A DNA stretch of 64,000 nt from positions 1 through 64,000 of the forward strand of contig JABDHD010000006.1 of the NCBI GenBank assembly GCA_013285685.1, in the 5' to 3' direction. The DNA is from Bacteroidota bacterium (GTDB lineage: Bacteria > Bacteroidota > Bacteroidia > Sphingobacteriales > Sphingobacteriaceae). Under the pieces are notes generated by a model. The model was given only the letters and a program-made list of their open reading frames with translations, ran no database searches and was not told the origin of the DNA. Made by a program: the position numbers and the translations under genes. This document shows, piece after piece, positions 1 to 64,000 of the stretch. Numbering within the stretch: the first letter of the stretch is position 1; the number at the start of each line of letters is the position of its first letter.

Positions 1-215
1 AGCTGATATGATAGTTCAACTGGCGCGCTTTACTTTTATAATCAATCGTTTTTACCACAAAGTTCGCAAAGAGCACAAAGATTTCACAAAGTAGTCCGCG
101 TTTATAGTGTCCACATTGCGCTTGTGGTTAAGAAAACTATTCTTTAAATGGCTTTGTTCCGGACATTCAGCGCTAATAAGCTGTTAACTATTTTAATGCG
201 TCTGCTCTTGCAGGT
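1..215. other. Intergenic left edge, no gene seen
   Basis: No credible reading frame is visible. Positions 50-95 carry a run of 'cacaaag'-type words (ACCACAAAGTTCGCAAAG and relatives) resembling one arm of the hairpin element at 35621-35736, so this may be a fragment of the same family. Nothing else is recognised. Confidence 0.5.
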
Positions 216-1184
216 TTAGTTGTAGTTTGCAATTGTGTCGTCCTGGCCGGAAATGACCGGCGGGCCAACCTGTGAAACTTCCGGCTCAGCCGGGTGCAAG
301 GTCACAATAGTCGCCCCCTTTTTTAGGTGGAAAAGCTTTTTTAGAGCAATTATGATATTTGGCCTCAAATTATAATACCAACTGAACCATCTGTATTTTA
401 ACAGCTTTTGTTCGTCAAACCGTTTAACAGAAAATGCGTGCTGCAAAAAATAATCCTTTGGATAGTCATAATACAGGCCCCAGTTGTCGCGCAGGTCGCC
501 GGGTTTTTTGCCGGGATCATAAACAGTTCCGAAGAGATAATCCCACACTGAAAATTTAGTGGCGAAATTAGCATGGAATACCTCTCGATAGTTGGCGTGA
601 TGCCAAAGGTGCAATTCGGGGGAGTTGAGGAAATATTTCAGTTTGCCAAATTTCACGTTGACATTTGCGTGGATAAACATACCAAACATGGCATCGAGCA
701 ACGCCTTTATGGGGATCACTTCGGGATGGGCGCCAAGTATTACGATTGGTGCAAATTCGATGGTTTGGTTAATAATAATTTCGACCGCATGCGACCGTGA
801 GCCAGCCAGGAAATCAACCTCTTTGCCGGAATGATGCGCCTCATGCGTGCGCCAAAGCAGCTTACTGGCATGCTGTAAACGATGGAAGAGGTAGATATAG
901 AGGTCGTGTGTTACCACGAAAAACAATACTTGTTCGGCGATGCTCCATGACCTGAAAAACGCAAATCCATGCCAGTGAATGCCGTTCTGTATTACCGGAA
1001 TGATGTAGTTGAAAATAAGGATTTTTAGAAAGTAACTTTGTATAAGGGTATACCAAACAAAATCGACCCAAAAGCCATCCCGAAAAAAAGGCAGGCCCTT
1101 ACGGTAGGGGTCAATACGTTCCCATGTAACGATAAAAATCACCCAACAGAAAAGGATAAGCGTGGTGGTTTGGATGAGCGTCAT
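216..1184 (-). CDS. Fatty acid hydroxylase / sterol desaturase family membrane protein
   Basis: This 322-residue integral membrane protein belongs to the fatty acid hydroxylase superfamily, di-iron enzymes that hydroxylate or desaturate lipids. The expected histidine clusters are present: H93 with HRLQH at 101-105, HEAHH at 114-118 and HLWHH at 192-196. Hydrophobic segments lie near residues 5-20, 42-68, 84-100 and 145-170. It is downstream of the glycan operon on the same strand but 162 bp away, with a small hairpin (1202-1226) in the gap, so co-transcription is uncertain. The C-terminal ~40 residues are low-complexity and probably cytoplasmic. The family assignment is strong; the substrate cannot be read from sequence. 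Confidence 0.88.
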   Translation of the reverse strand: MTLIQTTTLILFCWVIFIVTWERIDPYRKGLPFFRDGFWVDFVWYTLIQSYFLKILIFNYIIPVIQNGIHWHGFAFFRSWSIAEQVLFFVVTHDLYIYLFHRLQHASKLLWRTHEAHHSGKEVDFLAGSRSHAVEIIINQTIEFAPIVILGAHPEVIPIKALLDAMFGMFIHANVNVKFGKLKYFLNSPELHLWHHANYREVFHANFATKFSVWDYLFGTVYDPGKKPGDLRDNWGLYYDYPKDYFLQHAFSVKRFDEQKLLKYRWFSWYYNLRPNIIIALKKLFHLKKGATIVTLHPAEPEVSQVGPPVISGQDDTIANYN

Positions 1185-1346
1185 AGTTCATTTAAACTCT
1201 AAGCCTGAAAATTAGGCTTTTTCTTTTATCCCGCTGATCACAAATGCTATTTTTTACATTGTTTACAAAAATAGGCGGGGTTTATACTATTTTGTAAACG
1301 CAGCTACAGCGCCAGCATATTTGCTGACGTGGTAGCCGATTAGGCA

Positions 1347-2768
1347 TTAAGCCTTCGTTTTATATTCCTCACTGATATTAACGCGTAGTCGTTTCATTGG
1401 CCCGATCTCCGATTCATAAACCTTCTTCACACCATCTCCCGCTGCAATTTCCACATCGCGGATGTCTCGCACCATGCGCTGGAAGCCTCCCGGCTCAACC
1501 GATGCGGCATGGTCCGACCCCCACATAGCGCGGTCGAGCGTAAAGTGGCGTTCAACAAAGGTGGCGCCCATAGCTACCGCTGCAACAGTGGTTGCAAGGC
1601 CTGTTTCGTGACCGGAATAGCCGATGGGTACGCCCGGGTAACTTTCGCCCAGCGTTTTGATCATTCTCAAATTCAATTCTTCCGGTTTGCATGGATAGGC
1701 CGACGTGGAATGTGCGATAAACAAGGGGTAGTTTCTATCAAATGACCATACCAGGTTAACCGCATCTTCAATTTCTTTTACCGTCGACATGCCGGTGGAT
1801 AACATCAAAGGCTTCCCGGTGAGCAATATCTTTTTAATTAATTGGGTGTCAGTCAGCGATGCCGATGCGAGTTTATATAACGGCGTATCAAACTGCTCCA
1901 TAAAATCGACTGCTTCTACGTCCCAGGTCGACACGAACCAATCGATGCCCACTTTTTTGCAATATTGGTCTATGGTAGCATATTCCACGATGCCAAATTC
2001 GGTTTTACGTTTATAGTCGATGTATGACATACGGCCCCAGGGCGTATCGCGCATCACTTCCCATTGGTCTTTAGGGACGCATATTTCAGGGGTCCGTTTC
2101 TGGAATTTTACGGCGCTTGCCTTTGCGGTTACCGCCTCATCGATCAGCTGTTTGGCAATGTCGAGCGAGCCATTGTGGTTAATGCCGATCTCGGCGATAA
2201 TATAGCAATGCTCGCCCGGGCCGATCTTAGCGCCACTGTTAAGGGTGATCACCTCGGGAGCCCTGCCGGAAACCTTTCCGCCCTTATGCGCAAATATAAT
2301 TTTTTCAGCCACTTCCCTAAAACAACCATTCCCGCCAGTGCATTCCGTGATAATGTCGGCGATATCTTTAACAAAAGAAATCGCGTTGCCCGGGCATACC
2401 GAAACACCGACTGATTTCATCACTTCAAGGTCGTTCACGTCGTCGCCGATAAAGGCAATTTCTTCAGCCTTCAGATCCAGGCGGTTCATGATCTCTTTTA
2501 AAATCGCAGGTTTATCTTTTACACCCAGGTGCAGTTCCGTGATCTTTAGTTTTTCGGCGCGTTTGATCACCGAAGGCGAAAGCTCACCGGTGACGATGCC
2601 TGTTTGTACGCCAGCTAAATTGCGCAGGCGTTCCACACCCATTCCATCACGGATGTCGAATTTCTTTAATTCTTCACCGGCTTCGCCGTAATAAACGCCG
2701 CCGTCAGTTAATACGCCGTCACAATCTGTGAGGAGTAGTTTGATTCGTGAAAGTTTTGCTTCTAACAT
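1347..2768 (-). CDS. KdsC-like HAD phosphatase fused to NeuB-type nonulosonic acid synthase
   Basis: This is a two-enzyme fusion of 473 residues. Residues ~5-160 are a C0-type HAD phosphatase like KdsC: DCDGVLTDG holds nucleophile D15 and D17, and GDDVND lies at 108-113. Residues ~176-473 are a NeuB/SpsE-like TIM barrel (IAEIGINHNG at 191-200, then AVKFQKR, LSTGMST and GYSGHE), which condenses phosphoenolpyruvate with a hexose or N-acylhexosamine. The chain stops soon after the barrel, so the C-terminal SAF (antifreeze-like) domain of classical NeuB is absent. A fused phosphatase suggests the product is a 9-phosphate that is dephosphorylated next, as in KDN-9-P or Neu5Ac-9-P routes (inference). 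I start at the Met of MLEAKLSRIK because KdsC homologues begin there. An upstream Met at 2813 would overlap the preceding SDR gene by 16 bp. Confidence 0.87.
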   Translation of the reverse strand: MLEAKLSRIKLLLTDCDGVLTDGGVYYGEAGEELKKFDIRDGMGVERLRNLAGVQTGIVTGELSPSVIKRAEKLKITELHLGVKDKPAILKEIMNRLDLKAEEIAFIGDDVNDLEVMKSVGVSVCPGNAISFVKDIADIITECTGGNGCFREVAEKIIFAHKGGKVSGRAPEVITLNSGAKIGPGEHCYIIAEIGINHNGSLDIAKQLIDEAVTAKASAVKFQKRTPEICVPKDQWEVMRDTPWGRMSYIDYKRKTEFGIVEYATIDQYCKKVGIDWFVSTWDVEAVDFMEQFDTPLYKLASASLTDTQLIKKILLTGKPLMLSTGMSTVKEIEDAVNLVWSFDRNYPLFIAHSTSAYPCKPEELNLRMIKTLGESYPGVPIGYSGHETGLATTVAAVAMGATFVERHFTLDRAMWGSDHAASVEPGGFQRMVRDIRDVEIAAGDGVKKVYESEIGPMKRLRVNISEEYKTKA

Positions 2769-2797
2769 ATCTTTAGTGTTTATTTGGGTTTCAAAAT

Positions 2798-3604
2798 TTA
2801 TATTGCCGTCCAACCGCCGTCAACCACCAGGTTTGCGCCTGTCATGTAGGCTGAGGCCTCGCTAGCCAGGAACACCAGTGCGCCCTGGTAATCCGTTGGC
2901 TGCGCCATGCGCCCCAAAAGTGTTTTGGCAGAATAGTTTTGTATAAAAAATTCATTTTGCGCATTCTCAACACCGCCAGGCGACAGGGTATTTACACGTA
3001 CGCCCTTATTGCCCCAGTAGGCCGCCAAAAACCGGGTGAAATTTACCACGGCACCTTTGGTTACCGGGTAAACCGGTGATTTATAAAAAGTTTGTTCGCC
3101 GCATTCGTTACGGTAGATAGATTGATCCGGCCCAACGATTCCGTAGGTAGAGGCGATATTGATGATACTGCCGCTGTGCTGTTCGGCCATTACAGCGCCG
3201 AAAATCTGCGATGCAAGAAAAACCCCTGTAACATTCACATCAAGCGATTTTTTAAAGGCATCCAGCGGATAATTCTCAAAGGCGGATAGCTCCTTAGCCA
3301 TGCCTGGATTTTCGAACATGTCATTGATGGCGGCATTGTTTACCAATACGTCAATGGAACCGTAGCGGGTTAGTATCTGGTCGCGGGCAGTTTTTAAGGA
3401 AGATTCACTGGTTACATCCACTTTCAGCCCGCCATGCTGTTCGCCAAGTTCTTCAGCAAACGCAATGCAGGCCGCTTCATTCATATCAGCCACTACCACA
3501 TTAGCCCCGGCCTCCGCCAGCGCTTCGCAATGCTTTTTGCCCAGCAAGCCCAACGCACCGGTCACAACCGCAGTTTTATTCTGTAATGAAAATAGGTTAG
3601 TCAT
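2798..3604 (-). CDS. SDR family oxidoreductase
   Basis: A 268-residue classical short-chain dehydrogenase/reductase. The nucleotide-binding glycine motif TGALGLLG is at 15-22, NNAA at 89-92, and the catalytic triad S152, Y179, K183 (motif VYPVTK) is present, followed by the usual LSPGG and C-terminal VDGGW. It sits between the aminotransferase and NeuB fusion genes in the glycan operon, so it probably oxidises, reduces or epimerises a sugar intermediate. The exact substrate is unknown. The insertion between S152 and Y179 is longer than in short classical members. Confidence 0.9.
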   Translation of the reverse strand: MTNLFSLQNKTAVVTGALGLLGKKHCEALAEAGANVVVADMNEAACIAFAEELGEQHGGLKVDVTSESSLKTARDQILTRYGSIDVLVNNAAINDMFENPGMAKELSAFENYPLDAFKKSLDVNVTGVFLASQIFGAVMAEQHSGSIINIASTYGIVGPDQSIYRNECGEQTFYKSPVYPVTKGAVVNFTRFLAAYWGNKGVRVNTLSPGGVENAQNEFFIQNYSAKTLLGRMAQPTDYQGALVFLASEASAYMTGANLVVDGGWTAI

Positions 3605-3672
3605 TGGTCATTAGTGGGTTTGCAAATCTTTTCATCATTTGCACATCCGCATATCTGCACATCCGCAAATCA

Positions 3673-5010
3673 TCAAACTGTTTTTGGTTTTATATTATAG
3701 TTATTTACCTTCCTGAAAACCGCTTCCAGCACCTCACCTTTTAAATATTGCTTAACGTTGCCACTCTGGATAGCTTCTTTCATAATCGGCATTACATCGC
3801 GATAAGCGGAAAGCGTATAAGTGATATCCTCGTCGCTATGGCTGTAGCACATGTTGTGGAAGCCGGCCCAAAGGATGCCGCGTTTGATCATCTCCTGCTG
3901 CATCAGGGCCTTTACTTCAAGGCCGTTACCGGCTTCAGGGGTAAACGTCACCATTGAGCGGCAGTTGTAGCCAATACAGCGGGTATAAATATCCATGCCC
4001 ATTTCAATGGCGAGCTGGTTGTAGCCATCTTTCAATAAGGCGCCTTTTTCATCCAGGTATTTCGGCACGTTTTTGTCGCGCAGCTCGTTGATGGTAGCGA
4101 TGGTAGCCGCCAGCGACAAAGCCTCGCCGCCAAAAGTGGTATAGCTAAATACGGCCGAGTTTAACAATTCCATTACGTCCGCGCGACCTGTCAGGAATGC
4201 GATAGGCATACCGTTGGCACAGGCCTTGGAGTAAACCGCCAGATCGGGTTTTACGCCGAAATATTCCTGTGCGCCGCCGATGGCGATGCGGAAACCGGTC
4301 CACATTTCATCAAATACCAACAGGGTGCCGTTCGCTTTGCATACTTCGGCCAATTCACTCAAAAAGCCCGGTTTCGGGGCTTCAAAAATGAAGGGTTCCA
4401 GGATCAGGGCAGCAACAGTGTCGTCCAATGATGCTTTGATCGATTCAATGTCGTTATACTCGAAAGTATAGGTCATGTTTTGAATGGCTTCCGGGATGCC
4501 GGCATTACGGCTGGTGATGCCGATATACCAATCGTGCCAGCCGTGGTAGCCGCAGCAAAATATTTTGTCGCGTTTGGTGAAAGCACGTGCCACGCGTATC
4601 GCCGCCGAACAAACATCCGCGCCGGTTTTGGCAATTTTGACAGCCTCGGCATTCGGTATGATCTGCTGCAGCAATTCCGACACTTCTACTTCCAGCGGAT
4701 GCATCAGCGAAAAGGTGATACCATCTTTCAACTGATTTTGTATGGCCTCATCAACTACCGGATAGCAATAGCCAAGCGATATCGGGCCGATAGCCGCGTT
4801 ATAATCGATGTATTCGTTGCCGTCAACATCCCATACATGGGAACCTTTGCCTTTTTGAATATATTTTGGCGCCACGCCCTTTGTAAACTGGCCGGGACCT
4901 TTTGCTAAGGTTTGGGTGATCGGTTTTTGAACTTTTAATGCACGTTCGTACAGCTCGTTTGATTTAGTTATGTCGGGATAATCGGCGTTAAATTTTACAG
5001 AATTTGGCAT
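3673..5010 (-). CDS. Class III aminotransferase, glutamate-1-semialdehyde aminomutase-like
   Basis: A 445-residue PLP enzyme of the class III family. The cofactor Asp lies in FDEMWTGFR (D234) and the Schiff-base Lys in YSKACANGMP (K262); GYHGWHD at 154-160 is typical of glutamate-1-semialdehyde aminomutase (GSAM)-like members. It is embedded in a sugar operon rather than beside haem genes, so it is more likely to place or move an amino group on a sugar or ketoacid intermediate than to act as HemL. It lies 16 bp downstream of the transketolase C-terminal subunit gene. The intergenic segment after it contains short TCCGCA/CACATC repeats that recur downstream of fabH. Confidence 0.85.
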   Translation of the reverse strand: MPNSVKFNADYPDITKSNELYERALKVQKPITQTLAKGPGQFTKGVAPKYIQKGKGSHVWDVDGNEYIDYNAAIGPISLGYCYPVVDEAIQNQLKDGITFSLMHPLEVEVSELLQQIIPNAEAVKIAKTGADVCSAAIRVARAFTKRDKIFCCGYHGWHDWYIGITSRNAGIPEAIQNMTYTFEYNDIESIKASLDDTVAALILEPFIFEAPKPGFLSELAEVCKANGTLLVFDEMWTGFRIAIGGAQEYFGVKPDLAVYSKACANGMPIAFLTGRADVMELLNSAVFSYTTFGGEALSLAATIATINELRDKNVPKYLDEKGALLKDGYNQLAIEMGMDIYTRCIGYNCRSMVTFTPEAGNGLEVKALMQQEMIKRGILWAGFHNMCYSHSDEDITYTLSAYRDVMPIMKEAIQSGNVKQYLKGEVLEAVFRKVNNYNIKPKTV

Positions 5011-5026
5011 GTCGATATAGTTTTTG

Positions 5027-5965
5027 TTATTCGGAAAATTGAGGTGTCAGTATCTCGGGTTGACGATGGGAAACAGTATAGCCTAAAATTTTCTCGGCTA
5101 TTTGCTTGCCGGTAAATCCTTCGTGCTGCAATACATTAGGTAATAGCGAAGGTTTAAACCATTTTTCGTTTAGCGCGATGGGCAGCACTTTAGCAGTGAG
5201 CGAATGTTTTAGCAATACCTCCGCAACGATGGTGTATAAGCCGCCGGTAATAAAGTGATCTTCCAGGGTTACCGTTAGCTTGCTCTCGCGGGTGGCTTCA
5301 ATAATTGCCCTTTCGTCAACCGGTTTCAGGCTGCGCAGGTTGATCAAACCAACCGACATACCTTCTTTTTTAAGCAGGTCGGCTGCAACCAGGGCCTGTT
5401 CAAACAAAAGGCCATAGGTTAAAATGGTTACGTCTTCGCCTTTTGAAACAAGCTCAGCTTTGCCGAGCTCGAACGGCGCATGAACATGATCGGTTTTGCG
5501 GGTGTTGATGCGTACATATGAAGGATTTGGGTGCGCCCATATCTGCGGCAGCATTTTTACCAGGTCGTCTTCGTCTGCCGGTGCAAAAACCGTCATGTTA
5601 GGGATACCGCGCATTAACGAAATATCCTCAACCGCCTGGTGCGTTGGGCCGTTACCGTCCGAAAGAAAGCCGGGAATAAAGCTGCTCAGCTTTAAACGGA
5701 GATTAGGGATGCCTGCATCGGTGCGGACAAACTCAAAGGCGCGCATGGTTAAAAACGAGGCAAGCGCATGTACCACGGGAATACGGCCGCGAAGGGCAAG
5801 ACCCGCTGCCGCGCCGATCATGGTTTGTTCAGTAATACCGGTATCAATAAACCTGTTGCCCAGCTTCGCCGGTAAATTCCGCACCAGCGCACGGTTTTCC
5901 GCGGTCATTACGATGAACCGTTCGTCGGCTAATGCAGTTTCTGTCAATAATTCTTCGTAGGTCAT
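5027..5965 (-). CDS. Transketolase C-terminal subunit (split transketolase)
   Basis: This 312-residue protein holds the pyrimidine-binding and C-terminal domains of transketolase. It has the FIDTGITEQTMIGAAAGLA segment (the TPP-activating Glu region) and a C-terminal phosphate-binding-like domain starting near ILTYGLLFEQ. It pairs with the gene 4 bp upstream, which supplies the PP-binding half, so the two subunits form one TPP-dependent ketol transferase. Split transketolases are common both in archaea/Firmicutes and in carbohydrate gene clusters. The operon context points to a dedicated two-carbon transfer in making a sugar precursor, not housekeeping pentose phosphate metabolism. Confidence 0.9.
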   Translation of the reverse strand: MTYEELLTETALADERFIVMTAENRALVRNLPAKLGNRFIDTGITEQTMIGAAAGLALRGRIPVVHALASFLTMRAFEFVRTDAGIPNLRLKLSSFIPGFLSDGNGPTHQAVEDISLMRGIPNMTVFAPADEDDLVKMLPQIWAHPNPSYVRINTRKTDHVHAPFELGKAELVSKGEDVTILTYGLLFEQALVAADLLKKEGMSVGLINLRSLKPVDERAIIEATRESKLTVTLEDHFITGGLYTIVAEVLLKHSLTAKVLPIALNEKWFKPSLLPNVLQHEGFTGKQIAEKILGYTVSHRQPEILTPQFSE

Positions 5966-5969
5966 TCGC

Positions 5970-6833
5970 TTATCTCACTACTAATGTTTCCGATGTCAAA
6001 TTGGTTAAATGTTCGCCGTGCAATTCTCTCAAAAGCTCTTCCACTTCGGTTGCATTAAAATTGCAGAACCAGCGGTCGGCACGGCGCTCGATGCTTGGCA
6101 GGCCCTTTCCCCGGACAGTATCGGCGATCACCACGTTTAATTTGCCGGGCTGGAATGGATATGCCGAAAAAGCTTCTTTCAAAGCCTCAAAGCTGTGCCC
6201 GTCTATACGTTTTACCGCAGCACCGAATGCGGTGAATTTGTCATGCAACGGTTCAAGCGGGATCAATTCTTCTGTCGGCATATTGGCCTGGAAATGGTTG
6301 CGATCAATAACGAAGATCAGGTTGTCCAGTTTATAGGCATTGGCTACCAGCACGGCCTCCCAGCAGGTGCCCTCATTTAATTCACCGTCGCCCATAATAC
6401 AAACTACTTTGTTGTTGCCGCCTCTGATTTTAATATCCATGGCCACGCCAATGGCGACGGAGGGCAGGTGACCCAATGAGCCGGAGTGAAATTCAATGCC
6501 AGGTATTTTGGTATTAGGGTGCCAGTAAATATGATCTTCGAGAGACAGGTGGTTTTTAAGACGGTCTTTTTCCAGCAGGCCTAACTCGGCGAAAGTGCCA
6601 TACAGGGCCGGCACATCATGCCCTTTCGACAGGAACAGATAATCTCTGTCGGGGTCTTCCAGGTTATGCGGGTTAACATTCAAAAAATCTGAATACAGGT
6701 AAACGATCAGGTCGGCTGCCGAAAGCGAGGCGCCGACAAAGCAGCCGCCGTCAGTCGACATCCGAATAATGTGCTCCCTCACTTTTAATGCCGTTGCCTC
6801 CAGCTGATCTACAGTTATTTGTACACTGTGCAT
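5970..6833 (-). CDS. Transketolase N-terminal subunit (split transketolase)
   Basis: This 287-residue protein is the TPP pyrophosphate-binding half of transketolase. The TPP/Mg motif starts at GDGELNEG (148-155) and closes with N179 in DRNHFQ. Other family marks are LSKGHDVPALY near 68-78 and the GSLGH turn at 118-122. The gene precedes the C-terminal subunit gene by 4 bp, which supports translational coupling and a heteromeric enzyme. It follows the cytidylyltransferase gene after ~50 bp. Confidence 0.9.
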   Translation of the reverse strand: MHSVQITVDQLEATALKVREHIIRMSTDGGCFVGASLSAADLIVYLYSDFLNVNPHNLEDPDRDYLFLSKGHDVPALYGTFAELGLLEKDRLKNHLSLEDHIYWHPNTKIPGIEFHSGSLGHLPSVAIGVAMDIKIRGGNNKVVCIMGDGELNEGTCWEAVLVANAYKLDNLIFVIDRNHFQANMPTEELIPLEPLHDKFTAFGAAVKRIDGHSFEALKEAFSAYPFQPGKLNVVIADTVRGKGLPSIERRADRWFCNFNATEVEELLRELHGEHLTNLTSETLVVR

Positions 6834-6882
6834 TTATTTAATATTAAGGAATCTAATTTAAGGGCTTATTTTTTATGTTTTG

Positions 6883-7692
6883 TTAATTAAAGGTAACTTT
6901 TGTTTGTTCGGCTGAAACGGTTTTCAAGTCATCTAAATGGTTTCTGTACCAGTTTACGCCTGCATATTGGGCATTTATCTCATAAACTTCGGGCTTCTGT
7001 TCCAACAGGTTCAATATCTCTTCGCATGAAAATTCGGGCTTTTGCGGATACAATTCTTCAAATACCCGGCTGATAAAATCGTAGTCGGCCTGGTAATCGA
7101 TGGTAAATCGGTGCGACATCGAATAATCTTTACCGCTATCCCAAACCACATTCGCGATGCTGAATTTATCAGGGTTTTCCCAGATATACGGCGTAGTGTG
7201 TTCCAGTTCCAGTTGGCGGGAAGCCTCTTTCCAGGTTTTTTCAAGGCACTCCATCGTCATAATTTCTACATCGTTTCCGTCGGGAAAAGTTGCAGGATGC
7301 AAATTGCTTACATAGTCAAATTGGCCCGGATGCGCAAAGTAGAAGTCCAGCGCCTGGTCGATAACTTGGGGATCGATGAGCGGGCAGTCCGAGGGGATTT
7401 TTAAAACAGTATTCGCATGATATTTTTTTGCTGCCTGGTAGTGGCGATCGAGCAGGTTGTTGAGGCTGCCGCGAAAGCAGGGCACGCCTATTTGTCTCGC
7501 TTCCTGTTCAATAATATCATCGGTTTGTTCTTCGGAAGTAGCAATAACGATCTTTGCTTTATGCCGGATCATTTGCAGGCGTTCAATCATTCGGTATAGC
7601 AGGCTTTTCCCCAGAATGGGCATCATCACCTTACCGGGTAAGCGGCTCGACGACATCCTTGCCTGTACGACTATTACCGTGTTATCGCCCAT
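6883..7692 (-). CDS. SpsF/NeuA-like cytidylyltransferase
   Basis: A 269-residue nucleotidyltransferase of the SpsF / CMP-sugar synthase type, expected to activate the acidic sugar with CTP. The N-terminal signature QARMSSSRLPGKVM (nucleotide-binding loop) is intact, followed by a LKIPSDCPLIDP metal-site motif and YVSNLHPATFPDGND. I start at the Met nine residues before QARM, as in most homologues. An in-frame Met at 7734 would overlap the upstream gene by 20 bp and is the alternative. Together with the NeuB-like synthase it makes a plausible sugar-acid synthesis and activation pair, as spsE/spsF do in Bacillus (known family fact). Confidence 0.88.
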   Translation of the reverse strand: MGDNTVIVVQARMSSSRLPGKVMMPILGKSLLYRMIERLQMIRHKAKIVIATSEEQTDDIIEQEARQIGVPCFRGSLNNLLDRHYQAAKKYHANTVLKIPSDCPLIDPQVIDQALDFYFAHPGQFDYVSNLHPATFPDGNDVEIMTMECLEKTWKEASRQLELEHTTPYIWENPDKFSIANVVWDSGKDYSMSHRFTIDYQADYDFISRVFEELYPQKPEFSCEEILNLLEQKPEVYEINAQYAGVNWYRNHLDDLKTVSAEQTKVTFN

Positions 7693-7714
7693 AGAAAATT
7701 CATCTTTTACAGCT

Positions 7715-8758
7715 TCAGGCATACTGCAGCTCACGCGGTTCAGAATCGGCCGTGAAGGTAAACCCTTTCAGAAAATCCTCTTTTCTGCCGTCAAAGTTAA
7801 TATAAGCCCGGCAAATTTGTGCAATGTTTTTTGCCGATGCGCCGCCATTTTGCACTGGCGCCAGCGCCTTTAGCTTTTCAAGGTCGAAATAGGAATGCAC
7901 CTTTTTCCCAAGCACAATACCAGTATAAACCACCGTTGAATATTGTGTGATCAACTCGCTGCAATTAGCGATCATGTGGTTGGTATTGCCGCTGCTAAAT
8001 ATCAGCGCACCGGACGGGGCGTGTTTTTTTATCTCGGCATCAGCCCGGCTTACTTTTTCGTTAGGATGCAATTTAAACAACAACTGGCGGCCATCGGCAA
8101 TTTTTGCGGCATGCCTTATAAATGCCCTGCGATTTTCAAAACGATAGGTCTCCCGCATATCCGATGTCGCCACCATTACATAATTATGCAGGGGAAAGTC
8201 GTTATTCATAAATTGCCGCTGGTTGTCGTAATTTGGAATACCGGTCGCGATTAATTTTGACTGATCGGTGCCATAATTGGCAAAATAATTTTTGTACCCC
8301 TCGGAAGCTGCACAGTAAATGTCGCAAACATTTGTCGATCCATTTAACGAAGTATCACCAGTTAAGTAAGCAGGCAGGCCAAACGCTTTTACAAGCCCCG
8401 TTAACAAAGTGGGTTTGTCAATCATGCCTTCCTGCACCCAAACGGTTTTAGTTTCTCTGAATTTTTTGGCAACGATCATATCGCTGCAATTCACCACCAG
8501 GTCATATTGATTTTTCTCGCCACGATAATCCAACTGGGCTCCCAGCTGCTGCAAATAATGCTCTGATTTTTCCCTGAAACCTTCAGCAACCACGGTGCCG
8601 TTGGCAAACGGCGTGTGTTTTACAACGGCTCTTAAAGCAGCGTTGTCGGCGAATATCTGGCTGAACCAGCAGTCAAAGTCTTGCAAATGCCTGGAAATCT
8701 GGTGCATTTGCGAGGTTTGGTTTATAGAGCCTGTAATGAACAGTATCTTTTTCCTCAT
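7715..8758 (-). CDS. GT-B-like glycan enzyme (CDP-glycerol transferase / 2-epimerase-like fold), first gene of operon
   Basis: A 347-residue soluble protein. The overall pattern is GT-B/epimerase-like: an N-terminal nucleotide-fold segment (KKILFITGSINQTSQ), a middle IATGIPNYDNQ, then LLFKLHPNE and SELITQYSTVVYTG-VLGKKV toward the C-terminus. The last two resemble the C-terminal donor site of CDP-glycerol glycerophosphotransferases and capsule (KpsS-like) enzymes. Function is not certain: it could transfer the activated sugar or act as a sugar 2-epimerase. It is the first gene of the minus-strand operon. A TAGCTTTG word on the minus strand (8778-8785) matches the Bacteroidota -7 consensus TAnnTTTG just upstream, but no clear -33 TTTG is visible. 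Confidence 0.6.
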   Translation of the reverse strand: MRKKILFITGSINQTSQMHQISRHLQDFDCWFSQIFADNAALRAVVKHTPFANGTVVAEGFREKSEHYLQQLGAQLDYRGEKNQYDLVVNCSDMIVAKKFRETKTVWVQEGMIDKPTLLTGLVKAFGLPAYLTGDTSLNGSTNVCDIYCAASEGYKNYFANYGTDQSKLIATGIPNYDNQRQFMNNDFPLHNYVMVATSDMRETYRFENRRAFIRHAAKIADGRQLLFKLHPNEKVSRADAEIKKHAPSGALIFSSGNTNHMIANCSELITQYSTVVYTGIVLGKKVHSYFDLEKLKALAPVQNGGASAKNIAQICRAYINFDGRKEDFLKGFTFTADSEPRELQYA

Positions 8759-8949
8759 CTCAAAGCTTAATCATTTTCAAAGCTACACATTGGGTTTTGG
8801 CTTTTGTTAATCGGGGATTAATGTTAATATCCGCTTAACTTTTGCTTAATCTGTAGGTTTTGATATTTGATGATTAGATGGGAGTTGTGGGGAGAAGGTT
8901 ACAGGTGTGTTAGGAGGAATAAAGGGATTGTTTGTTGCGGCGCCAGGGT

Positions 8950-9312
8950 TCAGGCGATGCACCAATACATTATTTTTTCAATAACTGCATCAATTTTGTT
9001 GAATACCTCGTCATTATTGAAGCGCATTACTGAAAAGCCCCATTCGGCCATGACCAGATCGCGGTTATCGTCATATTCCTTTTTCAGCAGGTGTATCGGC
9101 CCGCCAACCTCAATCACGAGTTTGTGTTTCGCGCAGTAAAAATCGGCGATATAAAAGGCCTTATCGCCATACCCCTGGTTGACGAATATCGGGTATTGCC
9201 TCAGAAACTTTTCTCCGCCGGCATTTCGTTTTCGGAGTTCTTTCCAAAGCAGCTTTTCGGCCAGGGTTGGGTTGTTGCGCAGTTCGCGGCAAAAGTCGGT
9301 TACTTTGTTCAT
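8950..9312 (-). CDS. DUF559 (Vsr/endonuclease-like fold) protein
   Basis: A 120-residue DUF559 protein, a small PD-(D/E)XK/Vsr-related fold often annotated as endonuclease domain-containing. Family marks are LRNNPTLAEKLLWKELR, GEKFLRQYPIF, YIADFYCAKHKLVIEVGG (catalytic D and E-x-G region) and the terminal GFSVMRFNNDEV. I choose the Met of MNKVTDFC (9310-9312). A longer frame to 9366 reads into the first unit of the adjacent tandem repeat and gains a peptide that the repeat encodes in every copy, so that start is probably spurious. Cellular role unknown. Confidence 0.8.
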   Translation of the reverse strand: MNKVTDFCRELRNNPTLAEKLLWKELRKRNAGGEKFLRQYPIFVNQGYGDKAFYIADFYCAKHKLVIEVGGPIHLLKKEYDDNRDLVMAEWGFSVMRFNNDEVFNKIDAVIEKIMYWCIA

Positions 9313-9330
9313 ATGGTTTAAATTCGGGCA

Positions 9331-10500
9331 TTGCCCTTTTACCCACTCTGTCGACAGTGTCGACATCTCTCCCTAAATATAGGGAGAGAAATGTAAAAAA
9401 ATAAACCCAATGCATTTAGCCACCACGTCTCCTCCCCTAAATTTAGGGGAGGCCGGGAGGGGGTATAACCAATGCCCGGGTTTTCCGTACATCCCGGGGA
9501 TTGCCCTTTTACCCACTCTGTCGACTGTGTCGACATCTCTCCCTAAATATAGGGAGAGAAATGTAAAAAAATAAACCCAATGCATTTAGCCACCACGTCT
9601 CCTCCCCTAAATTTAGGGGAGGCCGGGAGGGGGTATAACCAATGCCCGGGTTTTCCGTACATCCCGGGGATTGCCCTTTTACCCACTCTGTCGACTGTGT
9701 CGACATCTCTCCCTAAATATAGGGAGAGAAATGTAAAAAAATAAACCCAATGCATTTAGCCACCACGTCTCCTCCCCTAAATTTAGGGGAGGCCGGGAGG
9801 GGGTATAACCAATGCCCGGAGTTTTCCGTACATCCCGGGCATTGCCCTTTTACCCACTCTGTCGACTGTGTCGACATCTCTCCCTAAATATAGGGAGAGA
9901 AATGTAAAAAAATAAAACCAATGCATTTCGCCGCCACGTCTCCTCCCCTAAATTTAGGGGAGGCCGGGAGGGGTATAACCAATGCCTGAGGTCTTCCGTA
10001 CATCCCGGTCGATGCCCTTTTACCCACTCTGTCGACTGTGTCGACATCTCTCCCTAAATATAGGGAGAGAAATGTAAAAAAAAACAACTTTCGCCACCAC
10101 GTCTCCTCCCCTAAATTTAGGGGAGGCCGGGAGGGGTATAACCAATGCCCGGAGTTTTCCGTACATCCCGGGGATTGCCCTTTTACCCACTCTGTCGACT
10201 GTGTCGACATCTCTCCCTAAATATAGGGAGAGAAATGTAAAAAAATAAACCCAATGCATTTAGCCACCACGTCTCCTCCCCTAAATTTAGGGGAGGCCGG
10301 GAGGAGTATAACCAATGCCCGGAGTTTTCCGTACATCCCGGGGATTGCCCTTTTACCCACTCTGTCGACTGTGTCGACATCTCTCCCTAAATATAGGGAG
10401 AGAAATGTAAAAAAATAAACCCAATGCATTTAGCCGCGACGTCTCCTCCCCTAAATTTAGGGGAGGCCGGGAGGGGTATAACCAATGCCCGGAGGTTTTC
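9331..10500. repeat. Seven-copy tandem repeat, unit ~170 bp, palindrome-rich
   Basis: Seven near-identical direct repeats start at about 9331, 9501, 9671, 9842, 10012, 10175 and 10345. Spacing is 170, 170, 171, 170, 163 and 170 bp, and the last unit ends near 10500. Each unit carries a GTCGAC-TGT-GTCGAC inverted pair, a 9-bp stem hairpin (9367-9388 in unit 1) and a perfect 22-bp palindrome (9431-9452 in unit 1). There are no variable spacers, so it is not a CRISPR array. Reading frames of 65-108 codons inside it are repeat translations, not genes. It separates the DUF559 gene from glnS. Confidence 0.95.
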
Positions 10501-10645
10501 CCTGAATTTTATTATTACCGCAGCCCCCTTTCCCCTAATACATTCTTTTAATAAAAGCACATTAATCGCCCACCGCGGTATAAATGTGACCAACCTTCAC
10601 CAACTTTCACACTTATCTCCTATTTTTGCCGTTTTCCATAGTATT

Positions 10646-12304
<1,659 letters not shown>

Positions 12305-12316
12305 GTAGCAGGCTTT

Positions 12317-12373
12317 AGTAGCAGTAGCAGTCACTTTTTTACTGCCACTGCCACTGCCACTGCCACTGCTACT
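12317..12373. terminator. Triplet/hexamer-repeat hairpin between convergent genes
   Basis: An AGTAGCAGTAGCAGT arm faces a run of five CACTGC/TGCCAC hexamers ending in ACTGCTACT, with a CACTTTTTT loop between. The arms are complementary enough to form a stem loop. It sits in the 75-bp gap between the convergent glnS and amidase genes, so it plausibly serves as a bidirectional terminator. The hexamer repeat is a possible slippage site. Confidence 0.45.
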
Positions 12374-12379
12374 ATAAAA

Positions 12380-13204
12380 TCACGGATTATACTTCCCCAG
12401 CACATTATACAGCACATTCAAATCCAGCTGGGTTAGCTTCGGCTTGATGTCCGTTTGAACAAAGTGGCGTTTAAAGGCTACAATGGCGGCGTTAATGTCC
12501 GAGGTATCATACCCGATCAGTTTCAGGGCGGTAACATAGTCAAAATCAGCGGGGGCCAGCTCCAGGATGTCGTCGCTCCAATAGCCGAAGCCATGGGCGG
12601 CCAGGGTTTTCCAGGGAAAGAAGGGGCCGGGGTCGGGTTTGCGTTTGGGGGCGTAATCCTGGTGGCCGATGAAATTTGCCTGCGGGATACTGTAATTCTT
12701 TTTCAGCTGGGCCAGCAGTACAAGCAGGCTGTTGATCTGCGCACCGGTGAAGGGTTCGTTGCCGTTATTATCTATCTCTATCCCTACCGAGCAGCTGTTC
12801 ATATCCGTAACGCTGCCCCACTTGCCCGCGCCGGCCTGGTAGGCGCGCAGGTAATCATTCACCATATGGAATACCTTGCCGCTTTTGGCGATGACGTAAT
12901 GCGCGCTTACCTGCGATTGCGTTACCGTAAAGGTATGCAGCGTTTGCCCTATCGAATCCTGCGCGGTAAAGTGGATAATCACAAAATTTGGCTTGCGGAT
13001 ACCAAAATTAACGGTGCCTACCCAGTCCGAAGGGATTTGACGGCCGGTACTGTCGGCCAGGGAATCAGGCAGTTGGGTTTGTATGGTTTTTACGTAGCCT
13101 TTGGTTTTATCGCTGTAAACTTTATTGGTAAGGGCATAAGGCCCTTTGGGCGAGCAGCTGTTTAGGAGGAGTAGCAGTGGCAGTATAAAGTAGCAGTATT
13201 TCAT
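12380..13204 (-). CDS. N-acetylmuramoyl-L-alanine amidase, lipoprotein (Amidase_2, AmiD-like)
   Basis: A 274-residue predicted lipoprotein peptidoglycan amidase. The signal peptide MKYCYFILPLLLLLNSC ends in a lipobox with Cys17. The Amidase_2 zinc site is visible as FVIIHFTAQDS, then GIEIDNNG, IGHQDYAPKRKPDPGPFFPW (the distal His and Asp ligands), as in AmiD/AmpD-type enzymes that cut the MurNAc-L-Ala bond. It probably acts from the inner leaflet of the outer membrane in peptidoglycan recycling (family inference). It converges with glnS and stands alone. Confidence 0.9.
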   Translation of the reverse strand: MKYCYFILPLLLLLNSCSPKGPYALTNKVYSDKTKGYVKTIQTQLPDSLADSTGRQIPSDWVGTVNFGIRKPNFVIIHFTAQDSIGQTLHTFTVTQSQVSAHYVIAKSGKVFHMVNDYLRAYQAGAGKWGSVTDMNSCSVGIEIDNNGNEPFTGAQINSLLVLLAQLKKNYSIPQANFIGHQDYAPKRKPDPGPFFPWKTLAAHGFGYWSDDILELAPADFDYVTALKLIGYDTSDINAAIVAFKRHFVQTDIKPKLTQLDLNVLYNVLGKYNP

Positions 13205-13663
13205 ACGTAGCTAATTTAAACAATTTTGCGGCATTTAAGTTTGTTGGGGCCACCGCGGCATGTAAAATGTTTGATCGTTTCCGTACGTTTTTTCGCTTTA
13301 AAACCCCGTACGTACGGGGTTAAAGTGTTCACGTTTTGCATACATACACCCCATAAATGGCATGCGAAAACCATTGATTTTTAGCGGATTAAAATTTGAT
13401 AGTGCTCCATATTGTACCATTTTTGACGAATTTCGTGAACACTTGAGTTAGCGAAACGTAAAATCGCCGCCACAGGGCCTATCCGGACAGATTTTAAATG
13501 CGATTTGCCCGGCAGATTATGCCTGAGCCTCAGCGAAGTGCAATTTTTGTATCCTCAACCGGTTGAAACAATGGCTGCCAGCAGGCGGCCCCGATTTTTC
13601 CCTTTTTCGCAAGGTCGCCGAAACGTTTAAGTTCACCCACAAAACCCACCGGATCGTTCCTCG
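13205..13663. other. Gene-free 459-bp interval carrying a dispersed repeat
   Basis: No credible gene is seen. It holds a CCCCGTACGTACGGGG palindrome near 13303-13318, immediately followed by the element at 13325-13442. The rest (13450-13660) is unremarkable mixed sequence with no recognised motif. Confidence 0.6.
13325..13442. repeat. Dispersed 118-bp element, copy 1 (terminal inverted repeats)
   Basis: The element opens with GTGTTCACG and closes with its exact reverse complement CGTGAACAC. A second copy lies at 40964-41079. Both share internal blocks GTTTTGCA, ACATACACCC, TGATTTTTAGC, TTAAAATTT and CCATTTTTGA at matching distances, and the flanking GGTTAAA on the left. This copy lacks the perfect internal hairpin of copy 2. 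It could be a MITE or a structured RNA; nothing in it codes. Confidence 0.75.
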
Positions 13664-13987
13664 TTACTTAGGCAAATATTTCTGAAAAATCCCCTCGATA
13701 AAATCGGCGCCCGAGTAACCTGCAGCCATAATGGTTACAATAAACGTTTTGTCATCCGCAGAAGAGGCCCCGCCTTTTATCAGCGACGCAATGGCCCCTG
13801 CTATAAAGCCAATAAAAAGGCTCACCAGCAACCTCTGGGCGTTAAAGGCGCTTGTTGGCTGATTGCTGGCTGTGTTTATTGCGTTACTGGCATTTAGTTT
13901 GGCCAGGCCGGAAACAACACGGATGCCTTGCCCCAGCACACCGAGCAGGCCGCCTACTAAAATTTGAAAAATTAAATCTGTATTCAT
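13664..13987 (-). CDS. Small membrane protein of unknown function
   Basis: A 107-residue protein with a hydrophobic N-terminal helix (about residues 5-28, ILVGGLLGVLGQGIRVVSGL), a polar stretch rich in N/S/T (33-50), a second helix (about 52-70, LLVSLFIGFIAGAIASLIKG) and a more polar tail ending in EGIFQKYLPK. I do not recognise a family; the layout is holin-like or small-pore-like but this is only resemblance. It has its own short gene-free flanks and no obvious operon partner. Confidence 0.6.
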   Translation of the reverse strand: MNTDLIFQILVGGLLGVLGQGIRVVSGLAKLNASNAINTASNQPTSAFNAQRLLVSLFIGFIAGAIASLIKGGASSADDKTFIVTIMAAGYSGADFIEGIFQKYLPK

Positions 13988-14213
13988 GTTTTTTGGCGCC
14001 TACTCTGTTACCCCGTTTTCGGCTTTACCGGTTTTTGGTTGATTGTTTTATCCAAAGCTCGGCGCTAAGCCAATGGCGGCTTACCGTAAATGCGTCCTTT
14101 TTTACAGGGTATTTTTACGGCATTAGAAAATGATTAAAGACTTGATAATGTGCGGAATGTTTTGTAGGTTAGGCCTAATTAACTTTATTACTTAACTATT
14201 AAACCTTAAAACT

Positions 14214-14918
14214 ATGGCAAAGGAATTGACCGATGTTGGTGAAAATGAATGGCAGTTATATGGCCGGTGTTTAGATTTAACCTCTTCCACCTCTGATTGT
14301 GGGTCACCAATTACCCTTCCCGAACAAAGTAGCAGACTTGGGATGCGCGCACACACGCCTTTAAGTGAGTACACATCGAAAATTGATAAGGATTCTTTTG
14401 GAAAGCCTATCGATGCCAACCTGGCTATCTATCTGATGGCTAATGCGATAAAAGCCACCAACCAGCTTTTTTCACAAATGTTACATGGGGTAGACGAGAA
14501 GGATAAAGATGACTTTGAAGCCCTCGCTAATAATTTGTATAACATAGCATATGGGGTTACATTTGATAAAACCATTATATTGAAGATTCTGAGTCAGCCG
14601 AATTGTGAAGGGTTACGGTCTTATCTTTGTGCCCGCAAAGTTGACTGCAGTACCCTGCCCCATTTTTCCTTGGTAATGGTAGGCGTTGATATTAACGGGT
14701 TCGATTTAAATTATCCGCCCGCGACATACCCGCCTGTTGGTTTAGATGGTAAGTTAGTAGCTGACGACAACGCTGGTGGCAATCAATCACTGAGCGGTGA
14801 ATATGGCAATCCTCCTGGCGGTAAGGGCTTGTTAAATTTTGATTCAGACGATACTAATGAGCATTATTTCTTACTGGCTCAGGCAAAGAAACTGGCCGGG
14901 TCGTCAAAAGGCAACTGA
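14214..14918 (+). CDS. Hypothetical protein, 234 residues
   Basis: A soluble-looking protein without signal peptide or membrane segments. The N-terminal part has several cysteines (C19, C29) and the middle is helical (MANAIKATNQLFSQML, DDFEALANNLYNIAYG). Two further cysteine-containing pieces follow (QPNCEGLRSYLCARKVDC), then a glycine/proline-rich tail (YPPATYPPVGLDGK, GNPPGGKG). I recognise no family. It begins with ATG after an AT-rich leader and lies 73 bp upstream of the membrane protein/sensor kinase pair on the same strand. Confidence 0.6.
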   Translation: MAKELTDVGENEWQLYGRCLDLTSSTSDCGSPITLPEQSSRLGMRAHTPLSEYTSKIDKDSFGKPIDANLAIYLMANAIKATNQLFSQMLHGVDEKDKDDFEALANNLYNIAYGVTFDKTIILKILSQPNCEGLRSYLCARKVDCSTLPHFSLVMVGVDINGFDLNYPPATYPPVGLDGKLVADDNAGGNQSLSGEYGNPPGGKGLLNFDSDDTNEHYFLLAQAKKLAGSSKGN

Positions 14919-14991
14919 TTTAGGGAATCATTTTGTGACAACAGAAAAGTATTTGGACCGATACCCTGCTAATTTTCAAGGCTATTAAATT

Positions 14992-15666
14992 GTGGTAGTA
15001 CAAATAAGCACTTACAACGCAATATATTTGAGCCTGATCGCCCTTGCATTGCTATTGGCAATCAAAGCTTACAAAAGTGGAGTTGGCAAAGCGCGTTTTT
15101 TGGTTTTTGTCCTGTCGGCAACGCTCCTGGTCGAGCTGTTTTCCACATGGGCAATTCCAAACAAAATAGCTTTTGGATGGGCTTATCACCTGTTTAACCC
15201 GATAGAGTATACTGGTTTTTGTTTGTATTTTTTAGCAACCCGTTACAGCCAAAAACCGAAGTTTTGGGTAAAATACTCCATCCCTATTTATATTATTGCC
15301 AGCCTCTCCATCTCATTTTTTGTTTACCATATCGGGAAAGTTCAGAACAGAAACGCTATGCCGGCCCTCAACATAAACCTTGAGGGCCTTTTACTATTTA
15401 TCGTTTATACGTATTTACTGTTCTCACTTGATGAAGATATGCCCGTCTACCTTACAGGCGATTTTTGGATATCGGTAGGTGTAATGTCGTTTTTCGGTGG
15501 CGCGTCTATATTTTTGGGACTTTATTCAATCCTGTTTAAGATCAATTATGAAGGAACAATGGGATTGTTCGGGCTGATTGCCAGGCCGCTCAATATTGTT
15601 TTGTACTGTTGTATTATTATTGGATTATTATGCACGATACGAAACCGGAAATATTCTATAGCGTAA
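14992..15666 (+). CDS. Polytopic membrane protein (about seven helices), GTG start
   Basis: A 224-residue protein made almost entirely of hydrophobic helices (about residues 6-25, 33-52, 59-77, 91-110, 125-145, 157-178, 193-214) with short polar loops. The start codon is GTG, the first in-frame start after the upstream stop. Its 3' end overlaps the sensor kinase start by 37 bp, so the two are probably translated together, and this protein may be the membrane sensing partner of the kinase (inference). No named family recognised. Confidence 0.65.
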   Translation: MVVQISTYNAIYLSLIALALLLAIKAYKSGVGKARFLVFVLSATLLVELFSTWAIPNKIAFGWAYHLFNPIEYTGFCLYFLATRYSQKPKFWVKYSIPIYIIASLSISFFVYHIGKVQNRNAMPALNINLEGLLLFIVYTYLLFSLDEDMPVYLTGDFWISVGVMSFFGGASIFLGLYSILFKINYEGTMGLFGLIARPLNIVLYCCIIIGLLCTIRNRKYSIA

Positions 15667-16412
15667 TCCTGATAAGCATTTTTTTTGTTTTGTTAGTAGC
15701 TGTTATTATCGTAACTGCGCTTTTATATCATAGCCGCAGAAGGCTCCATCAAATCGAAGTCGCCAATTTTCAAACCATATTAACCCAAACCCAGCTCGAA
15801 GTGCAGGAGCAAACCCTGCAAACCATCGGCACGGAACTGCACGACAATGTGGGCCAGCTATTGAGCCTCACCTCGCTTACGCTTAACTCCATCGCGCTGA
15901 CCGATAACCCCAAAGTGCAGCGGAAAATAAATGAATCCATCGAGCTTACGCTGCACGCTATCGGCGAAATGCGGCAGCTGGGGCATTTACTGCAGGGCGA
16001 CAGGCTGGTGGCCGTGGGACTGGTAGAAGCAATAAGGCAGCTGGTGAGCTGGATGGAGCGTACAGGCAAATACGAGGTTATTTACACCGCCGGCGATGAT
16101 GTGCCCCCTGGCGCCAATGCCGACAAGGATCTCATTATTTTCCGCATTACACAGGAGATTTTTAACAATATCATCAAACACGCGGCAGCCTCGCACATCA
16201 ACATCAGCCTGCAACATGCCGAAGGTGTTTTAAATCTCCGGGTGGCGGATAACGGCATAGGCTTTCCCCCGACCGGCGACGTGGCGCCATCACGCCAGGG
16301 CATGGGCCTGCAAAACATCCACAAACGCGCCGGCATTATCGGCGGCGAGGTAAGCATCAGCTCCAGCCCCGGCCAGGGAACGCGGATCACGGTTTGTATA
16401 CCTTACCCGTAA
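15630..16412 (+). CDS. Sensor histidine kinase, NarX/LiaS-type (HisKA_3 + HATPase)
   Basis: A 260-residue kinase with one N-terminal membrane helix (~10-33), a coiled linker, and a HisKA_3 dimerisation domain with H71 in IGTELHDNVGQ. The HATPase domain shows QEIFNNIIKHA (N box), ADNGIGF (G1) and GMGLQNIHKRA (G2). Start ATG at 15630 is chosen over an in-frame Met at 15609. It has no extracellular sensor loop, so it fits the 7TM-like partner encoded upstream. No LuxR-type response regulator follows; the only such gene in the window is the decayed copy at 59828-60204. The 3' end overlaps an antisense gene remnant. Confidence 0.9.
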   Translation: MHDTKPEIFYSVILISIFFVLLVAVIIVTALLYHSRRRLHQIEVANFQTILTQTQLEVQEQTLQTIGTELHDNVGQLLSLTSLTLNSIALTDNPKVQRKINESIELTLHAIGEMRQLGHLLQGDRLVAVGLVEAIRQLVSWMERTGKYEVIYTAGDDVPPGANADKDLIIFRITQEIFNNIIKHAAASHINISLQHAEGVLNLRVADNGIGFPPTGDVAPSRQGMGLQNIHKRAGIIGGEVSISSSPGQGTRITVCIPYP

Positions 16413-16521
16413 ACCCCGCCAGCGAAATACCCGCATCCGCCGCCGCATCCGTATACGCCACACTTTCAAACGCGTGCCAGATGGGGTCTATCCTAAAATC
16501 TACTATATCTGTAAATAATTT
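16387..16521 (-). pseudogene. Truncated copy of the 102-residue protein gene at 18007-18315
   Basis: Read on the minus strand this segment encodes about 44 residues (from KLFTDIVDFRIDP to GISLAGF) matching the C-terminal half of the protein at 18007-18315 (EVFTDIIDFRIDP to GISLAEF), and the DNA is also clearly alike. Upstream of the match the frame dissolves into a GGGTCTCCGGAACGG-type repeat, so the 5' half is missing. Its last bases overlap the 3' end of the sensor kinase gene. Confidence 0.75.
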
Positions 16522-16661
16522 GAAGGTATGGCGCACTCCGTTTTCGCCGGGTCTCCGGAACGGCGCCCTGGGGCCCATGCCCCTTGATGCGCAAAAAGGG
16601 CCAAAGGTTATTTTATTTGAGGACGATACATCGTATATTTGTGCTAAAGGAGAGATTTTAT

Positions 16662-16874
16662 ATGCCGGTTGCACTCAATTCTGCACAATTGGAAATCCTG
16701 AAACTGTTTAGGAATGACCAGACTGAAGAAGAACTTCAGGAACTAAAATCATTGCTTACAGCCTGGCTTGCCGCTAAGGTGACATTTGAAGCGGATAAAG
16801 CTTTCCGGGAAAATGGCTACACTGCCGCTATTTTTGAGAAATGGAAACAGGAACACTTCAGGAAAACGGCGTAA
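16662..16874 (+). CDS. Antitoxin-like small protein paired with PIN toxin
   Basis: A 70-residue acidic, helical protein (MPVALNSAQLEIL, TEEELQELKSLLTAWLAAK, FEKWKQEHFRKTA), encoded 3 bp upstream of a PIN-domain gene. This size and order are typical of type II antitoxins that bind and neutralise a PIN ribonuclease. An AAAGGAGAG ribosome-binding site lies just before the ATG, which supports this start over the Met at 16584. Confidence 0.78.
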   Translation: MPVALNSAQLEILKLFRNDQTEEELQELKSLLTAWLAAKVTFEADKAFRENGYTAAIFEKWKQEHFRKTA

Positions 16875-16877
16875 CTA

Positions 16878-17288
16878 ATGACTGTTGTTCTTGACTGTAA
16901 TATTCTGGTGATGTGCCTAACATCCGGTTCGCCATACCATATTATCTATCAAGCATTGGTAAAAGGCAAATTTCAACTGGTGGTTTCCAACGATATTTTA
17001 TTAGAGTATGAAGAAATAATACAACGAAAATACAGTATTGCCACCGCCCGTGCATTCGGCAGTTTGTTGGATGAACTGCCAAACGTACATTACCTACACA
17101 CTTATTACCAATGGCAATTGATCACAAAAGATTCGGATGATAATAAATACTGTGATTGTGCCATTGCAGGACAGGCCGATTATGTTGTCACAGAAGACCG
17201 GCACTTTGATGTGTTAAAAAATGTTCCTTTTCCTTCCCTTACCGGTGTCGGTATCAATCATTTTTTAGAAATACTGCAATCTGTTTAG
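16878..17288 (+). CDS. PIN-domain toxin (type II TA)
   Basis: A 136-residue PIN-family ribonuclease toxin. The acidic active-site residues sit in VVLDCNILV (D6), LLEYEEII (E near 36), DSDDNKYCDCAIAGQADYVVTEDRHF, matching the four-acid pattern of the 'putative toxin-antitoxin system toxin component, PIN family' group. It is coupled to the antitoxin upstream (3-bp gap). The pair lies between the two copies of the 102-residue protein gene and next to a tandem repeat, which suggests insertion. Confidence 0.88.
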   Translation: MTVVLDCNILVMCLTSGSPYHIIYQALVKGKFQLVVSNDILLEYEEIIQRKYSIATARAFGSLLDELPNVHYLHTYYQWQLITKDSDDNKYCDCAIAGQADYVVTEDRHFDVLKNVPFPSLTGVGINHFLEILQSV

Positions 17289-17324
17289 CTGTTACCTGTC
17301 GCCAGTGGTCTAACTCCTCTTATC

Positions 17325-17908
17325 CGTTTTCGCAGGGTCTCCGGAACGGGACCCTGCGCTCCTGGCCCGATGATACCCGACGCAGGCTCCTCTTCGAGTT
17401 AAGGTTTACCCACAAAATAGCCCAAAAAGGGGGAATCTGCTGCCAATACGTAATCGCGCGCGGATGTCACACTGAGGCACTCGAAGTGCGGCGCGCAAAG
17501 GCCAGCCTATTTCGAGGGATTTCCGGCGCCTAACGAGTATAGCGGCCGGCGAACCCACCGCACTCCTTCGAGTGCCTCAGGATGACAACGCGCTTATTAT
17601 CAACCTCATGCATTATCGTTTTCGCAGGGTCTCCGGAACGGGACCCTGCGCTCCTGGCCCCATGATACCCGACGCAGGGTCCTCTTCGAGTTAAGGTTTA
17701 CCCACAAAATAGCCCAAAAAGGGGGAATCTGCTGCCAATACGTAATCGCGCGCGGATGTCACACTGAGGCACTCGAAGTGCGGCGCGCAAAGGCCAGCCT
17801 ATTTCGAGGGATTTCCGGCGCCTAACGAGTATAGCGGCCGGCGAACCCACCGCACTCCTTCGAATGCCTCAGGATGACAACGCGCTTATTATCAACCTCA
17901 TGCATTGC
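17325..17908. repeat. 292-bp tandem duplication with internal inverted repeats
   Basis: Two copies (17325-17616 and 17617-17908) differ at only a few positions. Each contains an inverted pair: CTGAGGCACTCGAAG...TGCGG facing CCGCACTCCTTCGAGTGCCTCAG-like sequence about 90 bp later, plus a shorter CGCAGGGTCTCC...GGGACCCTGCG stem at the start. The second copy is followed by the 102-residue protein gene. No coding capacity is visible. A degenerate relative of the first stem occurs at 16540-16580. Confidence 0.9.
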
Positions 17909-18006
17909 CACTTATATAGTTCGTGACTGCGACGCCCGCAATAATGCTCTGTCGAATTTTGTGGGTAAAACTAAATCTTCGAGAGACCCTGCTCAAACAA
18001 ATCACC

Positions 18007-18315
18007 TTATCCGCTTTTTCCAATAATCCCCATAAACTCTGCCAGCGAAATCCCCGTATCCGACGCCTCATCCGTATACGCCACACTTTCAAACGAAGGC
18101 CAGGTGGGGTCTATCCTAAAATCTATTATATCCGTAAATACTTCGGGCAGCTGCCATTGCGCGGCGTAAAAATATTCGCCGTAAATCAGTTTGGATTGGA
18201 TGAGCTTTTCCAATTCCGGCAATGCAACACCATCCGGGTTGGCAAATACAACCGAAATAAATTTTTTATAGTTGCCGCTGCAACGATAGCGGTAATTGAA
18301 TTGGATGTTTGGCAT
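18007..18315 (-). CDS. Conserved-looking small protein of unknown function (intact copy)
   Basis: A 102-residue soluble protein with no signal or membrane segment (MPNIQFNYRYRCSGNYKKF..., FANPDGVALPELEKLIQSKLIYGEYF). I do not recognise the family. That it is a real gene is supported by the truncated relative at 16387-16521, in which differences mostly keep the amino acids similar (e.g. IIDFRIDP/IVDFRIDP, ESVAYTD). It lies beside the restriction-like operon but 52 bp from the HNH gene's 3' end. Confidence 0.65.
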   Translation of the reverse strand: MPNIQFNYRYRCSGNYKKFISVVFANPDGVALPELEKLIQSKLIYGEYFYAAQWQLPEVFTDIIDFRIDPTWPSFESVAYTDEASDTGISLAEFMGIIGKSG

Positions 18316-18366
18316 GTGCCAAGATAGGTAGAAGGATAAGGCTTGTCAATCGACTATAAGTCACCT

Positions 18367-19134
18367 TTAGGACTTTTTAAAAACCTTTTCGTTGTGATAC
18401 TCGAGAAATTCCCGCACCGGTACAAACCTTGTTGGCTTGATAATATCTTTGTTATGAACGTTTAAAATAAAACCAAGCGTTTCGGTTTTTTTGCTTTCCA
18501 GCAATAATGGAGATACTTTAAGTTTATAATCAGGAGTAATAGTGATTAAACCCTTGTCGAATGCTTTGTCATGAAGAGCGTTTAAACATAATCCGTTATG
18601 AGGGTTTACCCGATTTACCGTATCAACTGACCATGGAATAATATGACTGGCCACTAATAATTGAGGAATTGAAATGCCTGTGATGCAACATTTATTTTCA
18701 TATGAACATAAAACCGTTGATCTAAAAAACCCTTGATTTACACGGATTTTTACAAGTGCTTCCCGATCAATGCCTTCCTTGGTAATTTTGATTTCGTCAA
18801 TATCGCTGATGTCCTCTACCGGTACGTGCTTGTGTTGAGCCAATAGAAACTCACTTTCATAAGCTAGTTTATCCCAATTATTATTAAATTCTTCCCAAAT
18901 TACTTCTTCACCTTTACTTCCGTGCCCCATCCCACTCACTCCACGCTTTTGCAACGCAGGATCAAGCCGTGCAAAATTCGCCAGTTTTAATGCGACTGCT
19001 GCGTTACTTCTACCAATTAATAACGCAAACGCCTTAATCTGTTTATTGCTTGCATTAATTTTTGTAAAAGTGACTTTGCAATAAAGATTGAAGGCAAGTA
19101 TTAATTCTTCTCTTGACCAGTTGTTTTTGGGCAT
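18367..19134 (-). CDS. HNH nuclease (HNH_2), last gene of the methyltransferase/GHKL operon
   Basis: A 255-residue protein with a C-terminal HNH_2-type nuclease: CCITGI, then ASHIIPWS, NPHNGLCLNALHDKAFDKG (the H...N...H core), a fold frequent in restriction endonucleases. The N-terminal half (SREELILAFNLYCKV, IGRSNAAVALKLANFARLDP) is a helical region common to this HNH subgroup and may handle DNA or protein contacts. It starts 1 bp after the receiver-domain gene, so it is translationally coupled to it. It is the likely DNA-cutting effector of the operon. Base composition is AT-rich like the rest of the operon. Confidence 0.87.
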   Translation of the reverse strand: MPKNNWSREELILAFNLYCKVTFTKINASNKQIKAFALLIGRSNAAVALKLANFARLDPALQKRGVSGMGHGSKGEEVIWEEFNNNWDKLAYESEFLLAQHKHVPVEDISDIDEIKITKEGIDREALVKIRVNQGFFRSTVLCSYENKCCITGISIPQLLVASHIIPWSVDTVNRVNPHNGLCLNALHDKAFDKGLITITPDYKLKVSPLLLESKKTETLGFILNVHNKDIIKPTRFVPVREFLEYHNEKVFKKS

Positions 19135-19135
19135 T

Positions 19136-20758
19136 TTATTCGATGTATGAAATTCCTATTCTGCTAATATGGCTAGCCAACCTTGAAAGTATATCTACAA
19201 ATGGTTCATTTCTTATTCGAAATATTGGTTTTTTCAATTTTTTTTCATTAGTCTCAATGTCAATCGATTTCATTAGCCTAAAATCAAATACAGGCTTATA
19301 ACAATCTTGTCGAATTTTTATTAAAGGTATTTGATTGTAAGCAGCCTCTGAATCTTTGATGAATTCAGAATATTTTTCGGGAACTAAAAGACCTGGTAAT
19401 AATCGAGACTTCAACCACTTTTCCTGCACATAATCACATATGGGAGTTACTTCAAGTTCAATAATTATAAATTTATTTAGTTCTGCATCATCTAATATAC
19501 AATCCCCCTCCGAGTTAATAACAATTGAGTTTGGTTTAAAATAACTTTTTAAAATTCGTTTTTTATTGTCTGACTTCAAACTTGTTTTTACATAAACATT
19601 GCCTGGTTGAATAGATTTTCCAGTATTAAAATCAATTAACAGGCGATTATTTATCTCTGGCTTAATAGATAAGTACTCCTCTATAAGAGATTTAACTTGT
19701 TCTTTTTCGATATCTGTCCGCCCTTTGCTTGCAAGTTTTTTTATATCACCAGTACCTTTGAAGCCGGCTGGAACAAGTACATTATTAATATAAAGTTGGT
19801 AATTCCCGGATCCAGCTGTCCATTTTATTTTAAATTCGTTGGCGTCTACTTTTTTTACGAAAGAAATTTTCTCACGATTTATTTGAATTATATCTGGCAA
19901 TTTAAGCTCATTTGAAATTTCATTTTCAACAATATCTAAAAAAGTATTATTTAATGTTTTTAGGGCGTTTTTAATTAATTCGTGTTCGCTGACTGTCTCA
20001 ACGGTTTTCCCTAATTGTGCATGAGCCATTCGATAAATACTGTATTCTAAATTATCTTGCCAATACTCATTCATTTTATGCAAATCAGCATAACTTTTAA
20101 CCGTTTCACCAGACGCACGATGGATCATTCTTTCCCAAATTGTAAATAAACTAAATGCAGCTAATGAACTCAGATTGCTTTTTAACTCTTCATATATTAA
20201 ATCAACAGCATTGTGTTTAGCTCTTTTAACAACCGGTACAAAAAGTTTTTGGTCGACAACATTTTTAATAGCATTAATGTCATCAACACTAAGTCTGGTT
20301 TTCAAGGCGATTTCTATTTCTTCACTTAAATTCTCTTTAACAGTGTTATCACTTACCGTTTCAAAGTAAGAGGACTTCTTTAATCTTATTACCTCAACCG
20401 GATTTCTTGAAAATGTTTTTGATCTCACTTGCTTTTCAAGTTCATCAGAGTTTAGAATTTCAGTTGTACTCCAAATAATTAAAACGTAGGGGCCGTTGTT
20501 ATCCGGAATCGTTTTTTCAAGGATTCGTAAAATGTTCTGCGCATAAGAGTGTGCGTCACTCGGGCCAAATAGTTGAATATCTACAAATGCAAATCTTACC
20601 TTTTGAATTGGGATTACCGGTAACGAAGTATCTCTGCCAGTAAAATAAGTAGTAGCGAATCCTTTTTTAGAAAGCAGTTGAATAAGGGGTAGGGCCTCTT
20701 CAATTTTATCATCAATAATTAAAATAGAGCCATCTGACGGAAGTTGAAAATCGTCCAT
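19136..20758 (-). CDS. Receiver-domain protein with large uncharacterised C-terminal region
   Basis: A 540-residue protein. Residues ~10-130 look like a response-regulator receiver: acidic pair D16-D17 in ILIIDD, phosphoacceptor D60 in FAFVDIQ, T98-region in IIWSTTE, and Lys127/128 in VIRLKK. The remaining ~400 residues are mostly helical to ~290, then mixed with basic patches, and match no DNA-binding output domain I recognise. It lies 1 bp after the GHKL/histidine kinase gene and 1 bp before the HNH gene. The likely role is to receive phosphate or conformational signal from the kinase and control the nuclease (inference). Confidence 0.7.
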   Translation of the reverse strand: MDDFQLPSDGSILIIDDKIEEALPLIQLLSKKGFATTYFTGRDTSLPVIPIQKVRFAFVDIQLFGPSDAHSYAQNILRILEKTIPDNNGPYVLIIWSTTEILNSDELEKQVRSKTFSRNPVEVIRLKKSSYFETVSDNTVKENLSEEIEIALKTRLSVDDINAIKNVVDQKLFVPVVKRAKHNAVDLIYEELKSNLSSLAAFSLFTIWERMIHRASGETVKSYADLHKMNEYWQDNLEYSIYRMAHAQLGKTVETVSEHELIKNALKTLNNTFLDIVENEISNELKLPDIIQINREKISFVKKVDANEFKIKWTAGSGNYQLYINNVLVPAGFKGTGDIKKLASKGRTDIEKEQVKSLIEEYLSIKPEINNRLLIDFNTGKSIQPGNVYVKTSLKSDNKKRILKSYFKPNSIVINSEGDCILDDAELNKFIIIELEVTPICDYVQEKWLKSRLLPGLLVPEKYSEFIKDSEAAYNQIPLIKIRQDCYKPVFDFRLMKSIDIETNEKKLKKPIFRIRNEPFVDILSRLASHISRIGISYIE

Positions 20759-20759
20759 A

Positions 20760-22862
20760 TTATTTCTTAAAGGCTAATAATAACTTTGCTCCATTTTTAA
20801 AATCAGCAGGAATATCGTGCTCATTAAATTCTGGAAAAATTAACTTTCCCTTTTGGCTGTTCATCACCTCATGAGCTAAATGCAGCCCGAGGCCCATACC
20901 ACCGGGTTTATCCGATATAAATGGTTTAATTGCTTCTTCCGGTGGAATGCTAAAACCCGGGCCATTGTCACAAATAATTAAACTTAAATAGCCATCTATA
21001 TCTTCAAGAATATCTATAAATATTTTTTTATTTTTAGTATTTGCATAGTTCTGCCACCATATCGAATTATCAATAAGATTTATAAGCGTACTTGTAACCA
21101 AATTATGAGAACATTTGATAGTGGTATTTATATTAACACGCTCTTTGTATTTCTTAATTACTTCAACTTTATGTGCCTTTATTCTGAACTGAATATTTGA
21201 TAATGATTGATCTACAATTTCAATTAGATCTTCTCTTGATTTAGCACTTTGTTTAATGACACCGGCGTAATCGTTGACTGTTTTGTACAATGTTTTTATT
21301 AATGAATTAATATGATCATAAGAAGGCTTTTCTTCTATGGCGGTGACTAACTCATTCATCATGTGAATTATTTCGTGAATAACTATTCCTAAACTTAATC
21401 CGGCGCTTGAACTTCTTGTATAAATCTCACTAATGGTTTTGTAATCTTCCTCAATATCATTTATCGATTTCAATAATTCATCTTGTAACTCTCCTTTCGG
21501 TATTTTGCTCGATATCTTGTCCTGTAAAATGCGAAGATTACCTATGACTGGTTGATTAACAGCAGTTGGTGTATAAAATTTTCTTACTTTTTCTTTATCA
21601 AGGTTACGCTGCGTTAAAATCTTATCTAATGTAAAACGAATAGAAGATAAAAATTTAAAATAGGCCTCATTCTCAACAAAGCCTTCTCGATTGGTTTTTT
21701 CTTCGAGGTCAAAACTTGTAGCTCGATCAATATCTACTGCCCCAATTATAATATTATTACTGATCGTTTTACCCGGTTGATTAACCCGCATAATGTCAAG
21801 ATTCAGCCAGTCATTTCCAGGCTCCCCATAGTCGTAAACACGTATTCCGCTTCTAAATACACGTATTCCGCCATTTATATTCAAATAGTCTCTGAAACCT
21901 TTTTTATCTGATACCCCTAGAGATAAAATATTGCTTTCCCTATCAAAGATTAATAGTTTGAATTTTACCTTTCCAATTTTATATTTTGACAAATCAACAT
22001 CTACTTGTTGTTTCTTGCCAGATTCTTCATCCCTAATTTGTTCGACCATTCTAACATTTTCTAGAACCTCTTTTCTTTTCTCAAGCTTGGTCATTGTATC
22101 CCATGGTCTGAATTCATATTCCAATTTACTTATTACATTGTTTTCAATTATAGCTTCCGCATAATAAAGAGCATAATCTTGAATGTCATCAAAGGAAAGC
22201 AGTCCTGAAACCCAGTCCTGCTTATCAATTTTGAAAAACACTTTAAATGAATCCAGGGCTTCAAATGGTGAACTTAGCGAAGTTACTGCCCGATAAAGCT
22301 CCCTGATTGTGCCTCTGGACCATTTATTTTTTAGTTTTTTTATGCTAATTATGGTACCTGTCTTTCCATTTATAAAATGCTGAGGAGTGTTCCTTTCGGT
22401 CATCCGCACTTTAATGTTTTTCAAAAGATCGTCTTTTTCAAAATCTTTCCAATTTATTTTTAATAAGACTTCCTTTTTGTCAGCCATTTTTGTGACCATC
22501 TCGATTTCAAAGCCAAGTTTGTGAACACCGAAGCGGCCTATTCCTTTTTCCCCGATAGGTATTCTTGTCGCTTTGGGGTTATCTTTGAGAGCTTTGATTA
22601 TCTTCAATTTATGATCGCTTCCAGGTTGCATCCAAACAGTGGAAATGATGGTTGCATCCATGCCTATTCCGTCATCTTCAATTATTATTTCTCCAATGTC
22701 AGGGTTTTCTAAATTTTTCATCGAAACAGCTACCTGGGAGGCATAGGCATCATAAGAATTTTTGATGATTTCTAAAAGAGCAATACTTTCGCTTCTAATT
22801 AGCTGATCACCCAACTGAAGTAATAAACGTGCCTTTGGCTGGAAACTTAATAGTTCACTCAT
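20760..22862 (-). CDS. Double GHKL protein: Hsp90/MORC-like ATPase fused to histidine-kinase core
   Basis: A 700-residue soluble protein with two ATP-binding modules. The N-terminal one has E31-N35-D39 in EIIKNSYDA, DDGIGM at 63-68 and GEKGIGRFG at 104-112, the Hsp90/MutL/MORC pattern, followed by an S5-like middle (GGIRVFRSGIRVY near 331-343). The C-terminal one is a kinase: H496 in GIVIHEIIHMMNE, N599 in NLIDNS, DNGPGF at 632-637 and GGMGLGL at 654-660. No membrane helix is visible, so the signal is internal. Its start overlaps the methyltransferase gene by 8 bp and its end abuts the receiver gene. This suggests a cytoplasmic sensor of DNA state or infection that phosphorylates the neighbour. 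Confidence 0.85.
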   Translation of the reverse strand: MSELLSFQPKARLLLQLGDQLIRSESIALLEIIKNSYDAYASQVAVSMKNLENPDIGEIIIEDDGIGMDATIISTVWMQPGSDHKLKIIKALKDNPKATRIPIGEKGIGRFGVHKLGFEIEMVTKMADKKEVLLKINWKDFEKDDLLKNIKVRMTERNTPQHFINGKTGTIISIKKLKNKWSRGTIRELYRAVTSLSSPFEALDSFKVFFKIDKQDWVSGLLSFDDIQDYALYYAEAIIENNVISKLEYEFRPWDTMTKLEKRKEVLENVRMVEQIRDEESGKKQQVDVDLSKYKIGKVKFKLLIFDRESNILSLGVSDKKGFRDYLNINGGIRVFRSGIRVYDYGEPGNDWLNLDIMRVNQPGKTISNNIIIGAVDIDRATSFDLEEKTNREGFVENEAYFKFLSSIRFTLDKILTQRNLDKEKVRKFYTPTAVNQPVIGNLRILQDKISSKIPKGELQDELLKSINDIEEDYKTISEIYTRSSSAGLSLGIVIHEIIHMMNELVTAIEEKPSYDHINSLIKTLYKTVNDYAGVIKQSAKSREDLIEIVDQSLSNIQFRIKAHKVEVIKKYKERVNINTTIKCSHNLVTSTLINLIDNSIWWQNYANTKNKKIFIDILEDIDGYLSLIICDNGPGFSIPPEEAIKPFISDKPGGMGLGLHLAHEVMNSQKGKLIFPEFNEHDIPADFKNGAKLLLAFKK

Positions 22863-24081
22863 TTAATAAATATAGAAGTTTGTCGGCTATTATCTGCGCC
22901 ATTAAAGGTGGCACAGCATTGCCTATTTGCCTAAATGCGGCAGTTCTGTTTTTACTTTCAATCATTCCTTCAAAATAAAAGTCATCTGGAAAGGATTGGA
23001 TTCTTGCGGCTTCGCGAACGGATATTGAGCGTGTTTGAGATTTATCGGGGTGTATAAAATGATGTCCATCGTTCGCGATATGGGCTATCATGGTGTGCGG
23101 TACATTGCCAATAACTTTGAACCTGTCCAAAAAATCTGTCGTGTTTTTTTGTGTCCGGTACTCCTCATCAATTTCATTGTTCTTTATTCTTTTGCCCTCC
23201 GCCATTTGATCAATAGCCATGCTGTAGATATTTAAATCCTTTGCATTATGCGGCCGGGTTACATGCAGGGTCGTGAACTCAATTCCATTTCTGATATTGT
23301 GATTATCCAAATACTCAGATTTATCAGTCTGATAATTGCACCAACGCGCCCCCTCGTTCGGCCCTAAAGAGGGTAGGTCATTAAACAGGTCGCTGCTTGA
23401 CCAGTTATTAATAACGGGTTTAAATTCAGGATACTCAAACGTTATATCTTCTCTCCAACCTATTATAATCAGTCGCTCCCTATTTTGAATAACGCCAAAA
23501 TCCCAGGCGTTCAATTGCCTGTCATCAATTCGATAGCCGATTGACGTAAAGTATTCTCTTAGTTCGCGATAGTGTATGCCTTCATCTGAGCTTTTTAGTC
23601 CCGGGACGTTTTCAAACACAAAAAGTTTTGGTTTATATTTCAAAAGATATTTACCATACTCTTTATATAGTTTTTTCCTTGGGTCATCTATCTTATGTTT
23701 TAAGGCAGAACGGCCGGTTATCGAGTACGCCTGACAGGGAGGCCCACCAATTACTAGATCAACTTCCTGATCGCCCTTTAGGCAATCAATCTTATTAAAA
23801 ATTGCTTCATTAGTCTCTTGGCCAATTTTTTCATTTATGACTGAGTCTAAAACTTCTTTGGGGATGCTTTTATAAAACTCTTTCCGGGTAATCTCACCCT
23901 TTAGATATCTGTGGTATATCTCAATTTGATTTTGTGATTTTAGATAATAGTATGCTGCCCTTGTCTTTAAAGTAAAGCAAGCAGATGTGTTTGATTCAAC
24001 ATGGGCAATAGGGTTGAACCCGGCCCTTTTGAACCCTTCAGAAAGGCCGCCGGCGCCTGCAAATAGGTCTATAAATTGCAC
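22855..24081 (-). CDS. DNA (cytosine-5)-methyltransferase
   Basis: A 408-residue C5 methyltransferase. Motif I is FIDLFAGAGGLSEGF near 3-17, the catalytic motif IV is GGPPCQAYS with C116, motif VI is FENVPG (155-160), motif VIII is QNRERLIIIG, and motifs IX/X give RQIGNAVPPLMAQ near 389-401. The region between motifs I and IV is longer than usual (helical, residues 45-100). Vsr is encoded 52 bp upstream, the usual pairing for a Dcm-like enzyme making T:G mismatches. The recognition sequence cannot be read. It is probably the self-marking part of the system. Confidence 0.93.
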   Translation of the reverse strand: MQFIDLFAGAGGLSEGFKRAGFNPIAHVESNTSACFTLKTRAAYYYLKSQNQIEIYHRYLKGEITRKEFYKSIPKEVLDSVINEKIGQETNEAIFNKIDCLKGDQEVDLVIGGPPCQAYSITGRSALKHKIDDPRKKLYKEYGKYLLKYKPKLFVFENVPGLKSSDEGIHYRELREYFTSIGYRIDDRQLNAWDFGVIQNRERLIIIGWREDITFEYPEFKPVINNWSSSDLFNDLPSLGPNEGARWCNYQTDKSEYLDNHNIRNGIEFTTLHVTRPHNAKDLNIYSMAIDQMAEGKRIKNNEIDEEYRTQKNTTDFLDRFKVIGNVPHTMIAHIANDGHHFIHPDKSQTRSISVREAARIQSFPDDFYFEGMIESKNRTAAFRQIGNAVPPLMAQIIADKLLYLLNE

Positions 24082-24133
24082 GCCTAAAAATACGTAAGAA
24101 AAAACTAACTAAAGTACTGAAATTATACCCATT

Positions 24134-24553
24134 TCAACACTTTTTTATTTCAACAACAATATTTTTCAGGGTTTCCTCCTTAAATGAAGGTTTAATTTCA
24201 CATTCCCATAGCTTAATTATCTTCCATCCGAGAGCAGTCAAGCGACTTTCAGCAAGCACGTCATTGGCAATATTCGTCCCAATCTTATTCACCCACCATT
24301 CAGTCCGGGTTTTCGGAACAACAAAATATTTGCACCCCTCATGCCCATGCCAAAAACAGCCGTGTATAAAAATTATGGTTTTGTATTTGGGCAATACAAT
24401 ATCCGGCTTGCCCGGCAAATCCTTTACATGCAGCCGGTACCTAAACCCGTTTTTATGCAGAAACCGGCGCACCAGCATTTCAGGCCTGGTATCCTTGCTG
24501 CGTATACGTGACATGTTATAGCTGCGCGTCTCGGTGGAGTGTACATCGGCCAT
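24134..24553 (-). CDS. vsr: Very short patch repair endonuclease
   Basis: A 139-residue Vsr nuclease, which nicks 5' of T in T:G mismatches left by deamination of 5-methylcytosine. Family marks are RSYNMSRIRSKDTRPEMLVRR, the PD-x-V core LPGKPDIVLPKYK, the zinc/active-site segment FIHGCFWHGHEGC, and WW-V-KI. The start MADVHSTETRS (24551-24553) is chosen by family alignment; a hydrophobic upstream extension to 24583 is unlikely. A TACTTTTG word on the minus strand just before the ATG resembles a -7 box but lacks correct -33 spacing. It leads the operon vsr-dcm-GHKL-receiver-HNH. Confidence 0.93.
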   Translation of the reverse strand: MADVHSTETRSYNMSRIRSKDTRPEMLVRRFLHKNGFRYRLHVKDLPGKPDIVLPKYKTIIFIHGCFWHGHEGCKYFVVPKTRTEWWVNKIGTNIANDVLAESRLTALGWKIIKLWECEIKPSFKEETLKNIVVEIKKC

Positions 24554-24659
24554 AAGGCAAAAGTAATATACAATTAAATACAAAAATCAGCCCGGATTTC
24601 ATCCATCGCCCCGGGGGGCCGGTTACAGGAAGGATGTTAAGTTCCGAGTTTGTTAAATA

Positions 24660-25094
24660 TTAAAGATTGAAGTTCTTCAGGTCGCTGGTATTAAAAATCC
24701 TTTTGAATTGCTTCTTTTTCAGCCCGCTGTAAAGGGTTTTATCCCCTGTCCACAGTGTGCCTTTGAGATAAAGTGTTAAAGCCACAAAATCGGTATCGTC
24801 TATGTCTATATCTTCAGTGAACTTTAGTGCCTTTTTCCAAATGGTTTGAGGTATAAGATCTTCATCAATAAATTTCAACCGTGAAAAAAGATGAAATCGC
24901 GCGTCGACTAAGTGCTGTTCAGAAAGCTTTGAGATTTTTTTAAGTTTTTCCCGATGGTTTTGAATTTCAAAGCGCATGTAACTGCAACTATAAAATTCAA
25001 AATTACTTTTGGAGTTAATCAGTAATTCGCCGATGGTACTATTAGTGTTTAAAAGGCCACTAAATATGATATTGGTATCAACAACAACTTTCAC
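24660..25094 (-). CDS. PIN-domain toxin (second TA pair)
   Basis: A 144-residue PIN nuclease: VVVDTNIIFSGLL at the N-terminus supplies the first Asp, then EDIDIDDTDFVALTLYL and TLWTGDKTLYSGL carry the later acidic residues. It overlaps the upstream small gene by 4 bp, the standard antitoxin-toxin arrangement. It is distinct in sequence from the PIN toxin at 16878-17288. Its position upstream of the vsr operon puts one TA pair on each side of the restriction-like operon. Confidence 0.87.
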   Translation of the reverse strand: MKVVVDTNIIFSGLLNTNSTIGELLINSKSNFEFYSCSYMRFEIQNHREKLKKISKLSEQHLVDARFHLFSRLKFIDEDLIPQTIWKKALKFTEDIDIDDTDFVALTLYLKGTLWTGDKTLYSGLKKKQFKRIFNTSDLKNFNL

Positions 25095-25294
25095 TTGATG
25101 TATTTACCGCCGTTTTTAGCCCACCAGCCTTTTTTTACTTCCTTAGCCAATTCATCAACATCGGCCTGGGTAGCTTCAGATTTGGCAGTAGCTTCCTTGT
25201 AATATAAAAGATTGATCAAACGCTGCAATCCCTCCGTGTCTACGTAAGCCGGCAGGCGGATGATTACTTCGTCCTTTGTGCGCTCAATTACCAT
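25091..25294 (-). CDS. Antitoxin paired with PIN toxin
   Basis: A 67-residue protein: an N-terminal MVIERTKDEVIIRLPAYVD that resembles short DNA-binding antitoxin starts, then a helical YKEATAKSEATQADVDELAKEVKKGWW. It overlaps the PIN gene by 4 bp (ATGA-type coupling). Assignment rests on size, order and overlap rather than a recognised fold. Confidence 0.78.
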   Translation of the reverse strand: MVIERTKDEVIIRLPAYVDTEGLQRLINLLYYKEATAKSEATQADVDELAKEVKKGWWAKNGGKYIK

Positions 25295-25415
25295 TGTGTT
25301 TGCTTTTACTCAAATTTACAAAAATATTGTAATACCGGGGCATTTATCCAAACCAATCAAAATCAAGGCAATCATTTAATCCTATAAATCATGGTTCAGA
25401 CAACCCACCAAACAC

Positions 25416-25913
25416 TCACCCTTTTGAATGGCTAAATACAATGATCAGGGCCAGCGTTAATGCCGCAAAAACTACAGCTGCGCCGCCGATGAGCAAACGG
25501 GTACCCGCCGGGTGTATGATTTGGCGCTGCGCTGCGTTGAAAGCATAATAGCGGTACGTTTTTACATAGCCCGAGTCGGTAAGCAGGGCCGGGTTTGAGG
25601 CCGTTGTTGCAGTGGGATTAAAGTAATTGGATGTTGCGGGGATATTGCCGGCGCGCAGCTTTAACAGCATATCTTTTGGCAGCCTGAACATGCGGGCGTC
25701 GCGTCGGGCGGCCTTTGCCGGGGCGCCGCTGTATGGCGGGGCCGGTAATAGCATAGCGTTGCGGCGGGCGGTAATTTCGCGCAGCCGCTCGTTGCGCGGA
25801 AGTGGTTTGGCGGTGTCGGCCTTTGCTGTTGAGTCGTGGCCGGCGGTCTGCGCCGGCGCTTTTTGTGCCAGGGCAATAAGGCAGCAAAAAATGAAGATAA
25901 GGGTTGTTTTCAT
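25416..25913 (-). CDS. Secreted/membrane hypothetical protein
   Basis: A 165-residue protein with a signal peptide (MKTTLIFIFCCLIALAQKAPAQ), a basic middle rich in R and A (RNERLREITARRNAM, AKAARRDARMFRLPKDM) and a C-terminal membrane helix (LLIGGAAVVFAALTLALIIVF) ending in SHSKG. Start at MKTTL is chosen because it begins the signal peptide; a longer frame starts at 25952. No family recognised. Confidence 0.65.
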   Translation of the reverse strand: MKTTLIFIFCCLIALAQKAPAQTAGHDSTAKADTAKPLPRNERLREITARRNAMLLPAPPYSGAPAKAARRDARMFRLPKDMLLKLRAGNIPATSNYFNPTATTASNPALLTDSGYVKTYRYYAFNAAQRQIIHPAGTRLLIGGAAVVFAALTLALIIVFSHSKG

Positions 25914-26020
25914 GCCGGATAGGGAGCCAGGGGTCTGTTTGGTTAAAGGCATCCCAACTAAAATGACGTGATAAAAGCATTGAATGATACAGCATTAAAA
26001 AAATAATGCCAGGTTAATTT

Positions 26021-26590
26021 TCATTTGATCACCCCCTTTTCGCGCAGTTGCTCCAAAATATAATCGCCTTCTTCCTGGTACAGGCGATCTCCGAATTTTA
26101 CGGTCGCAAGGCCGTAGTCAAATCTGATGGTGCCTTTGTCGGCAACATTCCAGGGCCTCGGCATTGACGACTGTTGCCGGCCCAGGCGGAAGCCAAATTC
26201 AGGCGTAGGGTCCTCAGCGGCGCGGAAATTGCGGGCCTGGCTAAGGTCGTATGTTTTGGTTTTGCTGATGGATCCTTTTTTTTGTATGGTGAGTACGCCC
26301 GGCGCAAAGGTGACCACCTCGCTGCCGGCGAAGCTCCACCAGCAGAACAATCCCACAACACCGCAGGCCCAGGCCACCCCGATGGTCCATAAAGTCATAA
26401 AAAGATCAGGACTGTCCTTGCCGGCATGGTTAAAAAAGCCGCCCGGAAAGGTAAATGCCACGGCCCCGCAGCCAAAAAACCAAATGGCAACAAAAACAAG
26501 CAGCGCCCAGTTTTTTTTGGCCGGAATAGTAATGACTACATCGTTAGATGGCTGGCTGATAACGGCCCTGCCGTGATAAGGTGTTTCCAT
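26021..26590 (-). CDS. Two-helix membrane protein, paralogue A
   Basis: A 189-residue protein. After a short polar N-terminus (METPYHGRAVISQPSNDVVITIPAKKNW) come two hydrophobic segments (about 29-50 and 65-90), then a soluble part with VLTIQKKGSISKTKTYDLSQARNFR and GTIRFDYGLATVKFGDRL, reminiscent of bacterial PH-like domains of small membrane proteins. It is clearly homologous along its length to the next gene upstream, 21 bp away, so the pair arose by tandem duplication. Function unknown. Confidence 0.72.
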   Translation of the reverse strand: METPYHGRAVISQPSNDVVITIPAKKNWALLVFVAIWFFGCGAVAFTFPGGFFNHAGKDSPDLFMTLWTIGVAWACGVVGLFCWWSFAGSEVVTFAPGVLTIQKKGSISKTKTYDLSQARNFRAAEDPTPEFGFRLGRQQSSMPRPWNVADKGTIRFDYGLATVKFGDRLYQEEGDYILEQLREKGVIK

Positions 26591-26611
26591 GGTTAAATAT
26601 GGGGAAATATT

Positions 26612-27175
26612 TCATTTAATCAGCCGTTTGCTGCGCAGCCGCTGCAAAATATATTCCCCTTCGGGCTTGTGCAGCTTATCGCCAAAGCGAACGGTTTCCA
26701 TGCCGTAATCAAAACGGATGGTGCCTTCAGAGGGCACATTCCAGGGCAATGTCAGGCCCCGCCGTCTTCGGCCGCCGAAGGCAAAGTCGTCTGAAAAATC
26801 TTCCTCCGCGCGAAAGTTTTGGGCTTCATTCAAGTCGTAACTTTTGGTTTTGGCGATAGATCCCTTTTTAACAATGGTGAGCACGCCCTGTGATACGGTG
26901 ATGATCTCTTTTCCGGCCACATTCCACCACCAGGTGGCAGCGGCAAAAAAGCCACCGGCTGTCCAGATGCATAGCCAGAAAAATACAAACAGGTCGGCGC
27001 CGCCAGCCGCACTGCTAAACAACATTGTAACGGCGAAAAAAAATCCGAACGACCAGCCACCGAGCCAAATAGGTAAAAAGGCGACGAGAAGCCAATTTCG
27101 CTTTACCGGAATAGCGATCTCAACACCATCGAAGTATTCGTTTATAATGGCCCTGCCATGATAAGGGATTTCCAT
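26612..27175 (-). CDS. Two-helix membrane protein, paralogue B
   Basis: A 187-residue paralogue of the protein at 26021-26590: shared N-terminus (ME-PYHGRA-I), two hydrophobic segments (about 30-55 and 63-90), and the same C-terminal VLTIVKKGSIAKTKSYDLNEAQNFRAEED, GTIRFDYGMETVRFGDKL, EGEYILQRLR. Differences are spread evenly, so the duplication is not very recent. It precedes its paralogue and may form a complex with it. Confidence 0.72.
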   Translation of the reverse strand: MEIPYHGRAIINEYFDGVEIAIPVKRNWLLVAFLPIWLGGWSFGFFFAVTMLFSSAAGGADLFVFFWLCIWTAGGFFAAATWWWNVAGKEIITVSQGVLTIVKKGSIAKTKSYDLNEAQNFRAEEDFSDDFAFGGRRRRGLTLPWNVPSEGTIRFDYGMETVRFGDKLHKPEGEYILQRLRSKRLIK

Positions 27176-27244
27176 GGCTTAAATATGGGGAAATATTTTT
27201 AATTCGCCGCGCGACTGGCAAACATGCGCCAGTCATCTGAGGAA

Positions 27245-29218
27245 CTAATAGCTCAACAATTTCCGCATCGCATCTTCCACCCGCGACTTCGCCAAAAACT
27301 GGTCCTCCAGCGCTTTGTTCATCGGTATAGCGGTATCCAGGCTGGCGCAGCGCATCACCGGGGCATCCAGGCTGCTGAAGCAATGTTCGGACAGGTGGGC
27401 GGCAATCTCCGCGCCGAAACCACAGCACAGCGTATCCTCGTGCAGTACCAGCACACGGCCGGTTTTTTTGGCGCTTTGCTCAACAGCTTCTTTGTCCCAG
27501 GGCTGCAGGCTGCGGAGGTCGATGATCTCGACAGACAGGTCGGGATGTTTGGCGGCATAGGCCAGTGCCCAGTGCACACCCAGGCCATAGGTGATAATAC
27601 TGGCCAGATAACCCTCCTGCACCACCCGCGCCTTGCCGATCTCCACATAATAATCGCCTTCCGGCACGTCGCCGCTGTTGCTGCGGTACAGGTATTTATG
27701 CTCAAAATACATTACGGGGTTGGGGTCGTCAATAGCGGACATCAGCAGACCCTTGGCATCATCGGGGAAGGCCGGGTAAACCACTTTTAGCCCCGGCGTT
27801 TTGGTAAACCAGGCCTCGTTGCTTTGCGAGTGGAATGGCCCCGCCCCCGTGCCCGCGCCCGTAGGCATGCGCAGCACCACATCAACCGGCTGCTCCCAGC
27901 GGTAATAGGTTTTGGCCAGGTTGTTCACCACCTGGTTAAAGCCGCTGCTCACAAAATCGGCAAACTGCATTTCCATCACCGCCTTGTAGCCGTTCAGCGC
28001 CAAACCCATCGCCGCACCCACAATGGCCGACTCGCAAATGGGGGTATTCCTCACGCGCGCCTTGCCAAATTCTTCCACAAAACCCCGCGTAATTTTAAAG
28101 GCGCCGCCGTATTCGGCAATGTCCTGGCCCATGATCACCAGGTTTTCAAACTTGCGCATGCTTTGGCGCAGGCCGTCGCTGATGGCATCGATGTAGCGGA
28201 GGGTTGAAAGGTTGGCCCCGATAGCTATCGGGGGTTTGTGGGGTTTGTACATGTCGGCAACCTCCGTTTCAACATTGGGGATGATATCGGGCTCGCTGAA
28301 AACTTTTTCTATCTCCGATTCGATCAGCGCCGAAAACTCCTTGCGCATCTGCGGCAGCCACTCGGGGCGCAGTACTTTTTCGTCAAGCAAATATTGCTCA
28401 AAGTTGGTAAGCGGGTCTTTCTCCTTCCAAAAATCGAACAAATATTGCGGTACATATTTGGTGCCCGATGCTTCTTCGTGACCCCGCATGCGGAAAGTCA
28501 TGCACTCCACCAATACCGGTCTTGGTTTTTGGCGCATGCTGGTCGCAAACTCATGAATGGTATGGTAAACTTCCAGCACATTATTGCCGTCTATCCGCCG
28601 GCCCTCCATGCCATACCCGATGGCTTTATCGGCCAGCTGCCGGGCTTTGTATTGCTCATTTACCGGGGTAGACAGCCCGTAGCCGTTATTCTCTATCAAA
28701 AATATCACCGGCAAATTCCACACGGCGGCCACGTTAAGCGCCTCGTGGAAATCGCCCTCGCTCGTAGCGCCCTCGCCGGTAAATACCAGCGTTGCTTTAT
28801 TGCGGTTGCTTAGTACATCCGCCAGTGCGATACCGTCTGCCAAAGCCATTTGCGGGCCCAGGTGCGAGATCATCCCGATAATTTTATATTCCTGCGTGCC
28901 GAAATGAAAGGAACGGTCGCGGCCTTTGGTAAAGCCGGATGCTTTGCCCTGCCACTGCGCCATCAATTTTGACAGCGGGATGTCCCGTGCGGTAAAAACG
29001 CCCAAATTGCGGTGCATGGGCAGGATATATTCATCATTGTTCATGGCCAGGGTGCTGCCGATGGCGATAGCCTCCTGCCCGATGCCCGAAAACCACTTGC
29101 CAATGCGCCCCTGCCGCAGCAGGATAAGCATTTTCTCCTCGATCATCCGCGGCCAAAGCAGTCGCGAATAAAAATCGATAAGCTGGTTGTTGCTGAGGTT
29201 TTTTCGGTCGAAAATCAT
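27245..29218 (-). CDS. 2-oxoacid dehydrogenase E1, alpha-beta fusion (branched-chain type)
   Basis: A 657-residue fusion of E1 alpha (~1-320) and E1 beta (~330-657), the TPP-dependent decarboxylase of a 2-oxoacid dehydrogenase complex, most like branched-chain 2-oxoisovalerate dehydrogenase. Alpha carries GEGATSEGDFHEALN with a downstream ENNGYGLS (TPP motif) and RMRGHEEASG; beta carries NLVIMGQDIAEYGGAF, EMQFADF, MPTGAGTGAGPFHSQSNE and HEDTLCCGFGAEIAAHL. Fused E1 proteins of this length are usual in Bacteroidota. E2 and E3 are not encoded nearby. A 16-bp palindrome also found elsewhere in the window lies inside the gene at 28217-28232 (coding PIAIG). Confidence 0.92.
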   Translation of the reverse strand: MIFDRKNLSNNQLIDFYSRLLWPRMIEEKMLILLRQGRIGKWFSGIGQEAIAIGSTLAMNNDEYILPMHRNLGVFTARDIPLSKLMAQWQGKASGFTKGRDRSFHFGTQEYKIIGMISHLGPQMALADGIALADVLSNRNKATLVFTGEGATSEGDFHEALNVAAVWNLPVIFLIENNGYGLSTPVNEQYKARQLADKAIGYGMEGRRIDGNNVLEVYHTIHEFATSMRQKPRPVLVECMTFRMRGHEEASGTKYVPQYLFDFWKEKDPLTNFEQYLLDEKVLRPEWLPQMRKEFSALIESEIEKVFSEPDIIPNVETEVADMYKPHKPPIAIGANLSTLRYIDAISDGLRQSMRKFENLVIMGQDIAEYGGAFKITRGFVEEFGKARVRNTPICESAIVGAAMGLALNGYKAVMEMQFADFVSSGFNQVVNNLAKTYYRWEQPVDVVLRMPTGAGTGAGPFHSQSNEAWFTKTPGLKVVYPAFPDDAKGLLMSAIDDPNPVMYFEHKYLYRSNSGDVPEGDYYVEIGKARVVQEGYLASIITYGLGVHWALAYAAKHPDLSVEIIDLRSLQPWDKEAVEQSAKKTGRVLVLHEDTLCCGFGAEIAAHLSEHCFSSLDAPVMRCASLDTAIPMNKALEDQFLAKSRVEDAMRKLLSY

Positions 29219-29320
29219 CAGACAAAACTACATATTTGGTTCATTAGTTCACTCCCTCATGTGCGGGATTAGTTTATTAGTGAATAGTTTGGTGAGGTTT
29301 TTCAAAAAGCGGCGGCTTGT

Positions 29321-29459
29321 GCGATTCCCCTTTTGAGAGGAGTGGAGGGGTGTGTTTCTCAGCGCAAGTGAACAGATTCGGACATCCTTGAGCTAGCTGG
29401 ATAAATTCTTAACACGAATGACACACCCCTGCCCCTCTCAAGAGGGGAATCCAACGCGC
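29321..29459. repeat. Inverted-repeat (MITE-like) element, copy A
   Basis: A 139-bp element whose left arm (GCGATTCCCC..., through GAGGGGTGTGT) is the near reverse complement of its right arm (ACACACCCCTG... to CCAACGCGC), about 35 bp each, around a non-palindromic centre. A close copy follows 205 bp downstream (29526-29663). Such a fold can form one long stem with a ~65-base loop. Confidence 0.85.
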
Positions 29460-29525
29460 AGTCCCGATTCCAGGCGCTCGTAGCGACTATAGTTTGCGGC
29501 GGCTTTCTAAAAAGCGGCGGCCCGT

Positions 29526-29663
29526 GCGATTCCCCTCTTGAGAGGAGTGGAGGGGTGTGTTTCTCCGCGTGGGAAATGGATTCGGACATCCATGAACTAT
29601 CGGGATAAATTCTTAACACGAATGACACACCCCTGCCCCTCTCAAGAGGGGAGCCCAACGCGC
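29526..29663. repeat. Inverted-repeat (MITE-like) element, copy B
   Basis: Second copy of the element at 29321-29459, same orientation, with the arms well conserved and the central part more diverged (shared GATTCGGACATCC and ATAAATTCTTAACACGAATG). Preserved arms with a drifting centre suggest selection on, or mobilisation via, the terminal inverted repeats. Confidence 0.85.
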
Positions 29664-29879
29664 ATGGCCGAAAAAAAAGCTTTTGGGAGTTGCTTTAAAT
29701 GATCCCTTTGTAAAAAATCTATTAAAAAGACACATTACCCATTCCTTTCGTTTACTTTTAAACAAATTGATAACTTGCGGCTGAAAATAGCTCATGGCCG
29801 GCCGGCAATAGATAACCCGCCATCCACAATGACCGATAAGTACGGGCGAATAGCATTCGCACCAATGACAAAACAACCA

Positions 29880-30737
29880 ATGACAAAAAGAAAGATACCC
29901 CTGCTTATATTGATCCTCGGCGCAGTGATGGCCATATCCGCCACGCACGATTACTTTTTAATGCCCGAAAGCTTTTTTTTGCACAAAGGCGATAAGCTGA
30001 TCCTGCATATGGTGGAAGGCGACCAGTTTACCAAGCAAAGCGAAGTGGGCTTTCATAGTGGCAAGGTGCTCTCGTTCTCGTTGCTGTCCGGCAAGAAAAA
30101 AATAGACCTGACCAGCCTTGCCCGCGACTCAAACGCTATGCTGCTTGACTATCCCCTGGAAAATGCAGGCCAGAACCTTATTTCCGTAACTACCGGGGTT
30201 GATCACAGCAATTCCTCGCGCGACGCTTATTCCGATTTTTTAAATACCCTGGGTTACGATAAGCTGGCCGACAAGGTAAAAACCGGGAACCAGTTTAGGG
30301 TGAAAGAAAAATACGCGCGGTATATGAAAACGCTGTTTTCGGTAGAGAATCATGACGGCCATGAATATGATAAGGTATTGAACGAGGCCAGCGAGATTGT
30401 GTTAAAGGATAACCCCTACAGCAAGCGGTATGGCGAGGACCTGGTGGCGCAGCTGTTATTCAAGGGCAAGCCGGCCAAAGGCGAGCAGGTTTTCCTGTAT
30501 ATTAAATCACTGGGCGGGAATGTTTACACGCAAAACTATACGACCGACGATAAAGGCGAGATAACCCTTACCATGAGCCGCGAAGGTATCTACATGCTCC
30601 GCAACGTACACGTTGAACCAACCACGGATAAGGACGCCGACTACGTGAGCTGGTGGACCACCTACACTTTCTCCTTCAGCAGTTCAGACGAAGTGCTAAA
30701 CTCCTACAAGCAATTTGGGTTTGGGGATGTTCATTGA
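29880..30737 (+). CDS. DUF4198 domain-containing exported protein
   Basis: A 285-residue protein with an N-terminal signal/anchor (MTKRKIPLLILILGAVMAISATHDYFLMPESFFLHKGDKL). The early H-D-(Y/F)-LMPE motif and the late Ig-like C-terminal region (GEQVFLYIKSLGG, TDDKGEITLTMSREGIYMLRNVHVEP) fit DUF4198, a periplasmic family related to nickel/cobalt uptake partners. Start chosen at the Met beginning the signal sequence; Met codons at 29775, 29829 and 29865 are in frame. No metal transporter gene is adjacent. Confidence 0.8.
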   Translation: MTKRKIPLLILILGAVMAISATHDYFLMPESFFLHKGDKLILHMVEGDQFTKQSEVGFHSGKVLSFSLLSGKKKIDLTSLARDSNAMLLDYPLENAGQNLISVTTGVDHSNSSRDAYSDFLNTLGYDKLADKVKTGNQFRVKEKYARYMKTLFSVENHDGHEYDKVLNEASEIVLKDNPYSKRYGEDLVAQLLFKGKPAKGEQVFLYIKSLGGNVYTQNYTTDDKGEITLTMSREGIYMLRNVHVEPTTDKDADYVSWWTTYTFSFSSSDEVLNSYKQFGFGDVH

Positions 30738-30739
30738 TT

Positions 30740-30818
30740 GATTTCGGATTTTCAATTTCGGAATTATTTGATTTTATATTTCTTTAAATCCGAAATCGTA
30801 ATTCCGAAATCCGAAATT
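30740..30818. terminator. Long hairpin between convergent genes
   Basis: GATTTCGGATTTTCAATTTC on the left pairs with GAAATCG...TTCCGAAATCCGAAAT on the right across an AT-rich loop. It fills the gap between the convergent DUF4198 and LutB-like genes and even overlaps the latter's stop, so a bidirectional terminator is the simplest reading. Confidence 0.55.
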
Positions 30819-32199
30819 ACTTAAAATCATTCCGCTCCATCCATTCCTGGCTGAATGATTTTGGCGCTACGGTTGGCATCTCCCGGTAATGGCCCCAGGT
30901 TTTTTTGAAGAATTTTTTAAGCAGGAAGTTTTTTGTTTTGCCGCTGAAAAAGTCCATCCACTTACGTTTTAACATTCCCTTTTTCCAGGCGGACCAGCCC
31001 CATTTTTCTTTGGCGGTAACCAATTGCTCATTCACGGCGTCGCGGCGGTTTAGCAGCAGCATTTTATGTATGTCGATCTTTACGGGGCAAACCTCGGTGC
31101 ATTTGCCGCACAGGCTGGAGGCGTAGCTCAGGTGTTTAAACTCGGCCATGCCATTCATGTGCGGCGTGATGATCGAGCCGATGGGGCCGCTGTAGGTGGT
31201 TTCGTAACTATGCCCGCCAATATTTTTGTAAACCGGGCAGGCATTTAAACAAGCGCCGCAGCGGATGCAGTATAAAGCCTGGCGCTGTTCTTTTTGGGCC
31301 AGCAGGTTCGTGCGGCCGTTGTCCAGCAAAACCACGTACATTTCCTCCGGGCCATCGGTTTCTCCCGGCTTGCGCGGGCCGCTTAAAATGGTGTTGTAAA
31401 CGGTTATATTTTGCCCTGTTCCGTGGGTTGCCAGCATGGGCCAAAAAACGTCAAGATCAGCCAGCGACGGGATCAGCTTTTCAATGCCCACCACCGCAAT
31501 ATGGATTTTTGGGAACGAAGTGCTCAGCCGTGCATTGCCTTCATTCTCGCTGATGGCGATGCTGCCGGTGTCGGCAATCAAAAAGTTGGCGCCGGTAATG
31601 CCCACGTCGGCATGTACATATTTATCGCGCAGCAGTTCGCGGGCTTTTTGGGTAAGCTGCTCGGGCGTAGCATCTAAGGGCGATCCGAAACGCTCGTTAA
31701 ATAGTTTGGCAATGTCTTCTTTGGACAGATGCATCGCCGGCGTAACAATATGATACGGTTTTTGGCCAAGCAGTTGTACGATGTATTCGCCCAGGTCGGT
31801 CTCCAGGGATTCGATGTGATGATGCTCCAAAAACTCGTTCAGCTCAATCTCCTCGGTCACCATGGATTTGGATTTGACTACCGTTTTGGCGCCGGCTTTT
31901 TTCAGGATGTTCAGGATCTCCCGGTTGGCTTCGGCCGCATCATTGGCCCAGATCACCTTGCCTCCGCGTTTTTGAAAGTTCGATTCAAACTCCGGCAACA
32001 GCTTGTCCAGGTTCTCCATCACCCGCCATTTGATCACATGCTGCCTGCGTTTGGCGTTCTCCAGGTTCACCATGCGCGACAAACCACGCTCAACCGCCGC
32101 ATCGTACTTGCCGATGTTGTAGTTGATGATGCGCCGGTGTTTGGCGTCAAATGCCTTTTCTTCGGCGGCGACGAGGAATTCTTCTGAAGCGTTTCCCAT
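30817..32199 (-). CDS. lutB: LutB-like lactate utilization iron-sulfur protein (LUD + 4Fe-4S)
   Basis: A 460-residue protein of the LutB/YkgF family, part of the LutABC L-lactate oxidation complex in other bacteria. The N-terminal LUD domain includes KVIWANDAAEANREIL and VTGANFLIADTGSIAI-ENEGNARLS. Two 4Fe-4S sites follow: CIRCGACLNACPVY and CGKCTEVCPVKID, then a helical tail. lutA and lutC are not adjacent here, so the complex would need distant partners. The start is MGNASEEF (32197-32199); a longer frame to 32298 overlaps the dual-OB gene. Confidence 0.88.
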   Translation of the reverse strand: MGNASEEFLVAAEEKAFDAKHRRIINYNIGKYDAAVERGLSRMVNLENAKRRQHVIKWRVMENLDKLLPEFESNFQKRGGKVIWANDAAEANREILNILKKAGAKTVVKSKSMVTEEIELNEFLEHHHIESLETDLGEYIVQLLGQKPYHIVTPAMHLSKEDIAKLFNERFGSPLDATPEQLTQKARELLRDKYVHADVGITGANFLIADTGSIAISENEGNARLSTSFPKIHIAVVGIEKLIPSLADLDVFWPMLATHGTGQNITVYNTILSGPRKPGETDGPEEMYVVLLDNGRTNLLAQKEQRQALYCIRCGACLNACPVYKNIGGHSYETTYSGPIGSIITPHMNGMAEFKHLSYASSLCGKCTEVCPVKIDIHKMLLLNRRDAVNEQLVTAKEKWGWSAWKKGMLKRKWMDFFSGKTKNFLLKKFFKKTWGHYREMPTVAPKSFSQEWMERNDFK

Positions 32200-32242
32200 T
32201 TTAGTAGAAGTATATGTATTTAATCTGCGGTCAATAGGGACG

Positions 32243-32860
32243 CTACAGGTCGTACCATCCCGACAGCTGTAAAAAACACCGTTCTTCAGCGTTTTCATTT
32301 TGTTTCCACCAACGAGCGAGCGAAACCCTAATCAAAGTTCCCGCTGGGATAGTATCTATTGGATCTTCGAATCCGACGAATTTTAAACTTCTCCAACCAT
32401 TTTGGCTCGGATATCTATATCTTATCCCGTTATAATCATTTCTGGTTAAATTTCTGTCTGAAATCCAAAAACCTACACTATGCTCCGGAATGTGACTTCG
32501 ATCAATGTAACCACTACCACTGCTCGTAAATTGAATCAATCCATCAAAAAGATTATCAGGTGTTCCGCGCCAAATAGGGATATTTTTTTGCCTAATAAAA
32601 TTTGAGATTTGTACTTCCTCTTTGATCGTTCCGATTAAGTTTTTTTTAGTTACTAAAACGTCTTCAACGTGGGGTGGGACGTTATTCTGACGTTCAACAA
32701 ATTCGATATCCCAAACTTGTTTTGGATTAATTTCCGTATTCTCAGGTTGATTTTCCCCGTTGGATGTCAATAGGCGAACATATCTTCCCAGTCCGGTTAT
32801 ACCCCCAATACAACAATGACCCCCATTCATATGGGTTTTGGAAAGAATGAGGACCTCCAT
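32243..32860 (-). CDS. Dual OB-fold domain protein, partner of DUF488 genes
   Basis: A 205-residue protein recognised as the 'dual OB domain' type that often accompanies DUF488: MEVLILSKTHMNGGHCCIGGI, then YVRLLTSNGENQ, WDIEFVERQNNVPPHVEDVLV, and a second half ending RVSLARWWKQNENAEERCFLQLSGWYDL. OB folds suggest nucleic-acid or nucleotide binding, but no role is proven. It starts 1 bp from the end of the second DUF488 gene, making a three-gene operon. The cassette is visibly AT-richer than its neighbours, a sign of transfer. Confidence 0.72.
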   Translation of the reverse strand: MEVLILSKTHMNGGHCCIGGITGLGRYVRLLTSNGENQPENTEINPKQVWDIEFVERQNNVPPHVEDVLVTKKNLIGTIKEEVQISNFIRQKNIPIWRGTPDNLFDGLIQFTSSGSGYIDRSHIPEHSVGFWISDRNLTRNDYNGIRYRYPSQNGWRSLKFVGFEDPIDTIPAGTLIRVSLARWWKQNENAEERCFLQLSGWYDL

Positions 32861-32861
32861 A

Positions 32862-33341
32862 TTACAGATGGGTGATTTTATAATTATAAGTACTCATTAA
32901 TTTTTCTGTGACGATTGATCTATGACAGGCTTCAGGGTGTTCTTCAACACAAAAAAAAGCAATTTTATTTGCATTTGCTTGGTCAAGTTGGTCAAAAAAA
33001 ACATCAAAATTAAAGTTCTTTAAGATGCGATTTTTATATTCGATAACGAAGACTTTTCCTAATTCAGTTCTTTCACTCTTTAATTCTCCTTTTTCCAAAT
33101 CAATTTCCTTTTGTAAAGTTCTAATATCACTTGTGGGAGCTAAATCTTGAACATAACCATATCTAATGTCAAGATCATTCAATTTATTTTGGAGCCTATT
33201 ACTATTTACAAATGCATATTTAGATCCCCGTACACCCCTTCGTTGTCTTATATCACAAAATGTATCTATATTGTTTTTTAAAAGTTTATCAAAAAACTCT
33301 TTTTCGGTCGAATTGTAAACTCCGATACTAAAAAATTCCAT
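32862..33341 (-). CDS. DUF488 family protein (second copy, divergent)
   Basis: A 159-residue DUF488 protein: FSIGVYNSTEKEFFDKLL, then FCDIRQRRGVRGSKYAFVNSNRLQ, and the C-terminal cysteine-histidine signature AFFCVEEHPEACHRSIVTEKL. Compared with its upstream neighbour the N-terminal GHGSR is replaced by GVYNS, so it is a diverged paralogue that may form a heteromer with it. The upstream gene ends 2 bp before this one starts. Confidence 0.82.
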   Translation of the reverse strand: MEFFSIGVYNSTEKEFFDKLLKNNIDTFCDIRQRRGVRGSKYAFVNSNRLQNKLNDLDIRYGYVQDLAPTSDIRTLQKEIDLEKGELKSERTELGKVFVIEYKNRILKNFNFDVFFDQLDQANANKIAFFCVEEHPEACHRSIVTEKLMSTYNYKITHL

Positions 33342-33343
33342 AG

Positions 33344-33898
33344 TTAAAGGTAGGCTTTTCTTGATGTAACGTTAATTGGGTTCCCAAATAAATCAATTTC
33401 GGACAATCCCTTGTTTAGCTCATTTATAACAATAGTCTGGTCTTTTAACTTGTCATTTTCATCAATATGCTTTATTATGATATGGTCATTTTCAAGAACT
33501 CGGCCAATCAGTTTGCTTCTATGACAATCGCAAGGATTACTTTCGCTACACATAATAACGACTTTAATATCTTTTTTATACGCCGTTTTTAGCCGATCTA
33601 TTCCGTTTATAAAAAATGCTTTACTTTTAACTTTTTCATAGTCAACTTTTCCTTCATAATCATAACAAGATTTATCTTTTGGCCTTCCGCCCAAATTTTC
33701 GCCCATAAAAACATACTTAATCTGGTTTCTCTCTAAAGTAAATTGTAATTCATTTTGATTGTATTGAGGATTAAATTTCGAAAAAGGAAGTGATCTGACA
33801 TCAATAAGGTATTCAATACCAAAATTCTTAAGTATTTGTAGAAAATCATCTATCCTTCTACTCCCATGTCCAATGGTATAAAGCAACTTTTGATTCAT
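33344..33898 (-). CDS. DUF488 family protein (first copy, canonical)
   Basis: A 184-residue DUF488 protein with the standard marks: LYTIGHGSRRIDDFLQIL, YLIDVRSLPFSKFNPQ, FMGENLGGRP, and the C-terminal VVIMCSESNPCDCHRSKLIG, where paired Cys and CHR resemble a metal or active site. It leads the DUF488-DUF488-dual-OB operon. Biochemical activity of the family is not established to my knowledge. The 190 bp upstream are AT-rich and gene-free and should hold the promoter. Confidence 0.85.
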   Translation of the reverse strand: MNQKLLYTIGHGSRRIDDFLQILKNFGIEYLIDVRSLPFSKFNPQYNQNELQFTLERNQIKYVFMGENLGGRPKDKSCYDYEGKVDYEKVKSKAFFINGIDRLKTAYKKDIKVVIMCSESNPCDCHRSKLIGRVLENDHIIIKHIDENDKLKDQTIVINELNKGLSEIDLFGNPINVTSRKAYL

Positions 33899-34092
33899 AT
33901 CATAAAATTAATCTAAATAATCTTCGCTATCAACATCAATTAGTTATCGAATAAAATAATCTTTATCAACTTGTTGTTAGTCGTATTAATAAACAGAATT
34001 CGCTTTATTTTATTACTTTAAACTACTGTTTTGAAGTAATATTAATTGATAAAGAAGTTATCTAATGGGCGTGATTTCTAAATATTTGTGTC

Positions 34093-34527
34093 TCAACAAG
34101 CAATCTTCTCCACCCTTGTCGCATGCCTTCCGCCTTCAAACGCCGTCGCCAAAAATATCTTAACGATGCTTTTGGCGGTGTCAAACGAAATATGCCGTGC
34201 AGGTAAACATAAAATATTGGCATCGTTATGGCTGCGGGCGCGTTCGGCCAGTTCCTCATTCCAGCAAATGGCTGCGCGGATACCCTGGTGTTTGTTGGCG
34301 GTCATGGCTACCCCGTTTCCGCTGCCGCAGATCAGGATACCAAAATCAAATTCTCCGCTTTCAACACCCGATGCTACCAGGTGGGCAAAATCCGGGTAAT
34401 CGCAGGACTCGCCCGAAAAAGGCCCGAAATCCTTTACCTCATTGCCCGCCAGCGCCTCAATTAAAAGCTGTTTGTACTCAAACCCGGCATGGTCGCCGCC
34501 AAGCGCTATTTTTAGTCCCTGTTTCAT
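34093..34527 (-). CDS. rpiB: Ribose 5-phosphate isomerase B
   Basis: A 144-residue RpiB, interconverting ribose 5-phosphate and ribulose 5-phosphate in the pentose phosphate pathway. Conserved features are IALGGDHAGFEYK at the N-terminus, DYPDFAHLVA, the active-site Cys67 in ILICGSGNG, GIRAAICWN and H100 in RSHNDANIL. It is downstream of tatC on the same strand with a ~125-bp gap containing a CAATTTGAAAAT-type inverted repeat (34533-34610). Confidence 0.95.
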   Translation of the reverse strand: MKQGLKIALGGDHAGFEYKQLLIEALAGNEVKDFGPFSGESCDYPDFAHLVASGVESGEFDFGILICGSGNGVAMTANKHQGIRAAICWNEELAERARSHNDANILCLPARHISFDTAKSIVKIFLATAFEGGRHATRVEKIAC

Positions 34528-34532
34528 AGTGT

Positions 34533-34610
34533 CAATTTGAAAATTCGACGATTTGAAAATTTGAAGATGAAAGCCGCGTCGTTTTAATCATTTCCAAATT
34601 GACACGTTTT
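34533..34610. repeat. CAATTTGAAAAT inverted repeat, copy 1
   Basis: GTGTCAATTTGAAAAT and CGATTTGAAAATTTGAA on the left face CCAAATTGACACG on the right (about 34598-34606). The same GATTTGAAAATTTGAAAA words recur at 37916-37950. It sits between tatC and rpiB and could act as a stem loop in the transcript. Confidence 0.5.
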
Positions 34611-34652
34611 CAAATCATCAGATCATCTGAACATCCAATATTCGCGCATCCA

Positions 34653-35546
34653 TTATGCCAGCCCTTCCGCCTTCTCGCGTTTCAGCCTTCTCCGCTCCAC
34701 AAAGGCAGACACCATAATGCTGAACTCGTAAAGCAGGAACAGCGGCGCTGCTACTACCAACATGGTAAGTGCGTCAGGCGATGGGGTGATGATAGCGGCA
34801 AGCATCAATATCAATATGGTTGCATATCGCCTGGTCCGCCGCATAAATTTTGGCGTGAGGATGTTAAGGCTCGACAGGATATACGCCACCATAGGCAACT
34901 GGAATACTATGCCCGCCAGTAGCGTAAGCCAGGTAACCGACGAAATGTAATTGTCGATATCGAACATGTTAGTAATGACATCGCTCACGTTATAAGTCGC
35001 GAAGAAACGGACGGAAAGCGGTGTAACGATATAGTAACCGAACAACACCCCCAGGAAAAATAAAAACGATGCATAAAACACGAATCCGCTGGCGGCTTTG
35101 CGCTCTTTTTCGTGCAGTGCCGGGCGAATGAAACGCCAAAGCTCAAACAACAGGTAAGGGATGCCCAATATCAGGCCGATCATGATAGAGGTGTTAAGCT
35201 GCAGTGTAAACTGCCCGGCCATCTCGGTATTAATCAGCTTGAAATTGAAGCCGTGAACGCAAAAATCGTCCGGGTTGATAAAGGACAGGAGGCGGTGCAG
35301 CCCGTTCCCCATATTGCACATCATCCGATAAGTCCAGAAATCGGGCTTTGTGGGGGCCAGTATGATGCCATGGAAAATGTCCCTGAAAAAAACGAAAGCA
35401 ACGATGGCAAAAACCAGGACAAAAAGGGCCGTGCGTATAATATGCCAGCGCAGCGCTTCCAGATGCTCGAAAAACGACATCTCGGACTGCATGTTTTTGC
35501 CTTTTTCCCTGATAGAACTAACCAGCTTACTTCCCCAATTTGCCAT
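34653..35546 (-). CDS. tatC: Sec-independent protein translocase subunit TatC
   Basis: TatC recognises twin-arginine signal peptides in the inner membrane. The 297-residue protein has the conserved EMSFFEHLEALRWHI near the N-terminus, LLFELWRFIRPALHEKE, then GYYIVTPLSVRFFATY, and RRYATILILMLAAIITPSPD near the end, with six membrane helices. The insert between helices 1 and 2 (about residues 50-90, CNMGNGLHRLL...DFCVHGFNF) is longer than in E. coli TatC, as is common in Bacteroidota. The Met of MQSEMSFF (residue 19) is a possible alternative start. tatA/B are not adjacent. Confidence 0.94.
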   Translation of the reverse strand: MANWGSKLVSSIREKGKNMQSEMSFFEHLEALRWHIIRTALFVLVFAIVAFVFFRDIFHGIILAPTKPDFWTYRMMCNMGNGLHRLLSFINPDDFCVHGFNFKLINTEMAGQFTLQLNTSIMIGLILGIPYLLFELWRFIRPALHEKERKAASGFVFYASFLFFLGVLFGYYIVTPLSVRFFATYNVSDVITNMFDIDNYISSVTWLTLLAGIVFQLPMVAYILSSLNILTPKFMRRTRRYATILILMLAAIITPSPDALTMLVVAAPLFLLYEFSIMVSAFVERRRLKREKAEGLA

Positions 35547-35620
35547 TTTTTAAAATAAAATACCGGTGTGCGGCACCGGCAAATATAATACGTTCTTCTG
35601 TATAACTATCCGTTTAAGAT

Positions 35621-35736
35621 TTTTACCGCAAAGTGCACAAAGGGAGAAGGCGCAAAGGCCACAAAGTTTTAATAGTTTGTGATTTATTTTCTTCTCTGCG
35701 TTCTCTGCGCCTTCTTAGTGTTCTTTGTGTTAAAAT
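35621..35736. repeat. Inverted-repeat element between accC and tatC
   Basis: Left arm TTTTACCGCAAAGTGCACAA and GGAGAAGGCGCAAAG faces right arm TCTGCGCCTTCTTAGTG, TTCTTTGTGTTAAAA. The arms are ~30 bp and imperfect. The word pattern (cacaaag / ctttgtg) also appears at 50-95. It lies in the tatC-accC gap and does not code. Confidence 0.7.
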
Positions 35737-35763
35737 TAAAGCGTTTCGTCTTCTATCCTTTGT

Positions 35764-37104
35764 TTATTCGGCATACTCAAAGGTTTCCATAAACTTGGTG
35801 GTAAAATTGCCTGCGCGGAAGTTAGGGTCCTGCAGTAATTTTAAATGGAAAGGTATGGTGGTTTTAACACCTTCGATAACGAACTCGCTCAACGCGCGCT
35901 CCATGGTGCTTAAAGCCTCTTCGCGGGTTTGCGCAACGCAGATCACCTTAGCGATCATCGAGTCATAATTCGGCGGGATCACATACCCGGTGTAAACGTG
36001 GGTATCGATGCGCACCCCGTGACCGCCCGGCGAATGGAAATTGGTGATCTTCCCCGGTGAAGGGCGGAAGTTATTAAACGGATCTTCGGCATTGATGCGG
36101 CATTCGATGGCGTGCATCTGCGGCTCGTAATTTTTGCCGGAGATCGGTATACCCGCCGCCACCTTGATCTGCTCTTTTATCAGGTCGAAGTTGATCACTT
36201 CTTCAGTAACCGGGTGCTCTACCTGTATACGGGTGTTCATTTCCATAAAGTAGAAGTTCCGGTCCTTGTCAACCAAAAATTCAACCGTTCCGGCGCCTTC
36301 GTATTTTACGGCTTTAGCGCCTTTGATGGCGGCGTCGCCCATTTTTTTGCGCAGCTTTTCGGTCATGAACGGCGAGGGCGATTCCTCTACCAGTTTTTGG
36401 TGCCGCCGCTGTATGGAGCAATCTCTTTCGGATAAGTGACATACTTTACCGTACTGGTCGCCCACCACCTGGATTTCGATGTGGCGCGGATCCTGCACAT
36501 ATTTTTCCAGGTACATGCCGTCGTTGCCAAAGGCTGCTCCTGATTCGGCACGTGCCGAGTCCCAGGCGTTTTCAAATTCTTCGTCTTTCCAAACAATACG
36601 CATGCCCCGGCCACCGCCGCCTGCTGTAGCTTTTAAAATAACCGGGTAACCAATTTTTTTGGCAATCTCAATACCCTCTTTCACACTGTTCAGCAACCCT
36701 TCGGACCCGGGGATGGTGGGTACGCCGGCCTTTTTCATGGTTTCCTTTGCCGAGGCTTTGTCGCCCATTGCGTTGATCTGCGCAGCGGTAGCGCCGATAA
36801 ACTTTATACCATATTCGGCACAAATAGCCGAGAATTTTGCATTCTCCGACAGGAAGCCATAGCCAGGATGTATCGCGTCAGCATTGGTCAGCTCTGCAGC
36901 TGATATGATATTGGGAATATTTAAGTAGGAGTCGCGGCTTGGCGCCGGGCCGATACAAACGGCCTCATCCGCAAAACGCACATGCAGGCTGTCGCGGTCG
37001 ACGGTAGAATATACAGCTACGGTTTTGATGCCCATCTCCTTGCAGGTTCTGATGATCCTGAGGGCAATCTCACCGCGGTTAGCTATTAAGATCTTTTTAA
37101 ACAT
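35764..37104 (-). CDS. accC: Acetyl-CoA carboxylase, biotin carboxylase subunit
   Basis: AccC carboxylates biotin on BCCP with ATP and bicarbonate, the first committed step of fatty acid synthesis. At 446 residues it has the usual length. Visible marks are [20 protein letters not shown] at the start, [10 protein letters not shown], the ATP-grasp glycine loop [18 protein letters not shown]-type [23 protein letters not shown], and [14 protein letters not shown] near residue 290. It follows accB in the same operon after a 141-bp gap that holds an inverted repeat. Confidence 0.97.
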
Positions 37105-37118
37105 ATTTTTTATTTTGT

Positions 37119-37243
37119 GATTTCACCGATTATAATTTGATTTCACCGATTTATATAGGTGATGTCATATTGTCTTTATCTGTTTATAACCGCTGCGCTC
37201 GTTCACAAATCGGTGAAATCATCTTTTAGAAATCGGTGTAATC
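37119..37243. repeat. Inverted repeat in the accB-accC gap
   Basis: GATTTCACCGAT-N-GATTTCACCGATTT on the left is mirrored by AAATCGGTGAAATC-N-AATCGGTGTAATC on the right. Each arm is itself a direct double of the same word, so two registers of pairing are possible. It fills nearly all of the accB-accC intergenic space and would be transcribed if the genes are co-transcribed. Confidence 0.75.
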
Positions 37244-37245
37244 CC

Positions 37246-37713
37246 CTAAATAGGTTCAACCAAAAACAAAGGCTGGTCATATTCAACCGGCGAGGCGTTG
37301 TCAACCAGTATTTTTACAACACGGCCCGAAACTTCTGCTTCGATCTCGTTGAAAAGTTTCATCGCCTCGATAATGCAAAGCACGCTGCCCGGTTTTATTT
37401 CGTCGCCGACGTTAACAAACAACGGTTTGTCGGGACTGGCTGATCTGTAAAAGGTACCGATCATCGGCGATCTTACGGTTATGTATTTCGATGTGTCGGC
37501 AACAGGGGCCTCAGCCGCCGCCGCTGCAACAGGAGCCGGTGCTGCAGTTGCCGGCGCGGCCGGGTGGAATTCCGCCGGTACTGTCGCACTAACGTAAGTT
37601 GGCGCCTGGTTGGTTTTTATGGTGATTTTAAAACCTTCCTGCTCGATTGAAACTTCGTTTACCCCCGATTTGGAGACAAAGCGTATAAGGTCCTGAATTT
37701 GTTTAATATCCAT
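37246..37713 (-). CDS. accB: Acetyl-CoA carboxylase, biotin carboxyl carrier protein
   Basis: BCCP carries the biotin cofactor between AccC and the carboxyltransferase. The 155-residue protein has an N-terminal helix region ([22 protein letters not shown]), a flexible Ala/Pro linker (about 46-75) and a C-terminal biotinyl domain in which K119 of [10 protein letters not shown] is the biotinylation site. The motif reads AMKLFNE rather than AMKMMNE, a usual variant in Bacteroidota. It precedes accC and follows fabH after 327 bp. Confidence 0.95.
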
Positions 37714-38040
37714 GCCCGGTTGTTAATTGGTGGTTGATAAAGTTACTATTTTAATGTGCATATGTGCAAGTATGTCCCGCACATGCGGGATGCAAATTAA
37801 GCAGCTGGTCAAATCCGTAAATGCGCAAATGCGGTGATTGTATTTTTTATGAATTATGATAACAAAGTCAGTTTAATAATGTTCAGCTTACCGGGTGCAA
37901 ATATATCCGTTCAATTTGAAAATGTATCGATTTGAAAATTTGAAAATTCTTTTTGATCAAATATCTTCAAATTATTCAATCATCAAATCAATCCGCACAT
38001 CTGATCCCGCACGTGCGGGACACATCCGCACATCCGCACA
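37714..38040. other. 327-bp interval between accB and fabH with short palindromes
   Basis: No gene. It holds TCCCGCACATGCGGGA (37775-37790) and the perfect palindrome TCCCGCACGTGCGGGA (38005-38020), CAATTTGAAAAT repeats (37913-37950), and a run of CACATCCGCA words ending at the fabH stop. The CACATCCGCA run resembles the one at 3640-3668 after the SDR start. Possible transcript-processing or terminator signals. Confidence 0.6.
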
Positions 38041-39030
38041 TCAATAAGCCCACTTCAAATAGATCGATCCCCAGGTAAAGCCGCCGCCAAAAGCCGCCAG
38101 TATTAAATTGTCGCCTTTTTTAAATTTATCTTCCCACTCCCATAAACATAGGGGGAGGGTGCCGTTAGTGGTATTGCCATAACGCTCGATATTGATAATT
38201 ACCTTGTCTTCGCTTATGCCGCAGCGGTTTGCTGTTGCATCGATGATGCGCTTATTGGCCTGGTGGGGTACCAGCCAGGCAACATCGTCGGCTACCAAAC
38301 TGTTGCGTTCCATTACCTCAGCGGCTACATCCGCCATTTTGGTTACGGCGAATTTAAACACCGCCTGGCCTTCCTGGTAGGCAAAATGCTGGTTGGCCTC
38401 AACCGTTTCGTGCGTAGCCGGCCTAACTGAGCCGCCTGCCTTTTGGTGCAGGTATGGCGCGCCGGAGCCATCGCTTCTTAATATCGAATCGATCACGCCG
38501 TTGCCTTCGTCATTCGGTTCCAGTAAAACAGCGCCGGCGCCATCGCCAAAAATAATACAGGTGGCGCGGTCTTTATAGTTAACGATGGCTGACATTTTAT
38601 CGCCGCCCACTACCAAAACCTTTTTATGCTTGCCGCTTTCAATAAACTGCGAACCAGTAGCCAGTCCGTATAAAAAGCCCGAACATGCGGCTTGCAAATC
38701 ATAACCCCAGGCATTTTTTGCGCCGATCTTATCAGCCAAAATATTTGCCGTAGCCGGGAAAACAAAATCGGGGGTTGTGGTGCAAAAAATGATCAGGTCA
38801 AGCTCTTCAGCACTGATGCCTCGCTTCTCCAGCAGGGCATTTACAGCCGGGACGGCCATGTCCGAGGTGCCCAGGCCCTCGCCCTTTAATACCCGGCGTT
38901 CTTTAATGCCGGTGCGGGTAACGATCCACTCATCGTTAGTTTCTACCATGCCTTCCAGCTCGTGATTGGTTAATACATAATCGGGTACATAACCATGCAC
39001 GGCGGTAATAGCAGCGTGAATTTTACTCAT
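38041..39030 (-). CDS. fabH: 3-oxoacyl-ACP synthase III
   Basis: FabH starts fatty acid chains by condensing an acyl-CoA with malonyl-ACP. At 329 residues it is of normal length. The Cys-His-Asn triad is C116 ([11 protein letters not shown]), H256 ([10 protein letters not shown]) and N286 (ERYGNTTNG). The glycine-rich end [13 protein letters not shown] is intact. It lies 9 bp after plsX, in the standard rpmF-plsX-fabH order. Confidence 0.96.
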
Positions 39031-39039
39031 TGTTGTGAT

Positions 39040-39978
39040 TTACTGGAAAGCCTGCTTGATCTTTTCCGTCAGGCCGCTTTCCACCATATTTTTAGATAGC
39101 ACCACCATGTTTTTGATGGCCTCGGGGGTCGATATGCCATGCCCCACCAGCACCGGCGCATTTACCCCCAATATGGGGCTGCCGCCGTACTGCTCATAAT
39201 TAAACATATCAATAAAGTCGTCTTTGATGCCCCGGATGGCCGACACTTCATAAAACGATTCGGCAAGTTTTAAAACAACGTTACCGGTAAATCCGTCGCA
39301 AACAATCACTTCGGCAAAGTCTTCAAACACATTGCGGCCTTCAACGTTGCCCACAAAATTGATCAGTTTATTTTCTTTCATCAGCGGGTAAGCCGCCTGG
39401 CAAAGCAGGTTGCCCTTCCCCTCTTCCTCGCCGATATTCATCAGTGCGACCCGTGGGTTGGGCATGTTGTATACATACTCAGCAAACAAACTGCCCAGCG
39501 TGCCAAATTGAGGCAGGTATTCAGGTTTGCAATCGGCATTGGCGCCAACGTCAACCAAAACACTTAAGGTACCTTTTAACTGTGGAATAATGGCTGTAAT
39601 AGCGGGGCGCAGTACGCCGGGGATGGCCTTTACGCTGAACATGGCCCCGACCAGCATGGCGCCGCTGTTGCCCGCCGACGAGAAAGCATCGATTGCCCCC
39701 TCTTTTAGCAATTTAAAGCCCAGCGAAATACTCGAATTTGGTTTTTGAACGACCGCTTTGGTAGGATGCTCGCCCATGCCGATCACTTCGGTGGTATGGA
39801 CATACTCGAAATGATCCGGGTTAAAATTTTGCTCGCGAAAAATGGCTTCGGCAACGTCTTTGTCGCCAATAAGCACCAGTTTTTCATTGGGCTTAAGCAT
39901 TTTGTACGCAGCAATGGCCCCCAGCATGGTTGCCTGCGGGGCAAAATCGCCGCCCATAATATCCAAGCCAATCTTCAT
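39040..39978 (-). CDS. plsX: Phosphate acyltransferase PlsX
   Basis: PlsX makes acyl-phosphate from acyl-ACP for phospholipid synthesis. The 312-residue protein starts MKIGLDIMGGDFAPQATMLGA, and carries SSAGNSGAMLVGAMF, LVDVGANADCKPEYL, NIGEEEGKGN and CDGFTGNVVLKL, all typical. It is placed between rpmF and fabH with gaps of 15 and 9 bp, the conserved bacterial lipid-initiation operon. Confidence 0.96.
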   Translation of the reverse strand: MKIGLDIMGGDFAPQATMLGAIAAYKMLKPNEKLVLIGDKDVAEAIFREQNFNPDHFEYVHTTEVIGMGEHPTKAVVQKPNSSISLGFKLLKEGAIDAFSSAGNSGAMLVGAMFSVKAIPGVLRPAITAIIPQLKGTLSVLVDVGANADCKPEYLPQFGTLGSLFAEYVYNMPNPRVALMNIGEEEGKGNLLCQAAYPLMKENKLINFVGNVEGRNVFEDFAEVIVCDGFTGNVVLKLAESFYEVSAIRGIKDDFIDMFNYEQYGGSPILGVNAPVLVGHGISTPEAIKNMVVLSKNMVESGLTEKIKQAFQ

Positions 39979-39993
39979 TGCAGAAAATTAAAC

Positions 39994-40185
39994 TTATGCT
40001 ACGGCTGCTTTCTCTATCAGTAATTTACCGTTGTAGTAAACATTACCATCAACCGTATAAGCGCGGTGAGGTAAATGTACAGCGCCTGTAGTTTTGCAGG
40101 TAGTAAGCGTTGGCAATACGGCCTTGTCGTGCGTACGGCGTTTATCCCTTCTTGATTTGGATATTTTTCGTTTTGGATGTGGCAT
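39994..40185 (-). CDS. rpmF: 50S ribosomal protein L32 (zinc-free form)
   Basis: A 63-residue L32: MPHPKRKISKSRRDKRRTHDKAVLPTLTTCKTTGAVHLPHRAY. Only one Cys is present, so the zinc-ribbon CxxC pairs of the common form are lost, as seen in related Sphingobacteriaceae. It precedes plsX by 15 bp, the widely conserved coupling of ribosome and lipid genes. Confidence 0.95.
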   Translation of the reverse strand: MPHPKRKISKSRRDKRRTHDKAVLPTLTTCKTTGAVHLPHRAYTVDGNVYYNGKLLIEKAAVA

Positions 40186-40203
40186 GATCCTGTTTTTTTA
40201 AAT

Positions 40204-40369
40204 TCAATTCAATTTTTTAAGTATCACGCTTCGTTGGCCTCACCTAAATCCTCTCCAAAGGAGAGGACTTAAAAAAAACCAATGTCGCGCTCTTCGCTTT
40301 CTTTTTTAGCCCCTCTGTTTTGGAGAGGGGTTGGGGTGAGGCAACCCTAACTCAATTCAATTTTTTAAG
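40204..40369. repeat. Inverted-repeat element flanked by an 18-bp direct repeat
   Basis: The inverted arms are 40237-40259 (GCCTCACCTAAATCCTCTCC) and about 40320-40342 (GGAGAGGGGTTGGGGTGAGGC), around an AT-rich centre. Outside them the word TCAATTCAATTTTTTAAG occurs at 40204-40221 and again at 40352-40369. The right copy is the 3' end and stop of the DUF177 gene, and the left copy duplicates it. This looks like an insertion that duplicated target or gene-end sequence. Confidence 0.8.
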
Positions 40370-40870
40370 CGCATCCCAACGCGGGTCAATTTGCTCCGGA
40401 TCGGGATTTACTGTCAGCTTGCTTAAGCTTTCCAGCATTTCTTTATCACAATATGGGGTCATCCCCTCGTCGATGCAAACCGTTGTAAGCGGCAAAGCAA
40501 CATTTATATACTCGTATATCAACCCCGAAATGTCAATCTCGTGATCGTTTTTGGTAAGGATGATGATCTCCTCATCGTCATCACCTTCTTCGCTGCTGAA
40601 CTTTGCTATCTGTTGTTCGCGAACATGCACCAACTGCGGGTATTGCGCCAGGCAGCGGTCGCAATTGGCAAAAATGGAACCTTTGATGTCGAAATTCAGG
40701 ATCAGCATTGTTTCCTGTTTATCCAGTTCCACGCGGCACTTTAAATCAGCCCTTTTTACGAGCGAATATTCAAACTCGTCAAAAAATGCATCAGTAATGT
40801 CATATTCAAACTGATGCTTCCCCAGCTTAAGGCCGGTAAAAGGGATCGAATATATCCTAAGCGATTTCAA
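40352..40870 (-). CDS. DUF177 (YceD-like) ribosome/lipid-operon protein, non-ATG start
   Basis: A 172-residue DUF177/YceD protein, the usual partner of rpmF; YceD is linked to 23S rRNA metabolism in other bacteria. Marks are the N-terminal RIYSIPFTGLKLGKHQFEYDI, the CxxC in FANCDRCLAQYPQL and the acidic SSEEGDDDEE. No in-frame ATG is visible at the N-terminus. I place the start at the TTG giving (M)KSLRIYSI, which fits the usual first residues; another TTG at 40889-40891 would add seven residues. The gene is followed by rpmF after an inverted-repeat element. Confidence 0.82.
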   Translation of the reverse strand: MKSLRIYSIPFTGLKLGKHQFEYDITDAFFDEFEYSLVKRADLKCRVELDKQETMLILNFDIKGSIFANCDRCLAQYPQLVHVREQQIAKFSSEEGDDDEEIIILTKNDHEIDISGLIYEYINVALPLTTVCIDEGMTPYCDKEMLESLSKLTVNPDPEQIDPRWDALKKLN

Positions 40871-40963
40871 TGAGCAACAATTAGCCCGCAAATGTAAGGA
40901 TAAAAATTAAATGTGGAAAAGGTTTTTTAAAATGTGGGAAAGCGCATTTAAACCGAGGTTAAA

Positions 40964-41079
40964 GTGTTCATGTTTTGCACACATACACCCTGCACACAGC
41001 AACGAAAAGTGCTGATTTTTAGCAGGTTAAAATTTACAATTCTCAAAAATGTGCCATTTTTGAGAAATTTCGTGAACAC
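40964..41079. repeat. Dispersed ~116-bp element, copy 2
   Basis: Homologous to 13325-13442. Ends are GTGTTCATG and CGTGAACAC; the single difference from a perfect inverted pair is a T that can still pair as G-U in RNA. It also has a perfect internal hairpin, TTCTCAAAAATG-TGC-CATTTTTGAGAA. Preceded by GAGGTTAAA, like copy 1. Confidence 0.75.
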
Positions 41080-41092
41080 CTGGATCGGCTAT

Positions 41093-41195
41093 CAGCTGAC
41101 AGTGAGCAGTTTGCAGTGTTCGGCTTTCGCCGTGCACATCGGTATTGCCATTGCAAACGGCACATAGCCTGCTGCAAGCTGCTGATTGTCAGCTG
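41093..41195. repeat. CAGCTGAC inverted repeat
   Basis: CAGCTGACAGTGAGCAGTTT on the left faces GCAAGCTGCTGATTGTCAGCTG-like sequence on the right, arms ~28 bp with a few mismatches and ~45 bp between. It directly abuts the dispersed element on its left. Confidence 0.65.
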
Positions 41196-42066
41196 AAAAG
41201 GCGTGGCGTTCCTGCGCCGGTAGCGCGGCGGCGTGTTCCGCTCATACGCCGCAGGCCTTATCCGCCAACAGGCGGACGGTATCCGCTGCACCCGCTTACG
41301 CAACGCGCCGTAAAAATCTCAGCTCTTGTCCATTAAAAACAAAACTCCGGGCTTGATGGCTACCTGTCAGCGGCGCACGAATACCCTGCCCAACAGCCCC
41401 GCGCTGCATACTCGCGTGAATTGGGGAGACCCGCGCCGACGAATATCGGGGCCATAACGCCGCAGGCATTAGGCGCCCCGACATAGTTGGGGAGTATCCG
41501 GTTCTGTCGCTAACGCGAGGCGCCGTGCCGTACCAAGCACTCTTTCGGCCTCTATCCGTGCACCGCCGGCAGTTTGTTAGCTTTCAAAACGCTTACGAAA
41601 CACCCTCAAACGCTTTCGAAACGGTCACAAAAAAGGTCTAAAACAGCATCGAAAAGTTATGCCGGGCAAGAAGCGTACGTTTTTGAGCATCTTTATGAAG
41701 ACTTGTTCGGCATATCATTCCGTTTGCCCTTTGGTTTATGAACTTTCTTTAGAGTACGCTAAGCACGGCCCTAAAGTTTAATTTATTTCGATTTCGGAAT
41801 AGTTGCCTTTCCCTTTGATTAGTAGCTAAAAATAAGCGATTTAAATCGGGCAAAATTTGTTTATAACAGGTGGAATACTTTATTTTTAATAAATATTTCT
41901 GCTGTATTTAAACCGATTTGATAAATGTCCATACGGTCCCTGGTTTACTCTTCGGGTTGAGGGGCTGTTGCCGCCAATGGGTTATTCGTGCTTTTTTTAA
42001 ACCGGTTCCGTTCTTAATTTTTCCAAAAAATCAAACTCCCGAAACGTAATTTTTAACCACAACATC

Positions 42067-45000
42067 ATGAGCAGCTTTACTCCTGCATTAACTGTAAAAG
42101 TTAATCGTCACTCATCGGAAACTGCCGTCAGCAATCTTCATCATTTTTCAAAACAATTGCAGCTCATAGCCCTTCTTTTTGTAATGGCGCTGCCTTTAAA
42201 ATCGCTTGCCCAGGTACCCACCATCAGTTATAGCAGCCCCGAAGCCTATACCCAGGGCACGGCTATTGCCGCACTGGCGCCGACAAGCAGCGGAGTGGCT
42301 CCTTTCGGCTATAACAACACCCCGGTTAGCATTGGCTCAGGCTTCAGTTCTCCGGAGGGCGTGGCTGTAGATACTGCGGGGAATGTTTATGTGGCTGATA
42401 AGGCCAACAATGCGGTGAAGAAGATACCGGTTGGCGGCGGCGCCCCGGTTATCATAGGCTCCGGGTTCAGCAGCCCGGTAGCCGTAGCGGTGGACGCATT
42501 TGGCAATGTGTATGTAGCTGATGGCGGCAGTAACTCGGTAAAAGAGATCCCGGTTGGCGGCGACGCCCCGGTTACCTTAGCGTCCGGGTTTAGTGAACTA
42601 ACCGGTGTGGCGGTTGATGCTGCCGGAAATGTTTATGTAGTTGACTATGCGGCAAGTATGGTAATGGAGATCCCGGCGGGCGGCGGCGTCCCGTTTGCCA
42701 TCGGCTCAGGGTTCAACTTTCCTTATGGGGTAGCGGTAGACCCCATAGGGAATGTATACGTGGCCGATGAGGGCAATAATGCGGTGAAGAAGATCCCGGT
42801 TGGCGGCGGCGCCCCGGTTACTATAGGCTCCGGGTTCAGTTTTCCTTTTAGTGTAGCCATCGATCAAATGGGAAACGTAGATGTGGCTGATTATGGCAAC
42901 ACTGCGGTAAAACAAATCCCTGTTGGCGGCGGCGCCCCGGTTGTCTTAAGTAACGCTTTCAGTAGTCCGTACGGGGTAGCGGCAGATGGTGCAGGTAATG
43001 TTTGTGTAGCCGATGCGGGCAACACCGCGGTACAGGAGGTTATACGATTTGGCGGCTATACTATCGATGCCCCGCTGCCTGCCGGCTTACGTTTTAGCTA
43101 TAGCACGGGGGCTATTAGTGGTACCCCCATTGTGGTAAGCCCCGCAACAACTTACACCGCTACAGCTTATAACACTATAGGCAGCAAGTCAGCTGCGCTA
43201 AAGATTAGCGTTAATGCAGCCCCTCTGCCCACCATCAGTTATGGCAGCCCTAAAACCTATACCCAGGGCAAGGCAATTACGGAGCTGTCGCCAACCCGCA
43301 CCAACGTTGCTGCTTTCGGCTATAACAATAGTCCCGTTACCGTTGGCTCAGGCTTCAATGCTCCACAAGGCGTAGCGATAGACGCCGCGGGCAATATGTA
43401 TGTCGCTGATGAGGGCAATAACGCGGTGAAGAAGATTCCTGTTGGCGGTGGCGCCCCGGTTGGCATAGGCTCCGGGTTCAGCAGCCCGGTCGGAGTAGCG
43501 GTGGATGCTAAAGGCAATGTGTATGTGGCTGATAAGGGCAATAACGCGGTGAAGAAGATCCAGGTTGGCGGCGGCGCCACGGTCACCATGGCCTCGGGGC
43601 TTAGCCAACCAACCGGTGTAGCGGTTGACGCTGCGGGAAATGTATATGTAGCTAATTATGGCGTCAGCATGGTAATGGAAATACCGGCGGACGGTGGCAC
43701 TTCGTTTGCCATCGGCTCAGGGTTCAGCTTTCCTTATGGTGTAGCGGTAGACGCTGTAGGTAATGTATATGTGGCCGATGAAGGCAATAATGCGATAAAG
43801 CAGATCCCGGTTGGCGGCGGTAGCCCGGTTACTTTAGGCTCCGGGTTCAGCAGCCCAATTGGTGTGGCGGTAGACGGCGCGGGCAATGTAGATGTTGTAG
43901 AATATGGCAATAATGCGGTAAAGCAGATCCCTGCGGGCGGTGGCGCCCCGGTTGTTTTAAGCCACGCCTTCATCAACACTGCTGCGGTAGCGTCAGATGG
44001 TGTGAGCAATCTGTATGTAGCCCTTGCAAGCAACAACACCATAGAAGAGCTTCAACGGCATGGCGGCTATGCTATAAGCCCCGAACTGCCTGCAGGCTTA
44101 GCGTTTGATTATATTACCGGAAATATCAGCGGGATACCAATTGTAGCAAGCCCCGCAACAACCTACACCGTTACCGCTTATAACAGTTTTGGCGGCAGCC
44201 AGTCGGCTACGCTCAGCGTTGCGGTAAATGCCGCTGTCCTGCCCACCATCAGTTACAGCAGCCCTAAAACCTATACCCAGGGCACGGCAATTCCGGCATT
44301 GGAGCCAATAAGCACAAACGTTGCTGCTGCCGGCCATAGCAACAGCCCGGTGACCATCGATTCCCAGATCAGCGATGTCCTGGCCGTAGCGATTGATGCT
44401 TCAGCAGGGTTTGCGTATGTGGCCCAGGCAGGCAACAGTACGATAAAAAAGATACCGGTGCAGGGCGGCGCCCCAGTTAGCATCGGCTCGGGGTTTAGCA
44501 ATCCATCTGGTGTGGCAGTTGACGCAGCGGGCAACGTGTATGTAGCCGATGCGGGTAACGGTGCCGTAAAAAAGATTCCGGCAAGCGGCGGAACTCCGGT
44601 TGCCTTAGTTTCCGGTTTTACCTCAACTGCCGTCGCGGTAGATGCTGCGGGCAATGTTTATGCCGGGGATAACGACGACGGTGTGATAAAGAAGATCCCT
44701 GTGGGCGGCGGCACTCCGAGTACTTTAGGCTCCGGGTTCAGCAGCGGTATCATTGGTGTAGCGGTAGACCCTGCCAGTAATGTGTATGTGTCCGACGCAT
44801 ACAATCATGCGTTAAAAGAAATCCCTGCCGGTGGAGGCAGCCCGGTTACTATACTCTCAGGTTTTACTCCAACCGGTGTTGCAATAGACGCGGCGGGCGA
44901 TATATATGTGGGCGATAAAGAAAATAAATCGTTAATACAGATCCCCGCCGGCGGGGGTAGCCCGGTTACATTATACAACGGATTCAATCTGCCGGAAGGT

Positions 45001-47505
45001 GTAGCGGTGGATGGCGCGGGCAATATATTTGTAGCCGATGCAGGTGACAACCTGGTAGAAGAAATTAAACCGTCAGGCGGTTTTTATATAAGTCCGTTCC
45101 TGCCGGCCGGCTTAAATTTTAATAACAGTACCGGTGCAATCAGCGGAACGCCAATAGCAGTAAGCCCTGCAACAACTTATACCGTTACTGCTTATAACAG
45201 TTTCGGCGGCAGCAAGTCCGCAACGCTAAGCATCGCGGTAGGCGTACTCCGCTTTGCTGCTATTCCCTCAAAACCGTATGGCACGGCAAACTTTAATCCT
45301 GGCGCTAAAAGCACGTATGCCATTACCTATACCAGCAGTAATACGGCCGTTGCAACTATTGTTTCAGGTAAAATACACACTACAGGTGTGGGTACATCAA
45401 CCATAACGGCGAAAGATGGTTATACAACATTAACACAGCTATTAACGGTTACCCCGGTACCATTAACTATAACAGCCAGTAATCAAAGCAATGTTTACGG
45501 AGCGGCAATTCCTTCGCCAACGGCAAGCTACAGCGGCCTTGTAAACGGCGATACACCGGCAAGTTTAACTACACAGCCGACTATTGCCACAACAGCGACT
45601 GCGACTTCGCCAGTGGGGACATACCCCATTACCGCAAACGGAGCAGTGGACGTTAACTATACCATTAGTTATGCTGCCGGATCGCTTGCAATAACGCCCG
45701 CCCCTTTAACTATAACCGCCGATAATCAAACCAGGGTTTATGGGGCGGCCAACCCGGCATTAACGGCAAAATTTAGCGGGTTCGTGAATGGGGATACGCA
45801 GGCAAGTTTAACTACCCAGCCAACCGTTTCCACCACGGCGACAACGGCTTCTGCTGCGGGGACATATGCTATTACCGCGTGTTGTGCAGCAGATGCCAAT
45901 TATACCATCAGTTATACCGCGGGGATATTAAATGTGCTTTCAACCAATGCAACTCTTTCAGCCCTTGCCATAAGCAGCGGCACCTTAACTCCAGCATTTG
46001 CAACCAATACCGTCAGTTATACGGCAAGTGTAACAAATGCTACGACATCGATAAGCTTAACTCCTGCCGCATCTGATCCGACTGCCACCATAACTGTAAA
46101 CGGCAAAGCGGTAGCTTCAGGAACTGCCTCGGCAAGTATGGCATTGGGCGTAGGTTCAAACACGATTACCACCGTGGTAACTGCACAGGACGGAACGACC
46201 ACCAAAACTTATAAGATCACAGTAACCCGCGCGGAATCCACCAATGCCACACTGTCCAAATTGGGCCCCGGTATCGGCGGGCTAACGCCTGCTTTTTCAT
46301 CGGGAACCACCAGCTATACCATAAGTACGGGCAACGCGAACGCATCGATGACCTTAACACCGATTAGCGCCGATGCCAATGCAACCATAAAAGTGAACGG
46401 AACGGTCGTAACATCCGGCACGGTCACCGCACAGATCGCGCTGGCCGAAGGCGGTCAGACAGTGATCAGTACGGTAGTAACCGCTCAGGATGGAACGACC
46501 ACCAAAACCTATACGCTTAGAGTAACCAGGGCGCCGTCAACTAATGCCACCCTTTCCAATTTGCAGCCAGGCAACGGCACGCTAAGCCAGGCATTTGCAA
46601 GCGGCACCACCAGCTATACCGACAGTGTAGACAATGCCGTTTCAACCATAACGATCACCCCAACCGCTACCGATGCTAATGCAACGATAAAAGTGAACGG
46701 TGCTGCAATAACATCCGGCACGGCATCCGGGGCCATCGCGCTGGCCGAAGGCGCTAAAACAGTCATTACCACGGTAGTAATCGCCCAAAACGGCACTACC
46801 ACCAAAACCTATACGGTAACCGTTACCCGGGCGCCCTCAACCAATGCCGGCCTGTCCAAACTGGGGCCAAATATCGGCGGGCTAACCCCTGCCTTTAGCG
46901 CCGCAACCACCAGCTATACCATAAGTACAGGCAATGCCAACGCATCGATGAAATTAACGCCCGTCAGCAACGATGCCAATGCCACTATAAAAGTGAACGG
47001 AACAACCGTTACATCAGGAACCGTGTTCGGGCCAATTGCATTGGCCCCTGGCCCCAACAACATCACCACGGTAGTAACCGCCCAGGATGGTACCACCACT
47101 AAAACCTATACGCTAACGGTAACACGGGCAGCAAGCGGCGCCGACAGTTATGACCCGATAACTATCGGGACGGGTATTAGTGTGACAAAGCCAATCGAAG
47201 CGCCGACTTTGGACGACGATGTAATTGTGGTACACCAGGGTGTATCACCCAATGGGGATGGAATAAACGATTTTCTGGTCATTGATGGGATACAAGCATA
47301 TCCGGAAAACAAACTATCGATTATGAACCGAAACGGGCAGCTGATTTATGAAGCCACGAGCTATGACAACAGCTCAAGGGTGTTCGACGGGCATAGTAAC
47401 AAGAACGGGCAGATGCAATTGCCGGGAACTTATTTTTACCAGTTGGATTATACCGCAAACGGCACAACCAAACATAAAACAGGGTTTATTGTGCTGAAGT
47501 ATTGA
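42067..47505 (+). CDS. Large exported NHL/Ig/MBG/cadherin-like protein with T9SS type B tail (1)
   Basis: A 1812-residue protein. A signal segment lies near 30-49 (LIALLFVMALPLKSLAQ). Three modules start at about 52, 387 and 725 with P-TISY-SPK-YTQG; each is a run of NHL-like blades (VAVDAAGNVYVADxGNNAVKK, ~46-residue period) closed by a putative Ig module (LPAGLxFxxxTGxISGTP). MBG-type repeats (~1131-1291, VYGAANP) and four cadherin-like sandwiches (~1291-1691) follow. The end (~1715-1812, VSPNGDGINDFLVIDG to KTGFIVLKY) is the gliding-motility type B sorting domain, so it should be exported by T9SS to the surface or medium. Likely an adhesin or surface scaffold; ligand unknown. Confidence 0.9.
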   Translation: MSSFTPALTVKVNRHSSETAVSNLHHFSKQLQLIALLFVMALPLKSLAQVPTISYSSPEAYTQGTAIAALAPTSSGVAPFGYNNTPVSIGSGFSSPEGVAVDTAGNVYVADKANNAVKKIPVGGGAPVIIGSGFSSPVAVAVDAFGNVYVADGGSNSVKEIPVGGDAPVTLASGFSELTGVAVDAAGNVYVVDYAASMVMEIPAGGGVPFAIGSGFNFPYGVAVDPIGNVYVADEGNNAVKKIPVGGGAPVTIGSGFSFPFSVAIDQMGNVDVADYGNTAVKQIPVGGGAPVVLSNAFSSPYGVAADGAGNVCVADAGNTAVQEVIRFGGYTIDAPLPAGLRFSYSTGAISGTPIVVSPATTYTATAYNTIGSKSAALKISVNAAPLPTISYGSPKTYTQGKAITELSPTRTNVAAFGYNNSPVTVGSGFNAPQGVAIDAAGNMYVADEGNNAVKKIPVGGGAPVGIGSGFSSPVGVAVDAKGNVYVADKGNNAVKKIQVGGGATVTMASGLSQPTGVAVDAAGNVYVANYGVSMVMEIPADGGTSFAIGSGFSFPYGVAVDAVGNVYVADEGNNAIKQIPVGGGSPVTLGSGFSSPIGVAVDGAGNVDVVEYGNNAVKQIPAGGGAPVVLSHAFINTAAVASDGVSNLYVALASNNTIEELQRHGGYAISPELPAGLAFDYITGNISGIPIVASPATTYTVTAYNSFGGSQSATLSVAVNAAVLPTISYSSPKTYTQGTAIPALEPISTNVAAAGHSNSPVTIDSQISDVLAVAIDASAGFAYVAQAGNSTIKKIPVQGGAPVSIGSGFSNPSGVAVDAAGNVYVADAGNGAVKKIPASGGTPVALVSGFTSTAVAVDAAGNVYAGDNDDGVIKKIPVGGGTPSTLGSGFSSGIIGVAVDPASNVYVSDAYNHALKEIPAGGGSPVTILSGFTPTGVAIDAAGDIYVGDKENKSLIQIPAGGGSPVTLYNGFNLPEGVAVDGAGNIFVADAGDNLVEEIKPSGGFYISPFLPAGLNFNNSTGAISGTPIAVSPATTYTVTAYNSFGGSKSATLSIAVGVLRFAAIPSKPYGTANFNPGAKSTYAITYTSSNTAVATIVSGKIHTTGVGTSTITAKDGYTTLTQLLTVTPVPLTITASNQSNVYGAAIPSPTASYSGLVNGDTPASLTTQPTIATTATATSPVGTYPITANGAVDVNYTISYAAGSLAITPAPLTITADNQTRVYGAANPALTAKFSGFVNGDTQASLTTQPTVSTTATTASAAGTYAITACCAADANYTISYTAGILNVLSTNATLSALAISSGTLTPAFATNTVSYTASVTNATTSISLTPAASDPTATITVNGKAVASGTASASMALGVGSNTITTVVTAQDGTTTKTYKITVTRAESTNATLSKLGPGIGGLTPAFSSGTTSYTISTGNANASMTLTPISADANATIKVNGTVVTSGTVTAQIALAEGGQTVISTVVTAQDGTTTKTYTLRVTRAPSTNATLSNLQPGNGTLSQAFASGTTSYTDSVDNAVSTITITPTATDANATIKVNGAAITSGTASGAIALAEGAKTVITTVVIAQNGTTTKTYTVTVTRAPSTNAGLSKLGPNIGGLTPAFSAATTSYTISTGNANASMKLTPVSNDANATIKVNGTTVTSGTVFGPIALAPGPNNITTVVTAQDGTTTKTYTLTVTRAASGADSYDPITIGTGISVTKPIEAPTLDDDVIVVHQGVSPNGDGINDFLVIDGIQAYPENKLSIMNRNGQLIYEATSYDNSSRVFDGHSNKNGQMQLPGTYFYQLDYTANGTTKHKTGFIVLKY

Positions 47506-47514
47506 AGGTGGTGA

Positions 47515-47611
47515 TTAGTCCGAAGTCAGTAAAGTCCGAAAGAACCTGCAATTGGCGGACGTCAGTTGAAGCTTCTTTCGGACTTCCGGACTTTATTGAC
47601 TTCGGACTAGT
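47515..47611. terminator. Long inverted repeat after the first exported gene
   Basis: TAGTCCGAAGTCAGTAAAGT...CGAAAGAA pairs with TTCTTTCGGACTTCCGGACT...GACTTCGGACTA. The hairpin starts just after the stop codon. A related, shorter version follows the second exported gene (51920-51982), so it may be a shared 3' processing or termination signal copied with the genes. Confidence 0.65.
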
Positions 47612-47787
47612 CTTCAATCTTTAAACAAAAAAGTTTTTTAAAATGTAGGAAAGAGGCTGCGCAATCGAAAAATCAACTTAAAGTTAACGCTTTGTCTTTG
47701 TGCGATTTTTCTTGTTTTTCTAAAAAAGAAACTGTTAGATTTATATCTGTTAGGAATTCGTTATTTTACAACCAATTACCAGGGGCC

Positions 47788-50700
47788 ATGGTCACAAAAC
47801 TACGGGTTATTTTACTATTCCTTTTTGTTGCGGCCCTTAAAAATGCTTCTGGGCAGGCGCCAATTATTACTTATGCGACAAGTCCCGTTACCATAACGCC
47901 CGGCAATGCTGTATCTGTTCATGCAACCAATACAGGCGGTACGGTACCTGCCAATCAATACTTCCAGGTAAGCACCTTTGCCGGCAGCAACGCCGGCGTT
48001 GCCGGAACAGCGGGTTACGTTAACGGCACCGGAACAGGCGCATTGTTCAATGATCCCAGGGATATGGCTTTTGATGCATCGAACAACCTGTATGTGGCCG
48101 ATGCCGGAAATAATGCCATACGCAAAATAACACCGGCGGGTGTAGTTACCACCTTTGCAGGCAGTGCTACCGGGACCGCCGGCTATACTGACGGTAACGG
48201 TTCATCTGCGCTTTTTAATTCCCCGGTGGGGCTGTGTTTCGACGATGCCGGCAACCTGTTTGTTTCAGATGCCGGAAACGGTGCGATAAGGACGATAACT
48301 CCGGCAGGAGTTGTGAGTACTTTTTACAAAAGTGACCCTATGTATTTTAACCCGGCAGGATTGTGTTTCAATAGCATCGCCGATCTGCTGGTGGCAGTGC
48401 CTAAAAGTTCACAAATTATATGGATCACCCAGGAGTCAATTGTCATAGGGCTTTACAGCAGTGGACCTAACGGCGCCTTTACTGATATTAAGCAAGATAC
48501 GGCCGGTAATTTATATATAACAGACCCTGGCCGCAATGAAATATCAAAATTTGGTTATTTGCATGGTGACGGGTATGGGGGAGGTGTTATCGCCGGTAAC
48601 TATAATGCCACAGCATTCGATTTGACCGGTGTTGGCCAGAATGCCACATTTACCCAGCCCACAGGTATCCAGGTGATGCCGGATGGCACGGCATATGTTG
48701 CCGATCTGCTGAATAATGATATACGCAAAATATCGCCCCAGGATACCGTCTCCGTACTTGCCGGGTATGTTCCGTTAAATGGCTCCGGCTACCCGACTCA
48801 ACAGCCAGGGTATGCAGATGGTGCAATAGCGAATGCGCAGTTCAATCAGCCTGCTTATATACGTGCTGACCACAACGGAAACCTGTATGTTTCTGAATGG
48901 GGCGCCGGCGGTAACCGCATCCGTAAAATATCGCAAACAGGCTTTTTTCTTAGCGGTCCGCCGCTGCCAGGAGGGCTTAAGTTTGATGCCGCAACGGGCA
49001 CGATTAGCGGGACACCGATGAAAAAAGTCGCTATCTCGCAAACAGATACCGTTACAGCTGTTAACGCAAGCGGCATATCCACTACCACTATTACCTTCAC
49101 ACCGGGCAGCCCTACACCAGCTCCGAATATTTCGTATGCATTGGCCCAATTAACCATAGGGACGGCGGTTACGCTTACTCCGACGAATACGGGCGGTGCA
49201 GTACCGGCGGCTCCTTACGGAACGGTAAGTGTTTTTGTGGGAAGCCCCGGCGAAGTTTCCGGAAACCAGCCTGGCACCGACACCACCGCCCGTTTCAATT
49301 TTCCCCAAACTATGGAAATGGATGCCGCCGGTAATTTGTATATCGCCGATTCGCAAAACAATGGCATACGCAAGGTAACTCCCGGCGGCTATGTCAATAC
49401 ATTGGCTGGCAGCGGACAAGAAGCTGCCGGATTTCAGGATGGCACAGGAAGTCATTCTCTTTTTGATTATCCCGATGGAACAGCTATGGATGCTTCAGGC
49501 AATATATACGTGGCTGATTACAAAAACAATGCGATCAGAAAAGTTACACCCGCAGGTATAGTAACTACTTTTTATACGAGCGCTACAACTTTTGGCCCCG
49601 GAGGAATGTGCTTTGATAATTCGGGTAACCTGGTTGTTTCGGCACAGGATGCTAATCAAATTTGGCAAATAACTCCCGCCGGGGTGGCAAGTGTACTCGC
49701 GGGCACTACCACCGCTGGATATGTAAACGCCGCAGCGGCAGTGGCTCAGTTCAACACCCCCACGGATGTAAAGGTAGACCCAACGGGCAATATGTATGTA
49801 GCCGATAATAAAAATAATGCTATCCGGAAGATTACCCCTGCAGGCATGGTAAGTACGGTTGCCGGAAGTGCAGTAAGCGGAAATACACCGGGATATGCGA
49901 ATGGCAACGGTACCGCTGCTATCTTTAATTATCCTGCCGGTATCCTGCTTGCACCGGGAGGGGTAATATACGTTACTGATATGAATAACAACGATATTCG
50001 CCGGATCATGCCTGACGGAACGGTAGGCCTGGTGGCAGGAAGCGCAACGCAGGCAAAGGGCGATGCGGATGGGATTGGTACGGCTGCGGGGTTTTATGTA
50101 CCTGCTTACATGTATTTGAACGATGCCGGGACAGGGTACATCTCCGAATTTGGCGGAGAAAGAATAAGAAAGATCGTGTTAACAGGATATTCGCTCACCG
50201 GGACCCTGCCACCAGGCCTCACTTTTGATCCCGCTACAGGGACTATAAGCGGCACGCCGACAGCTGTAACTCCGGCTGCGGCATGTACCATAACTGCATA
50301 TAACACCAGCGGCATTAGTTCAGTGGTTGTTAACCTTACGGTGGCGCCGGGTACAAATACGAGCTTGACAGGGCTGACCGCAAGCACTGGCGTGTTGTCA
50401 CCTGCTTTTGCGACTGCGACCACAAGTTATACGATTTCCGAGCCAAATACGGTTACCTCCATTCAACTTACACCTACCACATCGGATACTACGGCAACGG
50501 TGACTATTAATGGCTCAATCGTTGCATCAGGCGCGTTGTCGCCCCCGATTCCTTTGTCGGTGGGATCAAACCCGATTTTGATAACCGTGGTTGATAACGG
50601 AGGAACAACTGCCAGCAATTATACGGTAACAGTAAGCCGTGCGCCCTCAACCAATGCCAACCTGTCTAAACTGGGACCGGGTATCGGCGGGTTAACCCCG

Positions 50701-51915
50701 TCCTTTAACTCCACAACTACCAGCTATGCCATAAGTGCCGGCAATGCAACCGCATCGATAACCCTAACACCTGTCAGCAGCGATGCCAATGCAACCATAA
50801 AAGTAAACGGCGCGACTGTAACATCGGGCACCGTCACTACTCCGATTGCGCTGGCCGAAGGCGCCCAGACGGTGATCAACGCGGTAGTAACGGCGCAGGA
50901 TGGCACAACGACTAAAACCTACACCCTAACGGTAATGCGGGCGCCCTCAACCGTTGCCACCCTGTCGAAACTCGGGCCGAGTATCGGCGGGTTAACGCCG
51001 GCCTTTAGCCCCGCCACCACCAGCTACACCATAAGTACGGGCAATGCCACCGCATCGATGACCTTAACGCCCGTCAGCAGCGATGCCAATGCAACGATAA
51101 AAGTAAACGGCGCGACTGTAACATCGGGCACCGTCACTACTCCGATTGCGCTTACCGAAGGCGCTCAAACGGTAATCACCACGGTAGTAACCGCGCAGGA
51201 TGGCGCCACCACCAAAACCTATACGATAACGGTAACCCGGGCGCCGTCAGCCAATGCCGCCCTATCCAAACTCGGGCCCAGTATCGGCGGGTTAACGCCG
51301 GCCTTTAGCGCCACCACCACCAGCTATACCCTAAGTACAGGCAATGCCACCACATCGATGAAATTAACCCCCGTCAGCAGTGATGCCAATGCAACGATAA
51401 AAGTGAACGGAACAACCGTTACATCAGGAACCGTGTTCGGGCCAATTGCATTGGCCCCTGGCCCCAATACCATCACTACGGTAGTAACCGCGCAGGATGG
51501 CACAACCACTAAAACCTATACCCTGACGGTAACAAGGGCCGCAAACGGTGTCAACAGCTACAATGCCGGCATCAGCGTAACCATCCCGATAGCTATCGGG
51601 AAGACCGAGACACCAGCTCTTGCTGAAGACGGCATACAGGTACACCAGGGTGTTTCGCCTAACGGGGATGGCGTAAACGATTTCTTAATGATCGACAACA
51701 TCAGCCAATATCCCGACAATAAGCTATCCATCATGAACCGGAACGGGCAAATGATCTATGAGGCGCAAGGCTATGACAACAGTTCAAAAGTGTTTGACGG
51801 GCACTCAAATAAAAACGGGCAAATGCAGTTGCCGGGAACCTACTTCTACTCGCTTGACTATACCGTGAGCGGTGTGGTTAAACATAAAACCGGGTTTATT
51901 GTGCTGAAGTATTGA
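47788..51915 (+). CDS. Large exported NHL/Ig/cadherin-like protein with T9SS type B tail (2)
   Basis: A 1375-residue protein with a signal peptide (MVTKLRVILLFLFVAALKNASGQ); start chosen there rather than at 47692. Two modules (about 20-448 and 445-855) are NHL-like propellers with NLYVADAGNNAIRKITPAG repeats, each ending in a putative Ig module. Four cadherin-like sandwiches follow (~855-1251), then the type B sorting tail (~1278-1375, ending KTGFIVLKY). The sandwiches are nearly identical in DNA to those of the first and third exported genes, including a >50-bp identical block (51411 vs 47008). It belongs to the same paralogous set; its blades differ from the first gene's (IRKITPAG versus VKKIPVGG). 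Confidence 0.9.
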   Translation: MVTKLRVILLFLFVAALKNASGQAPIITYATSPVTITPGNAVSVHATNTGGTVPANQYFQVSTFAGSNAGVAGTAGYVNGTGTGALFNDPRDMAFDASNNLYVADAGNNAIRKITPAGVVTTFAGSATGTAGYTDGNGSSALFNSPVGLCFDDAGNLFVSDAGNGAIRTITPAGVVSTFYKSDPMYFNPAGLCFNSIADLLVAVPKSSQIIWITQESIVIGLYSSGPNGAFTDIKQDTAGNLYITDPGRNEISKFGYLHGDGYGGGVIAGNYNATAFDLTGVGQNATFTQPTGIQVMPDGTAYVADLLNNDIRKISPQDTVSVLAGYVPLNGSGYPTQQPGYADGAIANAQFNQPAYIRADHNGNLYVSEWGAGGNRIRKISQTGFFLSGPPLPGGLKFDAATGTISGTPMKKVAISQTDTVTAVNASGISTTTITFTPGSPTPAPNISYALAQLTIGTAVTLTPTNTGGAVPAAPYGTVSVFVGSPGEVSGNQPGTDTTARFNFPQTMEMDAAGNLYIADSQNNGIRKVTPGGYVNTLAGSGQEAAGFQDGTGSHSLFDYPDGTAMDASGNIYVADYKNNAIRKVTPAGIVTTFYTSATTFGPGGMCFDNSGNLVVSAQDANQIWQITPAGVASVLAGTTTAGYVNAAAAVAQFNTPTDVKVDPTGNMYVADNKNNAIRKITPAGMVSTVAGSAVSGNTPGYANGNGTAAIFNYPAGILLAPGGVIYVTDMNNNDIRRIMPDGTVGLVAGSATQAKGDADGIGTAAGFYVPAYMYLNDAGTGYISEFGGERIRKIVLTGYSLTGTLPPGLTFDPATGTISGTPTAVTPAAACTITAYNTSGISSVVVNLTVAPGTNTSLTGLTASTGVLSPAFATATTSYTISEPNTVTSIQLTPTTSDTTATVTINGSIVASGALSPPIPLSVGSNPILITVVDNGGTTASNYTVTVSRAPSTNANLSKLGPGIGGLTPSFNSTTTSYAISAGNATASITLTPVSSDANATIKVNGATVTSGTVTTPIALAEGAQTVINAVVTAQDGTTTKTYTLTVMRAPSTVATLSKLGPSIGGLTPAFSPATTSYTISTGNATASMTLTPVSSDANATIKVNGATVTSGTVTTPIALTEGAQTVITTVVTAQDGATTKTYTITVTRAPSANAALSKLGPSIGGLTPAFSATTTSYTLSTGNATTSMKLTPVSSDANATIKVNGTTVTSGTVFGPIALAPGPNTITTVVTAQDGTTTKTYTLTVTRAANGVNSYNAGISVTIPIAIGKTETPALAEDGIQVHQGVSPNGDGVNDFLMIDNISQYPDNKLSIMNRNGQMIYEAQGYDNSSKVFDGHSNKNGQMQLPGTYFYSLDYTVSGVVKHKTGFIVLKY

Positions 51916-51919
51916 TTTC

Positions 51920-51982
51920 AGTCCGAAGTCCGGAAAGTCAGAAAAGTCCGAAGAAGCTGCAACCAATGTTTCTTTCGGACTA
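51920..51982. terminator. Inverted repeat after the second exported gene
   Basis: AGTCCGAAGTCCGGAAAGTC and AGTCCGAAGAA on the left face TTTCTTTCGGACTAAT on the right. It is related to the hairpin at 47515-47611 and sits at the same place relative to the stop codon. Confidence 0.55.
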
Positions 51983-52027
51983 ATAGCTATAAAGGTGTGC
52001 CGCTGTAAGCTTGTACGGAAAGAAACC

Positions 52028-52273
52028 GGAGAAACATCCTGGTACACCAGGGAAATCGCTTTTAAAGAGGAGGCCCCGCTGGAGCCCTAAGAAAAACCTA
52101 CTTTCCTATAAACAGGTTGCTCCTCCGGAGCTATAAGCTAATATCGTTGGTCGACTCCAGGGGAGTCGCCTGTTTATAGGATAAAAAAAAGTAATTCAGG
52201 CTCCAGCGGAGCCTCCTCTTGCTGAGAAGATTTTAAAAGCGATTTCCCTGCCTGGTACACCCTGGTTGTTTCC
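52028..52273. repeat. Nested giant inverted repeat (~246 bp)
   Basis: Outer arms: GGAGAAACATCCTGGTACAC with GGGAAATCGCTTTTAAA and GAGGAGG...GCTGGAGCC on the left mirror GGCTCCAGCGGAGCCTCCTC, TTTTAAAAGCGATTTCCC and TGGTACACCCTGGTTGTTTC on the right. Inside them a second pair (CCTATAAACAGG...CTCC / GGAG...CCTGTTTATAGG) completes a nearly full-length hairpin. The right arm carries an extra ~12-bp insertion. No coding capacity. Confidence 0.85.
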
Positions 52274-52313
52274 CCTTCGAAAATTAGTTACCTGCACTAC
52301 GGCCTTTGGTGGC

Positions 52314-52472
52314 TTAAACTATGGGTTTGGTAAAAAGCCGGAAAAGCTGTCCATTTGCTTGTCCATTTCGCAACAACACCCACGTGTGCATTTTGTATAG
52401 CGCTGATTTTCAATTGTTTGCATTTTATGTAAAATTTAATCGCTGTATCTAACTAATAATCAGTCTATTCCA
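52314..52472. repeat. 159-bp direct repeat, copy 1
   Basis: Shares TTAAACTAT, TTGGTAAAAAGCCGGAAAA, TGTCCATTTGCTTGTCC, GCAACAACACCCA and CTAACTAATAATCAGTCTAT with copy 2 at 52523-52681, same length and orientation, 209 bp apart. Contains a weak TTTGCATTTTATGTAAA hairpin. Confidence 0.85.
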
Positions 52473-52522
52473 TATTTCTCACAAAACATTGTTACCGCTT
52501 CCCGCCGCCCGGCCCGGCGACA

Positions 52523-52681
52523 TTAAACTATCGGGTTGGTAAAAAGCCGGAAAAACTGTCCATTTGCTTGTCCATTTCGCAACAACACCCAAGTGCATAT
52601 TTGTATGGCGCTGATTTTCAATTATTTACATATTTTTGTAAATTTCAAACGCCGTATCTAACTAATAATCAGTCTATTTCA
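52523..52681. repeat. 159-bp direct repeat, copy 2
   Basis: Second copy of 52314-52472; here the central hairpin is clearer (ATTTACATATTTTTGTAAAT). The opening reads TTAAACTATCGGGTTGG in place of TTAAACTATGGGTTTGG. Confidence 0.85.
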
Positions 52682-52774
52682 TTTTACCGGGGCCGGTATT
52701 TTCAGGACTAATCGAGTTTGCAACAACAACGGTATTTTGACAATTAACCCCTGGGGTTTTTGATTTTCCCATCT

Positions 52775-52914
52775 TCGCCGGGTACTCTGCGAGCTACCCC
52801 GTGATCCGTACCCGTCGGACCCGTAATGGACAACGCCTTGTATACTCCCGGCAATTCGTACACTTGTTACACGCAGCGCAGGTTCCTCTGCGAGAGAACC
52901 TGCGAGGACTAAAA
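52775..52914. repeat. Diverged ~130-bp repeat, copy 1
   Basis: Shares with 53064-53190 the ordered words TCGC-GGGT, TCGGACCC, ACT/GCTCC-GGCAATTCG, GTTACAC, CCTCTGCGAG/CCCCTGCGAG and AGGA-TAAAA. Each copy can pair its CAGG...CCTG ends. Both lie upstream of the beta-helix gene. Confidence 0.65.
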
Positions 52915-53063
52915 AAAAATTCTCCCTGGGGCAAAAAGCGTTCATTTTTGTCCATGTGGGTGAACGGTTGTTGGCTGCCCGTTGACGGCCATTTTACCAC
53001 ACACCCCGTGTCGGTGTCCCCACCGACACGCTTTTCGTTTTAAATGGCTTCGCCCTCCCGTTT

Positions 53064-53190
53064 TCGCAGGGTGTCTAACAGAAATCCCTGCGATTTATGC
53101 TCATCGGACCCATAGTCGGCAAGGCCGGGTATGCTCCTGGCAATTCGCACGTCCGTTACACAGGTGGCAGGGGCCCCTGCGAGGATTAAA
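53064..53190. repeat. Diverged ~130-bp repeat, copy 2
   Basis: Second copy of 52775-52914. The opening TTTTCGCAGGGT also begins the 292-bp tandem repeat at 17325, so a short shared module may have spread between loci. Confidence 0.65.
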
Positions 53191-53414
53191 AATTATATTT
53201 ATCCAAATTTTGCTTTTTTAAAACAAAAATAAGTAGCTTTAAATACTGAATTACCTAAGCCCTTAATCGCTTAAAATTCACGTATTTGATAAATAAAAAT
53301 AGGGTGTTTTAACGGGTTGACGCGGTTGTATTAAATCCCTATCCTTACGCGAAATAATATAGCTTTTACTATAAAAATATCAGCTTTTTCACATACTTAA
53401 CTTAACCTGTCCAC

Positions 53415-54437
53415 ATGAAAACTTTTATCCTATTTTTCGTTGTACTTTTGGCGGCCGGTCTTAGCGCTAAAGCACAAAATTTAATTGCCGTTGAAAATGG
53501 CGGTGCGCCGGCTTTTTATACAGATTTGCCAACAGCGATAGCTAAGGCTGCGGCTGGAGATACGTTGTATATCCCTGGGGGCACCTATCCTGCAATGACA
53601 TTAACCAAACAGCTTTATTTAATTGGCGTCGGCGCTAATCCAGATTCGACCAAAATCGGCGGTAGAACTACGATTACCGGCATTACCTTATCAACTGGTT
53701 CGAGCAACGGGTCTATTGTAGGTATTTACACTTTTGGGATAGTTGTTAACGCAAATTTAAATGGCTTTACGATATCGAGATGTTACATAGGATCATTTAC
53801 AACGGGCTTGCTAAATACAACCAATTTTATAATAAAAGAAAACATTGTAGGCAACATGTTTTTGACTGGCCAGGGAGGAGTTGGTAGGCACCATCTTTTA
53901 AGCAATAATATCTTTTGGGGCGATTCATATGTTGGAACTAGTTGTACCATAAAAAATAATTTATTTGTCTCTGCAAGTTATTTGGTCGCTGATAGTTCTA
54001 TTATTGACAACAATATTCTTTGGCCATCAGGCGAACCTTTTATCGGGTCAAATAATTTTTTCAACAATAATGTTAACGCGATATTAGAGGGGGTAGTAAT
54101 GAATGGCGTTAACTTATACTTTGAAAATGGGACATCCAATAATTCTGGAAGTAATAATTTCCCAACCCAGACAGCTCTCAGCACAATTTTCCCAACCTTC
54201 GACTCATCATCCATAAATACTGATAAAATTTATGAAATGGATTTTCACCTACCATCCGGTTCTCTTAAAAATGGAGGTGCTGATGGTACAGATGTAGGCA
54301 TTTACGGCGGCGCTTACCCCTGGAAAACGGGCTCCATCCCATCAAACCCACACTTTCAAAGCATAACGGTTGGCCCTACAACAGATTCATCCGGCAATCT
54401 TAAAATACAGATCAACGTAGCGGCCCAGAACAATTGA
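53415..54437 (+). CDS. Secreted beta-helix-like protein of unknown function
   Basis: A 340-residue exported protein with a signal peptide (MKTFILFFVVLLAAGLSAKAQ). The start of the mature part, FYTDLPTAIAKAAAGDTLYIPGGTYPAMTLTKQLYLIGVG, is the typical opening of a right-handed parallel beta-helix, followed by many short N/T-rich strands (GFTISRCYIGSF, TTNFIIKENIVGNMF, LLSNNIFWGD). It lacks a T9SS tail; the end is ...NLKIQINVAAQNN. It lies 13 bp upstream of the large lipase-like gene, so the two are probably co-transcribed and may work together at the surface. Confidence 0.75.
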   Translation: MKTFILFFVVLLAAGLSAKAQNLIAVENGGAPAFYTDLPTAIAKAAAGDTLYIPGGTYPAMTLTKQLYLIGVGANPDSTKIGGRTTITGITLSTGSSNGSIVGIYTFGIVVNANLNGFTISRCYIGSFTTGLLNTTNFIIKENIVGNMFLTGQGGVGRHHLLSNNIFWGDSYVGTSCTIKNNLFVSASYLVADSSIIDNNILWPSGEPFIGSNNFFNNNVNAILEGVVMNGVNLYFENGTSNNSGSNNFPTQTALSTIFPTFDSSSINTDKIYEMDFHLPSGSLKNGGADGTDVGIYGGAYPWKTGSIPSNPHFQSITVGPTTDSSGNLKIQINVAAQNN

Positions 54438-54450
54438 TTGATTTAAATCG

Positions 54451-57400
54451 ATGAACATGCAAGCACGGTTGAAAAAGCTCGTTAGTCGGTTTATTGTAAT
54501 CATCGCAATAAGCTGGTGTTGTGCTGAGAAGACCTTTGCGCAAACCTTGAACATCCCTTACCCGATTGTATTTATTCATGGACTAAATGATTGTGACACT
54601 ACATGGGGGAAACAGGATGGACTGCTCGACAACATTGTTGATTATATGGCCATTGCCCAGCTGACCCCCGGGGGCAATATAAATATTGCGTTAAGTTGTC
54701 AAAGGAGTGCTACTACGCTGTCAGTATCAAAAACACAGGATGTAAAACTATTGAACCAGCCCGGATTCGGTGACTATTACACCATAAACTTTGATGTACA
54801 CGCTAATGGTTTTATGCCCGTAACGCATGACCATGGCACTGAACCTGAGGTTACAGACTCGTTTGGCATTACAAACACCGATGCAGTGTCGCAATTTGGC
54901 GTTTCTTATCCGGATGAATTTGTCGCTAACGATATTATCCGCATAGGCAACGAGTTTATGCAGGTCACAAATGTTGATTCCGTAAATGGAATACTAACGG
55001 TAAACCGGGGTGTTTGTAATTCAAAAAAGACGATTCACCTGGCCACGCCATTTGGTCAACCAATGATATACAATATTTCAAATGAAAGCAACCAGGCCTC
55101 GATTGCAAAACAGGGCTGGGGGCTTAAACAAGCTATTGATGCTATTTTGCTAACAACCAAAGCGAAGAAAGTAATTCTCGTGGGTCATTCGATGGGTGGA
55201 CTCGCCGCAAGGGAATATATCAGGTATTACGGCGCGGGAAAGGTTGCAAAAATAGTCACGATCGGCACCCCGCATGGTGGCGCAGATATTACGAACCTTC
55301 CGAACTCCGTACTTTCAACTTTGGGGGTTGATGGAAAATCAGATGCCGTAAGGGATTTAAGAACTTCCATAAATGACGATCTTTTTGGAGATGGCCAACC
55401 GGGTGTTTATCTTTTTGGAGGTTCGGAAAACGAAATATCGCAAAGTGGTTATGATGACAACGATGTGAATAGCAATGGCGTTAGTGGCGACAACATAATC
55501 GGGCTAAACAGCACTTATTCAACGTTAAATAATATTGCGAGGACTTGGATCGTATCAAACTTGAACGTATTAAATATTCCCTCTGGAACCGATGGAGTTG
55601 TTGGTGATGTAAATCAATATATTCCGGGAAGCGAGGCCGATACATTGATGACCGACAGAGTCCATACGGCCGAACCTCACGATTATTACACATTGCTTCG
55701 CGGATTAGATGAACCTTCAGACCCGGCTTTGGCCTACGAAATTCAGCCCAACACTTCGATAAAAGGCTTTATCACTTTTAATCAGGGTAATTCTCTTATT
55801 GAAGAAAACCCCCAGGATATCGATCTTTTTAAGATAGTTATTACTGCACAATCTGTACTAACGATCAACGTTTCCGGGGATAAGTTTTGTGGTGTATCTC
55901 AGTTTAATTTATTGGACGCAAACCAAAACGTTTTGAAAACCGCCTTGGGCACTAGTCAGACTGTTGTCGATACCTTGCAAGCCAACACTTATTATATTCA
56001 GATATATGGCACGGCAACACATGCCCCTAATCCCACTTACCAATATCCATATACATTAACAACCGCAACCGCGTCTGTTCCCACCCAGGCGTTAACGACT
56101 TCACCATCCTCTTCACTTAACTATTATGATGTGGTTTTAAACCAGAGCCGAACCAAAACCATCTCCATTACCAATAATGGATCGTCTGCTCTTTCTATTA
56201 CAAATCTCTCATTAACCGATGCAAATGCTGATCAATTTGCAATTGCAGGAACTACTGCATTTGAGATAGACCCTGGAAAAAGCCAGTCTGTTAATATTAA
56301 ATTCCATCCGACGAGTACGGGCCTCAAAACTGCATCCTTTAAAATAACCAGCGACAACCCTGGTACTCCCGTTAAAACTATTGCACTGACCGGAAACGGC
56401 ACGGACCGTGCAACCAAAACGTTAACTGTTAGCGACGACCCGTCTTATAATTTTGATAATTTGACTGTCAGTACGAGTAGGACACACGCAATCACGCTTC
56501 AAAACGTAGGGTCTGATAATTTAACTATATCCGACCTTGCTGTGTTCGGATCGGATTCCACGTCATTTGCGGTATCGAATCCTCCAGCCACTCCCTTCGT
56601 GTTAACATCCGGCGGTACAAAACAGGTTACAGTTTCATTTCACCCAATAACGGTCGGTGCTAAAACCAGTAATCTAGTAATAACCAGCGACGCCGATAAC
56701 TATGGCCCCGTTTATAAACTTACCCTTTATGGCAATGGTACGAATAGTATTTATTCGGGGGTAACCAATAAAATAACTAGGTATGAGTATTGGTTTGACA
56801 ATAATAATGATTCAAAGATCAGCAGCTCTGTAAGTCCATCTCCTTTAGCATATACCCGCGCCAATTTTTCGACAACAGGGTTGAAGTCGGGTGAACACAC
56901 GATAAATTTTCGTTATCAGGACCAAAACGGTCAATGGAGTGTAGTAAACAGTCAAGTTTTTATTAAACCCAAGAATATTACCATATACGAATATTGGTTT
57001 GATAACAATTACTCCGAGAAAATTGATCTGGCTGTAACACCCGCTCAAATCGATTCGCTTAACACTAATATCAGCACAGCTTCGCTGGCTACAGGTCAAC
57101 ATGTGTTAAATAGCCGGTTCAAAGATGACGATGGCCAATGGAGCGCCGTTAGTAGCAAGGTGTTTTATAAACCCCGAAACATCATCACCTACGAATACTG
57201 GTTTGACAGTAACTATACTGGCAAAGCGGATCTGGCTGTAACCCCCGCTCAAATCGATTCGCTTAACACCAATATCAGCACGGCTTCATTGGCAACGGGG
57301 CAGCACACGCTAAATAGCCGTTTCAAAGATGACGATGGCCAATGGAGTGCGGTAAGCAGCCAGATTTTTTATAAAACGCGGAATATGGTTAGTTATGAAT

Positions 57401-59352
57401 ATTGGTTTGATAGCAATTATGCCGCGAAGGTAGATGTCGGCGTTACGCCCGGACAAACCGCATCAATCAATACCAATATCAACGCTGCTTCTTTGCCGTC
57501 AGGCGAGCACACGTTTAATTTCCGGTCGCAGGATGACGCAGGCCAATGGAGTGCTATTACCAGTCAGCCTTTTTATAAGCCGCGAAATTTAGTTTCCTAC
57601 GAATACTGGTTCGACAGCAATTATGCTGCAAAAGTCACGGTGCCCTTAAGCCCATCGCCAAACGCGTCTGTAAACAGTAATGTACCCACGGCTTCACTGA
57701 CAGCCGGCGCACGCAGGTATAATGTGCGGTTTAAGGACGACCATGGACAATGGAGTTCGGTAGTGACAGATACGGTTACGGTGCTTTCGAAAGTGGCAAC
57801 GCTGGCCGGCCTGAAGCTGAGCAGCGGTACCTTAACTCCTGTTTTTGCAGGTAGTACCACCAGTTATACTGCATCGGTAGTCAATAGCGTTAACACCATT
57901 ATGGTGACGCCGACGGCAAGCAATGTAAATGCAAACATCACCGTGAACGGCACGGCGGTAACGTCAGGCACGTCATCAGGCGCAATAACGTTAAATGTCG
58001 GCTCCAACACCATCACTACTAAGGTAACCGCCCAGGATGGCACCACCACCAAAACATATAAGGTAACCGTTGCCCGGGCGCCCTCAAGCAATGCCACCCT
58101 TTCCAAACTGGGGCCAGGTATCGGCGGGATAACCCCGGCCTTCTCATCGGGAACCACCAGTTATACCATAAGCACAGGAAATGCCAACGCCTCGATGACC
58201 TTAACGCCGGTTAGCAGCGATGCCAATGCCACAATAAAAGTGGATGGCTCAACCGTGGCATCCGGCACAATCACCGCTCCGATAGCACTGACTGAAGGCG
58301 GTCAGACGGTGATCAGCACGGTGGTAACGGCCCAGGATGGCACAACCACCAAGACCTATACCTTAACGGTAACCAGGGCGGTGTCAGGCAATGCTACCCT
58401 ATCCAATCTGATGCCAAACAATGGCACGCTAAGCCCTGTGTTTGCAAGCGGTACCACCGGCTATGCGGCCAGTGTTGCCAATGCCGTTTCAACCATAACC
58501 ATTACGCCAACCGCTACCGATGCCAATGCTACCATAAAAGTAAACGGCGTGAGTGTAACATCGGGCACGGTCACCGCCCCGATTGCGCTGGCGGAAGGCG
58601 CTCAAACGGTTATCACCACAGTAGTAACCGCACAGAACGGCACGACAACCAAAACGTATGCGCTAACGGTAACCCGCGCCCCGTCCACCAACGCCGCCCT
58701 ATCCAAACTGGGGCCAAGCATTGGCGGGTTAACCCCGGCCTTTACCTCCAACACCACCAGCTATACCATAAGTACCGGCAACGCCACGGTCTCGATGAAA
58801 TTAACCCCCGTCAGCAGTGATGCCAATGCAACGATAAAAGTGAACGGAACCACAGTTACATCAGGGACCTTGTCCGGGCCAATTGCATTGGCCCCTGGCC
58901 CCAATACCATCACCACGGCAGTAACCGCCCAGGATGGCACAACCACCAAAACCTATACCCTGACCGTAACAAGGGCAGCAAGCGGTGCCGACAGCTACAA
59001 CGCCGGCATTAGCGTAACCATCCCGATAGCTATCGGGACAGCAGAAACGCCAACACTGGCGGACGACGGCATACAGGTACACCAGGGGGTATCACCCAAT
59101 GGGGACGGGATAAACGATTTCCTCCAAATAGACAACATCAGCCAATACCCGGATAACAAGCTATCCATCATGAACCGAAACGGGCAGCTGATCTTTGAGG
59201 CAAAGGGCTATGATAACAGCACAAAAGTATTCGACGGCCACTCAAACCAAAACGGTCAGATGCAGTTGCCGGGAACTTATTTTTATCAGTTGGATTATAC
59301 CGTGAGCGGTGTCGCTAAGCATAAAACCGGGTTTTTGGTGTTGAAATATTGA
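54451..59352 (+). CDS. Large exported lipase-like protein with 68-residue repeats and T9SS type B tail (3)
   Basis: A 1633-residue protein. After the signal peptide (to ~31) residues ~35-420 form an alpha/beta hydrolase: FIHGLNDCDTTWG, nucleophile S247 in VGHSMGGLAARE, TIGTPHGG, and a candidate His410 in TAEPHDYYT, resembling PGAP1/lipase folds. A PPC-like domain (~440-545), two choice-of-anchor D/ASPM-like modules (~555-770), five 68-residue repeats starting YEYWFD (at about 777, 846, 914, 982, 1050), four cadherin-like sandwiches (~1113-1510) and the type B sorting tail (~1540-1633) follow. It is probably a secreted or surface esterase; the substrate is unknown. Confidence 0.9.
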   Translation: MNMQARLKKLVSRFIVIIAISWCCAEKTFAQTLNIPYPIVFIHGLNDCDTTWGKQDGLLDNIVDYMAIAQLTPGGNINIALSCQRSATTLSVSKTQDVKLLNQPGFGDYYTINFDVHANGFMPVTHDHGTEPEVTDSFGITNTDAVSQFGVSYPDEFVANDIIRIGNEFMQVTNVDSVNGILTVNRGVCNSKKTIHLATPFGQPMIYNISNESNQASIAKQGWGLKQAIDAILLTTKAKKVILVGHSMGGLAAREYIRYYGAGKVAKIVTIGTPHGGADITNLPNSVLSTLGVDGKSDAVRDLRTSINDDLFGDGQPGVYLFGGSENEISQSGYDDNDVNSNGVSGDNIIGLNSTYSTLNNIARTWIVSNLNVLNIPSGTDGVVGDVNQYIPGSEADTLMTDRVHTAEPHDYYTLLRGLDEPSDPALAYEIQPNTSIKGFITFNQGNSLIEENPQDIDLFKIVITAQSVLTINVSGDKFCGVSQFNLLDANQNVLKTALGTSQTVVDTLQANTYYIQIYGTATHAPNPTYQYPYTLTTATASVPTQALTTSPSSSLNYYDVVLNQSRTKTISITNNGSSALSITNLSLTDANADQFAIAGTTAFEIDPGKSQSVNIKFHPTSTGLKTASFKITSDNPGTPVKTIALTGNGTDRATKTLTVSDDPSYNFDNLTVSTSRTHAITLQNVGSDNLTISDLAVFGSDSTSFAVSNPPATPFVLTSGGTKQVTVSFHPITVGAKTSNLVITSDADNYGPVYKLTLYGNGTNSIYSGVTNKITRYEYWFDNNNDSKISSSVSPSPLAYTRANFSTTGLKSGEHTINFRYQDQNGQWSVVNSQVFIKPKNITIYEYWFDNNYSEKIDLAVTPAQIDSLNTNISTASLATGQHVLNSRFKDDDGQWSAVSSKVFYKPRNIITYEYWFDSNYTGKADLAVTPAQIDSLNTNISTASLATGQHTLNSRFKDDDGQWSAVSSQIFYKTRNMVSYEYWFDSNYAAKVDVGVTPGQTASINTNINAASLPSGEHTFNFRSQDDAGQWSAITSQPFYKPRNLVSYEYWFDSNYAAKVTVPLSPSPNASVNSNVPTASLTAGARRYNVRFKDDHGQWSSVVTDTVTVLSKVATLAGLKLSSGTLTPVFAGSTTSYTASVVNSVNTIMVTPTASNVNANITVNGTAVTSGTSSGAITLNVGSNTITTKVTAQDGTTTKTYKVTVARAPSSNATLSKLGPGIGGITPAFSSGTTSYTISTGNANASMTLTPVSSDANATIKVDGSTVASGTITAPIALTEGGQTVISTVVTAQDGTTTKTYTLTVTRAVSGNATLSNLMPNNGTLSPVFASGTTGYAASVANAVSTITITPTATDANATIKVNGVSVTSGTVTAPIALAEGAQTVITTVVTAQNGTTTKTYALTVTRAPSTNAALSKLGPSIGGLTPAFTSNTTSYTISTGNATVSMKLTPVSSDANATIKVNGTTVTSGTLSGPIALAPGPNTITTAVTAQDGTTTKTYTLTVTRAASGADSYNAGISVTIPIAIGTAETPTLADDGIQVHQGVSPNGDGINDFLQIDNISQYPDNKLSIMNRNGQLIFEAKGYDNSTKVFDGHSNQNGQMQLPGTYFYQLDYTVSGVAKHKTGFLVLKY
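59021..59038. repeat. 18-bp palindrome inside the lipase-like gene
   Basis: TCCCGATAGCTATCGGGA, coding for IPIAIG. Identical copies lie at 51584-51601 (same position in the paralogue) and 59361-59378 (non-coding). The 16-bp core occurs at 28217-28232 in the E1 gene. Confidence 0.85.
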
Positions 59353-59586
59353 TGGGAGTGTCCCGATAGCTATCGGGAAGAAGTTGGTTAATTGGAGATT
59401 AGGAAAAACGCCGGTCGCTAATTAACTAACCGCTAACCTCAAATCCAATTGTGTTTCAAGTGTTCCACTGAGATCGAATCGGACTCCGCAACCGCAACCA
59501 GTATAAGGCTGGCGATTGCCATCACATAATGTGGGGATATAATAAAAAATAAAGGGCAAGTACTTTGCTGTTTCTTTACCTGGTTG

Positions 59587-59786
59587 CAATTCAAATTGTC
59601 GCATAGCCACCAAACGTTCCTACGGAACGTAAAGAATATTTTTTTACTTTCTACCCACCAGACGCCCCGATGGGGCGAAACTTCTGCAATCCTCGTCCCA
59701 TAGGGACGGTTGGTGGGTAGATAAATTAAATATTGGTTTTAGCGTTCCATCGGAACGCCTGGCTAGCAAAGCGACAATTTGAATTG
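59587..59786. repeat. Branched inverted-repeat element (multi-hairpin, ~200 bp)
   Basis: The outer ends CAATTCAAATTGTCGC and GCGACAATTTGAATTG are exact reverse complements. Inside lie ACGTTCCTACGGAACGT (59614-59630) and CGTTCCATCGGAACG (59743-59757). Between them TCTACCCACCA (59650-59660) pairs with TGGTGGGTAGA (59711-59721), enclosing two more hairpins, CGCCCCGATGGGGCG (59663-59677) and CGTCCCATAGGGACG (59694-59708). The whole folds as nested arms with four small hairpins. It may be a mobile element or a structured RNA. Confidence 0.85.
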
Positions 59787-59827
59787 GACCCCTTTGCCTG
59801 TTGTTTTAAACATAAAACAGGCATACC

Positions 59828-60204
59828 ATTTTATTGTTCGAGGATAACAAAAACCTGCGCGAACATATATGCAGCTTATTAAACCTTGCCGCAGAATGTG
59901 AAGTTTTAGGCGCCTTTGGCGATTTTATGCTTGTTGAAAGCCCGGTGCGCGACTTGAATTCGGGCGTTATATCGATGGATATTGCCATGCCCGGCGTAAA
60001 CGGGATAGAGGCCGCGCTGAAGATAAGGTCATTTAACAAATATTATTATTACTTTCAAAAGGCAATAGCGCCAAAATGATAGCCGCTGCCCGGGAGCTTA
60101 GCCTCGATACCATCGGTACACATACCAGGCATATTTACGATAAACTGCGTGCGAACCGGCAGTTAGAGGCCGCAAGCGAGGCGTTTAACCAGAAACTGGT
60201 TTAG
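59828..60204 (+). pseudogene. Decayed LuxR/NarL-type response regulator
   Basis: The 5' part reads ILLFEDNKNLREHICSLLNLA..., a receiver start, and goes on to VISMDIAMPGVNGIEAALKIR with the phosphoacceptor Asp. There is no ATG before it (an in-frame TAA lies about seven codons upstream). After ALKIRSFNKYYYYF the receiver is cut. In another frame, 60076-60204 reads MIAAARELSLDTIGTHTRHIYDKL to NQKLV, the DNA-recognition end of a LuxR-type HTH. So the start is lost, the second half of the receiver is deleted and the frame has shifted. Confidence 0.85.
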
Positions 60205-60279
60205 CATTACCATCACATCTTCTGGGTATTTTTATTGCACTGGAAATGAGCAAGTTTTACCAAAACAAAAACGCTCATT

Positions 60280-63200
60280 ATGAAAGCAAATTACCGCGCA
60301 GCCGCCGGCGCAATTAAAAACCTCGTGTTTTTACGCAATCTATGTTTTACTATGCTGATCCTGCTGATTACAGGAACGGCGGTAAACGGCGCTGGCCGGA
60401 AAATTGTTCATAAAAGCAAAAAAGCTTTTTCATATGCGGTAAAAAAGCCGGTAATAACTACGCCAACCCTTAGTTACAGCGGGCCTCAAACTTATACCGC
60501 GGGTGCGCCAATCACACCCTTAACGCCGGCAAGCAGCGGAGTTGCCGCTTTCGGGTACGGCGGCAGTGTTGTGAGCGTTGGGTCGGGGTTCTCGTCTCCG
60601 CACGGCGTGGCGGCCGACGCGGCGGGAAATGTGTACGTTGCCGATTACCAAAATAATGCGATTAAAAAGATCCCTGCCGGCGGGGGTGCAACCGTTACCG
60701 TAGACGCCGCCATCACTTCGCCAACCGGCATCGCTGTTGATGCCTCGGGCAATATATATGTGGCGGCCCTCAACAACACGGTAATATTAAAGATCCCTGC
60801 CGGCGGCGGCGCTGCGGTTAGCATGGGCTCAGGTTTTGTTAACCCTGCGGGGGTTGCAGTTGATGCTGCCGGCAATGTGTACGTGGTTGACGCCGGTAAC
60901 AAAGCTGTAAAAGAAATCCCGGTGGCTGGCGGCGCTCCCATTACAATTAGTGCCGCCTTTACCAACCCGACCGGCGTAGCGGTAGATGCCGCTGGAAATG
61001 TGTATGTTGCCGATGCGGGCAATGGCGATATTTACGAGTTCATGCCGGGCAGTGATGTTGTCATCACCCCAATAAGCGGTCTTACCGGCGCTTCCGGCTT
61101 AGCAATTGACCCCGGAGGCAATATTTTTATAACCAATTCAACCTCAAACGATTTATTTGAGGCGGCGGCCGGCGGCGGCTTTGTTTTGGCCACAGGCTTT
61201 GCTTCTCCTAACGGTGTGGCAATAGATGCTGCCGGCAATTTGTATATAGCTGATAAAGGTAATAATGCAATAAAAAAGATAGCCCCCGCCGGCGGCTATT
61301 TTTTAAACACACGTTTGCCTTCGGGCTTGTTGTTTGATAACGCAACGGGCATTATCAAAGGCGCGCCGATGGTGGCAAGCACTGCGGCAAATTATACCGT
61401 TACGGCATATAGCGCTACCGGCAGCATTTCAGCCACTGTAAAAATTACAACGGTGTTGCCGCCATCGCCGGTTATTAGCTATAATACGGCTAATCCCTAT
61501 TTCGACGGTATTGCTATCACCGCGCTGGCGCCGGCAAGCAGTTACGTAGGCGCGCCGGGATACAGCACGCCCGTTGCCATAGGCCTGGGCTTTAACAAGC
61601 CAGCCGGCCTGGTGGTTGACGCGGTCGGAAATATATATGTGGGCGATTCGGGCAACAACGCGGTGAAAAAGATACCGGCGGCCGGTGGCGCCCCGGTTGC
61701 TGTCGGCTCAGGTTTTAACGGTCCGGGCGGAATGGCAATAGATGCTATGGGCAACATATATGTGGCAGATGCCGGTAACAACGCGGTTAAGAAGATCCCG
61801 GTGGGCGGGGGCGCAATTGTTACCGTTGGTTCAGGCTTTTCGGGCCCCAGGGGCGTGGCAGTAGATGCATTAGGCAACGTATATGTAGCCGATAGCGGTA
61901 ACGATTTTGTGAAAATGGTACCTGTTGGCGGAGGGCCTATTGTTACGATAGGCTCCGGGTTTAGCCTCCCGACAGGTGTTGGTGTTGATTTAGCCGGGAA
62001 TGTGTACGTGGCTGATCAAAATAATAATGCCATAAAGGAAATAATCGCGGGCAGCGGCGCTGTTAAAACCATAGCGTCCGGCTTTCTTTTTTTATATGAT
62101 TTCTCGCTTGACGCGGCAGGCAACATTTACATTGCCGATTACGGCAATAACGCTATAAAAATGATCCCGGCCGGCGGGGGGATACCCGTTATAATAGGGG
62201 GCGCCGGTATTGTACATCCTTATGATGTGGCAGCGGGTGCGGCCGGCAAAATTTATGTTACTGACCAGGGAAGCAATTCAGTAAAACAATACATGCTTAC
62301 CGGCGGCTTTTCCATAAGCGCTGCGTTACCGCCCGGTTTAAGCTTCAATAGTACCACCGGCATTATCAGTGGTACGCCAACCCAAACAAGCCCCGCAACA
62401 AATTATACCGTAACAGCCTATAATATAGCAGGCCATACCCCAACGGTAGTAAGTATTGCGGTGGTATTGCCTCCGCGGCCAACCATAAGCTATGCCAGTC
62501 CTAAAGCTTACGTAACCGGCGCCGCCATTACAGCGTTGGCGCCTGTAAAGAGCGGGGTCGCAGCGGCAGGGTATAGCGGCACAACGGTTGCAATAGGTTC
62601 AGGGTTCAACTTTCCGCTCGGCTTGGCAACGGATGCTGCCGGCGATGTTTATGTTGCCGATAACGTGAATGCCAACCTTGTTGAGATTCCGGCCGGCAAC
62701 GGCGCTCCGATCATCATAAACTCATCGTTTTCCAGCCCGGCAGGGGTTGCTGTGGATGCAGCCGGCAATATTTATGTGGCCGATTTTAACGCCAGCACCA
62801 TTAGTGAGCTCCCTGCGGGGGGCGGGGCTATGATAAGTATAGGCTCCGGCTTTAATGAACCAGGCGGCGTAGCGGTAGATACTGCCGGCAATGTATATGT
62901 AGCCGACAGCCAAAATAACGCAGTGAAAGAGATACCTGCGGGCAACGGCACACCAGTAAGTATAGGCACCGGATTTAATGCGCCGGCTGGCGTGGCAGTA
63001 GACGCCGCCGGCAATGTATACGTGGCCGACCAGGGCAACAATGCGGTGAAGAAGATACCGGCAGGCGGCGGCGCTACGGTAACAGTTGGTTCGGGGTTTA
63101 GCAGCCCGTCCGGAGTTTCGGTAGATGCCCTGGGCAACTTATACGTTGCTGACAACGGGAACCTGGTGGTAAAGAAGATCAGCGCGGGCGCCAACGTTCC

Positions 63201-64000
63201 GGTTACTATAGGCCCTGCGCTTACATCGGCGCTGGCTGTAACCGTTGATCCTTTTGGAAGAATTTATGTGGCTGATGCTACCGGCGGTTCGGTTAAAGAA
63301 ATAAGCCCTGTTGGCGGCATATATTTGAGCTCCCCTTTGCCGGCCGGCTTAACCTTTAATGCCAGCAATGGTAATATTACCGGAACGCCGGCCATTGTAA
63401 GCCCTCCAAAAAATTATACAGTAACGGCTTATAATGCCGGTGGGGGTACCCCTGCCATAGTCAGCATAGAAATAAGGGCGATACAACCTGCGACAATCAG
63501 TTATGCGGGTCCTAAAATTTTCGTCGTGAATAAGGCTATAACTACCTTAACGCCAACAAGTGCCGGAGTGACGCTCCCTGGCTACAGCAGCGCCGCTGCT
63601 ACTGTCGGTTCCGGGTTTAACGCCCCGATCGGCGTGGCTATCGACGCGGCCAACAACCTGTATGTGGCCGACTTTTCAAATAATGTAATTAAAAAGATTC
63701 CGGCCGCCGGCGGCCCCATCATCACCCTAACCGGAACATTTAATGGACCGGCAGGTGTAGCGGTAGACGGAGCGGGCAATGTTTATGTCGCTGATTCCGG
63801 CAACAATGCCGTTGAAGAAATTCCGGCTGATGGCAGCGCCGTTATTACATTGGCGACCGGCTTTAACCAGCCCCTTGGCGTAGCCGTAGATATCGCAGGG
63901 AATATTTATATTGCAGATTTTGGCAACAATGCGGTAAAGGAAATACCAGCGGGCAGCAACACACCGGTTATTGTTGGCAGCGGATTTAACAAGCCATTTA
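60280..64000 (+). CDS. Large exported NHL/Ig-repeat protein (4), cut by the window end
   Basis: An open frame of at least 1240 codons runs without a stop to the last base. The N-terminus (MKANYRAAAGAIKNLVFLRNL, hydrophobic CFTMLILLITGTAVNG) looks like a signal segment. Modules begin near 60465 (PTLSYSGPQTYTAG), 61466 (PVISYNTANPYFDG), 62475 (PTISYASPKAYVTG) and 63495 (ATISYAGPKIFVVN), each a run of NVYVADxGNNAVKKIPAGGG blades ending in a putative Ig module (LPAGLTFNASNGNITGTP). The architecture matches gene 1, so a cadherin-like region and T9SS tail are expected beyond the window, but neither is visible here. Confidence 0.9.
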   Translation, partial: MKANYRAAAGAIKNLVFLRNLCFTMLILLITGTAVNGAGRKIVHKSKKAFSYAVKKPVITTPTLSYSGPQTYTAGAPITPLTPASSGVAAFGYGGSVVSVGSGFSSPHGVAADAAGNVYVADYQNNAIKKIPAGGGATVTVDAAITSPTGIAVDASGNIYVAALNNTVILKIPAGGGAAVSMGSGFVNPAGVAVDAAGNVYVVDAGNKAVKEIPVAGGAPITISAAFTNPTGVAVDAAGNVYVADAGNGDIYEFMPGSDVVITPISGLTGASGLAIDPGGNIFITNSTSNDLFEAAAGGGFVLATGFASPNGVAIDAAGNLYIADKGNNAIKKIAPAGGYFLNTRLPSGLLFDNATGIIKGAPMVASTAANYTVTAYSATGSISATVKITTVLPPSPVISYNTANPYFDGIAITALAPASSYVGAPGYSTPVAIGLGFNKPAGLVVDAVGNIYVGDSGNNAVKKIPAAGGAPVAVGSGFNGPGGMAIDAMGNIYVADAGNNAVKKIPVGGGAIVTVGSGFSGPRGVAVDALGNVYVADSGNDFVKMVPVGGGPIVTIGSGFSLPTGVGVDLAGNVYVADQNNNAIKEIIAGSGAVKTIASGFLFLYDFSLDAAGNIYIADYGNNAIKMIPAGGGIPVIIGGAGIVHPYDVAAGAAGKIYVTDQGSNSVKQYMLTGGFSISAALPPGLSFNSTTGIISGTPTQTSPATNYTVTAYNIAGHTPTVVSIAVVLPPRPTISYASPKAYVTGAAITALAPVKSGVAAAGYSGTTVAIGSGFNFPLGLATDAAGDVYVADNVNANLVEIPAGNGAPIIINSSFSSPAGVAVDAAGNIYVADFNASTISELPAGGGAMISIGSGFNEPGGVAVDTAGNVYVADSQNNAVKEIPAGNGTPVSIGTGFNAPAGVAVDAAGNVYVADQGNNAVKKIPAGGGATVTVGSGFSSPSGVSVDALGNLYVADNGNLVVKKISAGANVPVTIGPALTSALAVTVDPFGRIYVADATGGSVKEISPVGGIYLSSPLPAGLTFNASNGNITGTPAIVSPPKNYTVTAYNAGGGTPAIVSIEIRAIQPATISYAGPKIFVVNKAITTLTPTSAGVTLPGYSSAAATVGSGFNAPIGVAIDAANNLYVADFSNNVIKKIPAAGGPIITLTGTFNGPAGVAVDGAGNVYVADSGNNAVEEIPADGSAVITLATGFNQPLGVAVDIAGNIYIADFGNNAVKEIPAGSNTPVIVGSGFNKPF

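What the first reader, a model, noticed from the sequence alone, without database searches (positions are those of the whole stretch)
20760..22862. Two GHKL ATP-binding modules in one soluble protein
Both an Hsp90/MutL/MORC-type site and a histidine-kinase-type site are complete, with a phosphoacceptor His between them. A clamp-type ATPase that could close on DNA, fused to a kinase output, would be a direct way of turning DNA sensing into phosphorylation (inference).
Basis: partly seen in the sequence, partly recalled or inferred. Interest (0 to 1): 0.65.

Follow-up and report, generated by a model that had tools for sequence, protein, structure and literature searches.

The report
Restriction system with clamp-type histidine kinase
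A DNA-restriction operon in a Bacteroidota genome encodes one soluble protein that joins a MORC/MutL-like ATP-driven clamp to a complete histidine kinase, with its receiver partner next door; this pairing was predicted in 2021 but never tested as far as I could find, and this copy belongs to a branch that the existing database models miss.

Summary
On the minus strand, 22862-20760 encodes a 700-residue soluble protein with two complete GHKL modules and an invariant phosphoacceptor histidine (H496) between them. An AlphaFold2 model matches MORC3/Hsp90/MutL over residues 8-430 and sensor histidine kinases over about 480-700. They sit in one tight operon: Vsr, C5 methyltransferase, clamp-kinase, receiver, HNH nuclease, on an AT-rich island. 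Of 46 homologues, 44 have a receiver-like gene directly downstream, and all 16 of the window's clade have a C5 methyltransferase nearby. The nuclease varies (HNH, HaeII, EcoRII-type). This is the architecture predicted as a two-component system (HEF_HK/Response_reg_2) tied to restriction-modification by Bellieny-Rabelo et al. 2021. The window's pair fails both of that paper's Pfam models and forms a separate, fully supported clade. That clade also lacks the N/T of the HisKA phosphatase motif (0 of 16). Best reading: phosphorelay-gated restriction, with the MORC-like ATPase as sensor. DNA sensing, phosphotransfer and the output are inferred; no experiments were found.

The parts
20760..22862 (-). 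Clamp-kinase gene: 700-aa soluble protein with N-terminal MORC/MutL-type GHKL-S5 module, DHp helices, C-terminal HK-type GHKL module
21573..22841 (-). N-terminal GHKL + S5 (transducer) module, residues 8-430; motif I ALLEIIKNSYDA with catalytic Glu E31
   Evidence: HATPase_c_3 E 3.5e-15; Morc3 Z 23.0, Hsp90 Z about 21, MutL 1b63 Z 18.9; invariants
21261..21491 (-). DHp (dimerisation and phosphoacceptor) helices, about residues 458-534
   Evidence: long helices in the model; profile alignment to the H-box region of ThkA, FixL, ZraS
21375..21377 (-). H496, phosphoacceptor histidine
   Evidence: invariant in 32 of 32; aligned with H-box His of solved kinases
20763..21245 (-). C-terminal HK-type catalytic ATP-binding module, residues 540-700 (N, G1, F and G2 boxes)
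   Evidence: HATPase_c E 9.6e-13; ThkA 3a0t Z 19.3, ZraS Z 19.5
19136..20758 (-). Receiver-domain partner, 540 aa, one base after the clamp-kinase stop
   Evidence: receiver residues D16, D17, D60, K128 invariant in 15 of 15
20159..20737 (-). Receiver domain of the partner, residues 8-200; phosphoacceptor D60 at 20579-20581
   Evidence: model; receiver domain 3lua Z 11.0, Spo0F Z 10.5, CheY about 10
19139..20158 (-). Unassigned C-terminal output region of the partner (conserved W208-E209, N370, C441-D442, R533, G535)
   Evidence: no Pfam family
22855..24081 (-). C5-cytosine DNA methyltransferase, overlaps the clamp-kinase start by 8 nt; GGPPCQ and ENV motifs present
   Evidence: DNA_methylase E 3.4e-62; motifs
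18367..19134 (-). HNH_2 endonuclease with HNH motif residues kept
   Evidence: HNH_2 E 4.5e-14; PADLOC HNH E 1.2e-87; sequence
24134..24583 (-). Vsr very-short-patch endonuclease
   Evidence: Vsr E 5e-34, TIGR00632 over cut-off

Best explanation
This is a type II-like restriction-modification operon whose nuclease step is controlled by a dedicated cytoplasmic two-component relay. The methyltransferase marks host DNA. The clamp-kinase is a dimer; its MORC/MutL-like N-half binds ATP and closes, most likely around or on DNA in a state that marks it as foreign or damaged. Closure rearranges the long DHp helices so that the C-terminal kinase module phosphorylates H496. The phosphoryl group passes to D60 of the neighbouring receiver protein, whose C-terminal region then switches on restriction, most likely by acting on the HNH nuclease. 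In this clade the HisKA phosphatase residue is missing, so the kinase probably does not actively reset the receiver and activation would be committing. Shown by sequence or model: both folds, both complete ATP sites, the phosphoacceptor His, the receiver with its Asp, operon layout and its conservation. Inferred: DNA as the signal, clamp closure, coupling of the two ATP sites, phosphotransfer, and the nuclease as output.
For: Two complete GHKL modules with invariant catalytic residues, including the MutL-type general-base Glu E31 in the N-site only. Folds: Morc3, Hsp90 and MutL for 8-430; sensor kinases for 480-700. H496 aligned to known phosphoacceptors. Partner has receiver fold and residues. 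Receiver-like gene directly downstream in 44 of 46 homologues, gap -79 to +27 nt; several score as Response_reg. C5 methyltransferase found near 36 of 46 and all 16 of the window's clade. Restriction nucleases in the same loci: HNH, EcoRII-C, HaeII. N-half also resembles the BbrUII/HgiDII restriction enzyme family, residues 16-195, E 3.9e-19. +4 position after H496 is H, K, Q or R in 16 of 16 of the clade.
Against: No DNA-binding, ATPase, kinase or phage data exist for any member that I could find. The receiver's output region has no identified fold, so its target is a guess. Some homologues sit with other modules (MBL-fold protein, PAPS-reductase-like genes) and no C5 methyltransferase, so the relay is not tied to one output. 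L105 has no receiver gene within reach.
Confidence: 0.5

Rival explanations
1. The relay regulates transcription of the restriction-modification genes (timing of methyltransferase and nuclease expression) instead of licensing the nuclease protein.
For: Most two-component systems act on transcription; the 2021 authors proposed control of R-M systems directly or indirectly (PMC8011034). The receiver protein has a large uncharacterised output region.
Against: No DNA-binding output domain is recognised by Pfam in the receiver partner or in its relatives. Not decisive, since the output region was not folded alone.
Confidence: 0.2
2. The N-terminal module senses nucleotide levels or phage-induced nucleotide change, not DNA, and the kinase reports this.
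For: The 2021 paper suggested NTP sensing for the N-terminal HATPase_c_3 (PMC8011034).
Against: The N-half is not a bare nucleotide pocket: it includes an S5 domain and matches clamp ATPases over 300 residues, including MORC2 solved with DNA.
Confidence: 0.12
3. The N-half acts as a MutL-like matchmaker that recruits or activates the adjacent Vsr or HNH nuclease directly, and the kinase half only tunes this.
For: MutL stimulates Vsr in E. coli (established knowledge); Vsr lies in the same operon or close by in many loci.
Against: Kinase residues and the receiver partner are as strictly kept as the N-site; several loci have no Vsr in reach.
Confidence: 0.13

Closest known systems
HEF_HK / Response_reg_2 two-component-like system (PF19191/PF19192; Bellieny-Rabelo et al. 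2021, PMC8011034)
   Same: Same order of domains (HATPase_c_3, DHp, HATPase_c), adjacent receiver gene, C5 methyltransferase upstream, Vsr and HNH_2 nearby. Full-length profile match to bona fide members (prob 100, E 1.2e-48). A genome of the same genus carries Vsr, methyltransferase, HEF_HK, Response_reg_2, HNH in the same order (L097).
   Different: The window pair does not reach either Pfam model. Proteins are 700 rather than about 970-1000 aa. Separate clades, each 100/100. Receiver partners are only weakly alike (hhalign prob 67).
paraMORC families of R-M systems (Iyer, Abhiman, Aravind 2008, PMC2292703)
   Same: N-terminal GHKL with S5 domain, R-M neighbourhood with C5 methyltransferase, Vsr and HNH, no MORC-defining motif.
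   Different: The 2008 paper describes no kinase half or receiver partner.
MORC ATPases (MORC2, MORC3)
   Same: Best structural match of the N-half.
   Different: MORC-specific S5 motif absent in 32 of 32; MORC has no kinase half.
HisKA-type soluble sensor kinases (FixL, ThkA, ZraS)
   Same: H, N, G1, F and G2 boxes and fold.
   Different: Sensor part is a clamp ATPase; phosphatase N/T at +4 missing in the window's clade.
BbrUII/HgiDII family restriction enzymes (NF050001)
   Same: N-terminal GHKL residues 16-195 (E 3.9e-19).
   Different: Rest of the protein not matched; score far under the family cut-off (68.6 against 550).

Membership tests
HEF_HK / Response_reg_2 system (2021) | HATPase_c_3 + DHp + HATPase_c in one soluble protein | tested here: met
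HEF_HK / Response_reg_2 system (2021) | DHp recognised by Pfam HEF_HK (PF19191) over cut-off | tested here: not met
   No match in the window protein at E 0.1 nor in the genome over cut-off; 1 of 32 homologues at E 0.034
HEF_HK / Response_reg_2 system (2021) | Partner recognised by Pfam Response_reg_2 (PF19192) | tested here: not met
HEF_HK / Response_reg_2 system (2021) | Adjacent gene with receiver residues (acidic pair, Asp, Lys) | tested here: met
HEF_HK / Response_reg_2 system (2021) | C5 methyltransferase and type II R-M neighbours | tested here: met
MORC family proper | GhXhhpXXRhl motif in the S5 domain | tested here: not met
   0 of 32; motif from PMC2292703
paraMORC (1-5) | N-terminal GHKL with ATP motifs plus S5 domain, in an R-M neighbourhood, without the MORC motif | tested here: met
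   which of the five subfamilies was not tested
MutL/Hsp90/GyrB-type hydrolysing GHKL ATPase | General-base Glu in motif I (ExxxN) | tested here: met
   E31 and N35 invariant
MutL/Hsp90/GyrB-type hydrolysing GHKL ATPase | ATP hydrolysis with N-terminal dimer closure | not testable with these tools
   only a monomer could be modelled
HisKA two-component histidine kinase | H box plus N, G1, F, G2 boxes | tested here: met
HisKA two-component histidine kinase | E/DxxN/T phosphatase motif after the His | tested here: not met
   +1 is E but +4 is H, K, Q or R in 16 of 16 of the clade
HisKA two-component histidine kinase | Autophosphorylation and transfer to a receiver | not testable with these tools
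   needs biochemistry
Type II restriction-modification | Methyltransferase plus endonuclease in one operon | tested here: met
DISARM class 2 | DrmA, DrmB, DrmC next to DrmMII methyltransferase | tested here: not met
   Methyltransferase scores as DrmMII (E 9.8e-151) but no neighbour scanned scores as DrmA/B/C

The most novel reading that the evidence does not exclude
A MORC/MutL-type DNA clamp works as the sensory domain of a histidine kinase, so that capture of unmodified or invading DNA is turned into a phosphoryl signal that, in a kinase without phosphatase activity, irreversibly licenses a restriction nuclease: a two-component system that senses DNA.
Probability: 0.3. Interest if true: 0.85.

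Novelty: new variant of a known kind. Interest (0 to 1): 0.5.

Why it matters
Classical type II restriction acts without signalling. A conserved, widely spread pair of clamp-kinase and receiver next to methyltransferases and interchangeable nucleases would mean that restriction can be gated by a phosphorelay whose sensor handles DNA itself. It would also give bacterial MORC-type ATPases, whose role is unknown, a direct read-out (phosphorylation of a defined partner). The clade described here is missed by the Pfam models, so the system is more common and more varied than the annotation suggests (31 of 395 sampled Bacteroidota genomes hold a relative).

Tried and rejected
Chance motif matches: rejected by E-values, 32-sequence invariance and models. 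DISARM class 2: suggested by the methyltransferase's best PADLOC match, dropped for lack of DrmA/B/C among the neighbours. MORC family proper: dropped, motif absent. Known PADLOC defence system for the clamp-kinase or its partner: no hit. Direct Pfam membership of HEF_HK/Response_reg_2: not met. Fold of the receiver's C-terminal region: the model is of moderate confidence there (mean pLDDT 73.7, pTM 0.43) and fold searches were filled by the receiver domain, so nothing was concluded. A scan of GTDB contigs with the single protein found only two close relatives. Literature on experimental work: none found in the held library. DefensePredictor (PMC13092281) lists HATPase and REC in the legend of a figure of unvalidated predicted systems; whether it is this family cannot be told from the text.

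Full report
OBSERVATION. The stretch 20760-22862 is one ORF on the minus strand, ATG to stop, 700 aa. Pfam finds HATPase_c_3 at residues 26-163 (E 3.5e-15) and HATPase_c at 590-674 (E 9.6e-13), both above the curated cut-offs. The protein has no stretch hydrophobic enough for a membrane helix.

HOMOLOGUES AND RESIDUES. Relatives occur in 31 of 395 sampled genomes of the same phylum, on plasmids of Burkholderia, Rhizobium, Agrobacterium, Campylobacter and others, and in two faecal phage-labelled contigs. The closest are 66% and 59% identical, in a marine biofilm MAG and in a Hellea isolate, an alphaproteobacterium, which together with the AT-rich island (30-41% GC against about 46-55% outside) points to horizontal transfer. 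In an alignment of 32 the N-terminal site has the MutL/Hsp90-type motifs with the general-base Glu (E31xxxN35xxD38), D63-G65-G67, G104-K106-G107-G109-R110 and G169; H496 is invariant; the C-terminal site has N595/N599, D632-G636 and G657-G659. All 32 match both Pfam ATPase models. In a profile alignment H496 falls on the H-box His of ThkA, FixL and ZraS. A Glu general base stands in the N-site only, which suggests (inference from known GHKL enzymes) a hydrolysing clamp in front and a phosphotransfer module behind.

STRUCTURE. AlphaFold2 with 22 sequences gave mean pLDDT 82 and pTM 0.76. Foldseek's first hits are MORC2 with DNA and Hsp90, and HK853-RR468 for the rear part. VIA-align gives Morc3 5ix2 Z 23.0 (302 residues, 3.5 A), Hsp90 about Z 21, MutL 1b63 Z 18.9 for residues 8-430; and for the rear half kinase 8a52 Z 20.2 (204 residues, model 479-699), ThkA 3a0t Z 19.3. 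A dimer could not be modelled here.

THE MISSING PARTNER. One base after the stop starts a 540-aa gene (19136-20758). Its first 200 residues have the receiver topology, match receiver domains (3lua Z 11.0, Spo0F Z 10.5, CheY about 10), and keep D16, D17, D60, a W-S/T and K128 in 15 of 15 partners. The rest (residues 201-540) is conserved but unassigned. In 44 of 46 homologues a gene with a receiver-like N-terminus (hydrophobic strand ending in D-D or D-E, later strand ending in D; judged by eye, five of ten scanned also score as Response_reg) lies directly downstream on the same strand, with a gap of -79 to +27 nt. Of the two exceptions, one contig ends 665 nt further on; the other (L105) has none.

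OPERON. Order on the minus strand: PIN, Vsr, C5 methyltransferase (overlaps the clamp-kinase by 8 nt), clamp-kinase, receiver, HNH_2 nuclease. The methyltransferase, clamp-kinase, receiver, HNH order is the same in the two closest relatives (L034, L035). All 16 members of the clade have a C5 methyltransferase within 3.5 kb, and 36 of all 46 have one in the stretch read. The nuclease differs: HNH here, EcoRII-C in L039 and L057, HaeII in L044, Vsr in others. A relay that stays while the nuclease changes suggests a control module rather than the cutter itself (inference).

RELATION TO WHAT IS KNOWN. Iyer et al. 2008 described paraMORC ATPases in R-M operons with C5 methyltransferases, Vsr and HNH, but not the kinase half. 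Bellieny-Rabelo et al. 2021 described HATPase_c_3 + HEF_HK + HATPase_c proteins beside Response_reg_2 genes, C5 methyltransferases, Vsr and HNH_2, and proposed a two-component system linked to R-M. That is this architecture. However, the window pair matches neither Pfam model, and neither do its close homologues (1 of 32 at E 0.034, 0 of 15). Bona fide HEF_HK proteins found in the same phylum align over their whole length with the window's clade (hhalign prob 100, E 1.2e-48) and have the same operon layout; L097, from a genome of the same genus, has Vsr, methyltransferase, HEF_HK, Response_reg_2, HNH in that order. In a maximum-likelihood tree the window's clade of 16 and the HEF_HK clade of 8 are each supported 100/100 and separate. 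The receiver partners of the two clades are only weakly alike (prob 67, E 5e-5). So it works like the 2021 system and is its homologue, but by the published domain models it is not a member; I call it a new variant.

A DIFFERENCE THAT MAY MATTER. HisKA kinases that also dephosphorylate their receivers carry E/DxxN/T from the residue after the His (established knowledge). In the window's clade +1 is Glu, as needed for autophosphorylation, but +4 is H, K, Q or R in 16 of 16; in more distant relatives N or T occurs at +4 in six of sixteen. This predicts a kinase without phosphatase activity and hence a one-way switch (inference).

MECHANISM. Best reading: ATP-driven closure of the MORC-like half on DNA triggers autophosphorylation at H496, transfer to D60, and activation of restriction through the receiver's output region. 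Steps shown: folds, residues, operon, conservation. Steps inferred: DNA as ligand, coupling, phosphotransfer, target. Rivals: transcriptional control of the R-M genes; NTP sensing (proposed in 2021); direct MutL-like recruitment of Vsr or HNH. The MORC2-DNA match and R-M context favour DNA, but nothing here measures it.

LIMITS. No experimental study of any member was found in the held library, which lacks most subscription papers and preprints. Receiver assignments in the 46 loci rest partly on inspection. The tree is midpoint-rooted and some rows have long branches.

Noticed in passing
L055:2885-6678 (second paralogue in the window's own genome, G000 contig C49); also L051, L043:11230-14500, L061: A divergent sub-clade of the clamp-kinase is followed by a short (218-248 aa) receiver protein and then an MBL-fold (DVGHGNST...SHADQDH) protein, without a C5 methyltransferase next to it in three of the four: a second, different system type using the same relay.
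   Followed up: partly
L106 and L111: Two further clamp-kinase/receiver pairs sit next to PAPS-reductase/DndC-like genes (ISGGKDSAAL motif), hinting at a link with DNA phosphorothioation-type systems.
   Followed up: no
window 17325-17614 and 17617-17906: Near-perfect (99%) tandem duplication of 290 nt just outside the low-GC island, sharing a 52-nt piece with 16537-16588.
   Followed up: no
window 16406-16520 and 18029-18143: 115-nt repeat (88%) carrying the same gene tail (TDI[VI]DFRIDP...SFESVAYTD), flanking a small ORF plus PIN-domain pair at 16584-17288.
   Followed up: no
window 18000-25000: GC falls to 30-41% against about 46-55% outside, matching the extent of the operon: horizontally acquired island. 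No tRNA gene in the window.
   Followed up: yes
L038:2808-4448: One 546-aa ORF matches both the C5 methyltransferase and Vsr: a natural methyltransferase-Vsr fusion directly upstream of the clamp-kinase.
   Followed up: no
window 24660-25094: PIN_2-domain gene directly upstream of Vsr on the same strand, absent from the relatives' loci searched.
   Followed up: partly
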